DNA from: Flavobacteriales bacterium
Lineage (GTDB): Bacteria > Bacteroidota > Bacteroidia > DT-38
Length of the DNA: 52,865 nucleotides
Assembly: GCA_013214205.1 (NCBI GenBank)
Contig: JABSPQ010000256.1
Location: 1-52,865 of the forward strand
Reading direction: 5' to 3'
Positions 1-52,865 of the stretch are shown piece after piece (positions within the stretch are counted from its first letter, which is position 1; each line of letters starts with the position of its first letter). The translations under genes were made by a program, and so were the position numbers. The notes under the pieces are model-generated. The model searched no databases, was not told the origin of the DNA, and saw nothing but the letters and a program-made list of their open reading frames with translations.

Positions 1-143
1 AGCTTCTTTTTTAGATTATTCTCTTTTCGTTGAGCTGATTTTAACTCTAAAAAACTCTCTTTTATTATAATTTCAAACACCTTTCCCATACCATAAATTT
101 ACACAAAATATAATGCCTTATGAAATTAAATTGGTATAAAAGT

Positions 144-915
144 TCATTCACCAGCACCAAGTCCTGCAAAATCAAGTCCATCCGTAGAACTAAGAACAGT
201 AGGAGGTATAGATACTTCATATTGTGTATTCGAATCTAATGGATAAGAGTGAGGGATAGTTACTGTGGTTCCGTCTATTATTAAATTCTCAGCAGCAACA
301 TATTCCATTGTCACAGACTTAAGGTTGGTAATAGTAACCCCTCCTGTACCGGCAACGATGTTGAGGTTAAATTCTGCTTACTTCTGTAGCCATATCTACA
401 GGAGTAAGAGTGTTGCTTAAACCAGTAATGCTAGCCCAGAAAAACATATCGTTCATAGAAGCACCAGCTCCCCAAAGGGCTCCTCCCGGATAATAATCGA
501 TGCCAGTGTATATTTCGTATTCAAAAGTAGGAGCTCCTGAAACAGCATAAAATATGGCAGTATAAACCTGACCAGCGACTAACTGAATGTCTAATGAATT
601 TAAATCCCATGTTTTGTTACCTTCAGTAAAAAATATAGTAGGACCATCTTCTAGTATAGATCCGCCATTCCCAACACCTTGATGAATCCTGACCATTGCA
701 TTAGCAGCAGTAGTATTAGTGGCAGTTGCTGTAACGGTAGATAATCTACCATTTCCGAACGCAGTAAATGATTGTCCAATATTTATCCCATAACTGACTC
801 CTCCATTGCCGTTTACACTGGTTGAAATAGAACAACTCTGACTATATGATGAGCTAAAAGAGACTGATAAAATTATGCTTAACGCAATCGCAAAAATTTG
901 TATGTGATTCTTTAT
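144..915 (-). pseudogene. secreted protein of unknown function, frameshifted and without a normal start codon
   Basis: Two minus-strand reading frames join into one protein if a single base is removed near 376-381. The first runs from about 984 to a TAA at 367-369; the second continues (beginning E-F-N-L-N-I-V-A-G) to a TGA at 144-146. Joined, the product is about 256 residues. It starts with a good signal peptide (lysine and asparagine, a hydrophobic stretch, then Ser-Tyr-Ser-Gln-Ser), followed by a beta-rich, Gly/Thr/Asn-rich body containing G-Q-S-F-T-A and I-H-Q-G, like exported Bacteroidota adhesin-type domains. No ATG, GTG or TTG exists in frame upstream of the signal peptide. The best position is an ATA at 913-915, which would give a normal Met-Lys-Asn start if it were ATG. 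Either it is a decaying gene or the sequence has errors here. No sorting domain is visible at the C-terminus. Function unknown. Confidence 0.5.
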
Positions 916-1040
916 TACTTTGTTTAATAAGTTTAAGTAAAAGTAACTCAGTTGCTTACTTGAGCAAGAAGAAATGTTGTAAAATTAATTAGGTGCCGAA
1001 GTGGCTTTAAAATAAGTGGGCAAAGTAAGATTGTTGCGGC

Positions 1041-1449
1041 TTACAGGTTGAAAATTTTCTTAGTGATAACGATGTCCTCATAAGTTAGCGAAACGATGTA
1101 GATGCCCACCGGTAAATCGTTGGTTGTAACGAGCAGTTCTGAATCCATTAAAGTCATCATACTGCTTTCTGCAACTACTTTTCCATTAAGATCAAGCACA
1201 TTAACTTTAAAATGAATGCCTTCCCATTCCGATTTAATATAAATGCTGTTAGAAAAAGGCGAAGAAGGTATGTTGAGCAGGTCAGACCCATCATATCCGC
1301 TTAATTCTCTCTGCTCAATATTTTGAATATTGTTGTTTGGGTTTCCCCCAAATAACGTATGAACTACACAGGGCAGAAGTAAAAAACAATGTTGTTACTA
1401 TTACCCTTACAAATTTCCACAATTTACTTTTTGGTTCTCCTTTAATCAT
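1041..1449 (-). pseudogene. signal peptide plus T9SS type A sorting domain miniprotein, frameshifted at a T6 run
   Basis: An ATG at 1447-1449 opens a frame with a basic N-terminus and a hydrophobic signal segment, but it stops at once after a T6 run (A6 on the plus strand, 1381-1386). Removing one T restores a 135-residue frame ending in TAA at 1041-1043. The restored product is a signal peptide of about 36 residues, a short Asn-rich linker, then a Por-secretion-tail domain from about residue 55 to the end. Typical features are a short P-S-S-P-F segment, V-L-D-L-N-G-K-V-V, L-P-V-G-I-Y-I-V and the basic end I-T-K-K-I-F-N-L. Type A sorting domains are normally about 70-80 residues at the end of long proteins, so almost no passenger is left. 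It may be a remnant of a larger gene, a sequencing error in the homopolymer, or a phase-variable switch. Confidence 0.55.
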
Positions 1450-1622
1450 CCTTTCTCAATTTACTGTTTATCACATGGTTATTGTGATCTATACGCTATA
1501 TTACTTATTGTAAATGGATGAGAAAGTAATTATTCGATGGAGATATTTAAGAAATCAATGAGCGGTAATATATTGGGGTTAAAAAATTAGGGAATACGTA
1601 AAATTCTGTAATTCAGCATGGT

Positions 1623-2543
1623 TTATTCGTAGCCAGCAACTACACCTTCTTTAAATATAAGTACTACATGATCGTACACCCATTGTACACCATGAACGGC
1701 ATTGTATATTTTGTGCGGTTTGCCTAGCGACATCTCCACCATTCTTTCTGACATGCCTATTTCTGTTTCTAATTTCATTACAGTGTCCCAATACTTTCCC
1801 ATTTCGTTTTCGTATAGCGTTGCCGATGCCTTATCCCAAACCAAAGTATAATGCGGGTTTTTTTGTTGAGCAATCACATCACCCTTCTCGTTTTCATAAA
1901 TCATTACCATGTCGAGCTTGTTAACGTCTAAAGCAAAATCAATGCACTTCCAGGTTTCGCCATTAACAAATTCAACAGGCTTGTGAGTATTGTAATTCTT
2001 CACATCAATAAACCCCCTCAAAACATAATCCTTGCCAACCAATAATTGCCGGCTTTTTTGCCAATAACCATTCATTACAAAAAGCCAATTGTGCTCGTAG
2101 CCATCGTATTCGTAATAAAATTCTTCGTTTGTATCGGTTCGTCTCAATTTTAAATAATAAGTTCTTTCGGGATCAAGCTTATAATCGCGCATCTTTAAAT
2201 TCATGCCTTTTCCAGTTACAACCTTCATTACTTCAAAAAGTTTGCCTTGTAAGGAATCATACCTCGAAACCGATGTGCCCACTTGGCAACATTTATAAAT
2301 ATTGGTTTCTTTGTCCTTCTTTTTGGCTTCATAATCCAGATAAAAGCCTTGGTAACCAGTTTTTTTGAGCTTTCGAGGCTTGGGTTTTAAATATAATTCC
2401 TGACCGATGTAGAGTTTTAAGTCGCCTTCTAAATAATTTTCTAGGCTGTCGTAAGGTGCTGTTCTCTTTGCATGTTGCGCTGCCAAATTAAAACTGATTG
2501 CAGTTGAAATAAGGACTGTGACAAGGAATATTCGGTTTATCAT
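1623..2543 (-). CDS. exported protein of unknown function
   Basis: I do not recognise a family. The 306-residue protein begins with a clear signal peptide (M-I-N-R-I-F-L-V then a hydrophobic core and Ala-Ala-Gln), which is why I place the start at the ATG at 2541-2543 and not 17 codons further upstream. The mature part is hydrophilic, rich in Lys, Tyr and Asp, with several Tyr-Xaa-Leu-Lys strands suggesting a beta-rich periplasmic or outer-membrane-associated protein. The last 50 residues (M-V-E-M-S-L-G-K-P-H, then V-Q-W-V-Y and a final V-V-A-G-Y) resemble the SmpA/OmlA-like pattern of small lipoproteins, but this is weak. No lipobox is present. It is transcribed away from the symporter gene at 2719. 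Confidence 0.75.
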   Translation of the reverse strand: MINRIFLVTVLISTAISFNLAAQHAKRTAPYDSLENYLEGDLKLYIGQELYLKPKPRKLKKTGYQGFYLDYEAKKKDKETNIYKCCQVGTSVSRYDSLQGKLFEVMKVVTGKGMNLKMRDYKLDPERTYYLKLRRTDTNEEFYYEYDGYEHNWLFVMNGYWQKSRQLLVGKDYVLRGFIDVKNYNTHKPVEFVNGETWKCIDFALDVNKLDMVMIYENEKGDVIAQQKNPHYTLVWDKASATLYENEMGKYWDTVMKLETEIGMSERMVEMSLGKPHKIYNAVHGVQWVYDHVVLIFKEGVVAGYE

Positions 2544-2684
2544 ATATTGAATTATGTAAAAAGTTAAATTAAGACATCTGCTCACCTTTATCATAAATAA
2601 AGCCAGATATTTTATTTTGAATGAATAGAAAATAATTCTCCAATTCGTTCAACGTAAGATAGTGTGTAAGAGTTGAGAATTAAA

Positions 2685-2692
2685 TACTTTTG
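2685..2692 (+). promoter_or_regulatory. candidate -7 box of the symporter gene
   Basis: TACTTTTG matches the Bacteroidota -7 consensus TAnnTTTG and lies 26 bases before the ATG of the symporter. No good -33 TTG is found at the usual distance; only GTG is near it. The match is suggestive only. Confidence 0.3.
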
Positions 2693-2718
2693 TCTTTCCA
2701 AACAAAACCCAATAAATC

Positions 2719-4347
2719 ATGGAAATAGTTACAATACTAACTTTTATTGCATTCCTAACCATATTTGCAGTAATTGGATTATCGTCGGTTGTTAAGAAGA
2801 AGAAAACAACAGAAGATTATTTATTGGCAGGGCAAGATGTAAAACCGTGGCTAGTGGCATTGGCTGCTGTTGCTACCTGTAACAGTGGTTTTATGTTTAT
2901 CGGAATGATTGGCATTACCTACAAGGTAGGTTTGGCTTCTATATGGATTGCAATAGGTTGGGTATTTGGCGATTTTGTTGCATCGGTACTTTCGTTGGGT
3001 AAAATCAGAAAATTTGCCGACAATAAAGAAATTCAAACATTTAGTTCCCTTCTATCTTATCGTGGTGGCAAACCATTAAAAGCGGTAAGGTTGGTATCAG
3101 GGATGTTAACTGTAATATTATTAAGTATATACGCAGCGGCGCAATTTAAATCGGGCGGTGTAGCTTTAAATGTAACATTCAACTTAGACATCTGGATTGG
3201 TATTGTAGTAGGTGCCGTATTGGTAGTTGGCTACTGTTTTGCTGGTGGAATTAGAGCAACAATTTGGAGTAACGCAGCGCAATCAATTGTAATGATTATT
3301 GTAATGGCTTTACTGGTAGGCTACGGGATTTCAGAAGTTGGTGGTTGGGGAGCCGCAATGGACAAATTTGCAGTTGTAATTCCTACTGGAGGCGATGCAC
3401 CAACGTATTTGGATTGGTTCCAGGATACTGATTCATATTGGGGGTATGCACCTGTTTTATTTGTATTAGGTTGGATTTTTACTGGTTTCGGTACTGTTGG
3501 TCAACCTCATATTATGGTGGGTTATATGACTATGGACAATGGCGATAATATTGGGAAAGTAAGGGCTTACTACTATTCTTGGTATTCAGCATTTTATGCA
3601 ATGGCAATTCTTGTGGGCATGTTAGCCCGAATAATATTGGTTGATGATGGAACTGGCTCATTCAATCCCGAAGATGCTTTACCAGCCATGGCGATGGAGC
3701 TTTTCCCTCCGTTTTTAGTTGGTGTAATGCTCGCAGGAATCTTTGCAGCAACCATTTCAACAGCAGATTCATTGGTTATTAGCTGTACGGGGGCAATTAC
3801 AAACGACATTTATCCCAAATGGAAGTTTAACTACTTAGCAAGTAAAATAACCACCATTGTGGTAACGATTTTTGGAATATTGGTTGCTTTATATGCAGCT
3901 TATCAAGAACCGATTATCGAATATGTTATGAGTCTCCCAGACGATCATGAAAAAATAAATACGATAGATGTTTTCGATTTAGTATACTATGCGTGGGCTC
4001 TACTTGGTACAGGATTTGGCCCATTGTTAACGTTGGTTTTATTAGGTAAAAAGCCAGACGAACGTACGTCTGTTGCAATGATTTTAATGGGAGCTGGTTG
4101 TACGGTTGCACTTGCTATGTTAGGTATGCCCGAACCAGAATACTTTATACCTGGGTTGTCGGTTGGATTTATGATCTATTTTATGGGAGTAAGAACGGCT
4201 ACGGCAGTTATTGGTGTTGGGTTTCTTGCAGCATATCTATTCGTGGATGCATCTTTTCCAAGATTCTTTGCTCCTGTTGTATCAGTTGTAACTTGTTGCA
4301 TTCTTGCAGTAGATTACTGGTTATTGAAATCAAATAAAGAAGCATAA
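2719..4347 (+). CDS. sodium:solute symporter (SSS family, PutP-like)
   Basis: This 542-residue polytopic membrane protein has about 13 hydrophobic segments, the normal size for the SSS family. Family signatures visible are the N-terminal T-T-E-D-Y-L-L-A-G segment, F-G-T-V-G-Q-P-H-I near residue 260 (the PutP-type G-x-x-G-Q-P-H motif), and A-T-I-S-T-A-D-S-L-V-I near residue 350, which in characterised SSS proteins includes serine/threonine ligands of a sodium site. It should couple sodium entry across the inner membrane to uptake of a small solute such as proline, pantothenate or another organic acid. The substrate cannot be told from sequence. The gene stands alone, with a candidate -7 box upstream. 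Confidence 0.9.
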   Translation: MEIVTILTFIAFLTIFAVIGLSSVVKKKKTTEDYLLAGQDVKPWLVALAAVATCNSGFMFIGMIGITYKVGLASIWIAIGWVFGDFVASVLSLGKIRKFADNKEIQTFSSLLSYRGGKPLKAVRLVSGMLTVILLSIYAAAQFKSGGVALNVTFNLDIWIGIVVGAVLVVGYCFAGGIRATIWSNAAQSIVMIIVMALLVGYGISEVGGWGAAMDKFAVVIPTGGDAPTYLDWFQDTDSYWGYAPVLFVLGWIFTGFGTVGQPHIMVGYMTMDNGDNIGKVRAYYYSWYSAFYAMAILVGMLARIILVDDGTGSFNPEDALPAMAMELFPPFLVGVMLAGIFAATISTADSLVISCTGAITNDIYPKWKFNYLASKITTIVVTIFGILVALYAAYQEPIIEYVMSLPDDHEKINTIDVFDLVYYAWALLGTGFGPLLTLVLLGKKPDERTSVAMILMGAGCTVALAMLGMPEPEYFIPGLSVGFMIYFMGVRTATAVIGVGFLAAYLFVDASFPRFFAPVVSVVTCCILAVDYWLLKSNKEA

Positions 4348-4400
4348 ATAGTCTGTAAATCAACGCTTTTTAAATAATTTAAAAAAACTTCGTATTAAAC

Positions 4401-4408
4401 TAGGGGTA
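4401..4408 (+). promoter_or_regulatory. TAGGGGTA octamer upstream of the sigma factor gene
   Basis: The octamer TAGGGGTA occurs here, about 100 bases before the sigma gene, and again at 5140-5147 just before the anti-sigma gene. On reading the window I found no other copy. It may be a promoter element read by this sigma factor (autoregulation). This is inference from position and repetition only. Confidence 0.35.
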
Positions 4409-4508
4409 CCTTCTTTTTATATTGTTTATCTATCAAACAACAATTAAAAAGCATTTCATTATTAATTATACGCGGTAAGATGAGTTCATCTAACCTTTAA
4501 AATTAAAT

Positions 4509-5123
4509 TTGAACAAAGAAAACACCAAAAGGAAATTCGACAGTAATTTGGACATTCCACCACTTTCATCAAATAACACGGTAAAGGATCTGCATAGTGA
4601 TGATGTGATTCTAGGAATGCTCAAAAATGGCAATGAGAGAGCCATGGATATCCTGTACAATAAATACTATACCTTTTTATGCATTACTGCCAAGCGAGTA
4701 GTTAGTAATGCTTTTGTTGCAGAAGATGTTGTACAGGATGTTTACGCCAAACTTTGGGTGAAAAGAATGCAGTTGAGCGACGAAGTGTTTTTTCTGCCTT
4801 ATTTAAAACGATCGGTAATCAACGCTTCCATTAATGCTTTAAAAAAGAAAAAGAAGGATTTGGTGCCGCTCGAACATGCCGATAAGCACATTAAAACAGA
4901 TCACGATAAATTGGTTTTACAGGAATTGCAAGATAAAATTGATGAGGTAATAAATGAAATGCCCGAAAAGTGCAGGGCAGTATTTGTGCTAAGTCGTTTT
5001 GAAGAATTGAAATACAAGGAGATTGCCGAACAGCTAGGTATCTCCATTAAAACAGTTGAAAACCACATGAGCAAAGCACTGAAAATTATACGTGTCGGCT
5101 TAGCCGATTACGTTAAAAGTTAA
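4509..5123 (+). CDS. ECF-type RNA polymerase sigma factor (TIGR02985-like)
   Basis: The 204-residue protein has sigma region 2 at about residues 40-105 (I-L-Y-N-K-Y-Y, then A-E-D-V-V-Q-D-V-Y-A-K-L-W) and region 4 at about 150-195 (V-F-V-L-S-R-F-E, then I-S-I-K-T-V-E-N-H helix-turn-helix). This is the layout of the Bacteroidota expansion of ECF sigma factors, usually paired with FecR-like anti-sigma proteins. The start used is a TTG at 4509; the first in-frame ATG at 4617 would cut into region 2, so a start upstream of it is needed. The N-terminal extension of about 35 residues is Asn/Lys/Ser-rich. The anti-sigma gene follows 60 bases downstream. No SusC/SusD pair is nearby, so the target genes are not obvious. 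Confidence 0.88.
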   Translation: MNKENTKRKFDSNLDIPPLSSNNTVKDLHSDDVILGMLKNGNERAMDILYNKYYTFLCITAKRVVSNAFVAEDVVQDVYAKLWVKRMQLSDEVFFLPYLKRSVINASINALKKKKKDLVPLEHADKHIKTDHDKLVLQELQDKIDEVINEMPEKCRAVFVLSRFEELKYKEIAEQLGISIKTVENHMSKALKIIRVGLADYVKS

Positions 5124-5139
5124 TTAAATGAAGAATAAA

Positions 5140-5147
5140 TAGGGGTA
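5140..5147 (+). promoter_or_regulatory. second TAGGGGTA octamer, between sigma and anti-sigma genes
   Basis: This is an exact copy of the octamer at 4401-4408. It lies 37 bases before the ATG of the anti-sigma gene, inside the short sigma/anti-sigma intergenic gap. It could be an internal promoter element or a translation or RNA-structure element; the sequence alone does not decide. Confidence 0.35.
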
Positions 5148-5183
5148 GGGTCAAATGCCACTGTTAGTATAAATAGATGCGAT

Positions 5184-6848
5184 ATGGATAAAACAAACCA
5201 TGAAATACTAATACATAAGTTCCTTTCGGGAAACTTATCGCCTGAGGAAGATTTGCAGTTTTCCGATTGGTTAGCCCAAGATCCAGGTAATCTTGAGACA
5301 TTTAATCAGTTTGAATCTGTTTGGGAAACGAGTGCCGCTTATCAGCAAGGTTTTACACCGAGCAATGGTGGTATGGACGCGATTAAAAAGAAAATAGATC
5401 AATTAGAAGTGCCTTCAACTGATGTGGTAAAACCTGCTGTAAAAACCATTGGGTACAAGTTGGCTTTAGCCGCCGCCGCTATTGTGGGAGTTGGCTATTT
5501 TGCATTTAATTCAAAAGAAATTAAAAAGCGTGTTAATGCCCAGCCAGTAGAAATTGTAGAAGAAAAGATTATCGAATTACCTCAGGAAACCTTGGACGAG
5601 AAACCTGCTGTAAACGAAATGGTTTATGCATACGACAGCAAGCCCGAGATAACGGAAACTGCGCAAAAGAAGTTTTTTGATGTCGCAACAAAGGAACCTC
5701 AATTGTTTAAAGTAGACCCTAATAAAGAGATTGTTGTAAAATGTAAAGAAGGTACGATACTTACATTTGAGCCTAATTCTTTTGAAGATGAAAATGGCTT
5801 TATGGCTACAGACGAAATAGAATTGAGGGTAACCGAATATTATGAGTACAGCGATATGATTGCTGCAAACTTGTCTACCACAGCCGATGGGCAACTGCTT
5901 GAATCTGGAGGAATGATTTACACCGAAGCGTTTCTTAATGGCGAAAAATTGGTATTGGCGGATGAGAAAGAAATGGAAATTCGATTTAAAGGTAAAGGGC
6001 ACACCGATAAAGAGTTATACGATGGTGAAATTGACCAGGCAGGTAGAATGAATTGGACGTTAGATGAAGCGGCAAGACATCAAAATATTAATGTTGAGTT
6101 AATTGGAGGTAAGTACGCAGTGTCTACAAGGGTACATATGTTTTTTGCTCGGAATTATAAATTATCTAGAAGGGAAAAGATTGCATTAAAAGGAGTTAAA
6201 TGGAAACATCAGATATCAATTGACGATAAGGGTGAAAAAATGGGTTCGCTTAATATGTATGCGAGTACCGACCTTGATGCCGACCTGAAAATTTCGTGTG
6301 AAGACGCTTTCTTTACGGCTATGGAGGATTTTAAGCAAGAAATTTCGGATGTTAAATACCCAATGATTGCTGCCAAGTTTATGTTTGAAGCAACTGCTGG
6401 TAAGGCGAAAATGCATACCGAATATGATGCTGGCAACAATTATGGTTTTACTTACACTACACCGTATTCTAAACCCAAAATGGGCTGGTCTAATTTAGAT
6501 GCCTTGTTTTCTCGAAAGGATGTACCACGAATTAATATAGCTGTTCCGTTAGCAGCAGGAGATGATTCGGAGTACGAACTGATATTTGGTGATTGCAGAT
6601 CGATTTTAAAAGGCAAACGCACCAAAAACGGTTATTACATTTTTGAGAATGTTCCTAAAAATCAAAACATTGTATTAATGGCGAAAAGGGCAGGGGCTTC
6701 GGGAACAGAAATGGCTTATTGCAAAACGGTTAGTACTCGTAAAATGAATACGAAGGTGGAAGGGTTTAAGTCTTTTAATGACACTGCGATAAGAGAAATG
6801 TTAGCAGATTTAGGTTTTGCTACATCAGAAACTAATACACTGAACTAA
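5184..6848 (+). CDS. membrane anti-sigma factor with a ZU5-like, non-FecR ectodomain
   Basis: Residues 1-60 resemble the cytoplasmic N-terminal segment of FecR-type anti-sigma factors (L-I-H-K-F-L-S-G-N-L-S-P-E-E, F-S-D-W-L-A). A single transmembrane helix lies at about 90-109 after a basic flank. The outside part is about 440 residues. Instead of an evident FecR domain it has, at about 172-290, a block like the ZU5-like domains of Bacteroidota surface proteins (G-T-I-L-T-F-E-P-N-S-F, then D-E-I-E-L-R-V-T-E-Y-Y, then L-L-E-S-G-G-M-I-Y-T-E-A). The rest is beta-rich and of unknown type. Its position 60 bases after the ECF sigma gene supports an anti-sigma role at the inner membrane. At 554 residues it is longer than ordinary FecR proteins (about 300-400). 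Its 3' end overlaps the opposite-strand lipoprotein gene by 17 bases. Confidence 0.75.
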   Translation: MDKTNHEILIHKFLSGNLSPEEDLQFSDWLAQDPGNLETFNQFESVWETSAAYQQGFTPSNGGMDAIKKKIDQLEVPSTDVVKPAVKTIGYKLALAAAAIVGVGYFAFNSKEIKKRVNAQPVEIVEEKIIELPQETLDEKPAVNEMVYAYDSKPEITETAQKKFFDVATKEPQLFKVDPNKEIVVKCKEGTILTFEPNSFEDENGFMATDEIELRVTEYYEYSDMIAANLSTTADGQLLESGGMIYTEAFLNGEKLVLADEKEMEIRFKGKGHTDKELYDGEIDQAGRMNWTLDEAARHQNINVELIGGKYAVSTRVHMFFARNYKLSRREKIALKGVKWKHQISIDDKGEKMGSLNMYASTDLDADLKISCEDAFFTAMEDFKQEISDVKYPMIAAKFMFEATAGKAKMHTEYDAGNNYGFTYTTPYSKPKMGWSNLDALFSRKDVPRINIAVPLAAGDDSEYELIFGDCRSILKGKRTKNGYYIFENVPKNQNIVLMAKRAGASGTEMAYCKTVSTRKMNTKVEGFKSFNDTAIREMLADLGFATSETNTLN

Positions 6849-7452
6849 GGGTGTCGTCCTGCAAAACAAGTTCTAGCGAATCGCCCATATATTCTATCTC
6901 AACTTTAATGGAATCAGATTTAACATCTGAAAGTACATTAGTAATGTACCATCTATCGTTATTATAAGCCAACATAAAACTATTGATCCCTATTTCTGTA
7001 CCAGCGTCACCTTGGTTGTCGTCCCATACGGATTCGTAAGTTTGAAACGCCATCGCCATGTTGCCAAATTTCTCGATGCTAATAGATAATTGGTTTTCTT
7101 CTAAATCTGTATTATCGTACCAACCACCATTTTGCTCTATATAATCTTCTAAGGAATTTTGATCGACATCCGCCTCTTCTACACTCCCTGCTTGAGTAAA
7201 TTGTACATTTGGTAAACACAGGTATCTAAATTTATTCCAATTTCGTGGCGATCCTGCACTGCCAGACAACACATCTAAGTAGGCATGGCAAATTGTTTCT
7301 ATGGATTTTACATCTTCTCTGTAGGGACTGTTATCCATTTTTTTCGCAACGTTGGTGGCGCTAATAGTTGTTTCTTCAGGTTTAACATCCGAACTGCCTC
7401 CGCATGCGGAAAGTAGGGTCAACAACGATATGAATAAAACAGATTTTTTCAT
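6832..7452 (-). CDS. NTF2-like lipoprotein
   Basis: The 206-residue protein starts with a lipoprotein signal (L-L-S-A-C, lipid-attached Cys at residue 17). The mature part has the pattern of the NTF2/SnoaL-like fold: an initial helix (I-E-T-I-C-H-A-Y-L-D-V-L-S-G), W-N-K-F-R-Y-L-C, then strands with F-G-N-M-A-M-A-F-Q-T-Y-E-S-V-W and a final W-Y-I-T-N-V. The gene just upstream (7454-7972) encodes a clear paralogue with the same landmarks, so this is a tandem duplication. Only one base separates the two genes, which implies cotranscription. NTF2-like proteins are often ligand-binding or scaffolding and many have no catalysis; the function here is unknown. Its 3' end overlaps the anti-sigma gene. 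Confidence 0.8.
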   Translation of the reverse strand: MKKSVLFISLLTLLSACGGSSDVKPEETTISATNVAKKMDNSPYREDVKSIETICHAYLDVLSGSAGSPRNWNKFRYLCLPNVQFTQAGSVEEADVDQNSLEDYIEQNGGWYDNTDLEENQLSISIEKFGNMAMAFQTYESVWDDNQGDAGTEIGINSFMLAYNNDRWYITNVLSDVKSDSIKVEIEYMGDSLELVLQDDTLSSVY

Positions 7453-7453
7453 C

Positions 7454-7972
7454 TCAATTAGTGAATTTTACATCAATAATTTTATCCTCTGTTTCACCAT
7501 CCCAAATCATGTTCACTATCCACCATCTCCCTTGATTAAAAACCAATTGAAATCCATGTAGGCCTCTCGAAGATCCAGTGTCTTTGTCTGCTGGTGTATT
7601 CCATTCGCATTCCCACGATTGAACAACTGAAGCAATATTGCCAAATTGATGGATGGTATATTTTAATGCCCATTCTTTAAAGTCAGATTTATCGTACCAT
7701 GGCTTGCTATGCTCCATAAAATCTGATAGGCTAGAAACAACGATTTCATCTTCCTCTTCAAAAGAAACATCGAGCTGTTGGGCTGTGGAAAGAAATAAAT
7801 TTTCGAATCGTTTCCAATCTTTTGTTTCGCTTGCCTTCCCTGAATAGGAAGCAATCATGGCTTCACATATTTTTTCGATAGACGACACATCATCTTTGTA
7901 GAGGCTATCTAAATTGACGGCCTTAACTTGGGTGGTGAGAATTAACGCAAGAAATAAAAGCGCTCCCTTCAT
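7454..7972 (-). CDS. NTF2-like exported protein, paralogue of its neighbour
   Basis: The 172-residue protein has a cleavable signal peptide (hydrophobic core, then V-K-A) but no lipobox, so it is expected to be soluble in the periplasm. The mature part parallels the adjacent lipoprotein: D-D-V-S-S-I-E-K-I-C-E-A-M-I-A-S-Y-S-G, W-K-R-F-E-N-L-F, H-Q-F-G-N-I-A-S-V-V-Q-S-W-E, and Q-G-R-W-W-I-V-N-M-I-W. This supports an NTF2/SnoaL-like fold. The pair looks like a two-gene operon read from right to left, with this gene first. Role unknown. Confidence 0.8.
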   Translation of the reverse strand: MKGALLFLALILTTQVKAVNLDSLYKDDVSSIEKICEAMIASYSGKASETKDWKRFENLFLSTAQQLDVSFEEEDEIVVSSLSDFMEHSKPWYDKSDFKEWALKYTIHQFGNIASVVQSWECEWNTPADKDTGSSRGLHGFQLVFNQGRWWIVNMIWDGETEDKIIDVKFTN

Positions 7973-8057
7973 TGCTGAGTATTAATCTTTTGATTACCGT
8001 AAATATAAAAGAAAAAGGCATGAATGAATGTTCAAAATTTGGTTAATTCCTACGAAT

Positions 8058-8483
8058 TCAACTGTTAGTGTGGTTTTCGACAAAGGAATTGAAGAATTCT
8101 TTATCTTTTTTATGCGTTAAATAAGTAGATACTTCTAACAGGTTAACCCATCTTGCTTCAGGATTATCTGGATCGGATGGGCATAAATCGATTTCCGTTG
8201 TGGTAAATTGATAGATGTGAATGGTTTTAATTTCCGTTAGATTCGGATTGCCGTTCACCTCAAGCCTTGGACGTATATAGCTGCCAATTTTCTTGATCAA
8301 CTTAAGTGTTTTGATTCCGGTTTCCTCCAAAATTTCTCGATGGGCCGCTGTTATCAAATCTTCGCCTTCTTCTACATGCCCTTTTGGCAACGACCAAGTT
8401 GTGCCATGTTGACTTACAATAGCAACTTTGCCGTCGACATTAAAAATTATTCCTCCTGCGCTTTCGGTGTAAATGGTGCTCAT
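8058..8483 (-). CDS. Nudix hydrolase
   Basis: The 141-residue protein carries a complete Nudix box at about residues 35-57: G-H-V-E-E-G-E at the start and R-E-I-L-E-E-T-G-I at the end, matching the G-x5-E-x7-R-E-U-x-E-E-x-G-U consensus whose glutamates bind the metal. The family hydrolyses nucleoside diphosphates linked to another moiety. The substrate (oxidised nucleotide, Ap4A, NADH and so on) is not evident, though the S-L-P-K-G-H-V context is common in diadenosine-polyphosphate hydrolase-like members. The ATG overlaps the stop codon of the DUF5916 gene (ATGA), so translation is probably coupled. Confidence 0.9.
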   Translation of the reverse strand: MSTIYTESAGGIIFNVDGKVAIVSQHGTTWSLPKGHVEEGEDLITAAHREILEETGIKTLKLIKKIGSYIRPRLEVNGNPNLTEIKTIHIYQFTTTEIDLCPSDPDNPEARWVNLLEVSTYLTHKKDKEFFNSFVENHTNS

Positions 8484-10969
8484 TTGTTCTTCTTTCTTTT
8501 ATCAAGCGACCTTTTCACGCTTAGATAATCTAGGTAATAAAGCAATTTAATCGAAATACTGTTGGTTTGTGGAGAGGCGAGTGTATTGCTTAAATTGTCG
8601 TGAAACGAGGATAAAACCATATCGTTAGAAGAATAAATGGCATTTTTCCAAACCACAGTAAGTTCACTACCAGGATAAAACACCCATCTGTACGTAATGT
8701 TGAAGTTAAACGCATTGTAACTCTTATTGTAAAGCGAATTTCCCAAACTATCTAACCCTGTAAAATCAGAATCTAATAATTGTCCTTCATCTCCTAAAAT
8801 ATGAAATGACTTATTGTTTATTGTAGACCAGTAATGTCGGAGTCGCAAGGAGATACCCATTCTGTTCGTGAAAATGTATTCAGCATTCAAAATATTTTCG
8901 ATAGTTCGTCTATCCCTTCTTCCAAAAATAATATCGTCAATCGTAGGGTCGTCAGTATTTTGTAAAATGGTATTATCTCCATCATTATCAATGGCAGCAC
9001 CCTCGTTATCTATCTCGTATTTAAACTCTACGCTGTGCTTAATATTAAATCTGTCGTTTATTCGCAGTCTTATTCTAGGCGTAACATCCCAAGAGTGGCG
9101 AGTAATTCCTTTAAAAAAGCCATATCCACCCCATAAATCGCCCGCAATTCTCTTTCTATAATCGGTAGACACAAACCCTTTAACTTCACCAGATTGCTTC
9201 CAAACATAATATCTGCCCCATACTCTTGGTTCAAAATAATCGTAGCCTTGGCTGAAGTGATTAATTTTACCGCCAACTGTTAAAAAGTTGCGGAATACCA
9301 TCTTGTTGCGCAGTGTGGTTGCGGTGTAAGTAAAAATGCTTGGCTTGTAAATTCGGTTGTAATTGGTTTCAAAGCCAGCCTCATAACTAAGCAATCTGCC
9401 TTTAGGCTCGTACATGTTGTAGCTGAAAACACCTGTGTATCTGGCTGTGTTGTTGTTCTGCAAGAAACCCATATCGTTTGGTTCGTAGGTGTCGCTAATT
9501 ATTTGGCTTTCAACTCCGAATTTAAATCGACCTGCTTTCTTTTGAGCGGCGAAGTTGTACAGTGCACCTAAATTTGTGGAATCGGAATAGTAAAGTTGAC
9601 TTAGCGAAGCAAACCCGTTGACGTTGTATATGTTTTTCTTGTTGTTTAAATCAAATTTTAAAGCCGATACGTTGGCATCGTAATAGCTGCCGTTTCTAGT
9701 AACGTTAGTATTTATAAAGGATACAGAAGAATTGTTTTTTAAATTTTGATCTAGAATTAAAGTGTTGTAATTGGTGAGCGGGTCAACCAATTCGTAACGT
9801 TCTTCACCATTTGCATCTTCTACTTTAGCGTTTAATTCGTTTGTAATTCCATTAATTATTCCAATTCCCAATCCGTTTTTTGTCCGACCTGTAATTTTAG
9901 ATACGTTCAAAATTTGACTGTCGGAATAGGTTTCTTTTACTGTTTCGCCATCTTCTGCATCATAAACTTGAAGTACGCTACCACCAATTCTTCGAGAGTA
10001 AAACATCATTTTGGCTTTATTAAACAGCTCGTTTCCTTCTGTGAAAAAGGGTCGACGTTCATCAAATTGAACTTCAAAAGGAGAGAGGTTCAACACTTGA
10101 TTATCGGATTGCACTTGACCAAAATCAGGAATCAAAGTCATATCTAAAGTAAAAGCTTCGTTAAAACCATACTTTAAATCCATTCCGCCTCTAATAATTT
10201 TCGACCATTGGTTGTCGGTATTGTTTTCTATATAGCTCGAAACATAAGGTGTGAGTGAAAGCCGAAGAGGAGGCTCAATGTTTTTTAAACCCAGAAGATC
10301 ACCGTTTTGAAGCATAAATCCATTAATCTCAGGATTAACATTGTTCCAAAAACTAGTTTCCCTGTGTCTTCTAATTTTTCTAATAAAGTTGATTCCCCAA
10401 TCCTGAACTTCTATTTTAGGAAAGCGAATAGCCGAATAAGGAATTTCCATTTCGACATACCAGTTTTTATCATCAATGGTCACTTTGCTAATCCAAACTG
10501 CGTCCCATGCTACTTCCATACCATTGCTTGAAAATCGGCCATCCCATTGTACACCCGTTGGATGTACTGCAAATCCATATCCGTTCTGATCGTCGTTGTA
10601 GGTATCTATAATGATGCCGAAAACATCTGTATTTTCTTCATTATCTCGCTGACTAAATTGCCTTAGAATACTGTCGTTTGATACATCGTACATCGTTGCT
10701 CCTATATAAAGCGCGTAGTCGGTATACAAAACCTTTACCTCTGTTTTTTGTGCGGATGCTTTACCCGGATTCGGACTGTTTTGGATAAAGTCTGTTGCGA
10801 TGGGAGCTGTTTTCCAAACTTCATCATCAAGAATTCCATCAATTTTTGGTGAAGTTTTAATGGAAACTGCTGTTAAGTTATTTCGTATTACAATCATAGA
10901 ATCAGTGGTTTGTGAAAATCCTGATTTGACTAAAATGAAACTGATTAGAATTATTAGCTTAACTCGCAT
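8480..10969 (-). CDS. DUF5916 outer-membrane protein with CBM9-like N-terminal domain
   Basis: The product is 829 residues when started at the ATG at 10967-10969, which places a signal peptide (M-R-V-K-L-I-I-L-I-S, ending G-F-S-Q) at the N-terminus. The first 200 mature residues have the CBM9-like domain landmarks S-P-K-I-D-G-I-L-D-D-E-V-W, a later Y-I-G-A-T-M-Y-D, and N-P-F/V-H-P-T-G style turns. The rest alternates aromatic and polar residues in repeated strands, as in a large beta-barrel (F-F-T-E-G-N-E-L-F-N is typical of the family). Such proteins are widespread in Bacteroidota outer membranes; their function is not established and sugar or peptide handling has been proposed. It is cotranscribed with the Nudix gene through a 4-base overlap. 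Confidence 0.88.
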   Translation of the reverse strand: MRVKLIILISFILVKSGFSQTTDSMIVIRNNLTAVSIKTSPKIDGILDDEVWKTAPIATDFIQNSPNPGKASAQKTEVKVLYTDYALYIGATMYDVSNDSILRQFSQRDNEENTDVFGIIIDTYNDDQNGYGFAVHPTGVQWDGRFSSNGMEVAWDAVWISKVTIDDKNWYVEMEIPYSAIRFPKIEVQDWGINFIRKIRRHRETSFWNNVNPEINGFMLQNGDLLGLKNIEPPLRLSLTPYVSSYIENNTDNQWSKIIRGGMDLKYGFNEAFTLDMTLIPDFGQVQSDNQVLNLSPFEVQFDERRPFFTEGNELFNKAKMMFYSRRIGGSVLQVYDAEDGETVKETYSDSQILNVSKITGRTKNGLGIGIINGITNELNAKVEDANGEERYELVDPLTNYNTLILDQNLKNNSSVSFINTNVTRNGSYYDANVSALKFDLNNKKNIYNVNGFASLSQLYYSDSTNLGALYNFAAQKKAGRFKFGVESQIISDTYEPNDMGFLQNNNTARYTGVFSYNMYEPKGRLLSYEAGFETNYNRIYKPSIFTYTATTLRNKMVFRNFLTVGGKINHFSQGYDYFEPRVWGRYYVWKQSGEVKGFVSTDYRKRIAGDLWGGYGFFKGITRHSWDVTPRIRLRINDRFNIKHSVEFKYEIDNEGAAIDNDGDNTILQNTDDPTIDDIIFGRRDRRTIENILNAEYIFTNRMGISLRLRHYWSTINNKSFHILGDEGQLLDSDFTGLDSLGNSLYNKSYNAFNFNITYRWVFYPGSELTVVWKNAIYSSNDMVLSSFHDNLSNTLASPQTNSISIKLLYYLDYLSVKRSLDKRKKNK

Positions 10970-10995
10970 TGAATTATAATGTGTCGGAATCCGCG

Positions 10996-11003
10996 CAAAA
11001 TTA
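10996..11003 (-). promoter_or_regulatory. candidate -7 box of the DUF5916 gene
   Basis: On the minus strand this reads TAATTTTG, a match to TAnnTTTG, 27 bases before the proposed ATG at 10969. It also supports the shorter start, because the longer open frame begins upstream of this box. No clear -33 TTG was found at the expected distance. Confidence 0.35.
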
Positions 11004-11071
11004 CATAAACTATGCTGGGTGTTTAAGCTAAGACAGTTTCTTTTTATACTTTTACTTGAAGCAAATCCCAA

Positions 11072-11079
11072 TAAATTTG
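11072..11079 (+). promoter_or_regulatory. candidate -7 box immediately before the glutathione peroxidase gene
   Basis: TAAATTTG matches the TAnnTTTG consensus and ends only four bases before the ATG at 11084. If it is used, the transcript would begin at or near the start codon and be leaderless. No convincing -33 element is seen, so chance in AT-rich DNA is possible. Confidence 0.25.
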
Positions 11080-11083
11080 CACT

Positions 11084-11653
11084 ATGCGTAACGTATTGAT
11101 GGTTTTTATTTTTCTACTGAGCTTAACCTCTCTAAGTTATGGTCAGGTAAAACCAGCTAGCGAAAAACCTATGGAGCGTAGCATCTACGATTTTAAGGTA
11201 AAAGACATTTCTGGTAACGATTTCGATTTCGCTTCTTTAAAAGGAAAGAAATTTATGATTGTAAACACAGCATCTAAATGTGGATACACAGGCCAATACG
11301 AAGAATTGCAAAAACTCTATGAAACATATAAAGACAGTGGATTTGTAATCATCAGTTTCCCATCTGCTAGTTTCGGTCAGGAATTTAAGACAGATAAAAA
11401 GATCAAGAAATTCTGTGATAAAAAATATGGAATTACGTTCCCTATGATGTCGAAAACATCAGTAACGGGAGGAGAGATACATCCAATATATAAGTTTTTA
11501 ACGGATAGCACTCAGGGCGTAAGCGAAAGTGACGGCGTTGATTGGAACTTTCAAAAATACTTGATAGATGTGAATGGTCACATGTACAAAAAAATATCTC
11601 CAGAAACTTCTCCTGCAACACTCGAGGTAATTGAGTGGATAGTGGAAGAGTAA
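11084..11653 (+). CDS. exported glutathione peroxidase-like thiol peroxidase
   Basis: The 189-residue protein has a signal peptide (hydrophobic core then S-Y-G-Q) and a complete GPx fold. The peroxidatic cysteine is Cys66 in N-T-A-S-K-C-G-Y-T, and the conserved tryptophan lies in D-W-N-F-Q-K-Y-L. The usual N-Q-F motif with the catalytic glutamine is replaced by S-A-S-F in F-P-S-A-S-F-G-Q-E. Non-selenium bacterial GPx proteins generally use thioredoxin rather than glutathione. It should reduce peroxides in the periplasm. A second copy with a related substitution lies at 19257-19814. rlmN begins 17 bases downstream, so the two genes are probably cotranscribed. Confidence 0.9.
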   Translation: MRNVLMVFIFLLSLTSLSYGQVKPASEKPMERSIYDFKVKDISGNDFDFASLKGKKFMIVNTASKCGYTGQYEELQKLYETYKDSGFVIISFPSASFGQEFKTDKKIKKFCDKKYGITFPMMSKTSVTGGEIHPIYKFLTDSTQGVSESDGVDWNFQKYLIDVNGHMYKKISPETSPATLEVIEWIVEE

Positions 11654-11669
11654 TTCAGTCTTTAAATTC

Positions 11670-12746
11670 ATGGATTCTTTAAGAATTAATAAAATAGTAG
11701 CCGATAATGGCTTGCCGAAATTTCGGAAGGGACAGTTAACGAAAGCATTTTTTAGCGAAGCTGTAGATAGCTTTAATGAGATCACTACGTTTTCCAAAGA
11801 CCTTAGAGAAAAATTGACGGAACAAGAAAATGTTCTGACTGTTACGCTACATAAATTGTATTCTTCAACTGCTAAGAACGCCCACAAGGCCTTATTGAAA
11901 CTAGAGGATGGCAAACTAATAGAAACTGTATTATTGAATCCTAAACCTGGCTTATGGACTACTTGCATTAGTAGTCAGATTGGTTGTGCTTTAGCTTGCG
12001 ACTTCTGCGCAACAGGAACGATGGGATGGATTAGGAATTTGACTTCGGAAGAGATTACTGACCAAGTGTTGTTTTGGAGGTTTTTTATGAAGCAAGAATT
12101 AAAAGATATTCAGCTGAATAATGTGGTGTACATGGGAATGGGGGAGCCTCTGCACAACAAAAAGGAAGTTTTTAAAAGCTTGGACGAGTTAATGAATCCG
12201 GATACTTTTAATATGGGCGCACGACATTTGTCTGTTTCTACCGTTGGTTTGTTACCTGCTATGAAGGAGCTTACAGATAAATATCCTCAAGTTAATTTGG
12301 CCATTTCTTTCCACGCACCAAACGACGAAATTAGATTGGGCATGATGCCGATTAACAAGCCTTACCCAATTGATAAATTATTGGAAGGGATTGCGTACCA
12401 CCTTGACAAAACGAATAGAAAGATTTTTATTGAATACATTCTATTGGATGGTAAAAACGATAGTGAAGCCAATGCCTTTGAATTGGGCAGAAAGTTGAAA
12501 ACTCTTGGTAAAAAACATTTGATTCACATCAACTTAATTGTCTACAACAAAACAGATAAAGACTTGGAAGCAACTTCAAGAGATCAAGCTCAATTATTTA
12601 AAAGAAAAATCGAAGAGCAAGGTTTGTCTATTACCATTCGTAAGAACTTAGGTCGTGATATCCATGGTGCATGCGGTCAGCTGGCACTTAAAGAGCCAAA
12701 TTCTGTTAAGGCTACCAGATCTAGTATTGAAGAAATTCTAAAATAA
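11670..12746 (+). CDS. rlmN: 23S rRNA (adenine(2503)-C(2))-methyltransferase RlmN
   Basis: This radical-SAM enzyme methylates A2503 of 23S rRNA and A37 of some tRNAs. The CxxxCxxC iron-sulfur motif is at Cys106, Cys110 and Cys113 (Q-I-G-C-A-L-A-C-D-F-C-A-T-G). The M-G-M-G-E-P-L segment that binds SAM follows, and the methyl-carrying cysteine is at about residue 335 in H-G-A-C-G-Q-L. The 358-residue length is normal for RlmN, and the G-M-G-E-P-L plus C-terminal Cys separate it from other radical-SAM proteins. The Cfr homologue is very similar, but housekeeping RlmN is by far the likelier assignment. Confidence 0.95.
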   Translation: MDSLRINKIVADNGLPKFRKGQLTKAFFSEAVDSFNEITTFSKDLREKLTEQENVLTVTLHKLYSSTAKNAHKALLKLEDGKLIETVLLNPKPGLWTTCISSQIGCALACDFCATGTMGWIRNLTSEEITDQVLFWRFFMKQELKDIQLNNVVYMGMGEPLHNKKEVFKSLDELMNPDTFNMGARHLSVSTVGLLPAMKELTDKYPQVNLAISFHAPNDEIRLGMMPINKPYPIDKLLEGIAYHLDKTNRKIFIEYILLDGKNDSEANAFELGRKLKTLGKKHLIHINLIVYNKTDKDLEATSRDQAQLFKRKIEEQGLSITIRKNLGRDIHGACGQLALKEPNSVKATRSSIEEILK

Positions 12747-12839
12747 ATAATAGCAAGGTTTCCTCGTTCCAGGTTGTAAACTTGAAACAGCATTAGGGTG
12801 AAAATAAACTTGGTATAGCTGCGCTTTGCGCATTTATCA

Positions 12840-12864
12840 CTCCTCTCTATTTTTTAGAGAGGAG
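12840..12864. repeat. palindromic element with a 10-bp stem
   Basis: CTCCTCTCTA and TAGAGAGGAG form a perfect 10-bp stem around a T5 loop and are followed by AAGGTAGGTGAG. No T-run follows on either strand, so it is a poor intrinsic terminator. It resembles the small palindromic intergenic repeats of many Bacteroidota genomes. Only one copy is seen in this window, so the repeat status is inference. Confidence 0.4.
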
Positions 12865-12880
12865 AAGGTAGGTGAGTCAC

Positions 12881-12916
12881 AAAAAAAGCCCGATCTAGAA
12901 ATCCAGATCGGGCTTT
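12881..12916 (-). terminator. intrinsic terminator after the aminotransferase gene
   Basis: AAAGCCCGATCT (12885-12896) and AGATCGGGCTTT (12905-12916) form a perfect 12-bp stem with an 8-base loop. In the minus direction the stem is followed by a run of seven T (A7 at 12881-12887). It sits 18 bases past the stop of the aminotransferase gene and may also stop plus-strand transcripts coming from rlmN. Confidence 0.85.
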
Positions 12917-12934
12917 AAATTTTAAGCTTATTAA

Positions 12935-14221
12935 CTAGGCTAACTCAGTATTGATACCTTGCATCGCTTCTTTAATAGTAGCTAAAACATGATCAACATT
13001 GTCGGCAGTGAAAGTTAATGGAGGCTGTACTCTAAGTACGTTAGCCGAACCACCAACACCAATTAACACACCTGCCTCACGACAAGCTATTTTGATTGCT
13101 GCAGCTGCTTCAGTATTAGGAGTTTTGTCAGCGTCTTTAATTAAATCAACACCAATCATTAAGCCTCTACCTCTAACGTCGCCCATAATTGGGAACTCGC
13201 CTTGCATTTCTATTAATCCAGCTTTTAATTGCTCACCTCTTGCAGCTGAGTTTTCAATTAAACCATCTTGAAGAACTTCGATGTTAGCTAATGCAGCAGC
13301 ACAACTAACAGCGTTTCCTCCAAATGTAGATAAATGCGAACCAGGAGTAAATGCATCACCAACATCAGCTCTAGCAGTAAAGGCACTTAATGGGAATCCA
13401 GAAGCAATACCTTTAGCCATAGTCATAATGTCTGGTGTAACACCGTAATGATCGATCCCGAACATTTTACCAGTTCTACCAAATCCAGATTGAACCTCAT
13501 CACAGATAAACAAGATGCCTTCTTTTTCTAGCATTTGTTTAACCAATGGGAAGAAGTTGTCTGGCGGAACAATAAGACCACCTTCGCCCATTAAACCTTC
13601 TGCGATAAATGCAGCAACGTTGTTAGCTGTGTGTAATTTAATAGTTTCCATTAATGCTTTAGCAGCTTTCTCACCACATTCTTCTTCTGTTTTAGATCCC
13701 CATGGACATCTGTAAAAGAAAGGAGATTGACTAAATACAGCACCCGGCATGTAAGGGCCACCAGCTATTTTTCTTCCGCTGTTTCCAGTGATAGAAAGCG
13801 TAGCGTAAGTTCTACCGTGGAAGCTGTTTGTTAAAGCAACAAATTCATTTCCGCCAGTGTAGTGCTTAGCTAATCTCATCGCACCTTCAATAGCTTCTGC
13901 TCCACTACTTCCAAAGAAAGATTTTTGTAAGTTACCTGGAGTTATTTCAGCTAATTTTTGAGCTAATTCCCCAGCTCTAGGTTGATAGTAAACATAAGTA
14001 CAAGTATGGATGTATTTATCCATTTGCTCTTTTGCAGCAGCAATTACCTTTGGGTGACCATGCCCAGCATTTACAACTGAGATTCCACTAAAGCAATCTA
14101 AATATTCTTTCCCGTCTGTACCAGTGATTTTAGTATCTGTTGCATCAGCAATTTCAATAGGCTCAAACCCACCTACCATACTAGTAATCAAAAACTCATC
14201 GTATAGTTCTTTTGTCTTCAT
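12935..14221 (-). CDS. class III PLP-dependent aminotransferase
   Basis: The 428-residue protein is a fold-type I, class III aminotransferase. It shows the S-G-A-E-A-I-E-G-A substrate/PLP phosphate region (106-114), H-G-R-T-Y-A (135-140), the D-E-V-Q-S-G-F-G-R-T-G signature with Asp241, and the PLP Schiff-base lysine at Lys270 (M-A-K-G-I-A-S-G-F). It most resembles omega-amino-acid or alanine-glyoxylate type-2 enzymes (4-aminobutyrate, beta-alanine or similar amino donors). The gene upstream encodes a CoA-acylating semialdehyde dehydrogenase, so deamination of beta-alanine or 3-aminoisobutyrate to the matching semialdehyde is a sensible guess. A strong hairpin separates the two genes, so they may be expressed at different levels. 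The exact substrate is not determined. Confidence 0.88.
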   Translation of the reverse strand: MKTKELYDEFLITSMVGGFEPIEIADATDTKITGTDGKEYLDCFSGISVVNAGHGHPKVIAAAKEQMDKYIHTCTYVYYQPRAGELAQKLAEITPGNLQKSFFGSSGAEAIEGAMRLAKHYTGGNEFVALTNSFHGRTYATLSITGNSGRKIAGGPYMPGAVFSQSPFFYRCPWGSKTEEECGEKAAKALMETIKLHTANNVAAFIAEGLMGEGGLIVPPDNFFPLVKQMLEKEGILFICDEVQSGFGRTGKMFGIDHYGVTPDIMTMAKGIASGFPLSAFTARADVGDAFTPGSHLSTFGGNAVSCAAALANIEVLQDGLIENSAARGEQLKAGLIEMQGEFPIMGDVRGRGLMIGVDLIKDADKTPNTEAAAAIKIACREAGVLIGVGGSANVLRVQPPLTFTADNVDHVLATIKEAMQGINTELA

Positions 14222-14249
14222 CTTAAAAATTGTATTCGTGTTAAATTTT

Positions 14250-14297
14250 AAAATAAAATGGGAATTTCCTACCTATAGAAAATTCCCATTTTATTTT
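14250..14297 (-). terminator. strong hairpin between the semialdehyde dehydrogenase and aminotransferase genes
   Basis: An 18-base arm at 14250-14267 (AAAATAAAATGGGAATTT) is perfectly complementary to 14280-14297, with a 12-base loop. It follows the stop codon of the minus-strand dehydrogenase gene by 25 bases, and the descending arm is U-rich in that direction. It should terminate or attenuate transcription before the aminotransferase gene, whose start lies 29 bases beyond. Confidence 0.8.
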
Positions 14298-14321
14298 TCT
14301 TGCTCTTAAATTGAACCTGAG

Positions 14322-15890
14322 TTAGTCTCTGTTAGACATTCCATCCCAAGTACCAACTTTTTCACTCTTAATCTCAGCTGTTTCATCAAACCAAGTAGAA
14401 GTAACATTCTTTTGTTCTGTAAAGAATCTAACTCCATCCTTACCCATACAGTGAAGATCACCGAAGAAAGAATCCTTGTGTCCAGTAAATCCGAAGATAC
14501 TTACAGGAACAGGAATACCTACGTTGATTCCAACCATACCAGCATCAGTTCTTTTAGCGAACTCTCTAGAATAGTATCCGTTTTGCGTGTAAATGGCAGA
14601 ACCATTAGCAAATCGGCTGTTGTTCATTATATTAATTCCTTCTTCAAAATTCTTAACTCTTTTGATACAAAGAACTGGTCCGAAGATTTCTTCAGAACCT
14701 ACAGTCATATCTTCAGTTACGTTATCAAAGATTGTTGGTCCAACCCAGAATCCACCTTCAAGGCCTTCAACAGTTGCACCTCTACCATCTAAAATAAGAT
14801 CAGCGCCTTCTTCAACACCTTTATCAATCCAACCTTCAATGTATTTTTTCTGAGCTCCAGTAACAACAGGACCCATATCTGTAGACTTGTCCATAGCGTC
14901 ACCCATTTTTACTTCCTCAGAGTACTTTTTAAGTAAAGCAACTAATTCGTCAGCAATAGAATCTTCAACAACAATAACTGGTAAAGCCATACATCTGTGA
15001 CCTGCACAACCTGTGTAAGCGTTGATGATACCTCTTGCAGTTCTGTCCATTTTACAATCAGCCAATACCAATGCGTGGTTTTTAGCTTCTGTTAATGCTT
15101 GAACTCTTTTTCCGTGAGCAGCAGCAGTTTTGTAAATGTGTTTTCCAACACCTGTAGAACCTACGAAAGTTACACCAACGATATCTGGGTGCGTTAATAA
15201 AATCTCAGCTTCGTTTCTACTTGCAGTAATAATGTTTAATACACCATCTGGCAAACCTGCTTTCTTCCATAATTCAGCAAACTTAAATACCACTTGTGGA
15301 ACTGGGCTAGCAGCTTTCAATACGAAAGTGTTACCAGTAGCAATACATAAAGGAGCAAACCATCCCATAGGAATCATAGCTGGGAAGTTCCATGGTGCAA
15401 TACCACCGAAAACTCCTAATGACTCATTATAAAGAACAGTGTCATATCCTTGAGATACGTTCATGATTGAATCACCTTTCATTAACTCTGGAATACCAGT
15501 AGCGAATTCAATAACTTCGATAGCTTTAAGAACATCACCTTTAGCTTCGTCCCATTTTTTACCTTCAGATTCAGCAACAATTTGTGTTAATTCATCTAAA
15601 TGCTCATCACATAAAGTCTTTAACTTAAACAATACTTGAATTCTCTTATTAGGAGGAGTATTTGACCAAGAAGGGTATGCAGCCTTAGCAGATGCTATAC
15701 AATCCTCTACTTCCGACGGTAAGCACGTTGGAGCCAAATGAGTAACTTTCCCAGTTGAAGGGTTATAACAATCCATGAATACGTCAGTTTTTGACTCACG
15801 AAATTCATTATCGATAAAATACTTCAATTTTACCGGAGTTCCAGTTGTAGTGGTTTGTCCACCTTCTGTTTGTGTAACTGTATCAGACAT
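14322..15890 (-). CDS. mmsA: CoA-acylating methylmalonate-semialdehyde dehydrogenase
   Basis: The 522-residue protein is an aldehyde dehydrogenase of the CoA-acylating MMSDH/IolA branch. It has G-G-I-A-P-W-N-F-P-A-M-I-P near 162-174, the NAD-binding V-G-S-T-G-V-G-K, E-A-K-N-H-A-L-V (MMSDH-type, without the usual ALDH general base glutamate) and the catalytic cysteine Cys300 in A-G-H-R-C-M-A-L-P. It is expected to turn methylmalonate or malonate semialdehyde plus CoA and NAD into propionyl-CoA or acetyl-CoA, in valine, beta-alanine, pyrimidine or inositol breakdown. The adjacent aminotransferase fits beta-alanine or aminoisobutyrate catabolism. The first 20 residues are a Thr/Gly-rich extension. 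Confidence 0.9.
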   Translation of the reverse strand: MSDTVTQTEGGQTTTTGTPVKLKYFIDNEFRESKTDVFMDCYNPSTGKVTHLAPTCLPSEVEDCIASAKAAYPSWSNTPPNKRIQVLFKLKTLCDEHLDELTQIVAESEGKKWDEAKGDVLKAIEVIEFATGIPELMKGDSIMNVSQGYDTVLYNESLGVFGGIAPWNFPAMIPMGWFAPLCIATGNTFVLKAASPVPQVVFKFAELWKKAGLPDGVLNIITASRNEAEILLTHPDIVGVTFVGSTGVGKHIYKTAAAHGKRVQALTEAKNHALVLADCKMDRTARGIINAYTGCAGHRCMALPVIVVEDSIADELVALLKKYSEEVKMGDAMDKSTDMGPVVTGAQKKYIEGWIDKGVEEGADLILDGRGATVEGLEGGFWVGPTIFDNVTEDMTVGSEEIFGPVLCIKRVKNFEEGINIMNNSRFANGSAIYTQNGYYSREFAKRTDAGMVGINVGIPVPVSIFGFTGHKDSFFGDLHCMGKDGVRFFTEQKNVTSTWFDETAEIKSEKVGTWDGMSNRD

Positions 15891-16268
15891 TTTTTTAATC
15901 TTTTAGTTGTTAAAAAATTATTCTATTAATTAATCGTATTGTAAATCTTTTGCCCTCTTTTTTCAGGGGGACGTAAAGATAATTTTTTTATTAAATAAAC
16001 TAATTTTTTTCAATCTAATTTGACCAGTAAAATATTCTATATTTTCCGCGCCCTATATGGCCTAAGGATAAATGTGTTACCTCTTGTATATTGCTGAATT
16101 GAAACTGCAAGTAAGTACCCTAATAAAAATGCCAACTATACCTTTGGAACTCTGCGTGTTTTGCGAATAGATTTATTCTGGTAAATATTCAATTGAGCAA
16201 TAATTTGCACGATTTTTGTGTTTGATCGATTTCAATAAATGAAATTCTAATTGAATGTCTAAATTTGA
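15891..16268. other. intergenic region between divergent genes
   Basis: No gene is supported here. The stretch is AT-rich and must hold the promoters of the dehydrogenase gene (minus) and the thioredoxin-like gene (plus). Two plus-strand TAnnTTTG matches are visible, TACCTTTG at 16139-16146 and TAAATTTG at 16260-16267. No conserved RNA structure was recognised. Confidence 0.6.
16260..16267 (+). promoter_or_regulatory. candidate -7 box of the TlpA-like gene
   Basis: TAAATTTG fits TAnnTTTG. If used, transcription would begin a few bases after 16269, making the ATG at 16290 the first usable start. There is no good -33 element. Confidence 0.3.
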
Positions 16269-16289
16269 ATGTCGATAAAAACAAGCTCA

Positions 16290-17705
16290 ATGCAAACTCT
16301 GAAGTATTTCACAATGTTATTATTCGTGCTAATGGTAGCAGCCACGACCACTGCACAAGCGGGTAAAGCAAAGAAAGGACATAAAATAGATGTTACTATT
16401 CATGGCCTAGCAGACTCTACAGTTTTCTTGGCACACTATGAAGGGAGCAGAATGTATTACTCTGATACTGCGCAAATAGATAGTAAGGGGAATTTTACTT
16501 TTAGCGGCGACGAGCCTTTAAATGTGGGAATCTATGCTATTGTGTACAGTGGTATGAAGCTGTTTGAGTTTATTGTAAACGAACAGCAATTGCGTTTTGA
16601 AACAAACTCTTCGGCTTATATGAAGGATCTTAAAATGATCAATTCGGTAGAGAATCAAGTTTTTTATGATTGGCAAATGCTGAAAGCGCGCAATGCTAAT
16701 AAGGCAATAGAGATTCAAGCCAAATTGGATACCTTAATGGTAGGCGAGGATTCCGTTAGGTTTTTTAATACTCAGTTGATGGTATTGGATAGGGCTGTTA
16801 ACGATCATATAGCTACTATATATAGAGATCACCCCGATTTATTTGTAACTGTATTAATAAAAGCTTTGGATGGGGTAGGAGTACCCGAAATTCCAACGTT
16901 GCCGAATGGGAAAAAAGATTCGACATTTACCTATCGCTATACTAAAGAGCATTTTTTCGACCATATCGATCTTTCCGATTCGCGATTAATCGCATGTCCT
17001 GTTCTGAGTAATAGAGTTAGTTATTATTTAAGTTCTCTAACAGTTCAGCATCCCGATTCGATTATTGAAAGTTTGGATAAGGTGATAAAACTGACAAATG
17101 GTAATTATGATACATTCAAATACATCGTATCTTATTTTGCCAATAAATACGAGCGTTCGAACAGAATGGGAAACGATGCCATTTTTGTACACATGGTAGA
17201 CACGTATTACAGTACAGGTTTGGTTGATTGGGTTGAAAAGGAGCAAATAGAAAAGATCGTTAGTCGTGCCAATGAAATGCGACCTATGCTAATTGGGAAT
17301 TTGGTAACCGACTTAAATCTTAAGAACGCAATGGGCAAGTACATGTCTATATATGATGTGAAAGCCAAGTTTACAATATTGTGGTTTTGGGATCCCGACT
17401 GCGGGCATTGTAAGGAGGCCACACCGCAGCTGGTTGAACTAATGAAAGATTACGATAGCAAGGATGTGCAAGTTTATGCAATCGGAATTATGAAGGAGAA
17501 GGAGCCATGGCTTAAGTTTATTGAAGAGAAGAAAATGACTTGGATTAATGTAGAGGACACGGATCTTAAAAGTAACCTGCGACATTACTACGATCTTAAA
17601 AGCACGCCACTCTTGATTTTGTTGGATGATAAGAAGAAAATTGTTGCGAAGAAAGTAAAGATTGAAACGCTTGGCGAAATATTGAAGCAGGTTATGGAGC
17701 TATAA
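16290..17705 (+). CDS. TlpA/ResA-like thioredoxin-fold protein with DUF4369-like N-terminal domain
   Basis: From the ATG at 16290 the protein is 471 residues with a signal peptide (L-L-F-V-L-M-V-A-A, ending T-A-Q-A). An in-frame ATG at 16269 would add seven residues and cannot be excluded. The first mature block (I-D-V-T-I-H-G-L-A-D-S-T-V-F-L-A-H-Y) is the beta-rich DUF4369-type domain often fused to thioredoxins in Bacteroidota. A helical middle part follows. The C-terminal thioredoxin fold has W-F-W-D-P-D-C-G-H-C (cysteines at about 371 and 374) and a cis-proline in K-S-T-P-L-L. It should act on thiols in the periplasm, for example in cytochrome maturation or disulfide repair. Its 3' end is 5 bases from the convergent glycosyltransferase gene. 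Confidence 0.85.
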   Translation: MQTLKYFTMLLFVLMVAATTTAQAGKAKKGHKIDVTIHGLADSTVFLAHYEGSRMYYSDTAQIDSKGNFTFSGDEPLNVGIYAIVYSGMKLFEFIVNEQQLRFETNSSAYMKDLKMINSVENQVFYDWQMLKARNANKAIEIQAKLDTLMVGEDSVRFFNTQLMVLDRAVNDHIATIYRDHPDLFVTVLIKALDGVGVPEIPTLPNGKKDSTFTYRYTKEHFFDHIDLSDSRLIACPVLSNRVSYYLSSLTVQHPDSIIESLDKVIKLTNGNYDTFKYIVSYFANKYERSNRMGNDAIFVHMVDTYYSTGLVDWVEKEQIEKIVSRANEMRPMLIGNLVTDLNLKNAMGKYMSIYDVKAKFTILWFWDPDCGHCKEATPQLVELMKDYDSKDVQVYAIGIMKEKEPWLKFIEEKKMTWINVEDTDLKSNLRHYYDLKSTPLLILLDDKKKIVAKKVKIETLGEILKQVMEL

Positions 17706-17710
17706 AATTT

Positions 17711-18898
17711 CTAATATGCTCTTGCTTCAAAAACGGAATCGTAAACTTTGATGAATTGCTTCCCTACATTTTTAGTGCTAAAATGCTTTTCGGCATAAGC
17801 ATTTAGTTTGGTGGGATCGTATTGAGCGTAGTTCGCAATTACATGGTTAATCTTCTCAAAAAGTCCATCTTCATCCAACGGGTCAACGAGTTCTCCAAAT
17901 TCTTTAGACAGGTGTTCCCGTGTTCCTCCAATATCCGAAGATACTACTGGTACTCCGCAAGCAATAGACTCGAGTACCACACAAGGCAAATTCTCGAAAT
18001 TGCTGAACAATATAAAGATGTGATTGTTTCTTAATTCGTTTGCTACCCCTTTGGCATCTCTTTTACCCAGAAAATTTACTTTGTCGGCAATGCCAATTTC
18101 TTCGCAGTATGCTTTGTGCATCTCACCGCCCTCATCATGCACTATGTTGAACTCAACATCATGCGTTTCAGAAAGTTTTTTGATGGTTCTTAAAATTCCA
18201 AACATGTTTTTGTGCTCTTCATTTAAAGTTGAAACATGTATGAACTTTATTTTTCCATCTATAGGAGCAGGACCTTTTTTGTTGGTGTAAAACGTTTTCA
18301 TGTCAACCACATTGGGTACTATCGTATACTCCGATTTAAACCCTAGGTCAATCATTGAGTCTTGCAAGTCTTGAGAAACAGGACAAATTACATCTGCTGC
18401 TCTAGTAATCGACCTGCACATATATTTCATTACCAATCCTGTGTAATGCGCTCTATCGGCTGGTAAAAAACCTGTGAAGTTTTCGGAAATAACGAAAGGC
18501 AGGTTAAGCTTACTTTTAAGATGCAAAGGAAAAATTCCGGCAGGGTAGGTGATGTTGTGATGAACGATATCGAATTTGTCAATCTTCAAAAACTTTTCAA
18601 TCCATTTCATCCCTAAATTAAAAGCAGACAAGTTGCGTTTGTATTTCTGAATGTGGCTAAGAACAGGAATGGGGCTCGTTACTTTTTTATAGTATACAAC
18701 TACATTGTCAACTTGATTTTCTTTCTCGTGTGTAATTTCAAATTCCTGAGATAAATCAGGATCGGAAGTAACATACAAGGCAACTACCCGCGTTTGTGTT
18801 GCAACTGCTTCGGCATGTCGCTTAACAAAATTGCCAAGTGTAGCATGCGTTCGGCTAGGATACCAACTACTTGTAAATAAAACAACGGGGCTACTCAT
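17711..18898 (-). CDS. glycosyltransferase family 4 (GT-B fold)
   Basis: The 395-residue protein has an N-terminal Rossmann domain typical of GT4 (S-S-W-Y-P-S-R-T-H-A-T-L-G-N-F-V near residues 10-25) and a C-terminal donor-binding domain. The signature F-S-N-F-E-N-L-P-C-V-V-L-E-S-I-A-C-G-V-P-V-V lies near residues 300-330, with the conserved E-x7-E-type glutamates. It should transfer a sugar from a nucleotide donor at the cytoplasmic face of the membrane, probably for exopolysaccharide or LPS. The substrate is unknown. It is the last of a run of minus-strand genes with a polysaccharide deacetylase and a DUF2723 protein upstream. Confidence 0.88.
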   Translation of the reverse strand: MSSPVVLFTSSWYPSRTHATLGNFVKRHAEAVATQTRVVALYVTSDPDLSQEFEITHEKENQVDNVVVYYKKVTSPIPVLSHIQKYKRNLSAFNLGMKWIEKFLKIDKFDIVHHNITYPAGIFPLHLKSKLNLPFVISENFTGFLPADRAHYTGLVMKYMCRSITRAADVICPVSQDLQDSMIDLGFKSEYTIVPNVVDMKTFYTNKKGPAPIDGKIKFIHVSTLNEEHKNMFGILRTIKKLSETHDVEFNIVHDEGGEMHKAYCEEIGIADKVNFLGKRDAKGVANELRNNHIFILFSNFENLPCVVLESIACGVPVVSSDIGGTREHLSKEFGELVDPLDEDGLFEKINHVIANYAQYDPTKLNAYAEKHFSTKNVGKQFIKVYDSVFEARAY

Positions 18899-18944
18899 TT
18901 AATTTGGTCTCGAAAGATTGTAATCTAACTTTAAAACTAGGAAA

Positions 18945-19250
18945 TTATTTTGAGCGAAATATTTTTAACTCGGCGTATACCATGCCAAAAGGAATTAGCG
19001 AAAGTGCTAATGTGAATGCAGTGGTTTTATTAGACCATTTTAAATCTGATTTAAGCCAAATTGCCAATATGCAATAAAATGTAAAAAGACCTCCGTGGAT
19101 AGGGCCAGTAAGTTTTACGAGTTCGGGCGCATCCATCATGTACTTCATAGGCATGGCAACTACCAAAAGAAAAATCCATGATAATCCCTCTAAGAATGAG
19201 ATAATTCTGAATACCATAAAAAGTTTATTCTCTTGAATACTATCGGTCAT
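18945..19250 (-). CDS. DUF3817 small membrane protein
   Basis: The 101-residue protein has three hydrophobic segments and the pattern of the DUF3817 family: F-R-I-I-S-F-L-E-G-L-S-W near residue 15, P-M-K-Y-M-M-D, and G-P-I-H-G-G-L-F-T-F-Y near residue 50. The function of the family is unknown; members are integral inner-membrane proteins. The gene is 6 bases downstream of the glutathione peroxidase gene and 46 bases upstream of the glycosyltransferase, so it belongs to the same transcription unit. Confidence 0.85.
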   Translation of the reverse strand: MTDSIQENKLFMVFRIISFLEGLSWIFLLVVAMPMKYMMDAPELVKLTGPIHGGLFTFYCILAIWLKSDLKWSNKTTAFTLALSLIPFGMVYAELKIFRSK

Positions 19251-19256
19251 AATAAT

Positions 19257-19814
19257 TTAATTTTCGATCCAATTAATAATTGCCGAATCTAAGGGATTTG
19301 TGCTTGGCTTTAACATTTTTGCCAATTCTCCTTTTTCGTCGATTAAATATTTCTGAAAGTTCCACTTTACTTTCGAATCTAGCACGCCATTTAGGCTTTT
19401 GTTGGTTAAAAATTGATAAACAGGGTGCATGTTTTTTCCTTTTACCTTAACCTTATACATTAACGGAAAGGTGATTTGATATTTTTCGGAGCAAAATTTT
19501 TCAATTTTTTCATTGTCTCCAGGTTCTTGATAAAGAAAATCGTTGCTGGGAAATGCAATTATTATAAAACCATGGTCTTTGTAACGTAGATATAATTCTT
19601 GCAATTCTTTGTATTGTGGTGTGTATCCGCATTTAGATGCGGTATTTACAATCATTACTTTCTTGCCTTTTAACTGTTCGAAATCAAAAGTTTTGTTGGT
19701 GATGTCGGCTACCTCGAAAGCATAAAAGTTTTTTTCGCCATCGGTAATTGGAGCACTACTAAAAAAATTAAACAGACTCATTATGAAAAATACTATTGTA
19801 AAACCGAGTTTCAT
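19257..19814 (-). CDS. glutathione peroxidase-like thiol peroxidase (second copy)
   Basis: The 185-residue protein has an N-terminal signal or anchor segment (hydrophobic, ending S-S-A-P) and a GPx fold. The peroxidatic cysteine is Cys62 in N-T-A-S-K-C-G-Y-T and the tryptophan lies in K-W-N-F-Q-K-Y-L. The N-Q-F motif is N-D-F in F-P-S-N-D-F-L-Y-Q-E-P-G, so the catalytic glutamine is absent, as in the copy at 11084-11653. The start codon overlaps the stop of the histidine kinase gene upstream by 4 bases, which points to translational coupling and possibly to a shared job in redox sensing or peroxide defence. Confidence 0.9.
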   Translation of the reverse strand: MKLGFTIVFFIMSLFNFFSSAPITDGEKNFYAFEVADITNKTFDFEQLKGKKVMIVNTASKCGYTPQYKELQELYLRYKDHGFIIIAFPSNDFLYQEPGDNEKIEKFCSEKYQITFPLMYKVKVKGKNMHPVYQFLTNKSLNGVLDSKVKWNFQKYLIDEKGELAKMLKPSTNPLDSAIINWIEN

Positions 19815-22800
19815 TCTTCAACTTCATCTATTGAAGTGTGTGTAGGTACCGTTATTTCGAAAGTGGTTCCCCAGCCTTTCTTACTATCAACCTCAATAGT
19901 ACCACCTAATTTGTCGATGGCATTTTTGGCGATATACAAACCTAGTCCAGTTCCTTTAGAAGTATGATTGGCCCTCACAAACATATCAAAGATCGTATGA
20001 ATGTGTTCCGCATCAATACCGATACCGTTGTCCTTAATAATAATTTGAAGCCCATTATGCGTCTTGCTTAACTTAAAATGGATATACGAGTCGTCGTAAT
20101 TGTACTTCTGATATTTGATGGCGTTCTCAATTGTATTTCTTAAGCAAAGCTCCAACAAACTACGGTCTGTTAGTACTATTTGATCTGCTGTGTTTTCAAA
20201 TTCGAAATGGATAGAATCGAATTCTTCGTAGAACTTAAACGTAGTAATAATGTCTCTCATAGCCGATTCAACATCAACTTCGCCAATTTCTATAATGCCT
20301 TGTTTAATAATAGCAACTTGTCGGAGGTCGTCTAAGATACTTTCTAGTTTCTTTAAGGAGCTTTCAATGTGATCAAAATATTTTGCGTCGTTGGTGTCTT
20401 TAGATTCCAATCGGGCAATATTTACAAGTCCCATACTCGAAGAAAGAGGCCCTTTTAAATCATGAGATGCTTTGTAAATAAACGCTTCAAGTTCTTTATG
20501 TGCTGCAGTTAATTTGGCTTCTTGAGTTTTACGCTCGGTAACATCTCTTATCGCACCATAATAAGTGAGAACTTCTCCATCAACAACTTTTACTGGCCGA
20601 TAAGTTTCTTCAATCCAAATGATTTTTCTGGTCATAGCGTGAAAAACCCTATAGATACTTGTCATGCTCTTTTTTGTCTCAATCATTTCAAGAACATCTG
20701 CTTGAACAAGTTCCAGATCATCAGGGTGAATCATTTCATCCCAGATGCCAACATCATCAAAGTCTTCAGCATTAATTCCTGCAATGTCAAAAATCTGACT
20801 GCTTTGATAAAGCACTCTTTGTTTTAACGGCGAAATACTAAGAACTTCAATTGCATAAACTGATACGTCTAAGTTTTCTACAAGGTGAGAAAGCTGGTTT
20901 TGAGATTCCGACAATGCTGTTTCTGCTTCAACTTTTTCTCTAACATCTCTCCCAACAGTTACTAAGTACTCAACTAAATCGATGGTTACAATACTCATAT
21001 TGATGTCGACAGGAGTTTCTAAGCCATTTTTAGCGCGGTATAAGGCAGGCTCAATTACCTGATCTCCCGATCGAAGTCTGGATAGGTAATCATTCCAAAC
21101 ATAATCTTCTTCAACAATGTGAATTTCGGTATATAGTTTCCCAACGATTTCCTCTTTAGAGTAATCTAGTTTTTGCAAGGTTCTTTCGTTAACATCAATA
21201 ATTTTTCCGTTATCAATATCTACCACCGTTATAAAATCATTCGACTGATCGATAATATTTCTAAAAAACAATAAATCAGCTTCTCTTAATTGTTGTTGCT
21301 CAAGCATCTCCTGCTTATCAATAACTGTGGCTACTTGTCCCGAAATAAACTTTAAAAACTCGAAGTCGTGCTCGTCGTACGCATGCTGATTGATATCGGA
21401 TTGCAAGGCCAAAACGCCAATAACTTTTCCTAAATGCTTAAGGGGTGTTGCTACATATATCTTTGGCATTTTATCAATGTGTCCCAATTCGTTTTCTCTC
21501 ACGAAGTCTTCAACTTTTTTGCCTTTGATAAAAATACTTTTGCCAGTATTGATAATATATTCGGAGAATCCGTTAGAGAATTCTCTATCGGCCTGGCCAG
21601 ATATATCTACTTCTTCGTGAATCCAAAATGGGAAATGAATGGTGTTGGTTTCTTCGTTTAAAAGAGAAATGTAGAAGTTGGCATTAGGTACCAATCGTAG
21701 AATTTCGGAGTGAATTAGTTTTCCTAGCGAGTTAATATCCCTAATTCCTCTGTTTGCAGCTTTGGTAATGTTAAAAGCAATTTCTCGGGCCAGCTCTGCT
21801 CTTTTTCTTTTGGTGATGTCGGTTAAGATCATCAACGAACCAATGTGATGACCATCTTGATTGTTATATGGGGCAGTACTAACCCATGTTTGAATTCTGT
21901 CTCCTGATTTTTTTATCAATTCAAGTTCAAATTCAGAATTTTCACCTTCTTTGATTTTTTTTCTTCCTTCGTATAATTTTTCAAGTTCCGATTTTGGTAT
22001 AAAGATTCCTTCTGCCTTTTGATCCATTATTTCGCCAGGCGAATATCCAAGCATTTCGCACAACTGATCGTTTACAAATTTTGTATGCCCCCAATTATCA
22101 GTAACCATAATACCTTCGTTCATGGTGCTAATTAAATTGTCGGATGTAAGTAAGGGATCATATGCCAAGAGCCGATACCTGGCTAAACCAATAACAGCAC
22201 AAGTAGAGAATACAATCGAAAAAGTAGTGGTAAGTGGCATTTCGGGAATTCCAAAGGTAAATGGCAACAGGTATTGTGTTGTTATGCCTTGAATTGCAGG
22301 TACTAAATAGCCGATAAAAATTAACATGGATTGTTTGTTTCGGATCTCCACACCACTCATTTTTTTAGCATATACACCAAGAGTAATTAATGTTAATACT
22401 CCGCAACTTGCTATCCATGAAGCTTCTAATGTGTTTAGGATTTGTCCTGAGGGTCGATTGATCCAGCCCCAAAATTCGTTGTAGGTTAATGAATGTCGAA
22501 AAAAGCCTGCACTTTCAGTAACTTCAAAAAAGAAGGCTGGAAAGTAGAGAAAGAACATGAGTATGTATGAGTTTGTAAGTTTCTTCTGCTCAGTGTAAAG
22601 CAGCGCGAAATGCAATCCAAACGGTCCAACAAAAAGTACGCCCGCAAAAAGTAAATCTTGCCATAATTGGGCAGCTACAAGTATGGGGGCAGAACGAACC
22701 ATCGTGTCGTTAATTTGCCATACACAAGTTGCAAATACAAAACAAGCGAATACCGCTGTAGTACTAGACTTAGGCAGCTTAATGAGCGCGTAAAGGAATA

Positions 22801-22885
22801 TAGATAAACTAAATATTGCGGGAATTAGCGATAATAGAATCGGTAATAGGCGATTAAAGTTTAATTCAAATAGTAAATCTGTCAT
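19811..22885 (-). CDS. sensor histidine kinase: 7TM-type N-terminus, PAS, GAF, PAS, PAS, HisKA, HATPase
   Basis: The 1024-residue protein opens with about seven hydrophobic segments (residues 10-240) of the HisKA-7TM type. A PAS domain follows (about 245-365, with V-T-D-N-W-G-H-T-K-F-V-N-D), then a GAF domain (about 375-530) and two more PAS domains (about 545-665 and 675-795). The dimerisation domain carries the phospho-acceptor His808 in S-H-D-L-K-G-P-L. The ATPase domain has the N box (E-N-A-I-K, Asn921), D-N-G-I-G (Asp952) and G-T-G-L-G-L-Y (from 978). No response regulator gene is adjacent, so it is an orphan kinase. The following GPx gene overlaps it by 4 bases. The three PAS domains could bind haem, flavin or small ligands, but which is not visible. 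Confidence 0.92.
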   Translation of the reverse strand: MTDLLFELNFNRLLPILLSLIPAIFSLSIFLYALIKLPKSSTTAVFACFVFATCVWQINDTMVRSAPILVAAQLWQDLLFAGVLFVGPFGLHFALLYTEQKKLTNSYILMFFLYFPAFFFEVTESAGFFRHSLTYNEFWGWINRPSGQILNTLEASWIASCGVLTLITLGVYAKKMSGVEIRNKQSMLIFIGYLVPAIQGITTQYLLPFTFGIPEMPLTTTFSIVFSTCAVIGLARYRLLAYDPLLTSDNLISTMNEGIMVTDNWGHTKFVNDQLCEMLGYSPGEIMDQKAEGIFIPKSELEKLYEGRKKIKEGENSEFELELIKKSGDRIQTWVSTAPYNNQDGHHIGSLMILTDITKRKRAELAREIAFNITKAANRGIRDINSLGKLIHSEILRLVPNANFYISLLNEETNTIHFPFWIHEEVDISGQADREFSNGFSEYIINTGKSIFIKGKKVEDFVRENELGHIDKMPKIYVATPLKHLGKVIGVLALQSDINQHAYDEHDFEFLKFISGQVATVIDKQEMLEQQQLREADLLFFRNIIDQSNDFITVVDIDNGKIIDVNERTLQKLDYSKEEIVGKLYTEIHIVEEDYVWNDYLSRLRSGDQVIEPALYRAKNGLETPVDINMSIVTIDLVEYLVTVGRDVREKVEAETALSESQNQLSHLVENLDVSVYAIEVLSISPLKQRVLYQSSQIFDIAGINAEDFDDVGIWDEMIHPDDLELVQADVLEMIETKKSMTSIYRVFHAMTRKIIWIEETYRPVKVVDGEVLTYYGAIRDVTERKTQEAKLTAAHKELEAFIYKASHDLKGPLSSSMGLVNIARLESKDTNDAKYFDHIESSLKKLESILDDLRQVAIIKQGIIEIGEVDVESAMRDIITTFKFYEEFDSIHFEFENTADQIVLTDRSLLELCLRNTIENAIKYQKYNYDDSYIHFKLSKTHNGLQIIIKDNGIGIDAEHIHTIFDMFVRANHTSKGTGLGLYIAKNAIDKLGGTIEVDSKKGWGTTFEITVPTHTSIDEVEE

Positions 22886-22987
22886 CTCACGTAAGGCTCA
22901 ACTTGTTTGATTGGTATAGATACGATTTTACTATGAAATTGTTCATTTGATTTACCTGATTTTAAGCAAAGCAATGAATAAATTTTG

Positions 22988-23599
22988 TTAATCAGTTAAT
23001 TTATTGAATGTTATCCCTTTATTGAGAAAATAGTCAATTACAAGAGGTAAGCTGTATTTTAAGTTTTCGGAGGCTTTATGGCTGTCGTGAAACACAATGA
23101 TAGAACCACCTCTTGCATTTTTTACCACATTCGAAAGGCATTTTTCTTTGCTTGTTTCAGTATCAAAATCTCCTGAAATAATATCCCAAAGAATGATTTT
23201 ATAATCGTGTTTAATTTGTTTGGCTTGTCGCTTTGAAATTCGACCATAGGGAGGCCTGAAAAGTTTAGATGGAATAAGCGATTGAGCTTTCGCTATATCT
23301 TTATAGTACGTGGTGTCGTCCGTTTTCCAACCATTTAGGTGGTTGTAGGTGTGATTGCCAATAGCGTGTCCTTCTGCGGTAATTCTGCCAAAGAGAGCGG
23401 GATTTTTGTTTACCGCGTTACCAACGCAAAAGAAAGTTGCTTTTATTTGTTTCTCCGCCAATAAATCTAGTACCCATTCTGTAATTTCAGGGGTCGGGCC
23501 ATCGTCGAATGTTAGGTACATGCAATTATTATTTGGCATCCGCCAAATACATTCGCTTAAATACTTTCTTAATAAATATGGTGGTTTTACAAGATACAT
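22988..23599 (-). CDS. polysaccharide deacetylase (NodB homology domain)
   Basis: The 203-residue protein has the NodB motifs in order: T-F-D-D-G-P at 30-35 (catalytic base and metal aspartates), H-T-Y-N-H with metal ligands His83 and His87, R-P-P-Y-G at 115-119, W-D-I near 140 and F-H-D-S-H near 175. It should remove N-acetyl groups from a polysaccharide such as peptidoglycan or an exopolysaccharide. No obvious signal peptide precedes the domain, as in other short Bacteroidota members. It lies between the DUF2723 gene (42 bases upstream) and the kinase gene (102 bases downstream). Confidence 0.92.
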   Translation of the reverse strand: MYLVKPPYLLRKYLSECIWRMPNNNCMYLTFDDGPTPEITEWVLDLLAEKQIKATFFCVGNAVNKNPALFGRITAEGHAIGNHTYNHLNGWKTDDTTYYKDIAKAQSLIPSKLFRPPYGRISKRQAKQIKHDYKIILWDIISGDFDTETSKEKCLSNVVKNARGGSIIVFHDSHKASENLKYSLPLVIDYFLNKGITFNKLTD

Positions 23600-23641
23600 G
23601 ATTCACTTTTTATGGATAAATCAAGTATTAAAGTAATAAAT

Positions 23642-26600
23642 CTAAGATGGAAATTGAGGATTTGGATTTATACTATTAACTCTTTTCATGTATACAGCTT
23701 CAAGTCTATCGAATCTGGCTTGTAACATATCATGCATCTCAGTTTGCTTATACTGTTCTGTAATCTTTGTTAACCTTTGCATAATCGACATTGCATATTG
23801 CATAGATTGCCCTTCATTCTTTAAATCTGAAACATCAAGAGAAAAATAATATTCGAGTTCCTCTTCATATTTGTCTGCAAGAATTTGAACAATGTCATTC
23901 CCTTTGTCGAATTGATCCACACTATAATAAATTGTAGCTAGTGGCATTACAAACAAATTGTAAGGGATGCTTTCATTAGGCATCAACTCAAAACAACGAT
24001 CTGTTACTTCAATTGCTTTGTCAATTTTACCTTCTGCAATTAATGCTTCAGCTAATCGGGTAAAATTGCTTCTAAAATTCATCGTCATTCTAAGGTTCTG
24101 CTCATTCAGATAGATATTCGGATCTGAAATGTTGCCCCATTTAAACTTGTTCATCATGTTGTCGAACATAATGTCGGTATCAATTCTACCAAGTTGACCA
24201 TCTGGATTATTAGTTTTAATTGGTACCAAACGATATGCTAAACCTTCTAATTGGAAGTAATGTTGCAAATTAAGGTAGCTTGAGTTTCCAACCGTAATTG
24301 CGAAGTATACAGGTCTTTTCCAGTTGTTTGTTGCAAGTAAGTCAACAATCATCATGTTGTTTTTGGTCAAGTGATTTTTCTTTATATCCCACTCAATATG
24401 ATCCAACATTAAATGCTCATCTTTTGGATTTACAGTTCCGTTGCTTAGAACAACTTCTCTTTCTACCGGAATTTTAATTCTTTTGGTAGGCAAGTAGTTA
24501 ATCCATTTTCCTCCTCTAGTTTCAAGTTTATGTTTCCTTTGATCGCTAGCAATAAACTCCATAACTAAATCGATATCCATGTAGCCTTTCCATTTTTTAT
24601 CGTAATACAAAAGGAAATCTCTAGTGCCTTGTATGTATTTATCTTTTGTAAGCGAAAAAGGAGTTGGTGCCGAATCATATGCTCTTCTTTTCATCTGATC
24701 GATGTACCAATCAGTATTTAAGAGGCTTAAATTCACAACTCTAACATCGGTTCTAATGCCTTCTACGTCCTGTAAATACCAAAGAGGGAAAGTGTCGTTG
24801 TCGCCATTTGTAAATAAGATTGCATTTGGAGCACACGAATGAAGATAGTTGTAAGCAAAATCTCTTGCCGTGTAGGTGTCCGATCTATCATGATCGTCCC
24901 AACCTTCTTTAGCCATTATGGTTGGTACTAAGAGCAAACAAATAACAGTTGCTGCAACAGAACTTATTACAGGATTGGTATACTTCTTTAGTACATCAAA
25001 GAGCCAATAAACGCCCAAGCCAATCCAAATCGAAAATGCGTAGAACGATCCAACATATGCGTAATCTCGCTCACGTGGCTGATATGGGTATTGATTTAAG
25101 TAGATAACAATGGCCAAGCCAGTGAAAAAGAATAATAGAAAAACAGCTACACCATCTTTCCAACTTCTACCAAATAGAAATATCAATCCAGCAATTCCTA
25201 AGAGCAGTGGTAAGCCATAAAATTTATTTTTGGCTTTGTTGTTAGCTAATTCAGATGGTAAATTACCTTGTGGACCAAGACGTGAGTCATCTAAGAAATC
25301 TATACCGGTAATCCAGTTTCCTTTTCCTGGATCAGGAATTCCTGCTTGTAAATCGTTCTGTTTTCCTACGAAATTCCAAAAGAAATATCGCATGTACATG
25401 TGATCGATTTGATACTTGCGGAAGAACCTTAAATTTTCCCAGAAAGTAGGTTTCTTTTTTATTTCGCGTTCTCCGTTTGGATGGGTAATTTGAACGGATT
25501 TACCCTTTATCTCTGCAACTGATTTGTAAGCTCTAATGTGTGTGGCTTGTGAGCTATACATTCTAGGGAACGGCGTGTTAAATCTTTCATTGTATTGCGG
25601 AATGGTTTGAACTCTATCATCTGAAACATAATATTTTCCAGTTTTCTCATTTTTAGAATGTACTGGCGAACCATCTTTGTAAGACCTCGATTTTTTTGTT
25701 TTAGAATCTACCCCCGTTTTAAGAGGAGCATTGTAGTATTGTCCGTATCCTAACGGTCTGTCTCCGTATTGCTCACGTTGCAAGTAGGATAAAAGCGAAA
25801 ACACTTGTTCTGGATTGTTTTCATCCATTGGCGGGTTTGCACTCGATCTTATTACGATTAATGCATACGACGAATAACCAATTAATATAAACGAGAAACT
25901 CAATAAGAGGATGTGTACAATTCTGTTGTTTACCTTTTTGCTCCATCTAAGGCCTGCTACAATACCACCAATAATTAAGGCAGTATATACAATAATACCC
26001 GAATTAAAAGGTAGGCCGACAGTGTTTACAAAAAACAATTCGAATTTAGATGCAAGCCAAATGATACCAGGGATAATACCATATTGAATTACAATCAAAA
26101 CGATAAAAGAGATTATGAAAGCGGCTATTAATCCATTCCTTGTTGTTTCGTATCTTTTAAAATAGTAGACAATTCCAATTGCTGGTATTACCAGTAAACT
26201 AAGTAAATGCACTCCTATTGATAGGCCAATAACGTACGCTATCAGAAGAATCCATTTGTCGGAACGCTCATCATCTGCGTGTTCCTCCCATTTTAAAACA
26301 AGCCAGAACATAAGTGCGGTAAATAAAGACGACATGGCGTAAACCTCGCCCTCTACAGCCGAAAACCAGAACGAATCGGAAAAAGTGTAAGCCAATGCGC
26401 CAACTATACCACTGCCTAATATGGCAAGCATATTACCTTGGGTAACCTCAGCTTCGGTAGTTTGTAATTTGCGACCTATATGAGTGATGCTCCAAAACAA
26501 AAATAGTATTGTGAACGAACTACATAAAGCCGACAAAATATTGATCATCATGGCTACTTTGGTAACATCGCCAAAGGCAAAAAGTGAGAACATACGTCCT

Positions 26601-26779
26601 AATAATTGGAAAAATGGTCCCCCCGGTGGGTGGCCAACTTGGAGCTTATATGCAGATGCAATGTATTCGCCACAATCCCAGAAACTGGCTGTAGGCTCGA
26701 TAGTCATGCAGTACACAGTTGTGGCGATTATAAACACTAGCGATCCAACATACGTATTGTATTTTTTAAATTGATCCAT
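23642..26779 (-). CDS. DUF2723 large membrane protein with C-terminal repeat region
   Basis: The ATG at 26777-26779 gives a 1045-residue protein; the longer frame would need a TTG eight codons upstream. Residues 1-330 hold about nine transmembrane segments with the DUF2723 landmark W-D-C-G-E-Y-I-A-S-A-Y-K-L and G-H-P-P-G-G-P. More membrane segments follow at about 520-640. The hydrophilic domain from about 650 has F-T-N-G-D-N-D-T-F-P-L-W-Y-L, and the end (about 930-1030) looks like helical TPR-like repeats. The N-terminal fold is related to GT-C glycosyltransferases such as protein O-mannosyltransferases, with the acidic residues in the first loop as in that class. A role in transferring a lipid-linked sugar in the periplasm is inferred, not shown. 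Confidence 0.88.
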   Translation of the reverse strand: MDQFKKYNTYVGSLVFIIATTVYCMTIEPTASFWDCGEYIASAYKLQVGHPPGGPFFQLLGRMFSLFAFGDVTKVAMMINILSALCSSFTILFLFWSITHIGRKLQTTEAEVTQGNMLAILGSGIVGALAYTFSDSFWFSAVEGEVYAMSSLFTALMFWLVLKWEEHADDERSDKWILLIAYVIGLSIGVHLLSLLVIPAIGIVYYFKRYETTRNGLIAAFIISFIVLIVIQYGIIPGIIWLASKFELFFVNTVGLPFNSGIIVYTALIIGGIVAGLRWSKKVNNRIVHILLLSFSFILIGYSSYALIVIRSSANPPMDENNPEQVFSLLSYLQREQYGDRPLGYGQYYNAPLKTGVDSKTKKSRSYKDGSPVHSKNEKTGKYYVSDDRVQTIPQYNERFNTPFPRMYSSQATHIRAYKSVAEIKGKSVQITHPNGEREIKKKPTFWENLRFFRKYQIDHMYMRYFFWNFVGKQNDLQAGIPDPGKGNWITGIDFLDDSRLGPQGNLPSELANNKAKNKFYGLPLLLGIAGLIFLFGRSWKDGVAVFLLFFFTGLAIVIYLNQYPYQPRERDYAYVGSFYAFSIWIGLGVYWLFDVLKKYTNPVISSVAATVICLLLVPTIMAKEGWDDHDRSDTYTARDFAYNYLHSCAPNAILFTNGDNDTFPLWYLQDVEGIRTDVRVVNLSLLNTDWYIDQMKRRAYDSAPTPFSLTKDKYIQGTRDFLLYYDKKWKGYMDIDLVMEFIASDQRKHKLETRGGKWINYLPTKRIKIPVEREVVLSNGTVNPKDEHLMLDHIEWDIKKNHLTKNNMMIVDLLATNNWKRPVYFAITVGNSSYLNLQHYFQLEGLAYRLVPIKTNNPDGQLGRIDTDIMFDNMMNKFKWGNISDPNIYLNEQNLRMTMNFRSNFTRLAEALIAEGKIDKAIEVTDRCFELMPNESIPYNLFVMPLATIYYSVDQFDKGNDIVQILADKYEEELEYYFSLDVSDLKNEGQSMQYAMSIMQRLTKITEQYKQTEMHDMLQARFDRLEAVYMKRVNSINPNPQFPS

Positions 26780-26849
26780 TGCTTTGCTTGTCTTTGTCTT
26801 CAAATTGAGTTAGCGAAAGTATGAAATATTCGTTTTGTTTTCGAAAGTC

Positions 26850-26879
26850 TTGCCAATTCATCAAGGTGAAGTATATTTG
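26850..26879 (+). promoter_or_regulatory. promoter of nadA (TTG, 19-base spacer, TATATTTG)
   Basis: TTG at 26850-26852 and TATATTTG at 26872-26879, separated by 19 bases, match the Bacteroidota consensus TTG-N17-23-TAnnTTTG. Transcription would begin near 26885, giving a leader of about 35-50 bases before nadA. It is the clearest promoter I found in the window. Confidence 0.6.
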
Positions 26880-26934
26880 ATTCCGCTAAAATTGAAATAA
26901 GTTTTGGCGAAAACGCTAGATGTTACTAAATATT

Positions 26935-27951
26935 ATGACAGATATTTTAAAAGAGGAAATAGAGGAACGAGGATACTTAAATGTTGAGGTAGATAAAAGC
27001 GTGGATTTTGTAAAAGAAATCAATGCTTTAAAGAAGGAAAAGAATGCTGTTATATTGGCTCATTATTATCAAGAGCCAGATATTCAGGATATTGCAGATT
27101 ATGTTGGAGATAGTTTAGGTCTTTCTCAAATAGCTGCCGAAACAGATGCCGACATCATTGTTTTTGCAGGAGTTCAGTTTATGGCAGAGACTGCAAAAAT
27201 TTTAAATCCGACTAAAAAAGTAATCTTACCCGATCTAAAGGCGGGTTGTTCTTTGGCCGAATCATGTCCTCCTCAAGAGTTTAAAGCATTTACAGATGCT
27301 CACCCCGATCACATAGTTGTTACTTATGTAAATTGTTCGGCAGAGGTTAAAGCATTAACAGATATTGTTTGCACATCGTCCAATGCGGTAAGTATCATCA
27401 ATGCTATTCCTAAAGATAAACCGATCATTTTTGCTCCAGATAAAAATTTGGGTAAATATTTAATCAAAGAAACTGGGCGCGATATGCTGTTGTGGGATGG
27501 TGCCTGCATAGTGCATGAGGCATTTTCTATAGACAAACTGTTAACGCTTAGTGCCGAATATCCGAATGCGAAAATTATTGCACACCCCGAATCGGAAGCA
27601 CATATTTTACAAACCGCTACGTATGTGGGTTCCACAGCAGGCATGATAAACTTTGTGAAAACTGATGATCACGACGAATTTATTATTGCGACCGAAGCGG
27701 GTATTTTACATCAAATGATGAAGGAGGTGCCCAACAAGAAACTTTATGCGGCACCTGCCCAGGAGGACAATACTTGTGCATGTAGCGAATGTCATTTTAT
27801 GAAAATGAATACGATGCAGAAACTTTGCATTTGTATGAAACATGAATTGCCTGAAATTCATGTTGACAGTGAAATTCAGAAAAGAGCATTGCTCCCTATT
27901 GAACGAATGTTAGATGTTTCCTCAGGAAAAGTTTCAGTACTTAATTTATGA
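26935..27951 (+). CDS. nadA: quinolinate synthase NadA
   Basis: NadA condenses iminoaspartate with dihydroxyacetone phosphate to quinolinate in NAD biosynthesis, using a 4Fe-4S cluster. The protein shows [10 protein letters not shown] near its N-terminus, V-N-C-S-A-E-V-K near residue 130, H-P-E-S near 220 and the C-terminal [13 protein letters not shown]. The first, central and last cysteine regions supply the cluster ligands. I prefer the ATG at 26935 (338 residues; homologues commonly start with a similar D-I-L-K-E-E segment), with the in-frame ATG at 26920 as an alternative. nadB follows with an ATGA overlap. Confidence 0.95.
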
Positions 27952-29513
27952 TTCAAACCGATTTTCTCGTTATTGGTTCTGGTATAGCTGGCTTAACTTA
28001 CGCGCTTAAGTTGGCCTCGGAGTTTACCGACAAACAAATAATTATTGTTACGAAAGCCGATGAAAGTGAGTCGAATACGAAATATGCGCAAGGTGGAATC
28101 GCTTTTGTGTTTCAGGACTTAGAAGACTCTTTCGAAAAACATATTCAAGATACTTTAATTGCAGGCGATGGCCTTTGCGACGAGCGAATCGTTAAAATGG
28201 TGATTGAAGAAGGTCCTGCCAGATTCGAGGAAATGATTTCTTGGGGGGCTAGTTTCGATAAGGACGAAGGTGGCGAGTATGATTTAGGAAAGGAAGGTGG
28301 ACATTCCATGAACAGAATTGTTCATCACAAAGATGTTACTGGCCTTGAGGTAGAGACTTCATTGTTGAGGCAAATTAAAAACTGTGGCAATGTTCAAATG
28401 CTCGATCATCATTATGTAATTGATTTAATTACAGAGCATCATCGTAAAATAAAATCCAACCAAAGTTCACATCAAGTAAATTGCTACGGTGCATATGTAC
28501 TCGATCAGAAAAGTAATAAGATTCAACGTGTTTTAGCTGGCATTACCATGTTGGCATCTGGCGGAATAGGGCAAGCTTATAAAAACACCACAAATCCAGC
28601 AATTGCTACCGGAGACGGTGTGGCATTGGCCTATAGAGCCAAGGCTAGAATAAAAGACATGGAATTTGTTCAGTTTCACCCAACTGCACTGTATGAGGTG
28701 GAAGCAGAACGTTCATTTTTAATTTCTGAAGCAGTAAGAGGCTTTGGCGCTATTTTAAAAACAAAGGAAGGCGAAGAGTTTATGTCGAAATACGACGACA
28801 GAAAAGATTTGGCTTCCAGAGATATTGTTGCACAAGCAATTGATTCGGAATTGAAAAAAAGCGGGCACAAGTATGTGTATTTAGATTGCACACATTTGAA
28901 TATGGAAGAGTTTGCCAAGCATTTCCCAAACATTACCGAAAAGTGCAAGAGTATTGGTATAGATGTAAGTAAGGCCATGATACCAGTTGTGCCAGCCGCA
29001 CATTATTTATGTGGCGGGATAGAGGTTGATAAAAACGGCAGAACTAGTATCAACCATTTATATGCTGGTGGAGAATGCGCTAGGACAGGGCTTCATGGCG
29101 CAAACAGACTTGCTTCTAATTCTTTGTTGGAAGCGTTGGTCTACGCACATAGATCGTTTCTTGATGTGAAAAATGTTGAGGCTGGTAATCATGCTGATAT
29201 CGAAATTCCTAGTTGGAATGCCGATGGTACATCCGATCCGAAGGAGAAAGTTTTAATTACGCACAGTACAGAGGAGTTAAGAATTTTAATGAGCGATTAT
29301 GTTGGCATTGTTCGCTCTAATAAAAGGCTGGCGATGGTTAGAAAAAGATTGGATTTGCTTTATCATGAAACAGAAGATTTATACGAGAAAACCACCATCT
29401 CTCCTCAGTTGTGCGAGCTCCGAAATTTAATTACGGTAGCTTATTTAATTGTTAAGCACTCGCGAGCACGTACAGAAAATAGAGGCGGTTATTTCAACAT
29501 TGATTATATTTGA
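27948..29513 (+). CDS. nadB: L-aspartate oxidase NadB
   Basis: This 521-residue flavoprotein oxidises aspartate to iminoaspartate for NadA. It begins with the FAD-binding [10 protein letters not shown] (Rossmann GxGxxG). The Y-A-Q-G-G-I-A segment follows, then H-H-K-D-V-T-G, F-V-Q-F-H-P-T and H-Y-L-C-G-G-I, and [10 protein letters not shown] near residue 390, all typical of the succinate dehydrogenase/NadB family. The final [11 protein letters not shown] is the family C-terminal arginine motif. The start overlaps the nadA stop (ATGA), so the two are translationally coupled. nadC is not in this window; nadD lies at 47442. Confidence 0.95.
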
Positions 29514-29555
29514 ATTTAAGCACTTAGGCTTTTCCAATTAACCCAAATCAAGATT

Positions 29556-31418
29556 TTGAGAAAATTAATTACACCAATATTAGCTGTTGCAATGGCAATA
29601 AGCGTGGTAAGTTGTTCGGTAGAAGAAAAAAAACAAAAAGAAGAAAAAGTGATGTATTCTGAAGATCCCCATAGTTTTTCGAAGCCCAATGAAGCGGTTG
29701 TGAAGCACCTTTCGCTTGATATTAGCTTAGATTTTGATACGAAAATCATTAATGGTGTAGCCCTTTATAAGATTGAGAGGAAAACGGCTGATAGTATTGT
29801 GTTTGATGTTAAGGGACTTACAATTAATAAAGTGTTTTTGAATTATGGTAAAGCAACCACATTTGAGATTAAAAAAGGTGATATTAACGGCGATGCGCTT
29901 GTTATTAAAATAGATGAATCTACTACTGAGGTTGGGATAGATTACACGACGGGTAAAGGTGCTTTGGCGCTTCAATGGTTAGCTCTAGAGCAAACAGGAG
30001 GGAAGGAGACGCCTTATTTGTTTACACAAGGGCAAGCAATCTTAACTCGAACGTGGATTCCGTGTCAGGATAGCCCAGGAATAAGAATAAGCTACGATGC
30101 GAAAGTTAAAGTTCCGGTAGGAATGATGGCTGTAATGAGTGCAGATAACGGGCAAGAAAAGAATGCAACTGGTGAGTATACATTTGATATGGACATTCCG
30201 ATTCCGTGTTATTTAATTGCGTTGGCTGTAGGCGATATTGAATTTAAAGCGATTGGGCCACGAACAGGGGTTTATTGCGAGCCTTATTTATTGGAAGAAT
30301 CAGCGTACGAGTTTGGCGATATGGAAAGAATGCTTACCGTAACGGAAGAGATGTATGGACCTTATCCATGGGGACGATACGATGTTATTGTTTTGCCTCC
30401 TAGCTTTCCTTTTGGCGGCATGGAGAACCCTAAATTAACTTTTGCTACACCTACTATCATTGCAGGGGATAGGTCGTTAACGGCTTTAATTGCGCACGAA
30501 ATGGCACATTCTTGGTCGGGCAACTTGGTTACCAACGCTACTTGGAGCCACATTTGGGTAAACGAAGGATTTACGGTGTATTTGGAGCAACGAATAATGG
30601 AAGAAATGTATGGTCGAGAATATTCGGAAATGCTGGCTTCGTTGAGCTTGCAAGAAGTTATGGAAGAAATTGAGGAAATGGGACAAGATAACCCTGATAC
30701 TCGATTAGAAATTGACTTGGCTGGTAGGAATCCCGATGATGGATTTTCTGGAGTGCCTTATAACAAAGGTTATTTAATGCTTCGGAAAATGGAAGAAACG
30801 TATGGTAGAGAGCTTTTTGACGAGTTTTTGAAAGGCTATTTTAAAACGTATCAATTCAAAAGCATTACTACACAATTGTTTGAGGAGTACTTGGCAGATA
30901 GTTTGTTTTCGCAAAGCGACATTAAGTTCAACACCGACGAATGGATTCACAAACCTGGTATGCCGGCTTCTGTTTCTGTAATTGAGTCGGATAAGTTTTT
31001 GAATGTTGAAGTGGTGATGTATGAATTTGTTAAAGGAATAGATGCGAGCGAAATCGAGACCAAAGACTGGTCTACACACGAATGGTTGCATTTTATTACC
31101 AATCTGCCAAACGACTTGACTAGAGCTCAAATGAGCAATTTAGATGACGTATTTAATTTAACTAAATCAAGCAATTCAGAAATCTTATCAGCATGGCTTA
31201 TCTATAGTGTTGCTAATAATTACGAGGTTGCATTTGAAAGTGCAGAGCAATTTTTAATTAATGTGGGAAGACGGAAGTTTTTGACGCCGCTTTATAAAAA
31301 GCTGATTGAAACAGATGAAAATCATCCTGGATTGGCAGCAAGTATTTATGCTAAAGCGAGGTCTAATTACCATGCAGTATCGTACGAGACGTTAGATAAA
31401 CTGTTTGAAAAGCAGTAG
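29556..31418 (+). CDS. M1 family aminopeptidase lipoprotein (leukotriene A4 hydrolase-like)
   Basis: The 620-residue zinc peptidase has G-G-M-E-N at 287-291 (variant of GAMEN), the zinc motif H-E-M-A-H with His314 and His318, and Glu337 in N-E-G-F, the exact HExxH-x18-E spacing of M1 enzymes. The C-terminal helical domain (about 480-620) matches the leukotriene A4 hydrolase group. The start is a TTG at 29556: it gives a lipoprotein signal with Cys20 in V-V-S-C, while the next ATG (codon 13) would destroy it. It should trim N-terminal residues from peptides at the periplasmic face of a membrane. It follows nadB by 42 bases and ends 5 bases from the convergent VIT gene. Confidence 0.92.
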   Translation: MRKLITPILAVAMAISVVSCSVEEKKQKEEKVMYSEDPHSFSKPNEAVVKHLSLDISLDFDTKIINGVALYKIERKTADSIVFDVKGLTINKVFLNYGKATTFEIKKGDINGDALVIKIDESTTEVGIDYTTGKGALALQWLALEQTGGKETPYLFTQGQAILTRTWIPCQDSPGIRISYDAKVKVPVGMMAVMSADNGQEKNATGEYTFDMDIPIPCYLIALAVGDIEFKAIGPRTGVYCEPYLLEESAYEFGDMERMLTVTEEMYGPYPWGRYDVIVLPPSFPFGGMENPKLTFATPTIIAGDRSLTALIAHEMAHSWSGNLVTNATWSHIWVNEGFTVYLEQRIMEEMYGREYSEMLASLSLQEVMEEIEEMGQDNPDTRLEIDLAGRNPDDGFSGVPYNKGYLMLRKMEETYGRELFDEFLKGYFKTYQFKSITTQLFEEYLADSLFSQSDIKFNTDEWIHKPGMPASVSVIESDKFLNVEVVMYEFVKGIDASEIETKDWSTHEWLHFITNLPNDLTRAQMSNLDDVFNLTKSSNSEILSAWLIYSVANNYEVAFESAEQFLINVGRRKFLTPLYKKLIETDENHPGLAASIYAKARSNYHAVSYETLDKLFEKQ

Positions 31419-31423
31419 AAAAG

Positions 31424-32158
31424 TTACTGAACCAAAGTTTTTAGGATGTCGCCAACAAAATAAGACATAGCCGCCGCAGCACCACCTAAAAGTACTGTTT
31501 CCGCTACACCTTTAAACTTATTGGTGTCGCTAACATAAGACTTCATATAGCCTACAATAGCAAAAGCGAAGGAGGTTAAAATACTTGATGTGAGGAATAA
31601 ATTAGTTTCTTCTATTGCATCAAAGTAATTAAGCACATAAGCAAGCAAAGGAATAATTCCGATAACAATAAAAGCCAAGTAAGTAACAACAGCAGTTTTA
31701 AAAGGGCTCCTGCTGTCCTTAATCATGTCCAGTTCTTCCTTCATCATAGTGTCTACCCACACCTTGTCATCCGCCGTAATTACTTCAACAACCTGTTCAA
31801 GTAATTCGCCTTCAAACCCTTTAGCAGCGTAAATGTCTCTGATTTCTTGAATCTCAACATCTCGCAGGTTTTCAATTTCCCAATACTCTAGCTTTTCGTG
31901 TTTGTCGAAGTTGTCGTGTTCTGCCTTGGTCGATAAGTAGTTCCCCACAGACATAGCAAACCCGTCTGCAAGTAGATTTGCGAATCCTAATACAATAATT
32001 ATAGTAGTGCCAAATTCGGCTCCAGCAGAACCCGCTACAACGGCAAATGTTGTTACGCTGCCGTCTATGCCACCATAAACGAACTCGCCTAAATACTTTT
32101 GAAACTTGCCGAAATTAGTGCCTGATTCGTGGAAGTCTAGTTCGTTGTGATCAGACAT
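31424..32158 (-). CDS. VIT1/CCC1-type metal transporter
   Basis: The 244-residue protein has the VIT1/CCC1 family landmarks: F-V-Y-G-G-I-D-G-S-V-T-T-F-A-V in the first transmembrane helix, A-N-L-L-A-D-G-F-A-M-S-V-G-N-Y-L in the second, and three further helices in the last 100 residues. Between them lies an acidic, Glu-rich cytoplasmic section as in CCC1-like proteins that handle iron or manganese. It should move Fe(II)/Mn(II) out of the cytoplasm; direction and metal are inferred from the family. It is 7 bases downstream of the LRR gene and may be cotranscribed with it. Confidence 0.88.
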   Translation of the reverse strand: MSDHNELDFHESGTNFGKFQKYLGEFVYGGIDGSVTTFAVVAGSAGAEFGTTIIIVLGFANLLADGFAMSVGNYLSTKAEHDNFDKHEKLEYWEIENLRDVEIQEIRDIYAAKGFEGELLEQVVEVITADDKVWVDTMMKEELDMIKDSRSPFKTAVVTYLAFIVIGIIPLLAYVLNYFDAIEETNLFLTSSILTSFAFAIVGYMKSYVSDTNKFKGVAETVLLGGAAAAMSYFVGDILKTLVQ

Positions 32159-32165
32159 AATTTAC

Positions 32166-32663
32166 TCATTTTGTATGACCTGTAACGATTTTGCAATCAG
32201 GAAGCAATTCTGTGATTCTAGCAACAATTCTCTTTTCAGAATCAGCGTTTAGCATATCCAGCATTTTTATTTCCTTCAAATTGGTAAGCTTGGCTAGTTC
32301 TGCAGGTAAAGTAATATCGCCATGCATTCCGCTAATGTCAAGAAACACAAGTTTCTCCATTTTTGCAATGTCTGCCGGAATACTTCTAATATAATTAAAA
32401 CCAATACTAAGGCGTTCTACATTAGGTAAAGTACATAACTCCTTAGGGAAAGACTTAAGGTCTTGCATTGCGATATCTAAATACTTTACATGGTCTTTTT
32501 TTGCCATTGCCTTACTTAGAACATCATAATATTGATCGTCGAACATAAGGTCGCTCATTTCAATAGTAACTTCCTCTTGTGCTATAGCCTGGTTAGAAAG
32601 GCTTAGTGTTATTAGTAATACTAAAGTGAACACTGAACTTAAAATTTGATTAGTTTTTTTCAT
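32166..32663 (-). CDS. exported leucine-rich-repeat protein
   Basis: The 165-residue protein has a signal peptide (K-K-T-N-Q-I-L-S-S, hydrophobic core, A-I-A-Q) and three to four leucine-rich repeats: V-K-Y-L-D-I-A, L-K-S-F-P-K-E-L, V-E-R-L-S-I-G-F-N-Y-I-R-S-I-P, L-V-F-L-D-I-S-G and L-T-N-L-K-E-I-K-M-L. These suggest a periplasmic or surface binding protein. The partner is unknown. The neighbouring genes are a small outer-membrane protein (11 bases upstream) and the VIT transporter, with no obvious functional link. Confidence 0.82.
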   Translation of the reverse strand: MKKTNQILSSVFTLVLLITLSLSNQAIAQEEVTIEMSDLMFDDQYYDVLSKAMAKKDHVKYLDIAMQDLKSFPKELCTLPNVERLSIGFNYIRSIPADIAKMEKLVFLDISGMHGDITLPAELAKLTNLKEIKMLDMLNADSEKRIVARITELLPDCKIVTGHTK

Positions 32664-32674
32664 GATTTTGTGTT

Positions 32675-33151
32675 TTAAAATGTGTACCGAACCCCCAGAG
32701 AACCACCGTGATAAGTATGCGAATCATCTGATAAGCCAAAAGTAGGCATATAATCAATAGATAAATTTATCGGATAACTGTCAAGGGTATAATCTAAGCC
32801 AATTACTCCCGCAATACCTGGTGAACTGTGGTTGTGAGAACCGCCATGGTTTTCATCTCTGAAATTAGAGAAAAACACTCCTCCACCAATATACCAGTAC
32901 AATTCATCAGTAGGAAATAAGCTTTGATCTAATTTGAAGTGTAATTCGTAAAGTGCTGCGGCCCTAAATCCCCCACCAAGGTGATGAGAACCTAAAATAC
33001 CTTCTATATATCCTTTTTTCAGACCGTGTTTATATGTAACTGTGAAGCTAGACCCGGCTCTTAAACCGATGGCACGGTCATACTTTTGCGCTGCTGCTGA
33101 CAAACTAGTTATTAGTATCGTAATGAGTAAGATAGAGAGTTTTCGCTTCAT
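32675..33151 (-). CDS. small outer-membrane beta-barrel protein
   Basis: The 158-residue protein has a signal peptide (K-R-K-L-S-I-L-L-I-T-I-L, ending A-A-A-Q) followed by eight or so alternating hydrophobic/polar strands, many Gly and aromatic residues, and a C-terminal aromatic residue (V-R-Y-T-F). This is the profile of a small 8-stranded outer-membrane barrel such as the OmpW/PorT-like group. The family is not certain. A His/Gly-rich loop near residues 105-118 (N-H-G-G-S-H-N-H) might bind metal. It heads a probable three-gene unit with the LRR and VIT genes. Confidence 0.75.
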   Translation of the reverse strand: MKRKLSILLITILITSLSAAAQKYDRAIGLRAGSSFTVTYKHGLKKGYIEGILGSHHLGGGFRAAALYELHFKLDQSLFPTDELYWYIGGGVFFSNFRDENHGGSHNHSSPGIAGVIGLDYTLDSYPINLSIDYMPTFGLSDDSHTYHGGSLGVRYTF

Positions 33152-33255
33152 GATTTAATTAAATTTAATTTACTTGTTAAAGTAAAAGTAATTTATTTTT
33201 TGAAACAACATTATTCATGCCATTTATTATTAGTGCAATATATTATAGAATTCTT

Positions 33256-33263
33256 TAGTTTTG
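33256..33263 (+). promoter_or_regulatory. candidate -7 box of the L-threonine dehydrogenase gene
   Basis: TAGTTTTG matches TAnnTTTG and lies 21 bases before the preferred ATG at 33285. A weak GTG is found 20 bases upstream in place of the -33 TTG. It favours the ATG at 33285 over the one at 33261, which would lie inside the box. Confidence 0.35.
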
Positions 33264-33284
33264 CCGATCTTTAATAAAACGATA

Positions 33285-34214
33285 ATGGGTAAGACAAGAA
33301 TATTAGTTATAGGGGCTTTAGGTCAGATAGGAACCGAACTGGTTGAAAAATTAAGAGCCATGCATGGCGAGGACAATGTAATTGCCTCCGACGTGAGAAA
33401 TGCCCAATATGAAGGGATCTTTGAACAGCTAGATGTAATGAACAAGGATCAGATTTATACTTTGGTAAAAAAGTATGATATCACTGAAGTTTACCTTTTA
33501 GCTGCAATGTTATCGGCGAAAGCAGAAGAAAATCCAGATATGGGGTGGAAGTTGAACATGAATTCGCTCCTTAATATGTTGCATTTGGCAAAAGAAGATT
33601 GGATTAAAAAATTATACTGGCCTAGTTCAATTGCAGTTTTTGGCCCTACAACACCATTAACACATACTCCTCAGCATACGGTTGCAGATCCCAATACTGT
33701 ATATGGTATTTCTAAGCTAGCAGGAGAGAGATGGTGTGAGTATTTCCATAAAAGATATAGAGTAGATGTAAGGAGCTTAAGATATCCTGGTTTGATTAGT
33801 TATAAGTCGCCTCCTGGTGGCGGAACAACCGATTATGCTATTAATATCTTTTATTCGGCTGCAAAGGGAGATATTTATCCTTGTTTCTTAAAGGAGAATG
33901 CAACGTTACCCATGATGTACATGGAAGATGCTGTAAGAGCTACTATTGAAATAATGGAAGCAGACCCTGATGAGGTTAAGGTGCGTTCTGCATATAACTT
34001 GGCAGCGATTAGTTTTTCACCGGGTGAATTAACGAAGGAAATTCAGAAGTTTTACCCTGAATTTGACTCCCTTTATCAGCCAGATTTTAGACAGCAAATT
34101 GCTGAAAGTTGGCCGCAAAGTATTGATGACAGTGTAGCTAGAGAAGACTGGAACTGGAAACATGAGTTCGATCTTACAAGGATCTGCGAAGAAATGATTG
34201 AAAACATTACTTGA
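33285..34214 (+). CDS. tdh: L-threonine 3-dehydrogenase, NAD-epimerase (short-chain) type
   Basis: The protein (309 residues from the ATG at 33285; the ATG at 33261 would add eight) is an NAD-dependent extended short-chain dehydrogenase. It shows G-A-L-G-Q-I-G-T-E-L at residues 10-19, the catalytic Y-G-I-S-K tyrosine/lysine pair, an upstream serine in W-P-S-S-I-A-V-F, and the characteristic L-R-Y-P-G-L-I-S-Y-K-S-P-P-G-G-G-T-T-D-Y. This resembles the L-threonine dehydrogenase described from Flavobacterium frigidimaris. It oxidises L-threonine to 2-amino-3-oxobutyrate, which a ligase converts to glycine and acetyl-CoA; no ligase gene is in this window. A UDP-sugar epimerase is less likely given the motif. 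Confidence 0.88.
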   Translation: MGKTRILVIGALGQIGTELVEKLRAMHGEDNVIASDVRNAQYEGIFEQLDVMNKDQIYTLVKKYDITEVYLLAAMLSAKAEENPDMGWKLNMNSLLNMLHLAKEDWIKKLYWPSSIAVFGPTTPLTHTPQHTVADPNTVYGISKLAGERWCEYFHKRYRVDVRSLRYPGLISYKSPPGGGTTDYAINIFYSAAKGDIYPCFLKENATLPMMYMEDAVRATIEIMEADPDEVKVRSAYNLAAISFSPGELTKEIQKFYPEFDSLYQPDFRQQIAESWPQSIDDSVAREDWNWKHEFDLTRICEEMIENIT

Positions 34215-34343
34215 TAACTGGCATATTTGCAGTTGTATATCAGTGTAGTTGGAGCATACAGCGAAAAAAAGTACTCATATTTTAAACTTTGGTATTTTTT
34301 TAACGTAAATTTAGCTAACACTTAACGAGAGAAATCTGTCAGA

Positions 34344-35255
34344 ATGCTAGGTAAATTTTTAACTATCTTATCACTTACGGTTGGAATATCAATAGTTGTT
34401 TCAGCTGCGGATCAAAGTTTTGAAGTCGAGCAGACTTCAGGTGATACCATTAATTACAAAGACGTAACTAACATGCGTCAAGGTCGCTGGATTTTTACGG
34501 GGAAAATGAAAAGAATGGACTCCTATGAAGACGATCAAGTAGTTGAAGAAGGGTCTTATACCAATAATAGAAAAAACGGTGTTTGGAAACGATATTTCAC
34601 CAACAGCAACGTTAAATCAGAAGTAAATTATACCAACAACAGACCAGATGGTGACTATAAAGAGTATTACTCTGATGGCACATTGCAAGAGGCTGGTACT
34701 TGGAAAAACAACAAAAACGTAGGAAACTTTATTCGTCAGCATCCAAATGGTGAGGTATCTCAAGAATTTGCCTTTAATGAAAAAGGAAAAAGAGAAGGTC
34801 CTCAGAAGTATTATTGGGACAACGGGCAAATTAGAATAGAAGGCAATTGGAATTCTGGCCAGGAAAATGGCGTAGTAACCGAATATACATCTACAGGCGA
34901 AGTAAAGTCTGAAAAATATTACGGTGAAGGCGGAGTACTAGATGCTGCTAAAACGAAAGTTTATGAAGTAAAAGAAGTTGTGCAAGAAGTAGCACCACCA
35001 GAGCCTGCAGCAGAAGTTCAAGAAGCTGTAATAGTTAAGAAATCTGAAAGAAAAAATATTGGGAAATTTACTGGCGAAGGACATCATGTTTTATATAGAA
35101 GAGATGGCCAAGTTTCCAAAGACGGCGAGTTTAAAGGTGGTCATCTTTGGAAAGGTAAAGTTTACATATATAGCAAAGACGGTATTTTAACTGGTGTTTC
35201 TATCTATAAAAAGGGTAAATATCAGGGAGAAGGAGTTATCGAAGAAGGGCAATAA
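34344..35255 (+). CDS. exported YwqK/MORN-like repeat protein
   Basis: The 303-residue protein has a signal peptide (G-K-F-L-T-I-L-S-L, ending V-S-A-A) and then at least five tandem repeats of about 22 residues, each of the form G-x-W-x-x-Y-Y-x-(D/N)-G-x-(L/V)-x-x-E, for example D-G-D-Y-K-E-Y-Y and R-E-G-P-Q-K-Y-Y-W. A Pro/Glu/Ala-rich linker near 215-235 is followed by two more repeats. This is the MORN/YwqK-antitoxin repeat fold. Despite the name, export suggests an envelope role rather than an antitoxin. The function is unknown. It stands alone between tdh and cysS. Confidence 0.85.
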   Translation: MLGKFLTILSLTVGISIVVSAADQSFEVEQTSGDTINYKDVTNMRQGRWIFTGKMKRMDSYEDDQVVEEGSYTNNRKNGVWKRYFTNSNVKSEVNYTNNRPDGDYKEYYSDGTLQEAGTWKNNKNVGNFIRQHPNGEVSQEFAFNEKGKREGPQKYYWDNGQIRIEGNWNSGQENGVVTEYTSTGEVKSEKYYGEGGVLDAAKTKVYEVKEVVQEVAPPEPAAEVQEAVIVKKSERKNIGKFTGEGHHVLYRRDGQVSKDGEFKGGHLWKGKVYIYSKDGILTGVSIYKKGKYQGEGVIEEGQ

Positions 35256-35319
35256 TCTTTGTTCTTAATTATCTTGAAATTACTTTCCTATTAATTAAAT
35301 TCTTGTTTTCTTTGGTTTG

Positions 35320-36789
35320 ATGAAAAACCAGCTATCAATTTATAATACACTTACCAAGAAAAAAGAGGTTTTTGAACCAGTCAATCCTCCTTTTGTAGGC
35401 ATGTATGTATGCGGGCCAACTGTTTACAACGATGTACACATTGGTAACTGCCGAACCTTTATTTCTTTCGATATAGTTTATCGTTACTTACTTTATCTCG
35501 GATATAAAGTAAGATATGTGCGAAATATAACCGACGCGGGGCATTTGGAGAACGATGCAGACGACGGTGAGGATAAAATTTCTAAACAGGCCAAGCTTGA
35601 AAATGTTGAACCAATGGAAATTGCTGCAAAGTATGCCAATGGTTTTCACAATATCATGAAACAGTTTAATGCGCTCGAACCAAGTATCGAACCTTTAGCA
35701 ACTGGGCATATTATTGAGCAAATTAGCATGGTTCAAAAAATAATGGATCAAGGCTTTGCTTATGAAGTAAATGGATCTATTTATTTTGATGTTCAGAAAT
35801 ACAACGAGACCAACGATTACGGTATTTTATCTGGAAGAAAAATAGAAGATTTGTTAACTGGGCAAAGAAGTTTAGATGGCCAGGATGACAAAAGAAACTC
35901 TTGTGATTTTGCATTATGGAAAAAGGCATCTGATGCGCACATTATGAGATGGGACTCTCCATGGGGAGAAGGCTTTCCTGGATGGCATTTAGAATGTTCT
36001 GTAATGGGATCTAAGTATTTGGGTTCTCCATTCGATTTACATGGAGGCGGTATGGATCTTAAATTTCCGCATCACGAGTGCGAAATTGCACAATCTGTTG
36101 CTGGCGTTGGCGAAGAGCTATCAAAATATTGGATGCATACCAATATGCTTACCATCAATGGGCAACGAATGGGTAAGTCGGTTGGGAATTCTTTGTTGCC
36201 AGAGGAGTTATTCAATGGCGACAATCAATTAATGGATCGTGGATACGACCCCATGGTGGTTCGTTTCTTTATGATGCAAACGCATTATGCGAGTACATTA
36301 GATTTTTCGAACGAAGCATTACAAGCCGCCGAAAAGGGGTTTGGGAAGCTAATGAAAGGAATGCAATTGTTGAACTCATTACCCACTAGCGATGCTTCTT
36401 CTCAAAGTGCTGAAGAACTAAAAGCTAAATGCGATGCTGCAATGAACGACGACATCAACACACCTGGTGTTATCGCCAATTTGTTTGATGGAGTAAGGTT
36501 TATAAACTCTGTTAACGATGGCAAGGCCACTATTACTAAAGAAGATTTAGAAATCTTGCAAAAACTTTACAATGATTATGTGTTTGATGTTTTAGGCTTA
36601 GAAACAATTGAGGCTGAATCTTCAAGTGATTCGATGGATGATGTTTTGGACATTATTATTTCTATTAGGCAACAGGCCAAGGAAAGCAAAGATTACGCTA
36701 CCGCTGATTTGATTCGGGATAAACTATCTGCAATCAATATTTCATTAAAAGATGAGAAAGGCAATGTATCTTGGAGCTACAATGAATAA
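35320..36789 (+). CDS. cysS: cysteinyl-tRNA synthetase
   Basis: This class I aminoacyl-tRNA synthetase (489 residues from the ATG at 35320; an adjacent TTG is not needed) has M-Y-V-C-G-P-T-V-Y at 28-36 with the zinc-binding Cys31, the HIGH motif as H-I-G-N at 40-43, a second zinc cluster with G-W-H-L-E-C-S near 221-227 and H-H-E-C near 251-254, and the KMSKS motif as R-M-G-K-S at 283-287. It charges tRNA-Cys. The next gene starts inside its last codons (8-base overlap), so cysS, the M28 peptidase gene and polA form one unit. Confidence 0.96.
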   Translation: MKNQLSIYNTLTKKKEVFEPVNPPFVGMYVCGPTVYNDVHIGNCRTFISFDIVYRYLLYLGYKVRYVRNITDAGHLENDADDGEDKISKQAKLENVEPMEIAAKYANGFHNIMKQFNALEPSIEPLATGHIIEQISMVQKIMDQGFAYEVNGSIYFDVQKYNETNDYGILSGRKIEDLLTGQRSLDGQDDKRNSCDFALWKKASDAHIMRWDSPWGEGFPGWHLECSVMGSKYLGSPFDLHGGGMDLKFPHHECEIAQSVAGVGEELSKYWMHTNMLTINGQRMGKSVGNSLLPEELFNGDNQLMDRGYDPMVVRFFMMQTHYASTLDFSNEALQAAEKGFGKLMKGMQLLNSLPTSDASSQSAEELKAKCDAAMNDDINTPGVIANLFDGVRFINSVNDGKATITKEDLEILQKLYNDYVFDVLGLETIEAESSSDSMDDVLDIIISIRQQAKESKDYATADLIRDKLSAINISLKDEKGNVSWSYNE

Positions 36790-37771
36790 TGTATTCAAAA
36801 TTTTAAGCGCACTAGTAATTGCATCGCTAATTGTTAGCTGTCAAACGGAAGAAACTCCCAAAAAATCAAAAAGTACCAAGTCTGCAAAACCTACTGTTGA
36901 AGTACCTGCTTTCAGCAGCGATTCTGCTTTTGTTTATGTGGAAGAGCAAGTTGCTTTTGGGCCTAGAGTGCCAAATTCTGATGCGCAGTTAGCATGTGCT
37001 AAATACCTTTCGGATAAACTAAAGTCGTTTGATTTTGAAGTAATTGAGCAGAAGGGTGAAGTACTTGCATACAATAAGAAAAAGCTAAGAATGATTAACA
37101 TCATTGGCAGGTACAAGCCAGAAAATCCGAGGAGAGTATTGCTTTTTGCTCATTGGGATACTCGGCACATTACAGATGCTGGTAGTGAAGATAAAGAGTC
37201 GCCTAGTGATGGTGCGAATGATGGTGGCAGCGGCATTGGTGTTTTGCTTGAAATTGCAAGACAAGTTCAACTTTCCGGATTAAATATTGGTTTAGATATT
37301 GTTTTTTTCGATACCGAAGATTACGGCCCTCCTTCAAACGTGCAAGTTGCAAATCGCAATGAGTTTTGGTGTTTAGGTTCGCAATACTGGGGGGCAAATA
37401 TGCCAATGGAAAATTACCGTTCACTTTATGGGATTGGCCTTGATATGGTTGGTGGTAAAGGGGCTGCTTTTCCTCGAGATGGTTATTCTGCCTCAACTGC
37501 TGGTTGGGTTCAAAAGAGAATATGGGACACCGCAAATAAAATAGGCTATTCCGAGTACTTCGTTTACCACAAGATAGGACCTCTTATTGACGATTATTTA
37601 TATGTAAATAAAGCCACAGGGATTCCATGTGTGGATATTATTAATAGTGATTTAAAACAGGGAGGTTTTGGAGATTTTTGGCACACTCATAATGATAATT
37701 TGAGTAATATTGATAAAGGTGCTTTGAAGGCTGTAGGACAAACGGTTATGCATGTAATATACAACGAGTAA
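36782..37771 (+). CDS. M28 family lipoprotein, glutaminyl-peptide cyclotransferase-like
   Basis: From the ATG at 36782 the protein has 329 residues and a lipoprotein signal with L-I-V-S-C (Cys19). The zinc-binding motifs of the M28/QC group are present: F-A-H-W-D-T-R (His-x-Asp), D-G-A-N-D-G-G-S-G (bridging Asp), D-T-E-D-Y-G-P (Glu), and the H-T-H-N-D near the C-terminus. The W-x-x-G-S-Q-Y-W segment is typical of glutaminyl cyclases, which turn N-terminal glutamine into pyroglutamate. An ordinary aminopeptidase of the same family is the alternative. The start lies inside the end of cysS and the stop is 2 bases before polA. In Bacteroidota many exported proteins begin with glutamine after signal cleavage, so a QC role in the periplasm is plausible. 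Confidence 0.82.
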   Translation: MNNVFKILSALVIASLIVSCQTEETPKKSKSTKSAKPTVEVPAFSSDSAFVYVEEQVAFGPRVPNSDAQLACAKYLSDKLKSFDFEVIEQKGEVLAYNKKKLRMINIIGRYKPENPRRVLLFAHWDTRHITDAGSEDKESPSDGANDGGSGIGVLLEIARQVQLSGLNIGLDIVFFDTEDYGPPSNVQVANRNEFWCLGSQYWGANMPMENYRSLYGIGLDMVGGKGAAFPRDGYSASTAGWVQKRIWDTANKIGYSEYFVYHKIGPLIDDYLYVNKATGIPCVDIINSDLKQGGFGDFWHTHNDNLSNIDKGALKAVGQTVMHVIYNE

Positions 37772-37773
37772 AG

Positions 37774-40545
37774 ATGGCTGAAGAAAAAAAACTATTTCTG
37801 TTAGATGCGTTTGCATTGATATATCGAGCTTATTTCGCCTTTAGTAAAAATCCGAGGTACAGCTCTACTGGCATGAATACTTCTGCCGTATTAGGATTTA
37901 CAAACACGCTTTACGAAGTACTTAGAAAGGAGAAGCCAACACACATTGCCGTGGTTTTCGACTTGCCAGGGGTTGGAATCAGAGAGGAGTACTATACCGA
38001 ATACAAAGCGAACAGAGAGAAAATGCCGGAGGATATTTCTATTGCAATACCTTACATAAAACGGGTAATAGAAGGTTTTAATATTCCAATAATTGCGAGC
38101 GAGGGTTATGAAGCTGATGACGTTATTGGTACGTTGGCTAAAATGGCTGAGAAAAAGGGGTTTCAAACGTATATGATGACGCCAGATAAGGATTTTGGTC
38201 AATTGGTTTCCGAGAATATATTCATGTACCGTCCGGGTCGTGGAGGGGGAGATGCAGAGGTTTGGGGGATTCCTGAGATTTGCAAAAAGTTCGACATTGA
38301 GCATCCGTTACAAGTAATAGACATTTTAGGTTTATGGGGCGATGCGGTAGATAACATTCCAGGGATTCCGGGAATTGGTGAGAAAACGTCGAAGATCCTT
38401 ATCAAGAAATACGGCAGCATCGAAAAACTGTTGGAGAATACCGAAGATCTTAAAGGAAAGCAGAAAGAAAACGTTGAGAACAATAAAGAGCAAGCTCTAA
38501 TGTCGAAACGACTGGCAACTATTTTATTAGATGCACCAGTTGAGTTAAACGAGAAAGAACTTTTACTTAAAGAGCCTAATGCCGAAGCGCTTACCAAACT
38601 GTTTAGCGAATTAGAATTCAGAACGCTTGCACAACGAATTTTAGGTACACCTATTAAAGTAGCCAAAGAAGAAGGCCAAATGGACCTATTTAGCTCTGCT
38701 GGGGCCGATGAGGCAGCTGCACCAAAAGAATTCAAAAACATTGAAAATACTGAGCATCAATACAATTTAATTTCAATAAAGGAAGGTAGAGAGTTCATAA
38801 TAAAAGAATTGTCGTTGCAAAAGCAGTTTTGCTTCGATACGGAAACCACCGGCATCGATCCACAATCGGCCGAAATTGTTGGAATCTCCTTTTCGTTTAG
38901 AGCACATCATGGATATTATATTCCACTTTCGGAAGATTTTGAAGAGGCCAAAGCTGTTTTAGCAGAATTTAAGGAACTGTTTGCTAATCCGAAAGTTCAG
39001 AAAATAGGTCAGAATATTAAATACGACATCTCTATCTTAAAAAGATATGATATTGAAGTGGTGGGCGACTTGTTCGATACGATGTTAGCGCATTATTTAA
39101 TTCAGCCCGATCAAAAGCACAACATGGACTTGTTGGCTGAAACTTACTTAAACTATTCGCTTGTTTCCATTGAGTCTTTGATAGGTAAAAAGGGTAGGAA
39201 TCAGAAAACCATGCGCGATATAGCGCCTGAGGAGGTTAAAGAATACGCAACCGAAGACGCCGATATTACTTACCAGCTTAGCGAATGCTTTAAGCCTTTA
39301 TTAAAAGAACATGGTTTAGAAAAGTTGTTTAACGAAGTTGAAGTTCCTCTTATTCCAGTACTTGCAAATATGGAAGCCGAGGGGATAATGTTGGATACAA
39401 AGGCGTTGTTGAACTATTCGAAAGAATTAGAGATAGACATTCAGAGGATTCAAGCTGACGTGTTAAAACTTGCTGGACAGGAATTTAATCTTGCTTCTCC
39501 TAAGCAATTAGGCGAAATCTTGTTTGATGTATTAAAAATTGATGACAAGGCAAAAAAGACGAAAACTGGTCAGTATGCTACAGGGGAGGAAGTTTTAGCG
39601 AAGCTAGAAGGGAAACATGAGATTATCCCTCAAATTCTTGATTTTAGATCGCTAAGTAAACTTAAGTCAACATATGTAGATGCTTTGCCCGAAATGGTAA
39701 ATGCAAGAACTAACCATGTACACACATCATACCTGCAAACGGTAGCAGCAACAGGTAGGTTAAGTTCTATTAACCCTAATCTTCAAAACATTCCGATAAG
39801 ATCAGACCGAGGAAGGGAAGTAAGAAAGGCATTTATACCGAGGAGTGATGAGTTTACTTTATTCTGCGCGGATTATTCTCAAGTAGAGCTTAGAATAATG
39901 GCCGAATTAAGTGGCGATACCGCAATGATTGATGCCTTTAAGAATAAAGTGGATATTCATTCGGCAACAGCTTCTAAAGTTTATCATGTTGACTTAAATG
40001 ATGTTGACGACACCATGAGAAGAAACGCCAAAATGGTAAATTTTGGAATTATCTACGGTATTTCGGCATTTGGTTTGGCTCAACGACTGAATATTAAAAG
40101 AGGTGAAGCCAAAGAAATTATTGAGAGTTATTTCGATCAATACCCAAAAATTAAGGAATACATGGAGTTGATTGTCGAAAAGGCTCGGGAACAGGGCTAT
40201 GTAGAGACTATTTTAGGGAGAAAGCGACATCTTAAAGACATTAATTCTCACAATGGAATCGTGAGGGGGTTTGCAGAGCGAAATGCAATAAATGCACCGA
40301 TTCAAGGTTCGGCCGCAGACATAATTAAGATCGCAATGATAAATATTAATAAAATTTTCAAAGAAAAAAACTTTAAATCTAAGATGCTTTTGCAAGTTCA
40401 TGATGAATTGGTTTTTGATTTATATAAGGAGGAAGAGGGTGTGGTTGAGCCTATTGTGATCGACTGCATGGAAAATTCGGTAAAAATGACCGTGCCACTT
40501 ATCGTGGAATCGGGAAAAGGAGTAAATTGGCTTTTGGCACATTAG
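37774..40545 (+). CDS. polA: DNA polymerase I
   Basis: The 923-residue protein has all three domains. The 5'-3' exonuclease is at about 1-300 (L-L-D-A-F-A-L-I-Y-R-A-Y-F, E-G-Y-E-A-D-D-V-I-G-T, P-D-K-D-F). The 3'-5' exonuclease is at about 330-520, with an intact D-T-E in F-D-T-E-T-T-G-I, so proofreading is likely retained. The polymerase is at about 540-923, with A-D-Y-S-Q-V-E-L-R (motif A), R-R-N-A-K-M-V-N-F-G-I-I-Y-G (motif B) and Q-V-H-D-E-L-V-F (motif C). It starts 2 bases after the M28 gene. Confidence 0.97.
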   Translation: MAEEKKLFLLDAFALIYRAYFAFSKNPRYSSTGMNTSAVLGFTNTLYEVLRKEKPTHIAVVFDLPGVGIREEYYTEYKANREKMPEDISIAIPYIKRVIEGFNIPIIASEGYEADDVIGTLAKMAEKKGFQTYMMTPDKDFGQLVSENIFMYRPGRGGGDAEVWGIPEICKKFDIEHPLQVIDILGLWGDAVDNIPGIPGIGEKTSKILIKKYGSIEKLLENTEDLKGKQKENVENNKEQALMSKRLATILLDAPVELNEKELLLKEPNAEALTKLFSELEFRTLAQRILGTPIKVAKEEGQMDLFSSAGADEAAAPKEFKNIENTEHQYNLISIKEGREFIIKELSLQKQFCFDTETTGIDPQSAEIVGISFSFRAHHGYYIPLSEDFEEAKAVLAEFKELFANPKVQKIGQNIKYDISILKRYDIEVVGDLFDTMLAHYLIQPDQKHNMDLLAETYLNYSLVSIESLIGKKGRNQKTMRDIAPEEVKEYATEDADITYQLSECFKPLLKEHGLEKLFNEVEVPLIPVLANMEAEGIMLDTKALLNYSKELEIDIQRIQADVLKLAGQEFNLASPKQLGEILFDVLKIDDKAKKTKTGQYATGEEVLAKLEGKHEIIPQILDFRSLSKLKSTYVDALPEMVNARTNHVHTSYLQTVAATGRLSSINPNLQNIPIRSDRGREVRKAFIPRSDEFTLFCADYSQVELRIMAELSGDTAMIDAFKNKVDIHSATASKVYHVDLNDVDDTMRRNAKMVNFGIIYGISAFGLAQRLNIKRGEAKEIIESYFDQYPKIKEYMELIVEKAREQGYVETILGRKRHLKDINSHNGIVRGFAERNAINAPIQGSAADIIKIAMININKIFKEKNFKSKMLLQVHDELVFDLYKEEEGVVEPIVIDCMENSVKMTVPLIVESGKGVNWLLAH

Positions 40546-40587
40546 GTAACCTTTTGAGTTGAAAAACGATAAATAGTAATAATTTTT

Positions 40588-40595
40588 TATATTTG
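40588..40595 (+). promoter_or_regulatory. candidate -7 box of the lipoprotein gene at 40634
   Basis: TATATTTG matches TAnnTTTG and lies 38 bases before the ATG at 40634. A TTG occurs 26 bases upstream, slightly beyond the normal spacing. It suggests that the two genes after polA have their own promoter. Confidence 0.35.
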
Positions 40596-40633
40596 TTCAG
40601 TACTATACTGGTATCTAACCTTAATCGAGTATT

Positions 40634-41569
40634 ATGAAAATAACATCAGGAAACAACGTTTTATATATTGTTCTAATTCAATTGTCATTATTTTTTGCGA
40701 TTGGATGTGGTTCAGAGTCGGAAGATTCTGATAGCGAAGATGCGTCTGGAGACGTAGAAATGACAGACGAGGGAGCTACATCGGATGATGCAAAAGATGA
40801 GTCTATCCAACAGAGTTCAGAAAATATTTTTTACGCTATTCCTTCTCCAATAGAGATGGCAGCGATCATTAAGAGAACAGGAGCTACTTACTCTGGCGAT
40901 ATACTAAATAGTCCAGATAACGTAGATAACTACTCTACAAACAGTTCTAAAGCGCTAAATTTAGGCATCTATGGTGCAGATTTAAGTTATACTAGCATCT
41001 TCGGGCAAACACAAGAATCGATGAAGTATTTTTCTGCTGCTAAAACATTGGCAGACGGATTAGGTATAACAAGTGCGTTTTCTGCTGATAACGTATATAA
41101 AATTCAGCAAAACCTTGGAAACAAGGACACATTGATTGAAATTATTTCAGAGTCGTATTGGAATTCAGAATCATATCTTAAAGAAAATGATAGAGCGGAT
41201 GTATCTGCTATCATTATTACTGGGGGATGGATAGAAGGATTGTACATCGCTGCTCAACTTGCTGCTCAAACACCCGACAATAAAGAAGTTTTGGATAGAG
41301 TTGCAGAACAAAAATTATCGTTGGAAGATTTAGTTAAGTTACTAGATGGCTTTGATGATGAGGATGTGAATTCAGTTAAAGCTCAATTGGCAGAATTGAA
41401 AGCATTGTTTGACGAGGTGGATATTTCTTACGGTGAAAACCAAGTAAAGAAAAACGAAGAAACCAAAGTTACTAGCATTACTACACAAAGTAAAGTTGTA
41501 ATAGCTCCTGAATTACTTGCCAAGATTACTGAAAAAATCGGAAGCATTAGAAACGGAATTGTTAATTAA
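40634..41569 (+). CDS. acidic lipoprotein of unknown function
   Basis: The 311-residue protein has a lipoprotein signal with F-A-I-G-C and lipid-attached Cys25, followed by an acidic Ser/Asp/Glu linker (about 27-60). The folded part is alpha-helical (Y-A-I-P-S-P-I-E-M-A, L-N-L-G-I-Y-G-A-D-L-S-Y, I-I-T-G-G-W-I-E-G-L-Y). It resembles widespread but uncharacterised Bacteroidota lipoproteins. No catalytic motif is seen. The gene at 41591 follows by 21 bases and shares a terminator, so the two exported proteins are likely produced together. Confidence 0.75.
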   Translation: MKITSGNNVLYIVLIQLSLFFAIGCGSESEDSDSEDASGDVEMTDEGATSDDAKDESIQQSSENIFYAIPSPIEMAAIIKRTGATYSGDILNSPDNVDNYSTNSSKALNLGIYGADLSYTSIFGQTQESMKYFSAAKTLADGLGITSAFSADNVYKIQQNLGNKDTLIEIISESYWNSESYLKENDRADVSAIIITGGWIEGLYIAAQLAAQTPDNKEVLDRVAEQKLSLEDLVKLLDGFDDEDVNSVKAQLAELKALFDEVDISYGENQVKKNEETKVTSITTQSKVVIAPELLAKITEKIGSIRNGIVN

Positions 41570-41590
41570 TACTTATTAATTATTTAGAAC

Positions 41591-42031
41591 ATGAATAAAG
41601 CTAAGATATATGTAATGCTGGCGTCTGCCTTTTTGATGATCGCTGGATTTAGTTTAAATGCTGATGCACAATGCAAATCTTTTACAAAAAAGAAATGTGT
41701 ACCTAAATTGGCTCCTTACATCCACAACGGACAATTTAATAGTGCTGTAATTGCTTCAGGTGAAACTGTAGAAATTGGAATGGTATTTTACAAAGGACAA
41801 GATTATAGAATCTTGGTTGGATCGCAAGAAGTATTAGGTGATGTTGTTTTCAAATTACTCGACGGTAGTGGAAAAGAACTTTACACGAACAGTGGACAAG
41901 AGAAAATCTTCGATTTTAACGTAGATGCTACCCAAAGGCTTACAATTCGTATTAAGGCTCCTAAGTCGGATACAAATACAGGAATTACGCCAAGTGGTTG
42001 TATTTCGCTTTTAATTGGTTTTAGAGACTAA
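41591..42031 (+). CDS. exported protein of unknown function
   Basis: The 146-residue protein has a signal peptide (K-A-K-I-Y-V-M-L, ending A-D-A-Q) and two cysteines right after cleavage (C-K-S-F and K-K-C-V-P) plus one near the C-terminus (S-G-C-I-S), allowing a disulfide. The mature part is beta-rich with a jelly-roll-like alternation (V-V-F-K-L-L-D-G-S-G-K-E-L-Y, L-T-I-R-I-K-A-P). No family is recognised. It is the last gene of the plus-strand run, followed by an intrinsic terminator. Confidence 0.75.
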   Translation: MNKAKIYVMLASAFLMIAGFSLNADAQCKSFTKKKCVPKLAPYIHNGQFNSAVIASGETVEIGMVFYKGQDYRILVGSQEVLGDVVFKLLDGSGKELYTNSGQEKIFDFNVDATQRLTIRIKAPKSDTNTGITPSGCISLLIGFRD

Positions 42032-42060
42032 TTTCTAAGCCTTTTTCAGCAATGTTATTT

Positions 42061-42096
42061 AATTACCACATCTTTTGATGTGGTAATTTTTTTTGG
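42061..42096 (+). terminator. intrinsic terminator after the 41591 gene
   Basis: AATTACCACATC (42061-42072) and GATGTGGTAATT (42077-42088) form a perfect 12-bp stem with a T4 loop, directly followed by a T-run. It lies 30 bases after the stop codon at 42031. Confidence 0.9.
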
Positions 42097-42325
42097 ATAA
42101 TTCCAGATCTACATAAACTCTTCTTTATAATATGGTGACAATCCTGTTCTAGGATCATTTACATCGATTTGGGTTCTATTAGGTTGAAATTTGAGATTAG
42201 ATTACTGTAAGCTGCTAAAAACGGGCAATAAGGTCAACTACATCATCCAAAATAATTGTAATGTAACCTGTTAAACTTAATGGGATGGCGTTCGGGAACT
42301 CGAACTAAACGTTGTAAAATAAATG

Positions 42326-42365
42326 ATCCCCTGTTTATAGTAATAAATTGTTATAAACAGGGGAT
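42326..42365 (-). terminator. intrinsic terminator after the trans-sulfuration gene
   Basis: ATCCCCTGTTTATA (42326-42339) and its reverse complement (42352-42365) form a perfect 14-bp stem with a 12-base loop. In the minus direction it is followed by T-rich sequence (ATTTATTTTA) and it sits 40 bases beyond the stop of the gene at 42406. Confidence 0.8.
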
Positions 42366-42405
42366 TCAAGTAATTCTTAATAAGAAGTAAAGCTATTTAA
42401 ACTTC

Positions 42406-43551
42406 TTAGATATGGCTCAAAGCTTGATCTATGTCAGCTATAAGATCATTAATATCTTCGATACCAACACTTAATCTAACCAACGACTCAACAACTCCAC
42501 TTTTCTCTCTAACTTCTTTCGGAATAGCGGCGTGTGTCATTGTAGCTGGATGAGAACATAAAGATTCAACACCACCTAACGACTCAGCTAAAGAAAATAC
42601 TTTAACGTTAGATAAGAATGTATGAGCATCTTTCAAAGTGTCGCTTTTTGTAGTAAACGAAATGGTTCCACCGAAACCTCTCATTTGCTTTTTAGCAATT
42701 TCGTGGTTGGCATGGTCTTCAAATCCTGGCCAGTAAACCTTATCCACTTTAGGGTGGTTTTTTAAATGCTTAGCTAGTACAGCTGCGTTTTCGCAATGAC
42801 GTTGCATTCTTAAGTGCAAAGTTTTAATTCCTCTTAACACTAAAAACGAATCCATTGGGCCACAAACTGCGCCACAAGTGTTCTGAATAAATGCTAATTT
42901 TTCTTGTAAACCATCGTCGTTACAAATAATTGCCCCCATTACTACATCCGAATGACCTGAAATGTATTTGGTGATAGAGTGCGTTACAATATCAGCACCT
43001 AAATCCATTGGGTTTTGTAAGTAAGGCGAAGCAAAAGTATTGTCAACAACTAAAGTTAAATTGTTGCTTTTAGAGATCTCTGCTACAGCCACAATGTCAA
43101 TGATGTTCATCATTGGGTTTGTAGGAGTTTCAACCCAAAGCATCTTTGTTTTGTCGTTTATTTTTTCCTTGATCGCCTCTAGGTCGTTCATTGGCACAAA
43201 ATGGAACACAATGCCGTAAGCCTTAAAAATCGTTTCGAAAATTCTGTAACTACCACCATATAAATCGTTGGTGGAAACAACTTCGTCGCCAGGGCTCAAT
43301 AATTTCATTACTGCATCTGTAGCAGCCATACCGCTACCGAAACATAAACCATACTTCGCATTTTCTAAAGTCGCTAAGTTTTTCTCTAACGTATGTCGAG
43401 TAGGGTTTTGCGTTCTAGAATATTCATAACCTTTGTGCTCACCAGGAGTTGATTGCACATATGTAGAAGTTTGATAGATAGGAGTCATTATTGCTCCTGT
43501 AGCCGAGTCTGGTTCGATTTCAGCGTGAATTGCTTTAGTTCCGAATTTCAT
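42406..43551 (-). CDS. trans-sulfuration PLP enzyme (cystathionine gamma-synthase/lyase type)
   Basis: The 381-residue protein belongs to the Cys/Met metabolism PLP family. It has Y-E-Y-S-R-T-Q-N-P-T (43-52), F-G-S-G-M-A-A (71-77), V-V-D-N-T-F-A-S-P-Y (168-177) and the PLP lysine Lys195 in H-S-I-T-K-Y-I-S-G-H. The C-terminal S-L-G-G-V-E-S-L and R-L-S-V-G-I-E pattern fits cystathionine gamma-synthase or gamma-lyase; sequence inspection alone does not separate them. It acts in the cytoplasm in homocysteine/cysteine interconversion. It appears monocistronic, with its own terminator; the upstream flippase gene is 56 bases away. Confidence 0.88.
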   Translation of the reverse strand: MKFGTKAIHAEIEPDSATGAIMTPIYQTSTYVQSTPGEHKGYEYSRTQNPTRHTLEKNLATLENAKYGLCFGSGMAATDAVMKLLSPGDEVVSTNDLYGGSYRIFETIFKAYGIVFHFVPMNDLEAIKEKINDKTKMLWVETPTNPMMNIIDIVAVAEISKSNNLTLVVDNTFASPYLQNPMDLGADIVTHSITKYISGHSDVVMGAIICNDDGLQEKLAFIQNTCGAVCGPMDSFLVLRGIKTLHLRMQRHCENAAVLAKHLKNHPKVDKVYWPGFEDHANHEIAKKQMRGFGGTISFTTKSDTLKDAHTFLSNVKVFSLAESLGGVESLCSHPATMTHAAIPKEVREKSGVVESLVRLSVGIEDINDLIADIDQALSHI

Positions 43552-43607
43552 TTTTTTTTACGTGTTAATTTTCGCGAAGCAAAAAAACGAATAAACTATT
43601 GGTATAT

Positions 43608-44663
43608 CTAGGTTTTTGCGAACTTTCTTTTAGTCCAAGTGGATAAAACGTAAGCACCTAAAAACAAATAAGGATAAAAAGTAACCGCTCTCCATAATAC
43701 TGCAAGTGAATTAATATTGGAAAAATCGGTTAACCCATCCAGCATAACAACAAAAACAGTTTCTGCTATGCCAGCTCCACCTGGCGTTGGTGCAATTAAC
43801 ATAATGATCCACATTACCAATTGCTTAGCGATAAGAAGTCCGTAATCGGAGATTGAAACAAAAATTAAAATCACAAAAATGAGCACGCTGTACCTAGCAA
43901 TCCACGAGCTAAAAGTTGCAAATATTAGCTTGAGCCAAAACGATAAGGGCCGGTGTTTAAGTTCTTTTGAACTGTCTAATAAATCAGTGCTATACTTTTG
44001 TCCGATTTTTTCCCATTTTTTGAAAACAGGAATTCGAAATGCGAGTAAAATGATTTTCTGAATAAGTTGAGGTGCAAGAAATAAAGCTATGAAAAGCACC
44101 ACAAATAGTAAAACGATAAAACCATAGCCAGCATAAAAAATGTATTCAATTGGTTGTTGCCAGTTACCAAAAGTTAAATTCGAATTGAGTTCAAAAACTT
44201 CAAAGTGCCCCACTGAAAAAATGAATAGAGGGGCAAAAATTATTAGAAATAATTCGTCGAGGAGGGCCGTAATCATCACCATGGCGGTGCTTTTACCTGC
44301 AGGAATTCCTTCTTTGTAAAGGATGTAAAAAGCCACAGATGACCCGCCAACAACAGATGGTGTAACGGCCGAAGCGAATTCCCAAAGCATAATTACATTG
44401 AAAGAATTTTTCCAACTGATGGCTTTGTCTGTTAAAATTCGGATGCGATACATGTAAGCCAAGTCTCTAATACCGGCTAAAATAATAATTGCAACAATAA
44501 ATAATAACGTATTTATTGTCCAATTAATACAGGGCCACCCTACGGTGCTAAGTTCTTCTTGAAGTAGATAATAGGAGATTCCAAAGCCGAATAAAATCGG
44601 AAGAATAATCATTCGTAATCGAAGCACTCTTTTTGCTTCTTTATTTGCACCTGGAATGCTCAT
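43608..44663 (-). CDS. flippase-like membrane protein (LPG synthase TM/UPF0104 family)
   Basis: The 351-residue polytopic protein has about eight membrane segments and the family motifs T-P-S-V-V-G-G-S-S-V-A-F-Y (near 110-122, from the A-S-A-V-T-P-S-V start) and A-P-T-P-G-G-A-G-I-A-E (near 292-302), both typical of lysylphosphatidylglycerol synthase TM-domain proteins such as AglD/YbhN. The soluble synthase domain is missing, so it is not a full MprF. A role in lipid or lipid-linked sugar translocation is inferred. It is divergent from the ArsC-like gene, with overlapping 5' regions. Confidence 0.85.
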   Translation of the reverse strand: MSIPGANKEAKRVLRLRMIILPILFGFGISYYLLQEELSTVGWPCINWTINTLLFIVAIIILAGIRDLAYMYRIRILTDKAISWKNSFNVIMLWEFASAVTPSVVGGSSVAFYILYKEGIPAGKSTAMVMITALLDELFLIIFAPLFIFSVGHFEVFELNSNLTFGNWQQPIEYIFYAGYGFIVLLFVVLFIALFLAPQLIQKIILLAFRIPVFKKWEKIGQKYSTDLLDSSKELKHRPLSFWLKLIFATFSSWIARYSVLIFVILIFVSISDYGLLIAKQLVMWIIMLIAPTPGGAGIAETVFVVMLDGLTDFSNINSLAVLWRAVTFYPYLFLGAYVLSTWTKRKFAKT

Positions 44664-44675
44664 TGCTTATTTACT

Positions 44676-44683
44676 TAATTTTG
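44676..44683 (+). promoter_or_regulatory. candidate -7 box of the ArsC-like gene
   Basis: TAATTTTG matches TAnnTTTG, 14 bases before the ATG at 44698. The -33 region is weak (CTG at 44651-44653). Since the longer in-frame start lies upstream of this box, it supports the ATG at 44698. Confidence 0.3.
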
Positions 44684-44697
44684 GACAACGAATAATT

Positions 44698-45045
44698 ATG
44701 AAAAAAATATATCATCTAGCTTCTTGCTCAACTTGTGTTCGTATTATTAAGGAACTCGATCCGGATTCTAATTACGAGTTACAGGATATTAAAAGTAATA
44801 AAATAACAGAGGAGCAAATAGAAGAAATGCATGCTTTAAGCAATTCTTATGAAGATATTTTTAGCCGAAAAGCCATGAAATACAGGGCTATGAACTTGGG
44901 AGAAAAAGATTTATCTGAAGCAGGTTACCGTCAACTTATTCTGGATGAGTACACTTTCTTAAAAAGACCGGTAATCATCATCAACGATCAAATTTTTATT
45001 GGTAATTCCAAGAAAAACGTTGAGTTGGCAAAGGCTGCTATGTAA
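44698..45045 (+). CDS. ArsC/Spx-family thioredoxin-fold protein
   Basis: The 115-residue protein starts at the ATG at 44698; the open frame also extends 14 codons further upstream without support. It has L-A-S-C-S-T-C-V-R at residues 6-14 (CxxC-type active site of the Spx/YffB/ArsC group), D-I-K-S-N-K-I-T-E-E-Q-I, then F-S-R-K-A-M-K-Y-R and L-K-R-P-V-I-I-I-N near the end. These fit an arsenate reductase-like or Spx-like redox protein; the true substrate is not evident and no ars genes are nearby. A DMT transporter gene follows by 2 bases. Confidence 0.85.
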   Translation: MKKIYHLASCSTCVRIIKELDPDSNYELQDIKSNKITEEQIEEMHALSNSYEDIFSRKAMKYRAMNLGEKDLSEAGYRQLILDEYTFLKRPVIIINDQIFIGNSKKNVELAKAAM

Positions 45046-45047
45046 TC

Positions 45048-45938
45048 ATGAAAAGCGCTTGGCCAGCACACGTTGCGTTATTAATTGCTAATATAATTTA
45101 TGGAGTAAACTATTCCATAGCCAAAATTGCAATGCCCGAATATGTAGATCCGTTTGGCTTTGTTTTACTGAGGGCGATAGGAGCTGTTTTGTTTTTTTGG
45201 ACGCTTCATTTTTTCGTTAAACAAGAAAAGATTGCAAAAGCAGATTATTTCAGATTTGCACTCTGTGCCGTTTTTGGTGTTTGTATAAATCAGCTAATGT
45301 TCTTAAAAGGACTTAACCTCTCAACGCCGATTAACACAGCAATTATTATGACTACTAATCCTATTATGGTGCTGCTTATCGCCAATTATATGATTAAGGA
45401 GCGCATTACCACCACTAAAATTGCTGGTATTTTGGTGGGTTTGGCAGGAGCATTACTACTGTTGTGCTTTAACGATGATTTTTCTTTTGGTTCGGAAACC
45501 ATTGAGGGAGATTTGTATGTGCTCGGAAACTCTTTGTCCTATGGGATCTATTTATCGTTGGTTAAAGGAATGATTGAGAAATACAATCCGCTTACTGTAG
45601 TAAAATGGGTTTTTACCTTCGGAATTTGTTTCGTTATACCGTTTGGTATTGGGGAAGTTAACGAAATTGATTGGTCGAGTTTTGATATGAGTATATGGGG
45701 ATCGGTACTCTTTGTAGTATTTGCTACCACCTGTTTGGCATATTTCTTAAATACATTCGCGTTAACTAAATTAACCCCATCTGTAGCCAGTACGTACATT
45801 TATTTGCAACCAATGCTAGCAGCTATGTTTGCAGTCGCCATAGGAAAGGATGATTTAGACACAATTAAGGTGGTGTCGTGTATAATAATTCTTTTCGGAG
45901 TATATTTAGTAAGTAAACCAGTATCGGTGAAGGAATAG
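45048..45938 (+). CDS. EamA/DMT-family transporter
   Basis: The 296-residue protein has ten hydrophobic segments arranged as two EamA repeats (about 8-145 and 160-292). The repeats are marked by N-I-I-Y-G-V-N-Y-S, the L-R-A-I-G-A-V segment, N-P-I-M-V-L-L, and in the second half T-P-S-V-A-S-T-Y-I-Y-L-Q-P. It should export a small metabolite or amino acid across the inner membrane; the substrate is unknown. It is 2 bases after the ArsC-like gene and 49 bases before yicC. Confidence 0.88.
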   Translation: MKSAWPAHVALLIANIIYGVNYSIAKIAMPEYVDPFGFVLLRAIGAVLFFWTLHFFVKQEKIAKADYFRFALCAVFGVCINQLMFLKGLNLSTPINTAIIMTTNPIMVLLIANYMIKERITTTKIAGILVGLAGALLLLCFNDDFSFGSETIEGDLYVLGNSLSYGIYLSLVKGMIEKYNPLTVVKWVFTFGICFVIPFGIGEVNEIDWSSFDMSIWGSVLFVVFATTCLAYFLNTFALTKLTPSVASTYIYLQPMLAAMFAVAIGKDDLDTIKVVSCIIILFGVYLVSKPVSVKE

Positions 45939-45987
45939 GCAGGTAGGTATGCACTGTTTCCTTATTTTTACGAAAAATTAAAATAGC

Positions 45988-46863
45988 ATGATAAAATCAA
46001 TGACCGGTTACGGTAAAACTCTAATAGAACAAGGAAATAAGAGAATCCATGTTCAAATGAAGTCATTGAATAGCAAACAGCTTGACCTAAGCTTAAAGAT
46101 TCCCGAATTATATAGAGACAAAGAATTAGAGATAAGAACTTTATTGTCGTCTATGTTTGCAAGGGGTAAAGTAGACGTTAGAATTTACATTGAAAGTATT
46201 TCGGTAGAGAGTACCAAAGAAGTAGACTTGGATCGTGTGAAAGCCTACCACGAAGATTTAAAAAAGATTAATGCTGCAATAAATAATACTGCCGAGGTAG
46301 ATTATTTAAGTTTAATTATGCGAATGCCCGACATCATGGTGTCGAAGGTTGTTGAGCTGCAGGAAACAGAATGGTCGGAAGTAAAAGCAGGAATTATTGA
46401 GGGAGCAAATGAGCTAGATAAATTTAGAATTACAGAAGGCAAGGTATTAGAAAAGGACATCACGCTAAGAATAGATAAGCTGACAAAAGCTTTGGTGGAG
46501 ATTGAGAAATTCGAATACAAAAGAGAAGAGTACATCAAGGATAAAATCAAGCAATCGCTTGAAGAACTGATCGAAAAGGACCGAATTGACGAGAATAGAT
46601 TGGAGCAAGAATTGATTTATTACCTTCAAAAAATCGACATTACAGAAGAGAAAGTACGGTTGTTAAGTCACTTAGATTACTTTATAGAAGTAATTAATTC
46701 GGGTGCTTCTGAAGGAAAAAAATTAAGTTTTATTACCCAAGAAATGGGGAGAGAAATAAACACGATTGGTTCTAAGGCCAACGATGCCAACATGCAGCGA
46801 GTAATAGTGGGTATGAAAGATGAGTTAGAAAAAATTAAGGAGCAATTGTTGAATATTTTATAG
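45988..46863 (+). CDS. yicC: YicC/YloC family endoribonuclease
   Basis: The 291-residue protein starts M-I-K-S-M-T-G-Y-G-K, the hallmark of the YicC family, and ends with G-A-N-(S)-like helices: E-Q-E-L-I-Y-Y-L-Q-K-I-D-I-T-E-E, S-H-L-D-Y-F near residue 230, K-L-S-F-I-T-Q-E-M-G-R-E-I-N-T-I-G-S-K-A. YicC/YloC members have been described as endoribonucleases. The gene is followed by gmk after 7 bases, a common bacterial arrangement, supporting the assignment. Confidence 0.93.
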   Translation: MIKSMTGYGKTLIEQGNKRIHVQMKSLNSKQLDLSLKIPELYRDKELEIRTLLSSMFARGKVDVRIYIESISVESTKEVDLDRVKAYHEDLKKINAAINNTAEVDYLSLIMRMPDIMVSKVVELQETEWSEVKAGIIEGANELDKFRITEGKVLEKDITLRIDKLTKALVEIEKFEYKREEYIKDKIKQSLEELIEKDRIDENRLEQELIYYLQKIDITEEKVRLLSHLDYFIEVINSGASEGKKLSFITQEMGREINTIGSKANDANMQRVIVGMKDELEKIKEQLLNIL

Positions 46864-46870
46864 TAGTAGG

Positions 46871-47431
46871 ATGAGCAAAATGATCATCTTATCGTCGCCC
46901 TCTGGTGCTGGAAAAACCACCATCATGAAGCACTTGATCAAATGTGATTTAGATCTCATGTTTTCTATTTCTGCTTGTAGTAGAAGTAAAAGAGAGGGTG
47001 AAGTGGATGGGAAAGATTACTATTTTTTATCGGTAGACGAGTTTAAACAAAGGCTTTTACGGAAAGAGTTTGTGGAGTGGGAAGAAGTTTACGACGGCTT
47101 ATTTTACGGCACTTTAAAATATGAGCTAGAACGAATCTTTGAGTTGAAAAAGCATGTAATCTTTGACGTTGATGTACTGGGTGCACTTAGTATTAAAAAA
47201 GAATATGGCAATAACGCATTGTCTATTTTTATTATGCCACCTTCAAAAGATGCTTTAAAACAACGTTTGTTAAATAGAGGAACTGAATCTGCTCGAAGCA
47301 TTGAAGAACGCTTAGAACGAGCCGAAGAGGAAATGAATCAAGCTGAGGGATTCGACAAAATTATAGTTAACGACGACCTGGTTATTGCGTGTGCAGAAGC
47401 TGAACAGGTAATAAGAGCGTTTATCCAATAA
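46871..47431 (+). CDS. gmk: guanylate kinase
   Basis: The 186-residue protein converts GMP and ATP to GDP and ADP. It has the P-loop S-S-P-S-G-A-G-K-T-T (8-17), the GMP-binding S-R-S-K-R-E-G-E-V-D-G-K-D-Y-Y-F near 36-51, D-V-D-V-L-G-A near 96-102, and the lid segment R-G-T-E-S. Length and motifs are normal. It sits between yicC and nadD with 7- and 10-base gaps. Confidence 0.96.
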   Translation: MSKMIILSSPSGAGKTTIMKHLIKCDLDLMFSISACSRSKREGEVDGKDYYFLSVDEFKQRLLRKEFVEWEEVYDGLFYGTLKYELERIFELKKHVIFDVDVLGALSIKKEYGNNALSIFIMPPSKDALKQRLLNRGTESARSIEERLERAEEEMNQAEGFDKIIVNDDLVIACAEAEQVIRAFIQ

Positions 47432-47441
47432 TACTAAATGG

Positions 47442-48008
47442 ATGAACGTAGGATTGCTTTTCGGTTCATTTAATCCCATTCATAAAGGCCATGTGACTAT
47501 TGCCAAATACTTTGAACAACTTGATGTTTTAGATGAGGTTTGGATCGTTGTAACGCCTGTTAATCCTTTCAAAGAAAAAGACACAACAGTTTCTAATATA
47601 CAACGATTAGAAATGTGTAAGTTGGCCGTATCAGGAACCAACATTAAGGTGAGCGATGTGGAGTTTGAAATGGAAGCACCTAATTACACTTTCGTTACAC
47701 TTCAATTACTCCGATCTATGCATGCCGATAATAAGTTCAGCATTATTATGGGCGACGACAACTTGACCAGTCTGCATCTTTGGAAAAATTACGAGGACAT
47801 CATTTATAACCACGATATAATGGTTTATCCAAGAGGCGAGGGGATTGGTGAGAACGAATTGATTCACAATTATAAAAGATACAACGCTCCCTTGTTACCA
47901 TGGTCGTCTACATCTGTTCGCGAGCTGCTTTTAGCAGGCAAGGACGTAAGCGAAATGATAGACCATAGCGTACAGACTTACATCAGCACCAATTGGTTGT
48001 ATAAATAA
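47442..48008 (+). CDS. nadD: nicotinate-nucleotide adenylyltransferase
   Basis: The 188-residue protein has the nucleotidyltransferase motif G-S-F-N-P-I-H-K-G-H at 8-17 and the C-terminal S-S-T-S-V-R-E-L, both typical of NadD. It adenylylates nicotinate mononucleotide to deamido-NAD in the same pathway as the nadA/nadB genes at 26.9-29.5 kb. It is the last gene of the ArsC-like/DMT/yicC/gmk/nadD unit and ends 35 bases from the convergent PorP/SprF gene, with no clear terminator between them. Confidence 0.94.
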   Translation: MNVGLLFGSFNPIHKGHVTIAKYFEQLDVLDEVWIVVTPVNPFKEKDTTVSNIQRLEMCKLAVSGTNIKVSDVEFEMEAPNYTFVTLQLLRSMHADNKFSIIMGDDNLTSLHLWKNYEDIIYNHDIMVYPRGEGIGENELIHNYKRYNAPLLPWSSTSVRELLLAGKDVSEMIDHSVQTYISTNWLYK

Positions 48009-48043
48009 CTTTAAGAAATTTCTCGGTAACTATGTTCCTCGGA

Positions 48044-49495
48044 TTATTCGAATTTGTGAATCCATACATCTTTGTATCCAGCGTCTCTCATTGCATCACG
48101 ATCTTTTTTCGCAACGTCTATAGAGTCGTATTCCGACAGATAGATGTAGTACCATTCACGATCACTGTTGTAAACAATGAACGCTTTTTTACCTCGTTTA
48201 TCCCATTGCATAATACCAACTTTCGCATTCGAGAAGCTTCTGAATGCCTCGATTACAACATAGTATCCTGTTTTAAGTGACCGTTTCTCACCGGTAATTC
48301 TATCTACAACAGATAAGTTTTGATCTCCGTGAATAGCTCTGTCCAACTCGTTAACGTCGCCTTTTACACGGCCTATATCTGCATCAGCAACTTCTTTATT
48401 GTCCGCTACATCTTCTTCAAGCGCTGTAACTCGTATGTCTAAGCTGTCAATTTCAAATTGGTTTGAGTCAACTCTTAGAGAAAGCGCTGCAATAAGTTGG
48501 CCCAAGCTATCAATAAGTGGCATTACATCTTCCAATTCGTCTTCAGTACTCTTATCGTTGCCGCCACCGCCGCTAATGTTGAATCCAATTCCAATTTCGT
48601 GAGATCCACTTGATTGACTTACGATACCTGAAAATCCAAATTCGTAGGTGTACATTACGTTAATTTTATCGTTAACCATACCGCCTAAGGAAGCAGTATA
48701 AATCCCTCCCGAACGGAATCCAAAACCTAACCAAGCCCAATCTTGGTATTTAGTTAAAACACCAGCTTCTATTTGTAAAGGACCATTTTCGCTAAATCGA
48801 CTAATTAGTATTGGATTAAATGAAAGCATGTCGTCCATAACATCAAATTCGAAAGAAGCATGAATTAAGTAATGACGCGCGGTGTAATAATTTACATTGC
48901 TACTTCTATCATTAACATAATTTACACTGTTTCTAAGTAAGCTAGGAACGCTAACACCTATAGTAGCTTTGTCGTATGTATAGTTCAGACCAGCTCCAAA
49001 ATCTAAAGAAGTACCAACCAACGAGCTATTGTTTCCGCCGATTGAGTTAAGAAAAATATCGTCAGAATAATCGTCTACATAAGCATCGTTGAAGTTCAGT
49101 CTGTTTTCATGAAAACCACCGTTAAGTCCAAAGCTAAATGTAGACTCATCACCAATTTCCAAATGATAGGCATAACTAATCGATCCATTCAATGTTTTGA
49201 CCATTCCAAGGTCTTCAGTAATCATCGAAACACCAAAGCCACCTTTTCCAACTGGACCATTTACATTAATAAACTTTGTAACCGGAGCGCCTTCAATCCC
49301 AACCCAGTCTCTTCTATAAGAAATGTTTCCTTTCCAATCTCCTGCAATACCAGCATAGGCAGGTGAGTAGATGAAATGGTTTGTGAAAAATTGGTTCGAA
49401 ATAGGATATTGTTGTGCAAATCCCATAAAAGGCATCATTAAGCATGCGCTTAAAACACAACCTCCAATCAATTTATATATAGATACTAACTTCAT
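48044..49495 (-). CDS. PorP/SprF-family T9SS outer-membrane protein with SPOR-like C-terminal extension
   Basis: Residues 1-29 are a signal peptide (ending M-G-F-A-Q-Q). Residues 30-300 are a PorP/SprF barrel: Y-P-I-S-N-Q-F-F-T-N-H-F-I-Y-S-P-A-Y-A-G, Y-R-R-D-W-V-G, T-E-D-L-G, and repeated strands. Usual family members are about 300-340 residues and end here. This one adds a linker, a heptad-like coiled-coil (about 315-385, L-D-I-R-V-T-A-L-E) and a C-terminal domain of about 75 residues (G-Y-Y-V-V-I-E-A-F, A-K-V-G-I, W-Y-Y-I-Y-L, A-G-Y-K-D-V-W) that resembles SPOR, the peptidoglycan-binding fold. It would link the T9SS outer-membrane protein to the cell wall. It is 1 base downstream of the T9SS type B cargo gene. 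Confidence 0.9.
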   Translation of the reverse strand: MKLVSIYKLIGGCVLSACLMMPFMGFAQQYPISNQFFTNHFIYSPAYAGIAGDWKGNISYRRDWVGIEGAPVTKFINVNGPVGKGGFGVSMITEDLGMVKTLNGSISYAYHLEIGDESTFSFGLNGGFHENRLNFNDAYVDDYSDDIFLNSIGGNNSSLVGTSLDFGAGLNYTYDKATIGVSVPSLLRNSVNYVNDRSSNVNYYTARHYLIHASFEFDVMDDMLSFNPILISRFSENGPLQIEAGVLTKYQDWAWLGFGFRSGGIYTASLGGMVNDKINVMYTYEFGFSGIVSQSSGSHEIGIGFNISGGGGNDKSTEDELEDVMPLIDSLGQLIAALSLRVDSNQFEIDSLDIRVTALEEDVADNKEVADADIGRVKGDVNELDRAIHGDQNLSVVDRITGEKRSLKTGYYVVIEAFRSFSNAKVGIMQWDKRGKKAFIVYNSDREWYYIYLSEYDSIDVAKKDRDAMRDAGYKDVWIHKFE

Positions 49496-49496
49496 C

Positions 49497-50852
49497 TTAT
49501 CTCAATAATGTAATTGACCCTGTTCCACTAACTCCTTCTTCAGAGCAATCTACACTGTAGAAATAGACTCCTTCGGGTAATGCGTTTCCTTGGTAAGTGC
49601 CTTGCCAATCGTTGGCGTAGCCTTCCGCACTGTAAACGAGTACTCCCCATCTGTTATAAATCTGTACAGTACAAGAACTGTAATTCGATAAATCATCAAT
49701 TATCCAAGTGTCGTTTTTTCCATCACCATTTGGGGTAAATAGGTTTTTGGCAACTAGGATGGGTTCGATTTTAGATAAAACGATGCTTGCTTCCAAGAAG
49801 CAACCACTGTTATCCTCTACAGTTAATGTATAGGTTGAGTCTTCTCCAACTTCTATTTCAGGAGTAACTTTAATTCCTATAGTTGTTGCTCCTGTACTCC
49901 ATTCATAGCTTTCAAATTCGGAGTTAGATGCTTCGAGTAATACCGAATTACCATCAAAGAATGTGTTGTTACCAATAATGGTTAAAACCCTTGCGCTACT
50001 AGCTACTTCAACAGTTTGAATAGCAGTATCAATACAGCCGAAAGTGTCGTAAATAATTAAAGTATCTCCATAATCGCCAACGTTACTATATGTGTGCGAC
50101 ACATCTCCTGTTCCAATAGTCATGGTATCATTGTTACCCGAAAGAGGATCGCTGAAATACCACATAGAATAATCTAAAGGTAAAGTACCAACGGTAGAAG
50201 TATTAACGAATTCGGTTGGATTGCCTAAACAAGCAATGTTATTAGTAAACGAAGCAGTAGGCCCATTTACAACAGTTAAATTACCAGTAGATTGACCTGA
50301 ACAACCTTTTTCGGAAGTGTAAGTTACAGTTACGGTAATAAAAGAACTCTGAATATCGTAGGTAAACGATACTTGTGAAGCGCGGCCTACAGTAGGATCG
50401 TCTGGATCATCGTAATTCCAAACGTAATCTGCGATTCTTCTATTTGCATTATCCGGGAAAGAATCTACCGCAGTAAAAGTAATAGGGTCTCCAACACAAC
50501 CAGAAGAAGGTATATCTAGGCTTTCTAACACAGGATTGTCGTAGATCGTTACAAAAAGACTTTTGGAATCAGTTGCTCCAGATTCGGTTTTTACAGTTAG
50601 CGTTACTAAATATGCTCCCGAACCTAAATCTGCAAAAGAGTGCATTGTTGTAGTACCAATAGAATCGGTTACACCTCCAAAATCCCAAAACACCGAATCA
50701 ATCGGGTCACTTAGATCTTCAAAAGAATTACTGATGAACTCTAAAGTGTCGGTTTCGCATCCACTTGGTGCAAAAAATAAAGCATCTAATTGAGCAAAAG
50801 AACTTGTTCCCATGCCAATAAATAATGCTAAAGAAATTAATGTTTTTCTCAT
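49497..50852 (-). CDS. PKD-repeat surface protein with T9SS type B (CHU_C) sorting domain
   Basis: The 451-residue protein has a signal peptide (hydrophobic core, S-S-F-A-Q). About three PKD-type repeats of 80-90 residues follow (D-P-I-D-S-V-F-W-D-F-G, Y-L-V-T-L-T-V-K-T; R-I-A-D-Y-V-W-N-Y-D-D, and a third with M-W-Y-F-S-D). The last 80 residues are the gliding-motility-associated C-terminal domain: L-F-T-P-N-G-D-G-K-N-D-T-W, V-Q-I-Y-N-R-W-G-V-L-V-Y, L-P-E-G-V-Y-F-Y. This is the type B signal for secretion through the type IX system. Type B cargo next to a PorP/SprF gene is a common arrangement, and PorP/SprF proteins are thought to attach such cargo to the surface. Confidence 0.93.
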   Translation of the reverse strand: MRKTLISLALFIGMGTSSFAQLDALFFAPSGCETDTLEFISNSFEDLSDPIDSVFWDFGGVTDSIGTTTMHSFADLGSGAYLVTLTVKTESGATDSKSLFVTIYDNPVLESLDIPSSGCVGDPITFTAVDSFPDNANRRIADYVWNYDDPDDPTVGRASQVSFTYDIQSSFITVTVTYTSEKGCSGQSTGNLTVVNGPTASFTNNIACLGNPTEFVNTSTVGTLPLDYSMWYFSDPLSGNNDTMTIGTGDVSHTYSNVGDYGDTLIIYDTFGCIDTAIQTVEVASSARVLTIIGNNTFFDGNSVLLEASNSEFESYEWSTGATTIGIKVTPEIEVGEDSTYTLTVEDNSGCFLEASIVLSKIEPILVAKNLFTPNGDGKNDTWIIDDLSNYSSCTVQIYNRWGVLVYSAEGYANDWQGTYQGNALPEGVYFYSVDCSEEGVSGTGSITLLR

Positions 50853-51223
50853 TATACTTATGCTAAGTCGCGATTTGTGTTGATACTCAAAATATATAAA
50901 CTCGCTGATTAAGTATAGATTAGGTTAGTAAATAATGATGCTGTTAAATCCAAATGTATATATTATTTTCTATAATATTAAATTACTTCTTGAGATACAA
51001 ACAATTGAAAGTGCATTATGTCAATTCTTATTAGTGGTCGTTCTACGTGTAAAGATGAGAAAGTGTTCTGTTTATTTGTAAAAATAATGGAACAATCTTA
51101 CATGCAAAAGGCAAATAAAAATAATAAATGGGGAATAACCGCATTTCGAGCGGCAATTAATTAAAAAAAATATCTGGCACATAAATTGTTTTCCTACCTT
51201 CGAACCACATTAAAATGAATATC
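50853..51223. other. intergenic region between divergent genes
   Basis: No gene is supported. On the minus strand a TACATTTG (50951-50958) resembles the -7 box and could drive the PKD/PorP pair with a leader of about 95 bases. On the plus strand TACCTTCG at 51195-51202 is an imperfect match before the lipoprotein gene. A 48-codon open frame at 51018-51164 has no recognisable features. Confidence 0.55.
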
Positions 51224-52366
51224 ATGAGAAGCATTATTTTTTTATCTGTACTAACAATGTCGTTGCTATTTGCTTGCAACTCAAGCCAGAAGGCTTACCA
51301 GGGTGGTAATTACGATTCGGCAGTATTAAAAGCGGTAAGGAAACTAAGAAAGAGCGGCGATAATAAAAAAGCGATAGAAACGTTGTCGCAGGCTTATCCT
51401 GCAGGAAAAAATTGGCATTTAAATAGAATAGAGCAATACAAATCTTCGAGTGATGTACTAAAATGGGAGAAAATAGCGGCAGAGTATGGTGCTCTTAATA
51501 GGCAATATGAAGAGATAAACCGCTGTCCTGCATGTATGAACTATGTAATGGCCGAAAATTATTCGACGCAAAAAGACGATGCGATTAACCAAGCTGCCGA
51601 AGTAAGATATTCATTGGCAGAGAAGAGCATGGAAAATAAATTGGATAGAACCAGCGCTAAGGATGCTTACATGCATTATCAAAAAGTAGGAGCTTTAAAA
51701 CCTGGCTATAAAGATGTTGTAACTAAGATGGGCGATGCAAAATATTACGCTACGTTAAAGGTTGTTTTAGACCCATTGCCTCAAGTATCTAAGGTGTTGG
51801 AAATCAGCAATGAGTTTTTCCAAAACAAAATAAGTGAAATGTTACACAACATGCCTGTAAATGAGTTTGTGCGGTTCTATTCGCCCAAAGAAGCAAAGAT
51901 GGATGGCGTTGAGGAGGCCAACCACGTTATTCAAATTAGGTTTGATGATTTTATAGTTGGTAACGAGTTAATAAAAGAAAAATCGATTGATGTAACAAAG
52001 GATAGCGTTGTGGTAGGCACAGTGAAATTGCCAGATGGTACAAGTCAAAATGCTTACAATACGGTTAAGGCTACTTTTCATACTTCCACCAAAACAGTGA
52101 TCTCTACAGGAATCTTGGATTTTAAAATTATCAATCCGATGACGGATGTTGTTTTAACACAACAAAAATTTCCAGGAAAGCATGAATGGCAAAGTCAATG
52201 GGGGTATTTTAATGGTGATGAAAGAGCATTAAGTGCCGAGCAGAAAAAGGTGCTTAACGTAAAACAAATGAATCAGCCTCCACCGCAAGAATTATTTGTG
52301 TCGTTTACCCAGCCTATTTTCGATCAATTGGCGCTTAAGATTCAAGCGTTTTACGCAAATTATTAG
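51224..52366 (+). CDS. lipoprotein, probably with TPR-like helical repeats
   Basis: From the ATG at 51224 the protein has 380 residues and a lipoprotein signal with L-L-F-A-C (Cys18); an ATG at 51215 would add three residues. Residues 20-165 are helical with TPR-like spacing (Y-D-S-A-V-L-K-A, K-A-I-E-T-L-S-Q-A-Y, A-E-V-R-Y-S-L-A-E-K-S, A-Y-M-H-Y-Q-K-V-G-A-L-K-P-G). A C-x-x-C (C-P-A-C, at about residue 106) is also present. The C-terminal half is beta-rich and unassigned. Such lipoproteins are common, uncharacterised envelope proteins in Bacteroidota. Confidence 0.78.
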   Translation: MRSIIFLSVLTMSLLFACNSSQKAYQGGNYDSAVLKAVRKLRKSGDNKKAIETLSQAYPAGKNWHLNRIEQYKSSSDVLKWEKIAAEYGALNRQYEEINRCPACMNYVMAENYSTQKDDAINQAAEVRYSLAEKSMENKLDRTSAKDAYMHYQKVGALKPGYKDVVTKMGDAKYYATLKVVLDPLPQVSKVLEISNEFFQNKISEMLHNMPVNEFVRFYSPKEAKMDGVEEANHVIQIRFDDFIVGNELIKEKSIDVTKDSVVVGTVKLPDGTSQNAYNTVKATFHTSTKTVISTGILDFKIINPMTDVVLTQQKFPGKHEWQSQWGYFNGDERALSAEQKKVLNVKQMNQPPPQELFVSFTQPIFDQLALKIQAFYANY

Positions 52367-52695
52367 CAGTTACTCTTCTTGGTTTTATAATGGTGGACTA
52401 ATTCTCTACTGTTCTCTCGTTGCTATTCACTATTCTGAATAATATTCAATATATTTAGATTTAAGTAATTGTCATATTATCAGCACTTTGTGTTGATGTG
52501 CGCTGGTGATTTTATGTTTTATTGAAAATAAATCTGTTTTCGTTTAGGGGAAGATATCTTAAATTCAAGTAATAAATGCAACTTTTAGATTTGCTACGTT
52601 AGGTATAAATTATCGAAACTTGAAGAGAACCATTTCTCTTGCTGTTTCGATGGAATATTAACCATACTGCTGTAGATCGAAAAACCAGAAGTTGT
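52367..52695. other. intergenic region before the IS30-family transposase
   Basis: No gene is supported. The left end of the insertion element must lie somewhere in this stretch, but neither its terminal inverted repeat nor a target duplication can be identified without the other end. A long inverted repeat at 52612-52651 is the only clear structure. Confidence 0.55.
52612..52651 (+). repeat. two-part hairpin upstream of the IS30 transposase
   Basis: ATCGAAAC (52612-52619) pairs with GTTTCGAT (52644-52651), and inside it AAGAGAA (52623-52629) pairs with TTCTCTT (52634-52640) around a CCAT loop; three unpaired bases lie on each side. It sits 44 bases before the transposase ATG. It may act as a leader structure limiting read-through into the transposase or be part of the element's end. 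Confidence 0.6.
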
Positions 52696-52865
52696 ATGGC
52701 ACATATTACCTTTAATCAACGATATACAATCTCTTGTATGCTCAAGGGAGGCTACAAACAAGTTCAGATAGCCAAAGCTATAGAAAAAAACAAGTCAGTT
52801 GTAAGCAGAGAATTGAAACGCAATTCTGATGCAAGGAATAACGTTTACAAGCAAGAATTAGCAAC
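52696..52865 (+). CDS. IS30-family transposase, N-terminal part (cut by window end)
   Basis: An ATG at 52696 opens a frame that runs off the window after 56 full codons. It begins M-A-H-I-T-F-N-Q-R-Y-T-I-S, then has G-Y-K-Q-V-Q-I-A-K-A-I-E-K-N-K-S-V-V-S-R-E-L-K-R-N, the N-terminal helix-turn-helix of IS30-type transposases (IS4351-like group), followed by Y-K-Q-E-L-A. The DDE catalytic domain would lie outside the window. The element should move by transposition in its host; whether this copy is intact cannot be told. Confidence 0.85.
   Translation, partial: MAHITFNQRYTISCMLKGGYKQVQIAKAIEKNKSVVSRELKRNSDARNNVYKQELA

Follow-up and report, generated by a model that had tools for sequence, protein, structure and literature searches.

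A PorP/SprF-family carrier with a C-terminal SPOR extension beside a type B T9SS cargo gene in a Flavobacteriales bacterium

The gene pair and the architecture of the fused carrier

The window (the whole 52,865-nt stretch of DNA that was analyzed) contains two adjacent minus-strand genes, one encoding a type B T9SS cargo protein and the other encoding a PorP/SprF-family carrier that continues beyond its barrel into a putative coiled-coil and a SPOR domain (Table 1). The cargo gene is upstream, and a single nucleotide separates its stop codon from the PorP start. The pair is isolated, with the flanking genes on both sides located on the opposite strand, and neither a regulator nor a signaling domain was found in this operon. 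The cargo product matched TIGR04131 with 74.4 bits. The carrier ORF was intact and represents a genuine gene: the same layout was observed in a congener at 70% identity, and a second PorP-SPOR gene was present in the same genome (contig C350), so the ORF is neither a chance frame nor an assembly artifact. The genome also encodes the SprA translocon and GldL, and it contained 38 type B CTD matches and 23 PorP matches (the latter partly fragments of broken genes). Divergent from the operon, at 51215-52366 on the plus strand, the window encodes a lipoprotein-like protein of 383 aa that matched no family above any cut-off.

Table 1. Features of the cargo-carrier gene pair (positions in the window)
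Feature	Position	Strand	Evidence
PorP/SprF-family outer-membrane carrier with C-terminal coiled-coil (putative) and SPOR extension, 483 aa	48044..49495	-	ORF, profiles, model
Probable signal peptide, residues 1-27	49415..49495	-	Hydrophobic stretch to GFA-QQ; cleavage site predicted from sequence
PorP/SprF FadL-type barrel, residues 28-307	48575..49414	-	TIGR03519, PF11751, fold matches
Helical, heptad-patterned linker, residues 317-388	48332..48547	-	AlphaFold2 helix and a/d hydrophobic pattern
SPOR domain, residues 409-483, periplasmic side	48047..48271	-	PF05036, model, PDB matches, CwlC profile match
Type B T9SS cargo, probable carrier partner	49497..50852	-	Signal peptide, PKD domains, Bac_Flav_CTERM/CHU_C
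CTD (Bac_Flav_CTERM/CHU_C) of the cargo gene	49500-49748	-	

The TIGR03519 (PorP/SprF) match covered residues 8-307 (E 1.5e-63; 215 bits vs. a cut-off of 90.55) and spanned model positions 3-292 of 292, and PF11751 matched residues 26-305 (180.9 bits vs. a cut-off of 22.3). The modeled barrel resembled FadL and chain F of 8gl6, a T9SS complex assembled in vitro. With a full-barrel profile above its cut-off, a FadL-type barrel, and a linked type B CTD gene, the protein belongs to the PorP/SprF family. Because the barrel profile ends at residue 307, the extension comprises 176 residues (308-483).

The AlphaFold2 model of the whole protein (30 homologs) consisted of the barrel, a single long helix, and a beta-alpha-beta-beta-alpha-beta tail at residues 410-482. 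Hydrophobic residues occupied the a and d heptad positions from 335 to 362, and this pattern, together with the predicted helix, supports a putative coiled-coil, with pLDDT falling below 50 at residues 373-392. The 72 helical linker residues would span approximately 10.8 nm if fully helical (calculated at 1.5 angstrom per residue).

The Pfam SPOR match (PF05036, residues 409-476) just barely exceeded the cut-off of 21, with 23.2 bits for the full-length protein and 25.9 bits for the tail by itself; the congener scored 24.8 bits. Residues 410-482 were modeled with pLDDT 82-93 in the whole protein and 91.4 when the tail was modeled alone (31 homologs), and the tail formed two beta-alpha-beta repeats packed into one four-stranded sheet, which is the SPOR fold. 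The best Foldseek matches of the tail model were the SPOR structures 1x60 (CwlC), 6i09, and 6i05 (both RlpA), and DedD, FtsN, and DamX were also in the top ten. VIA-align, applied to the tail model only, gave Z scores of 7.6 for CwlC and RlpA (range, 5.7-7.6 for RlpA, CwlC, DedD, and DamX) and 3.9 for FtsN; the highest-scoring chain was 6ozd, a Burkholderia exported protein (Z 9.7, 76 matched residues of the same fold). A search of the PDB with the tail sequence profile found CwlC (E 7e-5). Thus, the anatomy proposed in the initial annotation (a PorP/SprF barrel, a coiled-coil, and a SPOR-like end, with approximately 180 additional residues and a neighboring type B T9SS cargo gene) was confirmed, the coiled-coil as a putative one. 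The domain search and the structure prediction that it had recommended both returned SPOR; the lack of a predicted SPOR fold, which it had named as grounds for abandoning the reading, was not seen.

The fold is shared with the SPOR domains of RlpA, CwlC, DedD, DamX, and FtsN (6i05/6i09, 1x60, 6ztg, 2lfv, and 1uta), but here it is borne by an outer-membrane beta-barrel and its glycan-contact residues differ. RlpA Gln270 contacts glycan, and SPOR domains with solved structures strongly conserve it (PMC6895207). The aromatic RlpA F274 was retained as F418, and counting back from this conserved Phe placed Gln270 at V414, a position that was Val or Ile in 31/31 PorP tails. The positions of RlpA Arg309 and Arg311, assigned by motif register rather than by superposition, were occupied by Tyr450 and Tyr452. 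The tail therefore lacks the residue set of a canonical denuded-glycan SPOR (Q270 plus the basic patch R309/R311), whereas the other clear SPORs of the same genome retained the Gln (YYTVQVGAY, YSIQVGAY, FTIQIVST, and YVIQIGAF). We considered Gln loss as a peculiarity of PorP tails and rejected it as such, since widespread Bacteroidota SPOR proteins of approximately 350 aa, used as controls, also lacked the residue; loss of the Gln does not exclude wall binding and is weak evidence either way. Judged by profile scores, the PorP-tail SPORs are a distinct subfamily: the PorP-tail model gave 81 and 99 bits for the two PorP-SPORs of the genome, compared with 12 bits or less for each of the remaining SPORs. 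Residues kept in PorP tails were Y412, V/I414, N443, Y450, Y452, and the invariant W478.

Distribution and ancestry of SPOR-fused carriers

Searching genome contigs with only the tail recovered no relative, and relatives were retrieved with a 10-row full-length alignment instead. The 60 related genomes included many further PorP fusions; SPOR was present in 20 and OmpA in 4 of the 30 long PorPs that were scanned. When a tail-profile search of the class (198 genomes), with the barrel confirmed within the same ORF, was summed with the survey of relatives, the PorP-SPOR architecture was found in at least 34 genomes and 18 family codes. When the whole phylum was searched with this alignment, the matches were mostly barrel-only PorPs from a single family code, and they were not used for the frequencies. 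By these profile matches, PorP-SPOR fusions are common in the class. Although most PorP/SprF proteins do end at the barrel, as the initial annotation assumed, the rarity that it implied for the extension was contradicted. The association with cargo was constant: for every fused PorP with sufficient flanking sequence (30/30), a same-strand type B CTD gene was located no more than 2.5 kb away. In the open journal literature that was searched, we found no description of a SPOR domain on any PorP/SprF protein, although public domain databases would display both domains.

In a tree of 180 barrels, one clade (SH-aLRT 99) held 31 of the 32 SPOR-fused PorPs together with three OmpA-fused and two barrel-only PorPs, and the OmpA-fused carriers nested within the SPOR-fused ones. 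On this tree, most SPOR fusions are of single origin. L076 (3798-5960, minus strand), a fused PorP in which SPOR matched twice, had a barrel outside the main SPOR-fused clade and possibly represents a second origin.

Other domain combinations were also recovered. A PorP of 1250 aa (L311, 4811-8563, minus strand) carried an OmpA domain (569-663) plus a C-terminal SPOR. Two proteins of approximately 410 aa (L325, 5904-7166; L326, 4709-5929) had an N-terminal SPOR of the PorP-tail subfamily and a C-terminal OmpA, with no adjoining PorP. In the same genome as the window, an ORF of 848 aa (L075, contig C293, 3519-6065, minus strand) combined a PorP barrel (106.7 bits with TIGR03519) and a VWA-like region with a sorting tail of T9SS type A (33.3 bits with TIGR04183). 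A sorting signal on a carrier barrel is difficult to square with the established topology.

Comparison with PorE-linked and Cys-tailed carriers

In P. gingivalis, PorP binds the type B cargo PG1035 and PorE, and the C-terminal domain of PorE binds peptidoglycan (PMC9143113); the OmpA-like domain of PorE was crystallized with a peptidoglycan fragment (PMC7192894). That system and the present one have in common a type B cargo, a FadL-type PorP carrier, and a periplasmic wall-type module. However, PorE is a separate lipoprotein with TPR, beta-propeller, and OmpA-like domains, whereas here a putative coiled-coil and a SPOR are attached to the barrel itself. The fused protein contained only PorP and SPOR and none of the PorE-family domains (TPR, PD40 propeller, CarboxypepD_reg, and OmpA-like), so it is not a PorE-family member, although by analogy it may function like one.

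If the SPOR tail does the job of PorE, then fused carriers are expected to lack a PorE-like neighbor, and this was the case. An OmpA-domain gene was immediately downstream of 62/136 barrel-only PorPs vs. 0/33 fused PorPs. When the comparison was confined to fusion-bearing genomes, the frequencies were 14/55 and 0/23, respectively (P = 0.007; P = 0.04 when labels were shuffled inside genomes). The neighbor statistic (P = 1e-6 to 1e-8) was rejected as strong evidence, because 31 of the 32 SPOR-fused barrels belong to one clade and the counts therefore reflect relatives, not independent events; given this mostly single origin, weight was put on the within-genome test and on domain exchange. Six barrel-only PorPs of the same genome preceded OmpA-domain genes, all six of which encoded OmpA plus PD40. 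An anchor is not obligatory for a carrier, since 73 barrel-only PorPs had neither an anchor domain nor such a neighbor.

The exchange of domains was observed in one family (f37), in which one of the two barrel-only PorPs of the SPOR-fused clade precedes a separate gene whose product ends in the same SPOR subfamily. These separate proteins contained TPR and PD40 repeats and, in most cases, CarboxypepD_reg. Their matches to the NCBI PorE model (NF052230) began close to the first model position and ran to position 480-493 of 648, with 162-186 bits compared with 295-311 bits for OmpA-type relatives (both below the cut-off of 600). The match ended where OmpA would begin, and a SPOR stood there instead; thus, SPOR replaced OmpA in the PorE slot. 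Operons consisting of a type B cargo, a barrel-only PorP, and a SPOR-ending PorE homolog were found at L318 (5252-7234), L319 (5244-7229), L320 (4250-6442), L321 (5828-7936), and L322 (4567-6546). We consider this exchange, as read from the sequences, the strongest evidence for the proposed anchor role.

Two very long PorE-like proteins from the same genome as the window, of 1651 aa (L194, 639-5594, minus strand) and 1196 aa (L195, 7053-10643, plus strand), carried carboxypeptidase-regulatory-like and SdrD_B-like domains and ended in OmpA together with LysM.

A different link is known from SprF, the carrier of the gliding adhesin SprB in F. johnsoniae, which shares with the present protein the barrel, the neighboring type B cargo, and a periplasmic C-tail. 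The short C-tail of SprF has a Cys-X-Cys motif that is disulfide-bonded to GldK, a component of the moving track (PMC12635249). The fused carrier has its 176-residue extension instead, and its only Cys residues, C13 and C18, are both inside the probable signal peptide; the mature protein is Cys-free and has no Cys motif in its C-tail, so an SprF-type link to GldK is unavailable. Among barrel-only PorPs, Cys in the last 25 residues was found in 21/74 without PorE vs. 1/62 with PorE, and 1/32 SPOR-fused carriers had a tail Cys (first and last 25 tail residues checked); these counts include related sequences and are not independent. Judging from sequence, carriers appear to fall into types with a tail Cys, with a linked PorE, or with a fused SPOR or OmpA, plus many unassigned barrel-only ones. 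Three barrel-only PorPs from the same genome as the window with a Cys near the C-terminus (L201, L198, and L200, with KPCHAYY, LVNCPSF, and IIPCAKF, respectively) are candidates for track-linked carriers.

Proposed role and alternative explanations

We propose, as the probable reading, that the fused protein is a dedicated carrier of type B cargo and bears a periplasmic wall anchor of its own in place of a separate PorE. The cargo encoded upstream would be exported via the SprA translocon, and its CTD would stay bound to the barrel at the cell surface, as suggested by what has been published for PorP and SprF. The linker helix would bridge the gap from the outer membrane toward the wall, where the SPOR would dock on peptidoglycan, and the surface cargo would thereby be fixed in place. 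Carrier (PorP) and wall clamp (PorE) would thus be merged in one chain, with the SPOR as substitute for the OmpA domain of PorE, and by analogy one fused protein probably does what related bacteria usually split over two. A static outcome would be in keeping with F. johnsoniae, in which the cargo of a carrier with a PorE-like neighbor appears static and mobile cargoes are not encoded alongside a PorE-like gene (PMC12618676). The trio Fjoh_3952/Fjoh_3951/Fjoh_3950, for which a static complex has been proposed, likewise combines a cargo, a carrier, and a wall module, but in three genes, whereas here there are two genes and a different wall-type domain. The suggestion in the initial annotation that a surface adhesin could be anchored to the wall is therefore backed, as an idea, by the type B cargo operon, the SPOR fold, the absence of a PorE-like gene, and the SPOR-for-OmpA exchange.

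Other readings of the tail were also weighed. With the canonical glycan-contact Gln gone, a distinct set of residues kept, and the PorP-tail SPORs separated from the other SPORs of the genome as their own subfamily, the tail could bind a periplasmic protein, for instance PorG, the GldK/GldN track, or another lipoprotein bound to the wall. It would then connect the carrier with the machinery of secretion or gliding, with no disulfide involved. We regard this as unlikely: the same SPOR takes the place of the wall-binding OmpA in the PorE homolog, and SPOR and OmpA alternate among the fused carriers, both of which point to the wall, and no candidate partner protein was found. Less probable still is that the tail acts as a place label that binds the denuded glycan of division sites and displays the cargo at the septum or the new poles. 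Characterized SPORs do bind stripped glycan, which is enriched at the septum (PMC6895207), and, given the crystallized PorE domain with its peptidoglycan fragment (PMC7192894), a swap to SPOR could shift the place of docking; however, the residue that recognizes denuded glycan is a Val in the PorP-tail subfamily.

The initial annotation had also raised the possibility of cell-wall sensing. A sensing tail that would gate secretion or signal to it found no support, and we hold this reading to be highly improbable. Topology alone speaks for it, whereas the operon consists of the gene pair alone, without regulator or signaling domain, and the presence of the same tail on a PorE homolog suits a structural role.

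Beyond the wall anchor proposed for this carrier, we tentatively raise a broader possibility, to which we give clearly less credence: carrier tails may be exchangeable address labels, with Cys directing the cargo to the moving track, PorE/OmpA to the wall, and the SPOR subfamily to a different wall feature (an altered glycan, perhaps that of division sites). In that case, the carrier gene could reveal where its cargo sits and whether it is mobile. These results bear on what holds type B T9SS cargo at the surface and on why it is mobile or static. With the anchor located in the carrier chain, a single deletion or swap of the tail should alter the place or mobility of the cargo, and the genomic rule (Cys tail, PorE neighbor, or fused SPOR/OmpA) would sort carriers in uncultured Bacteroidota.
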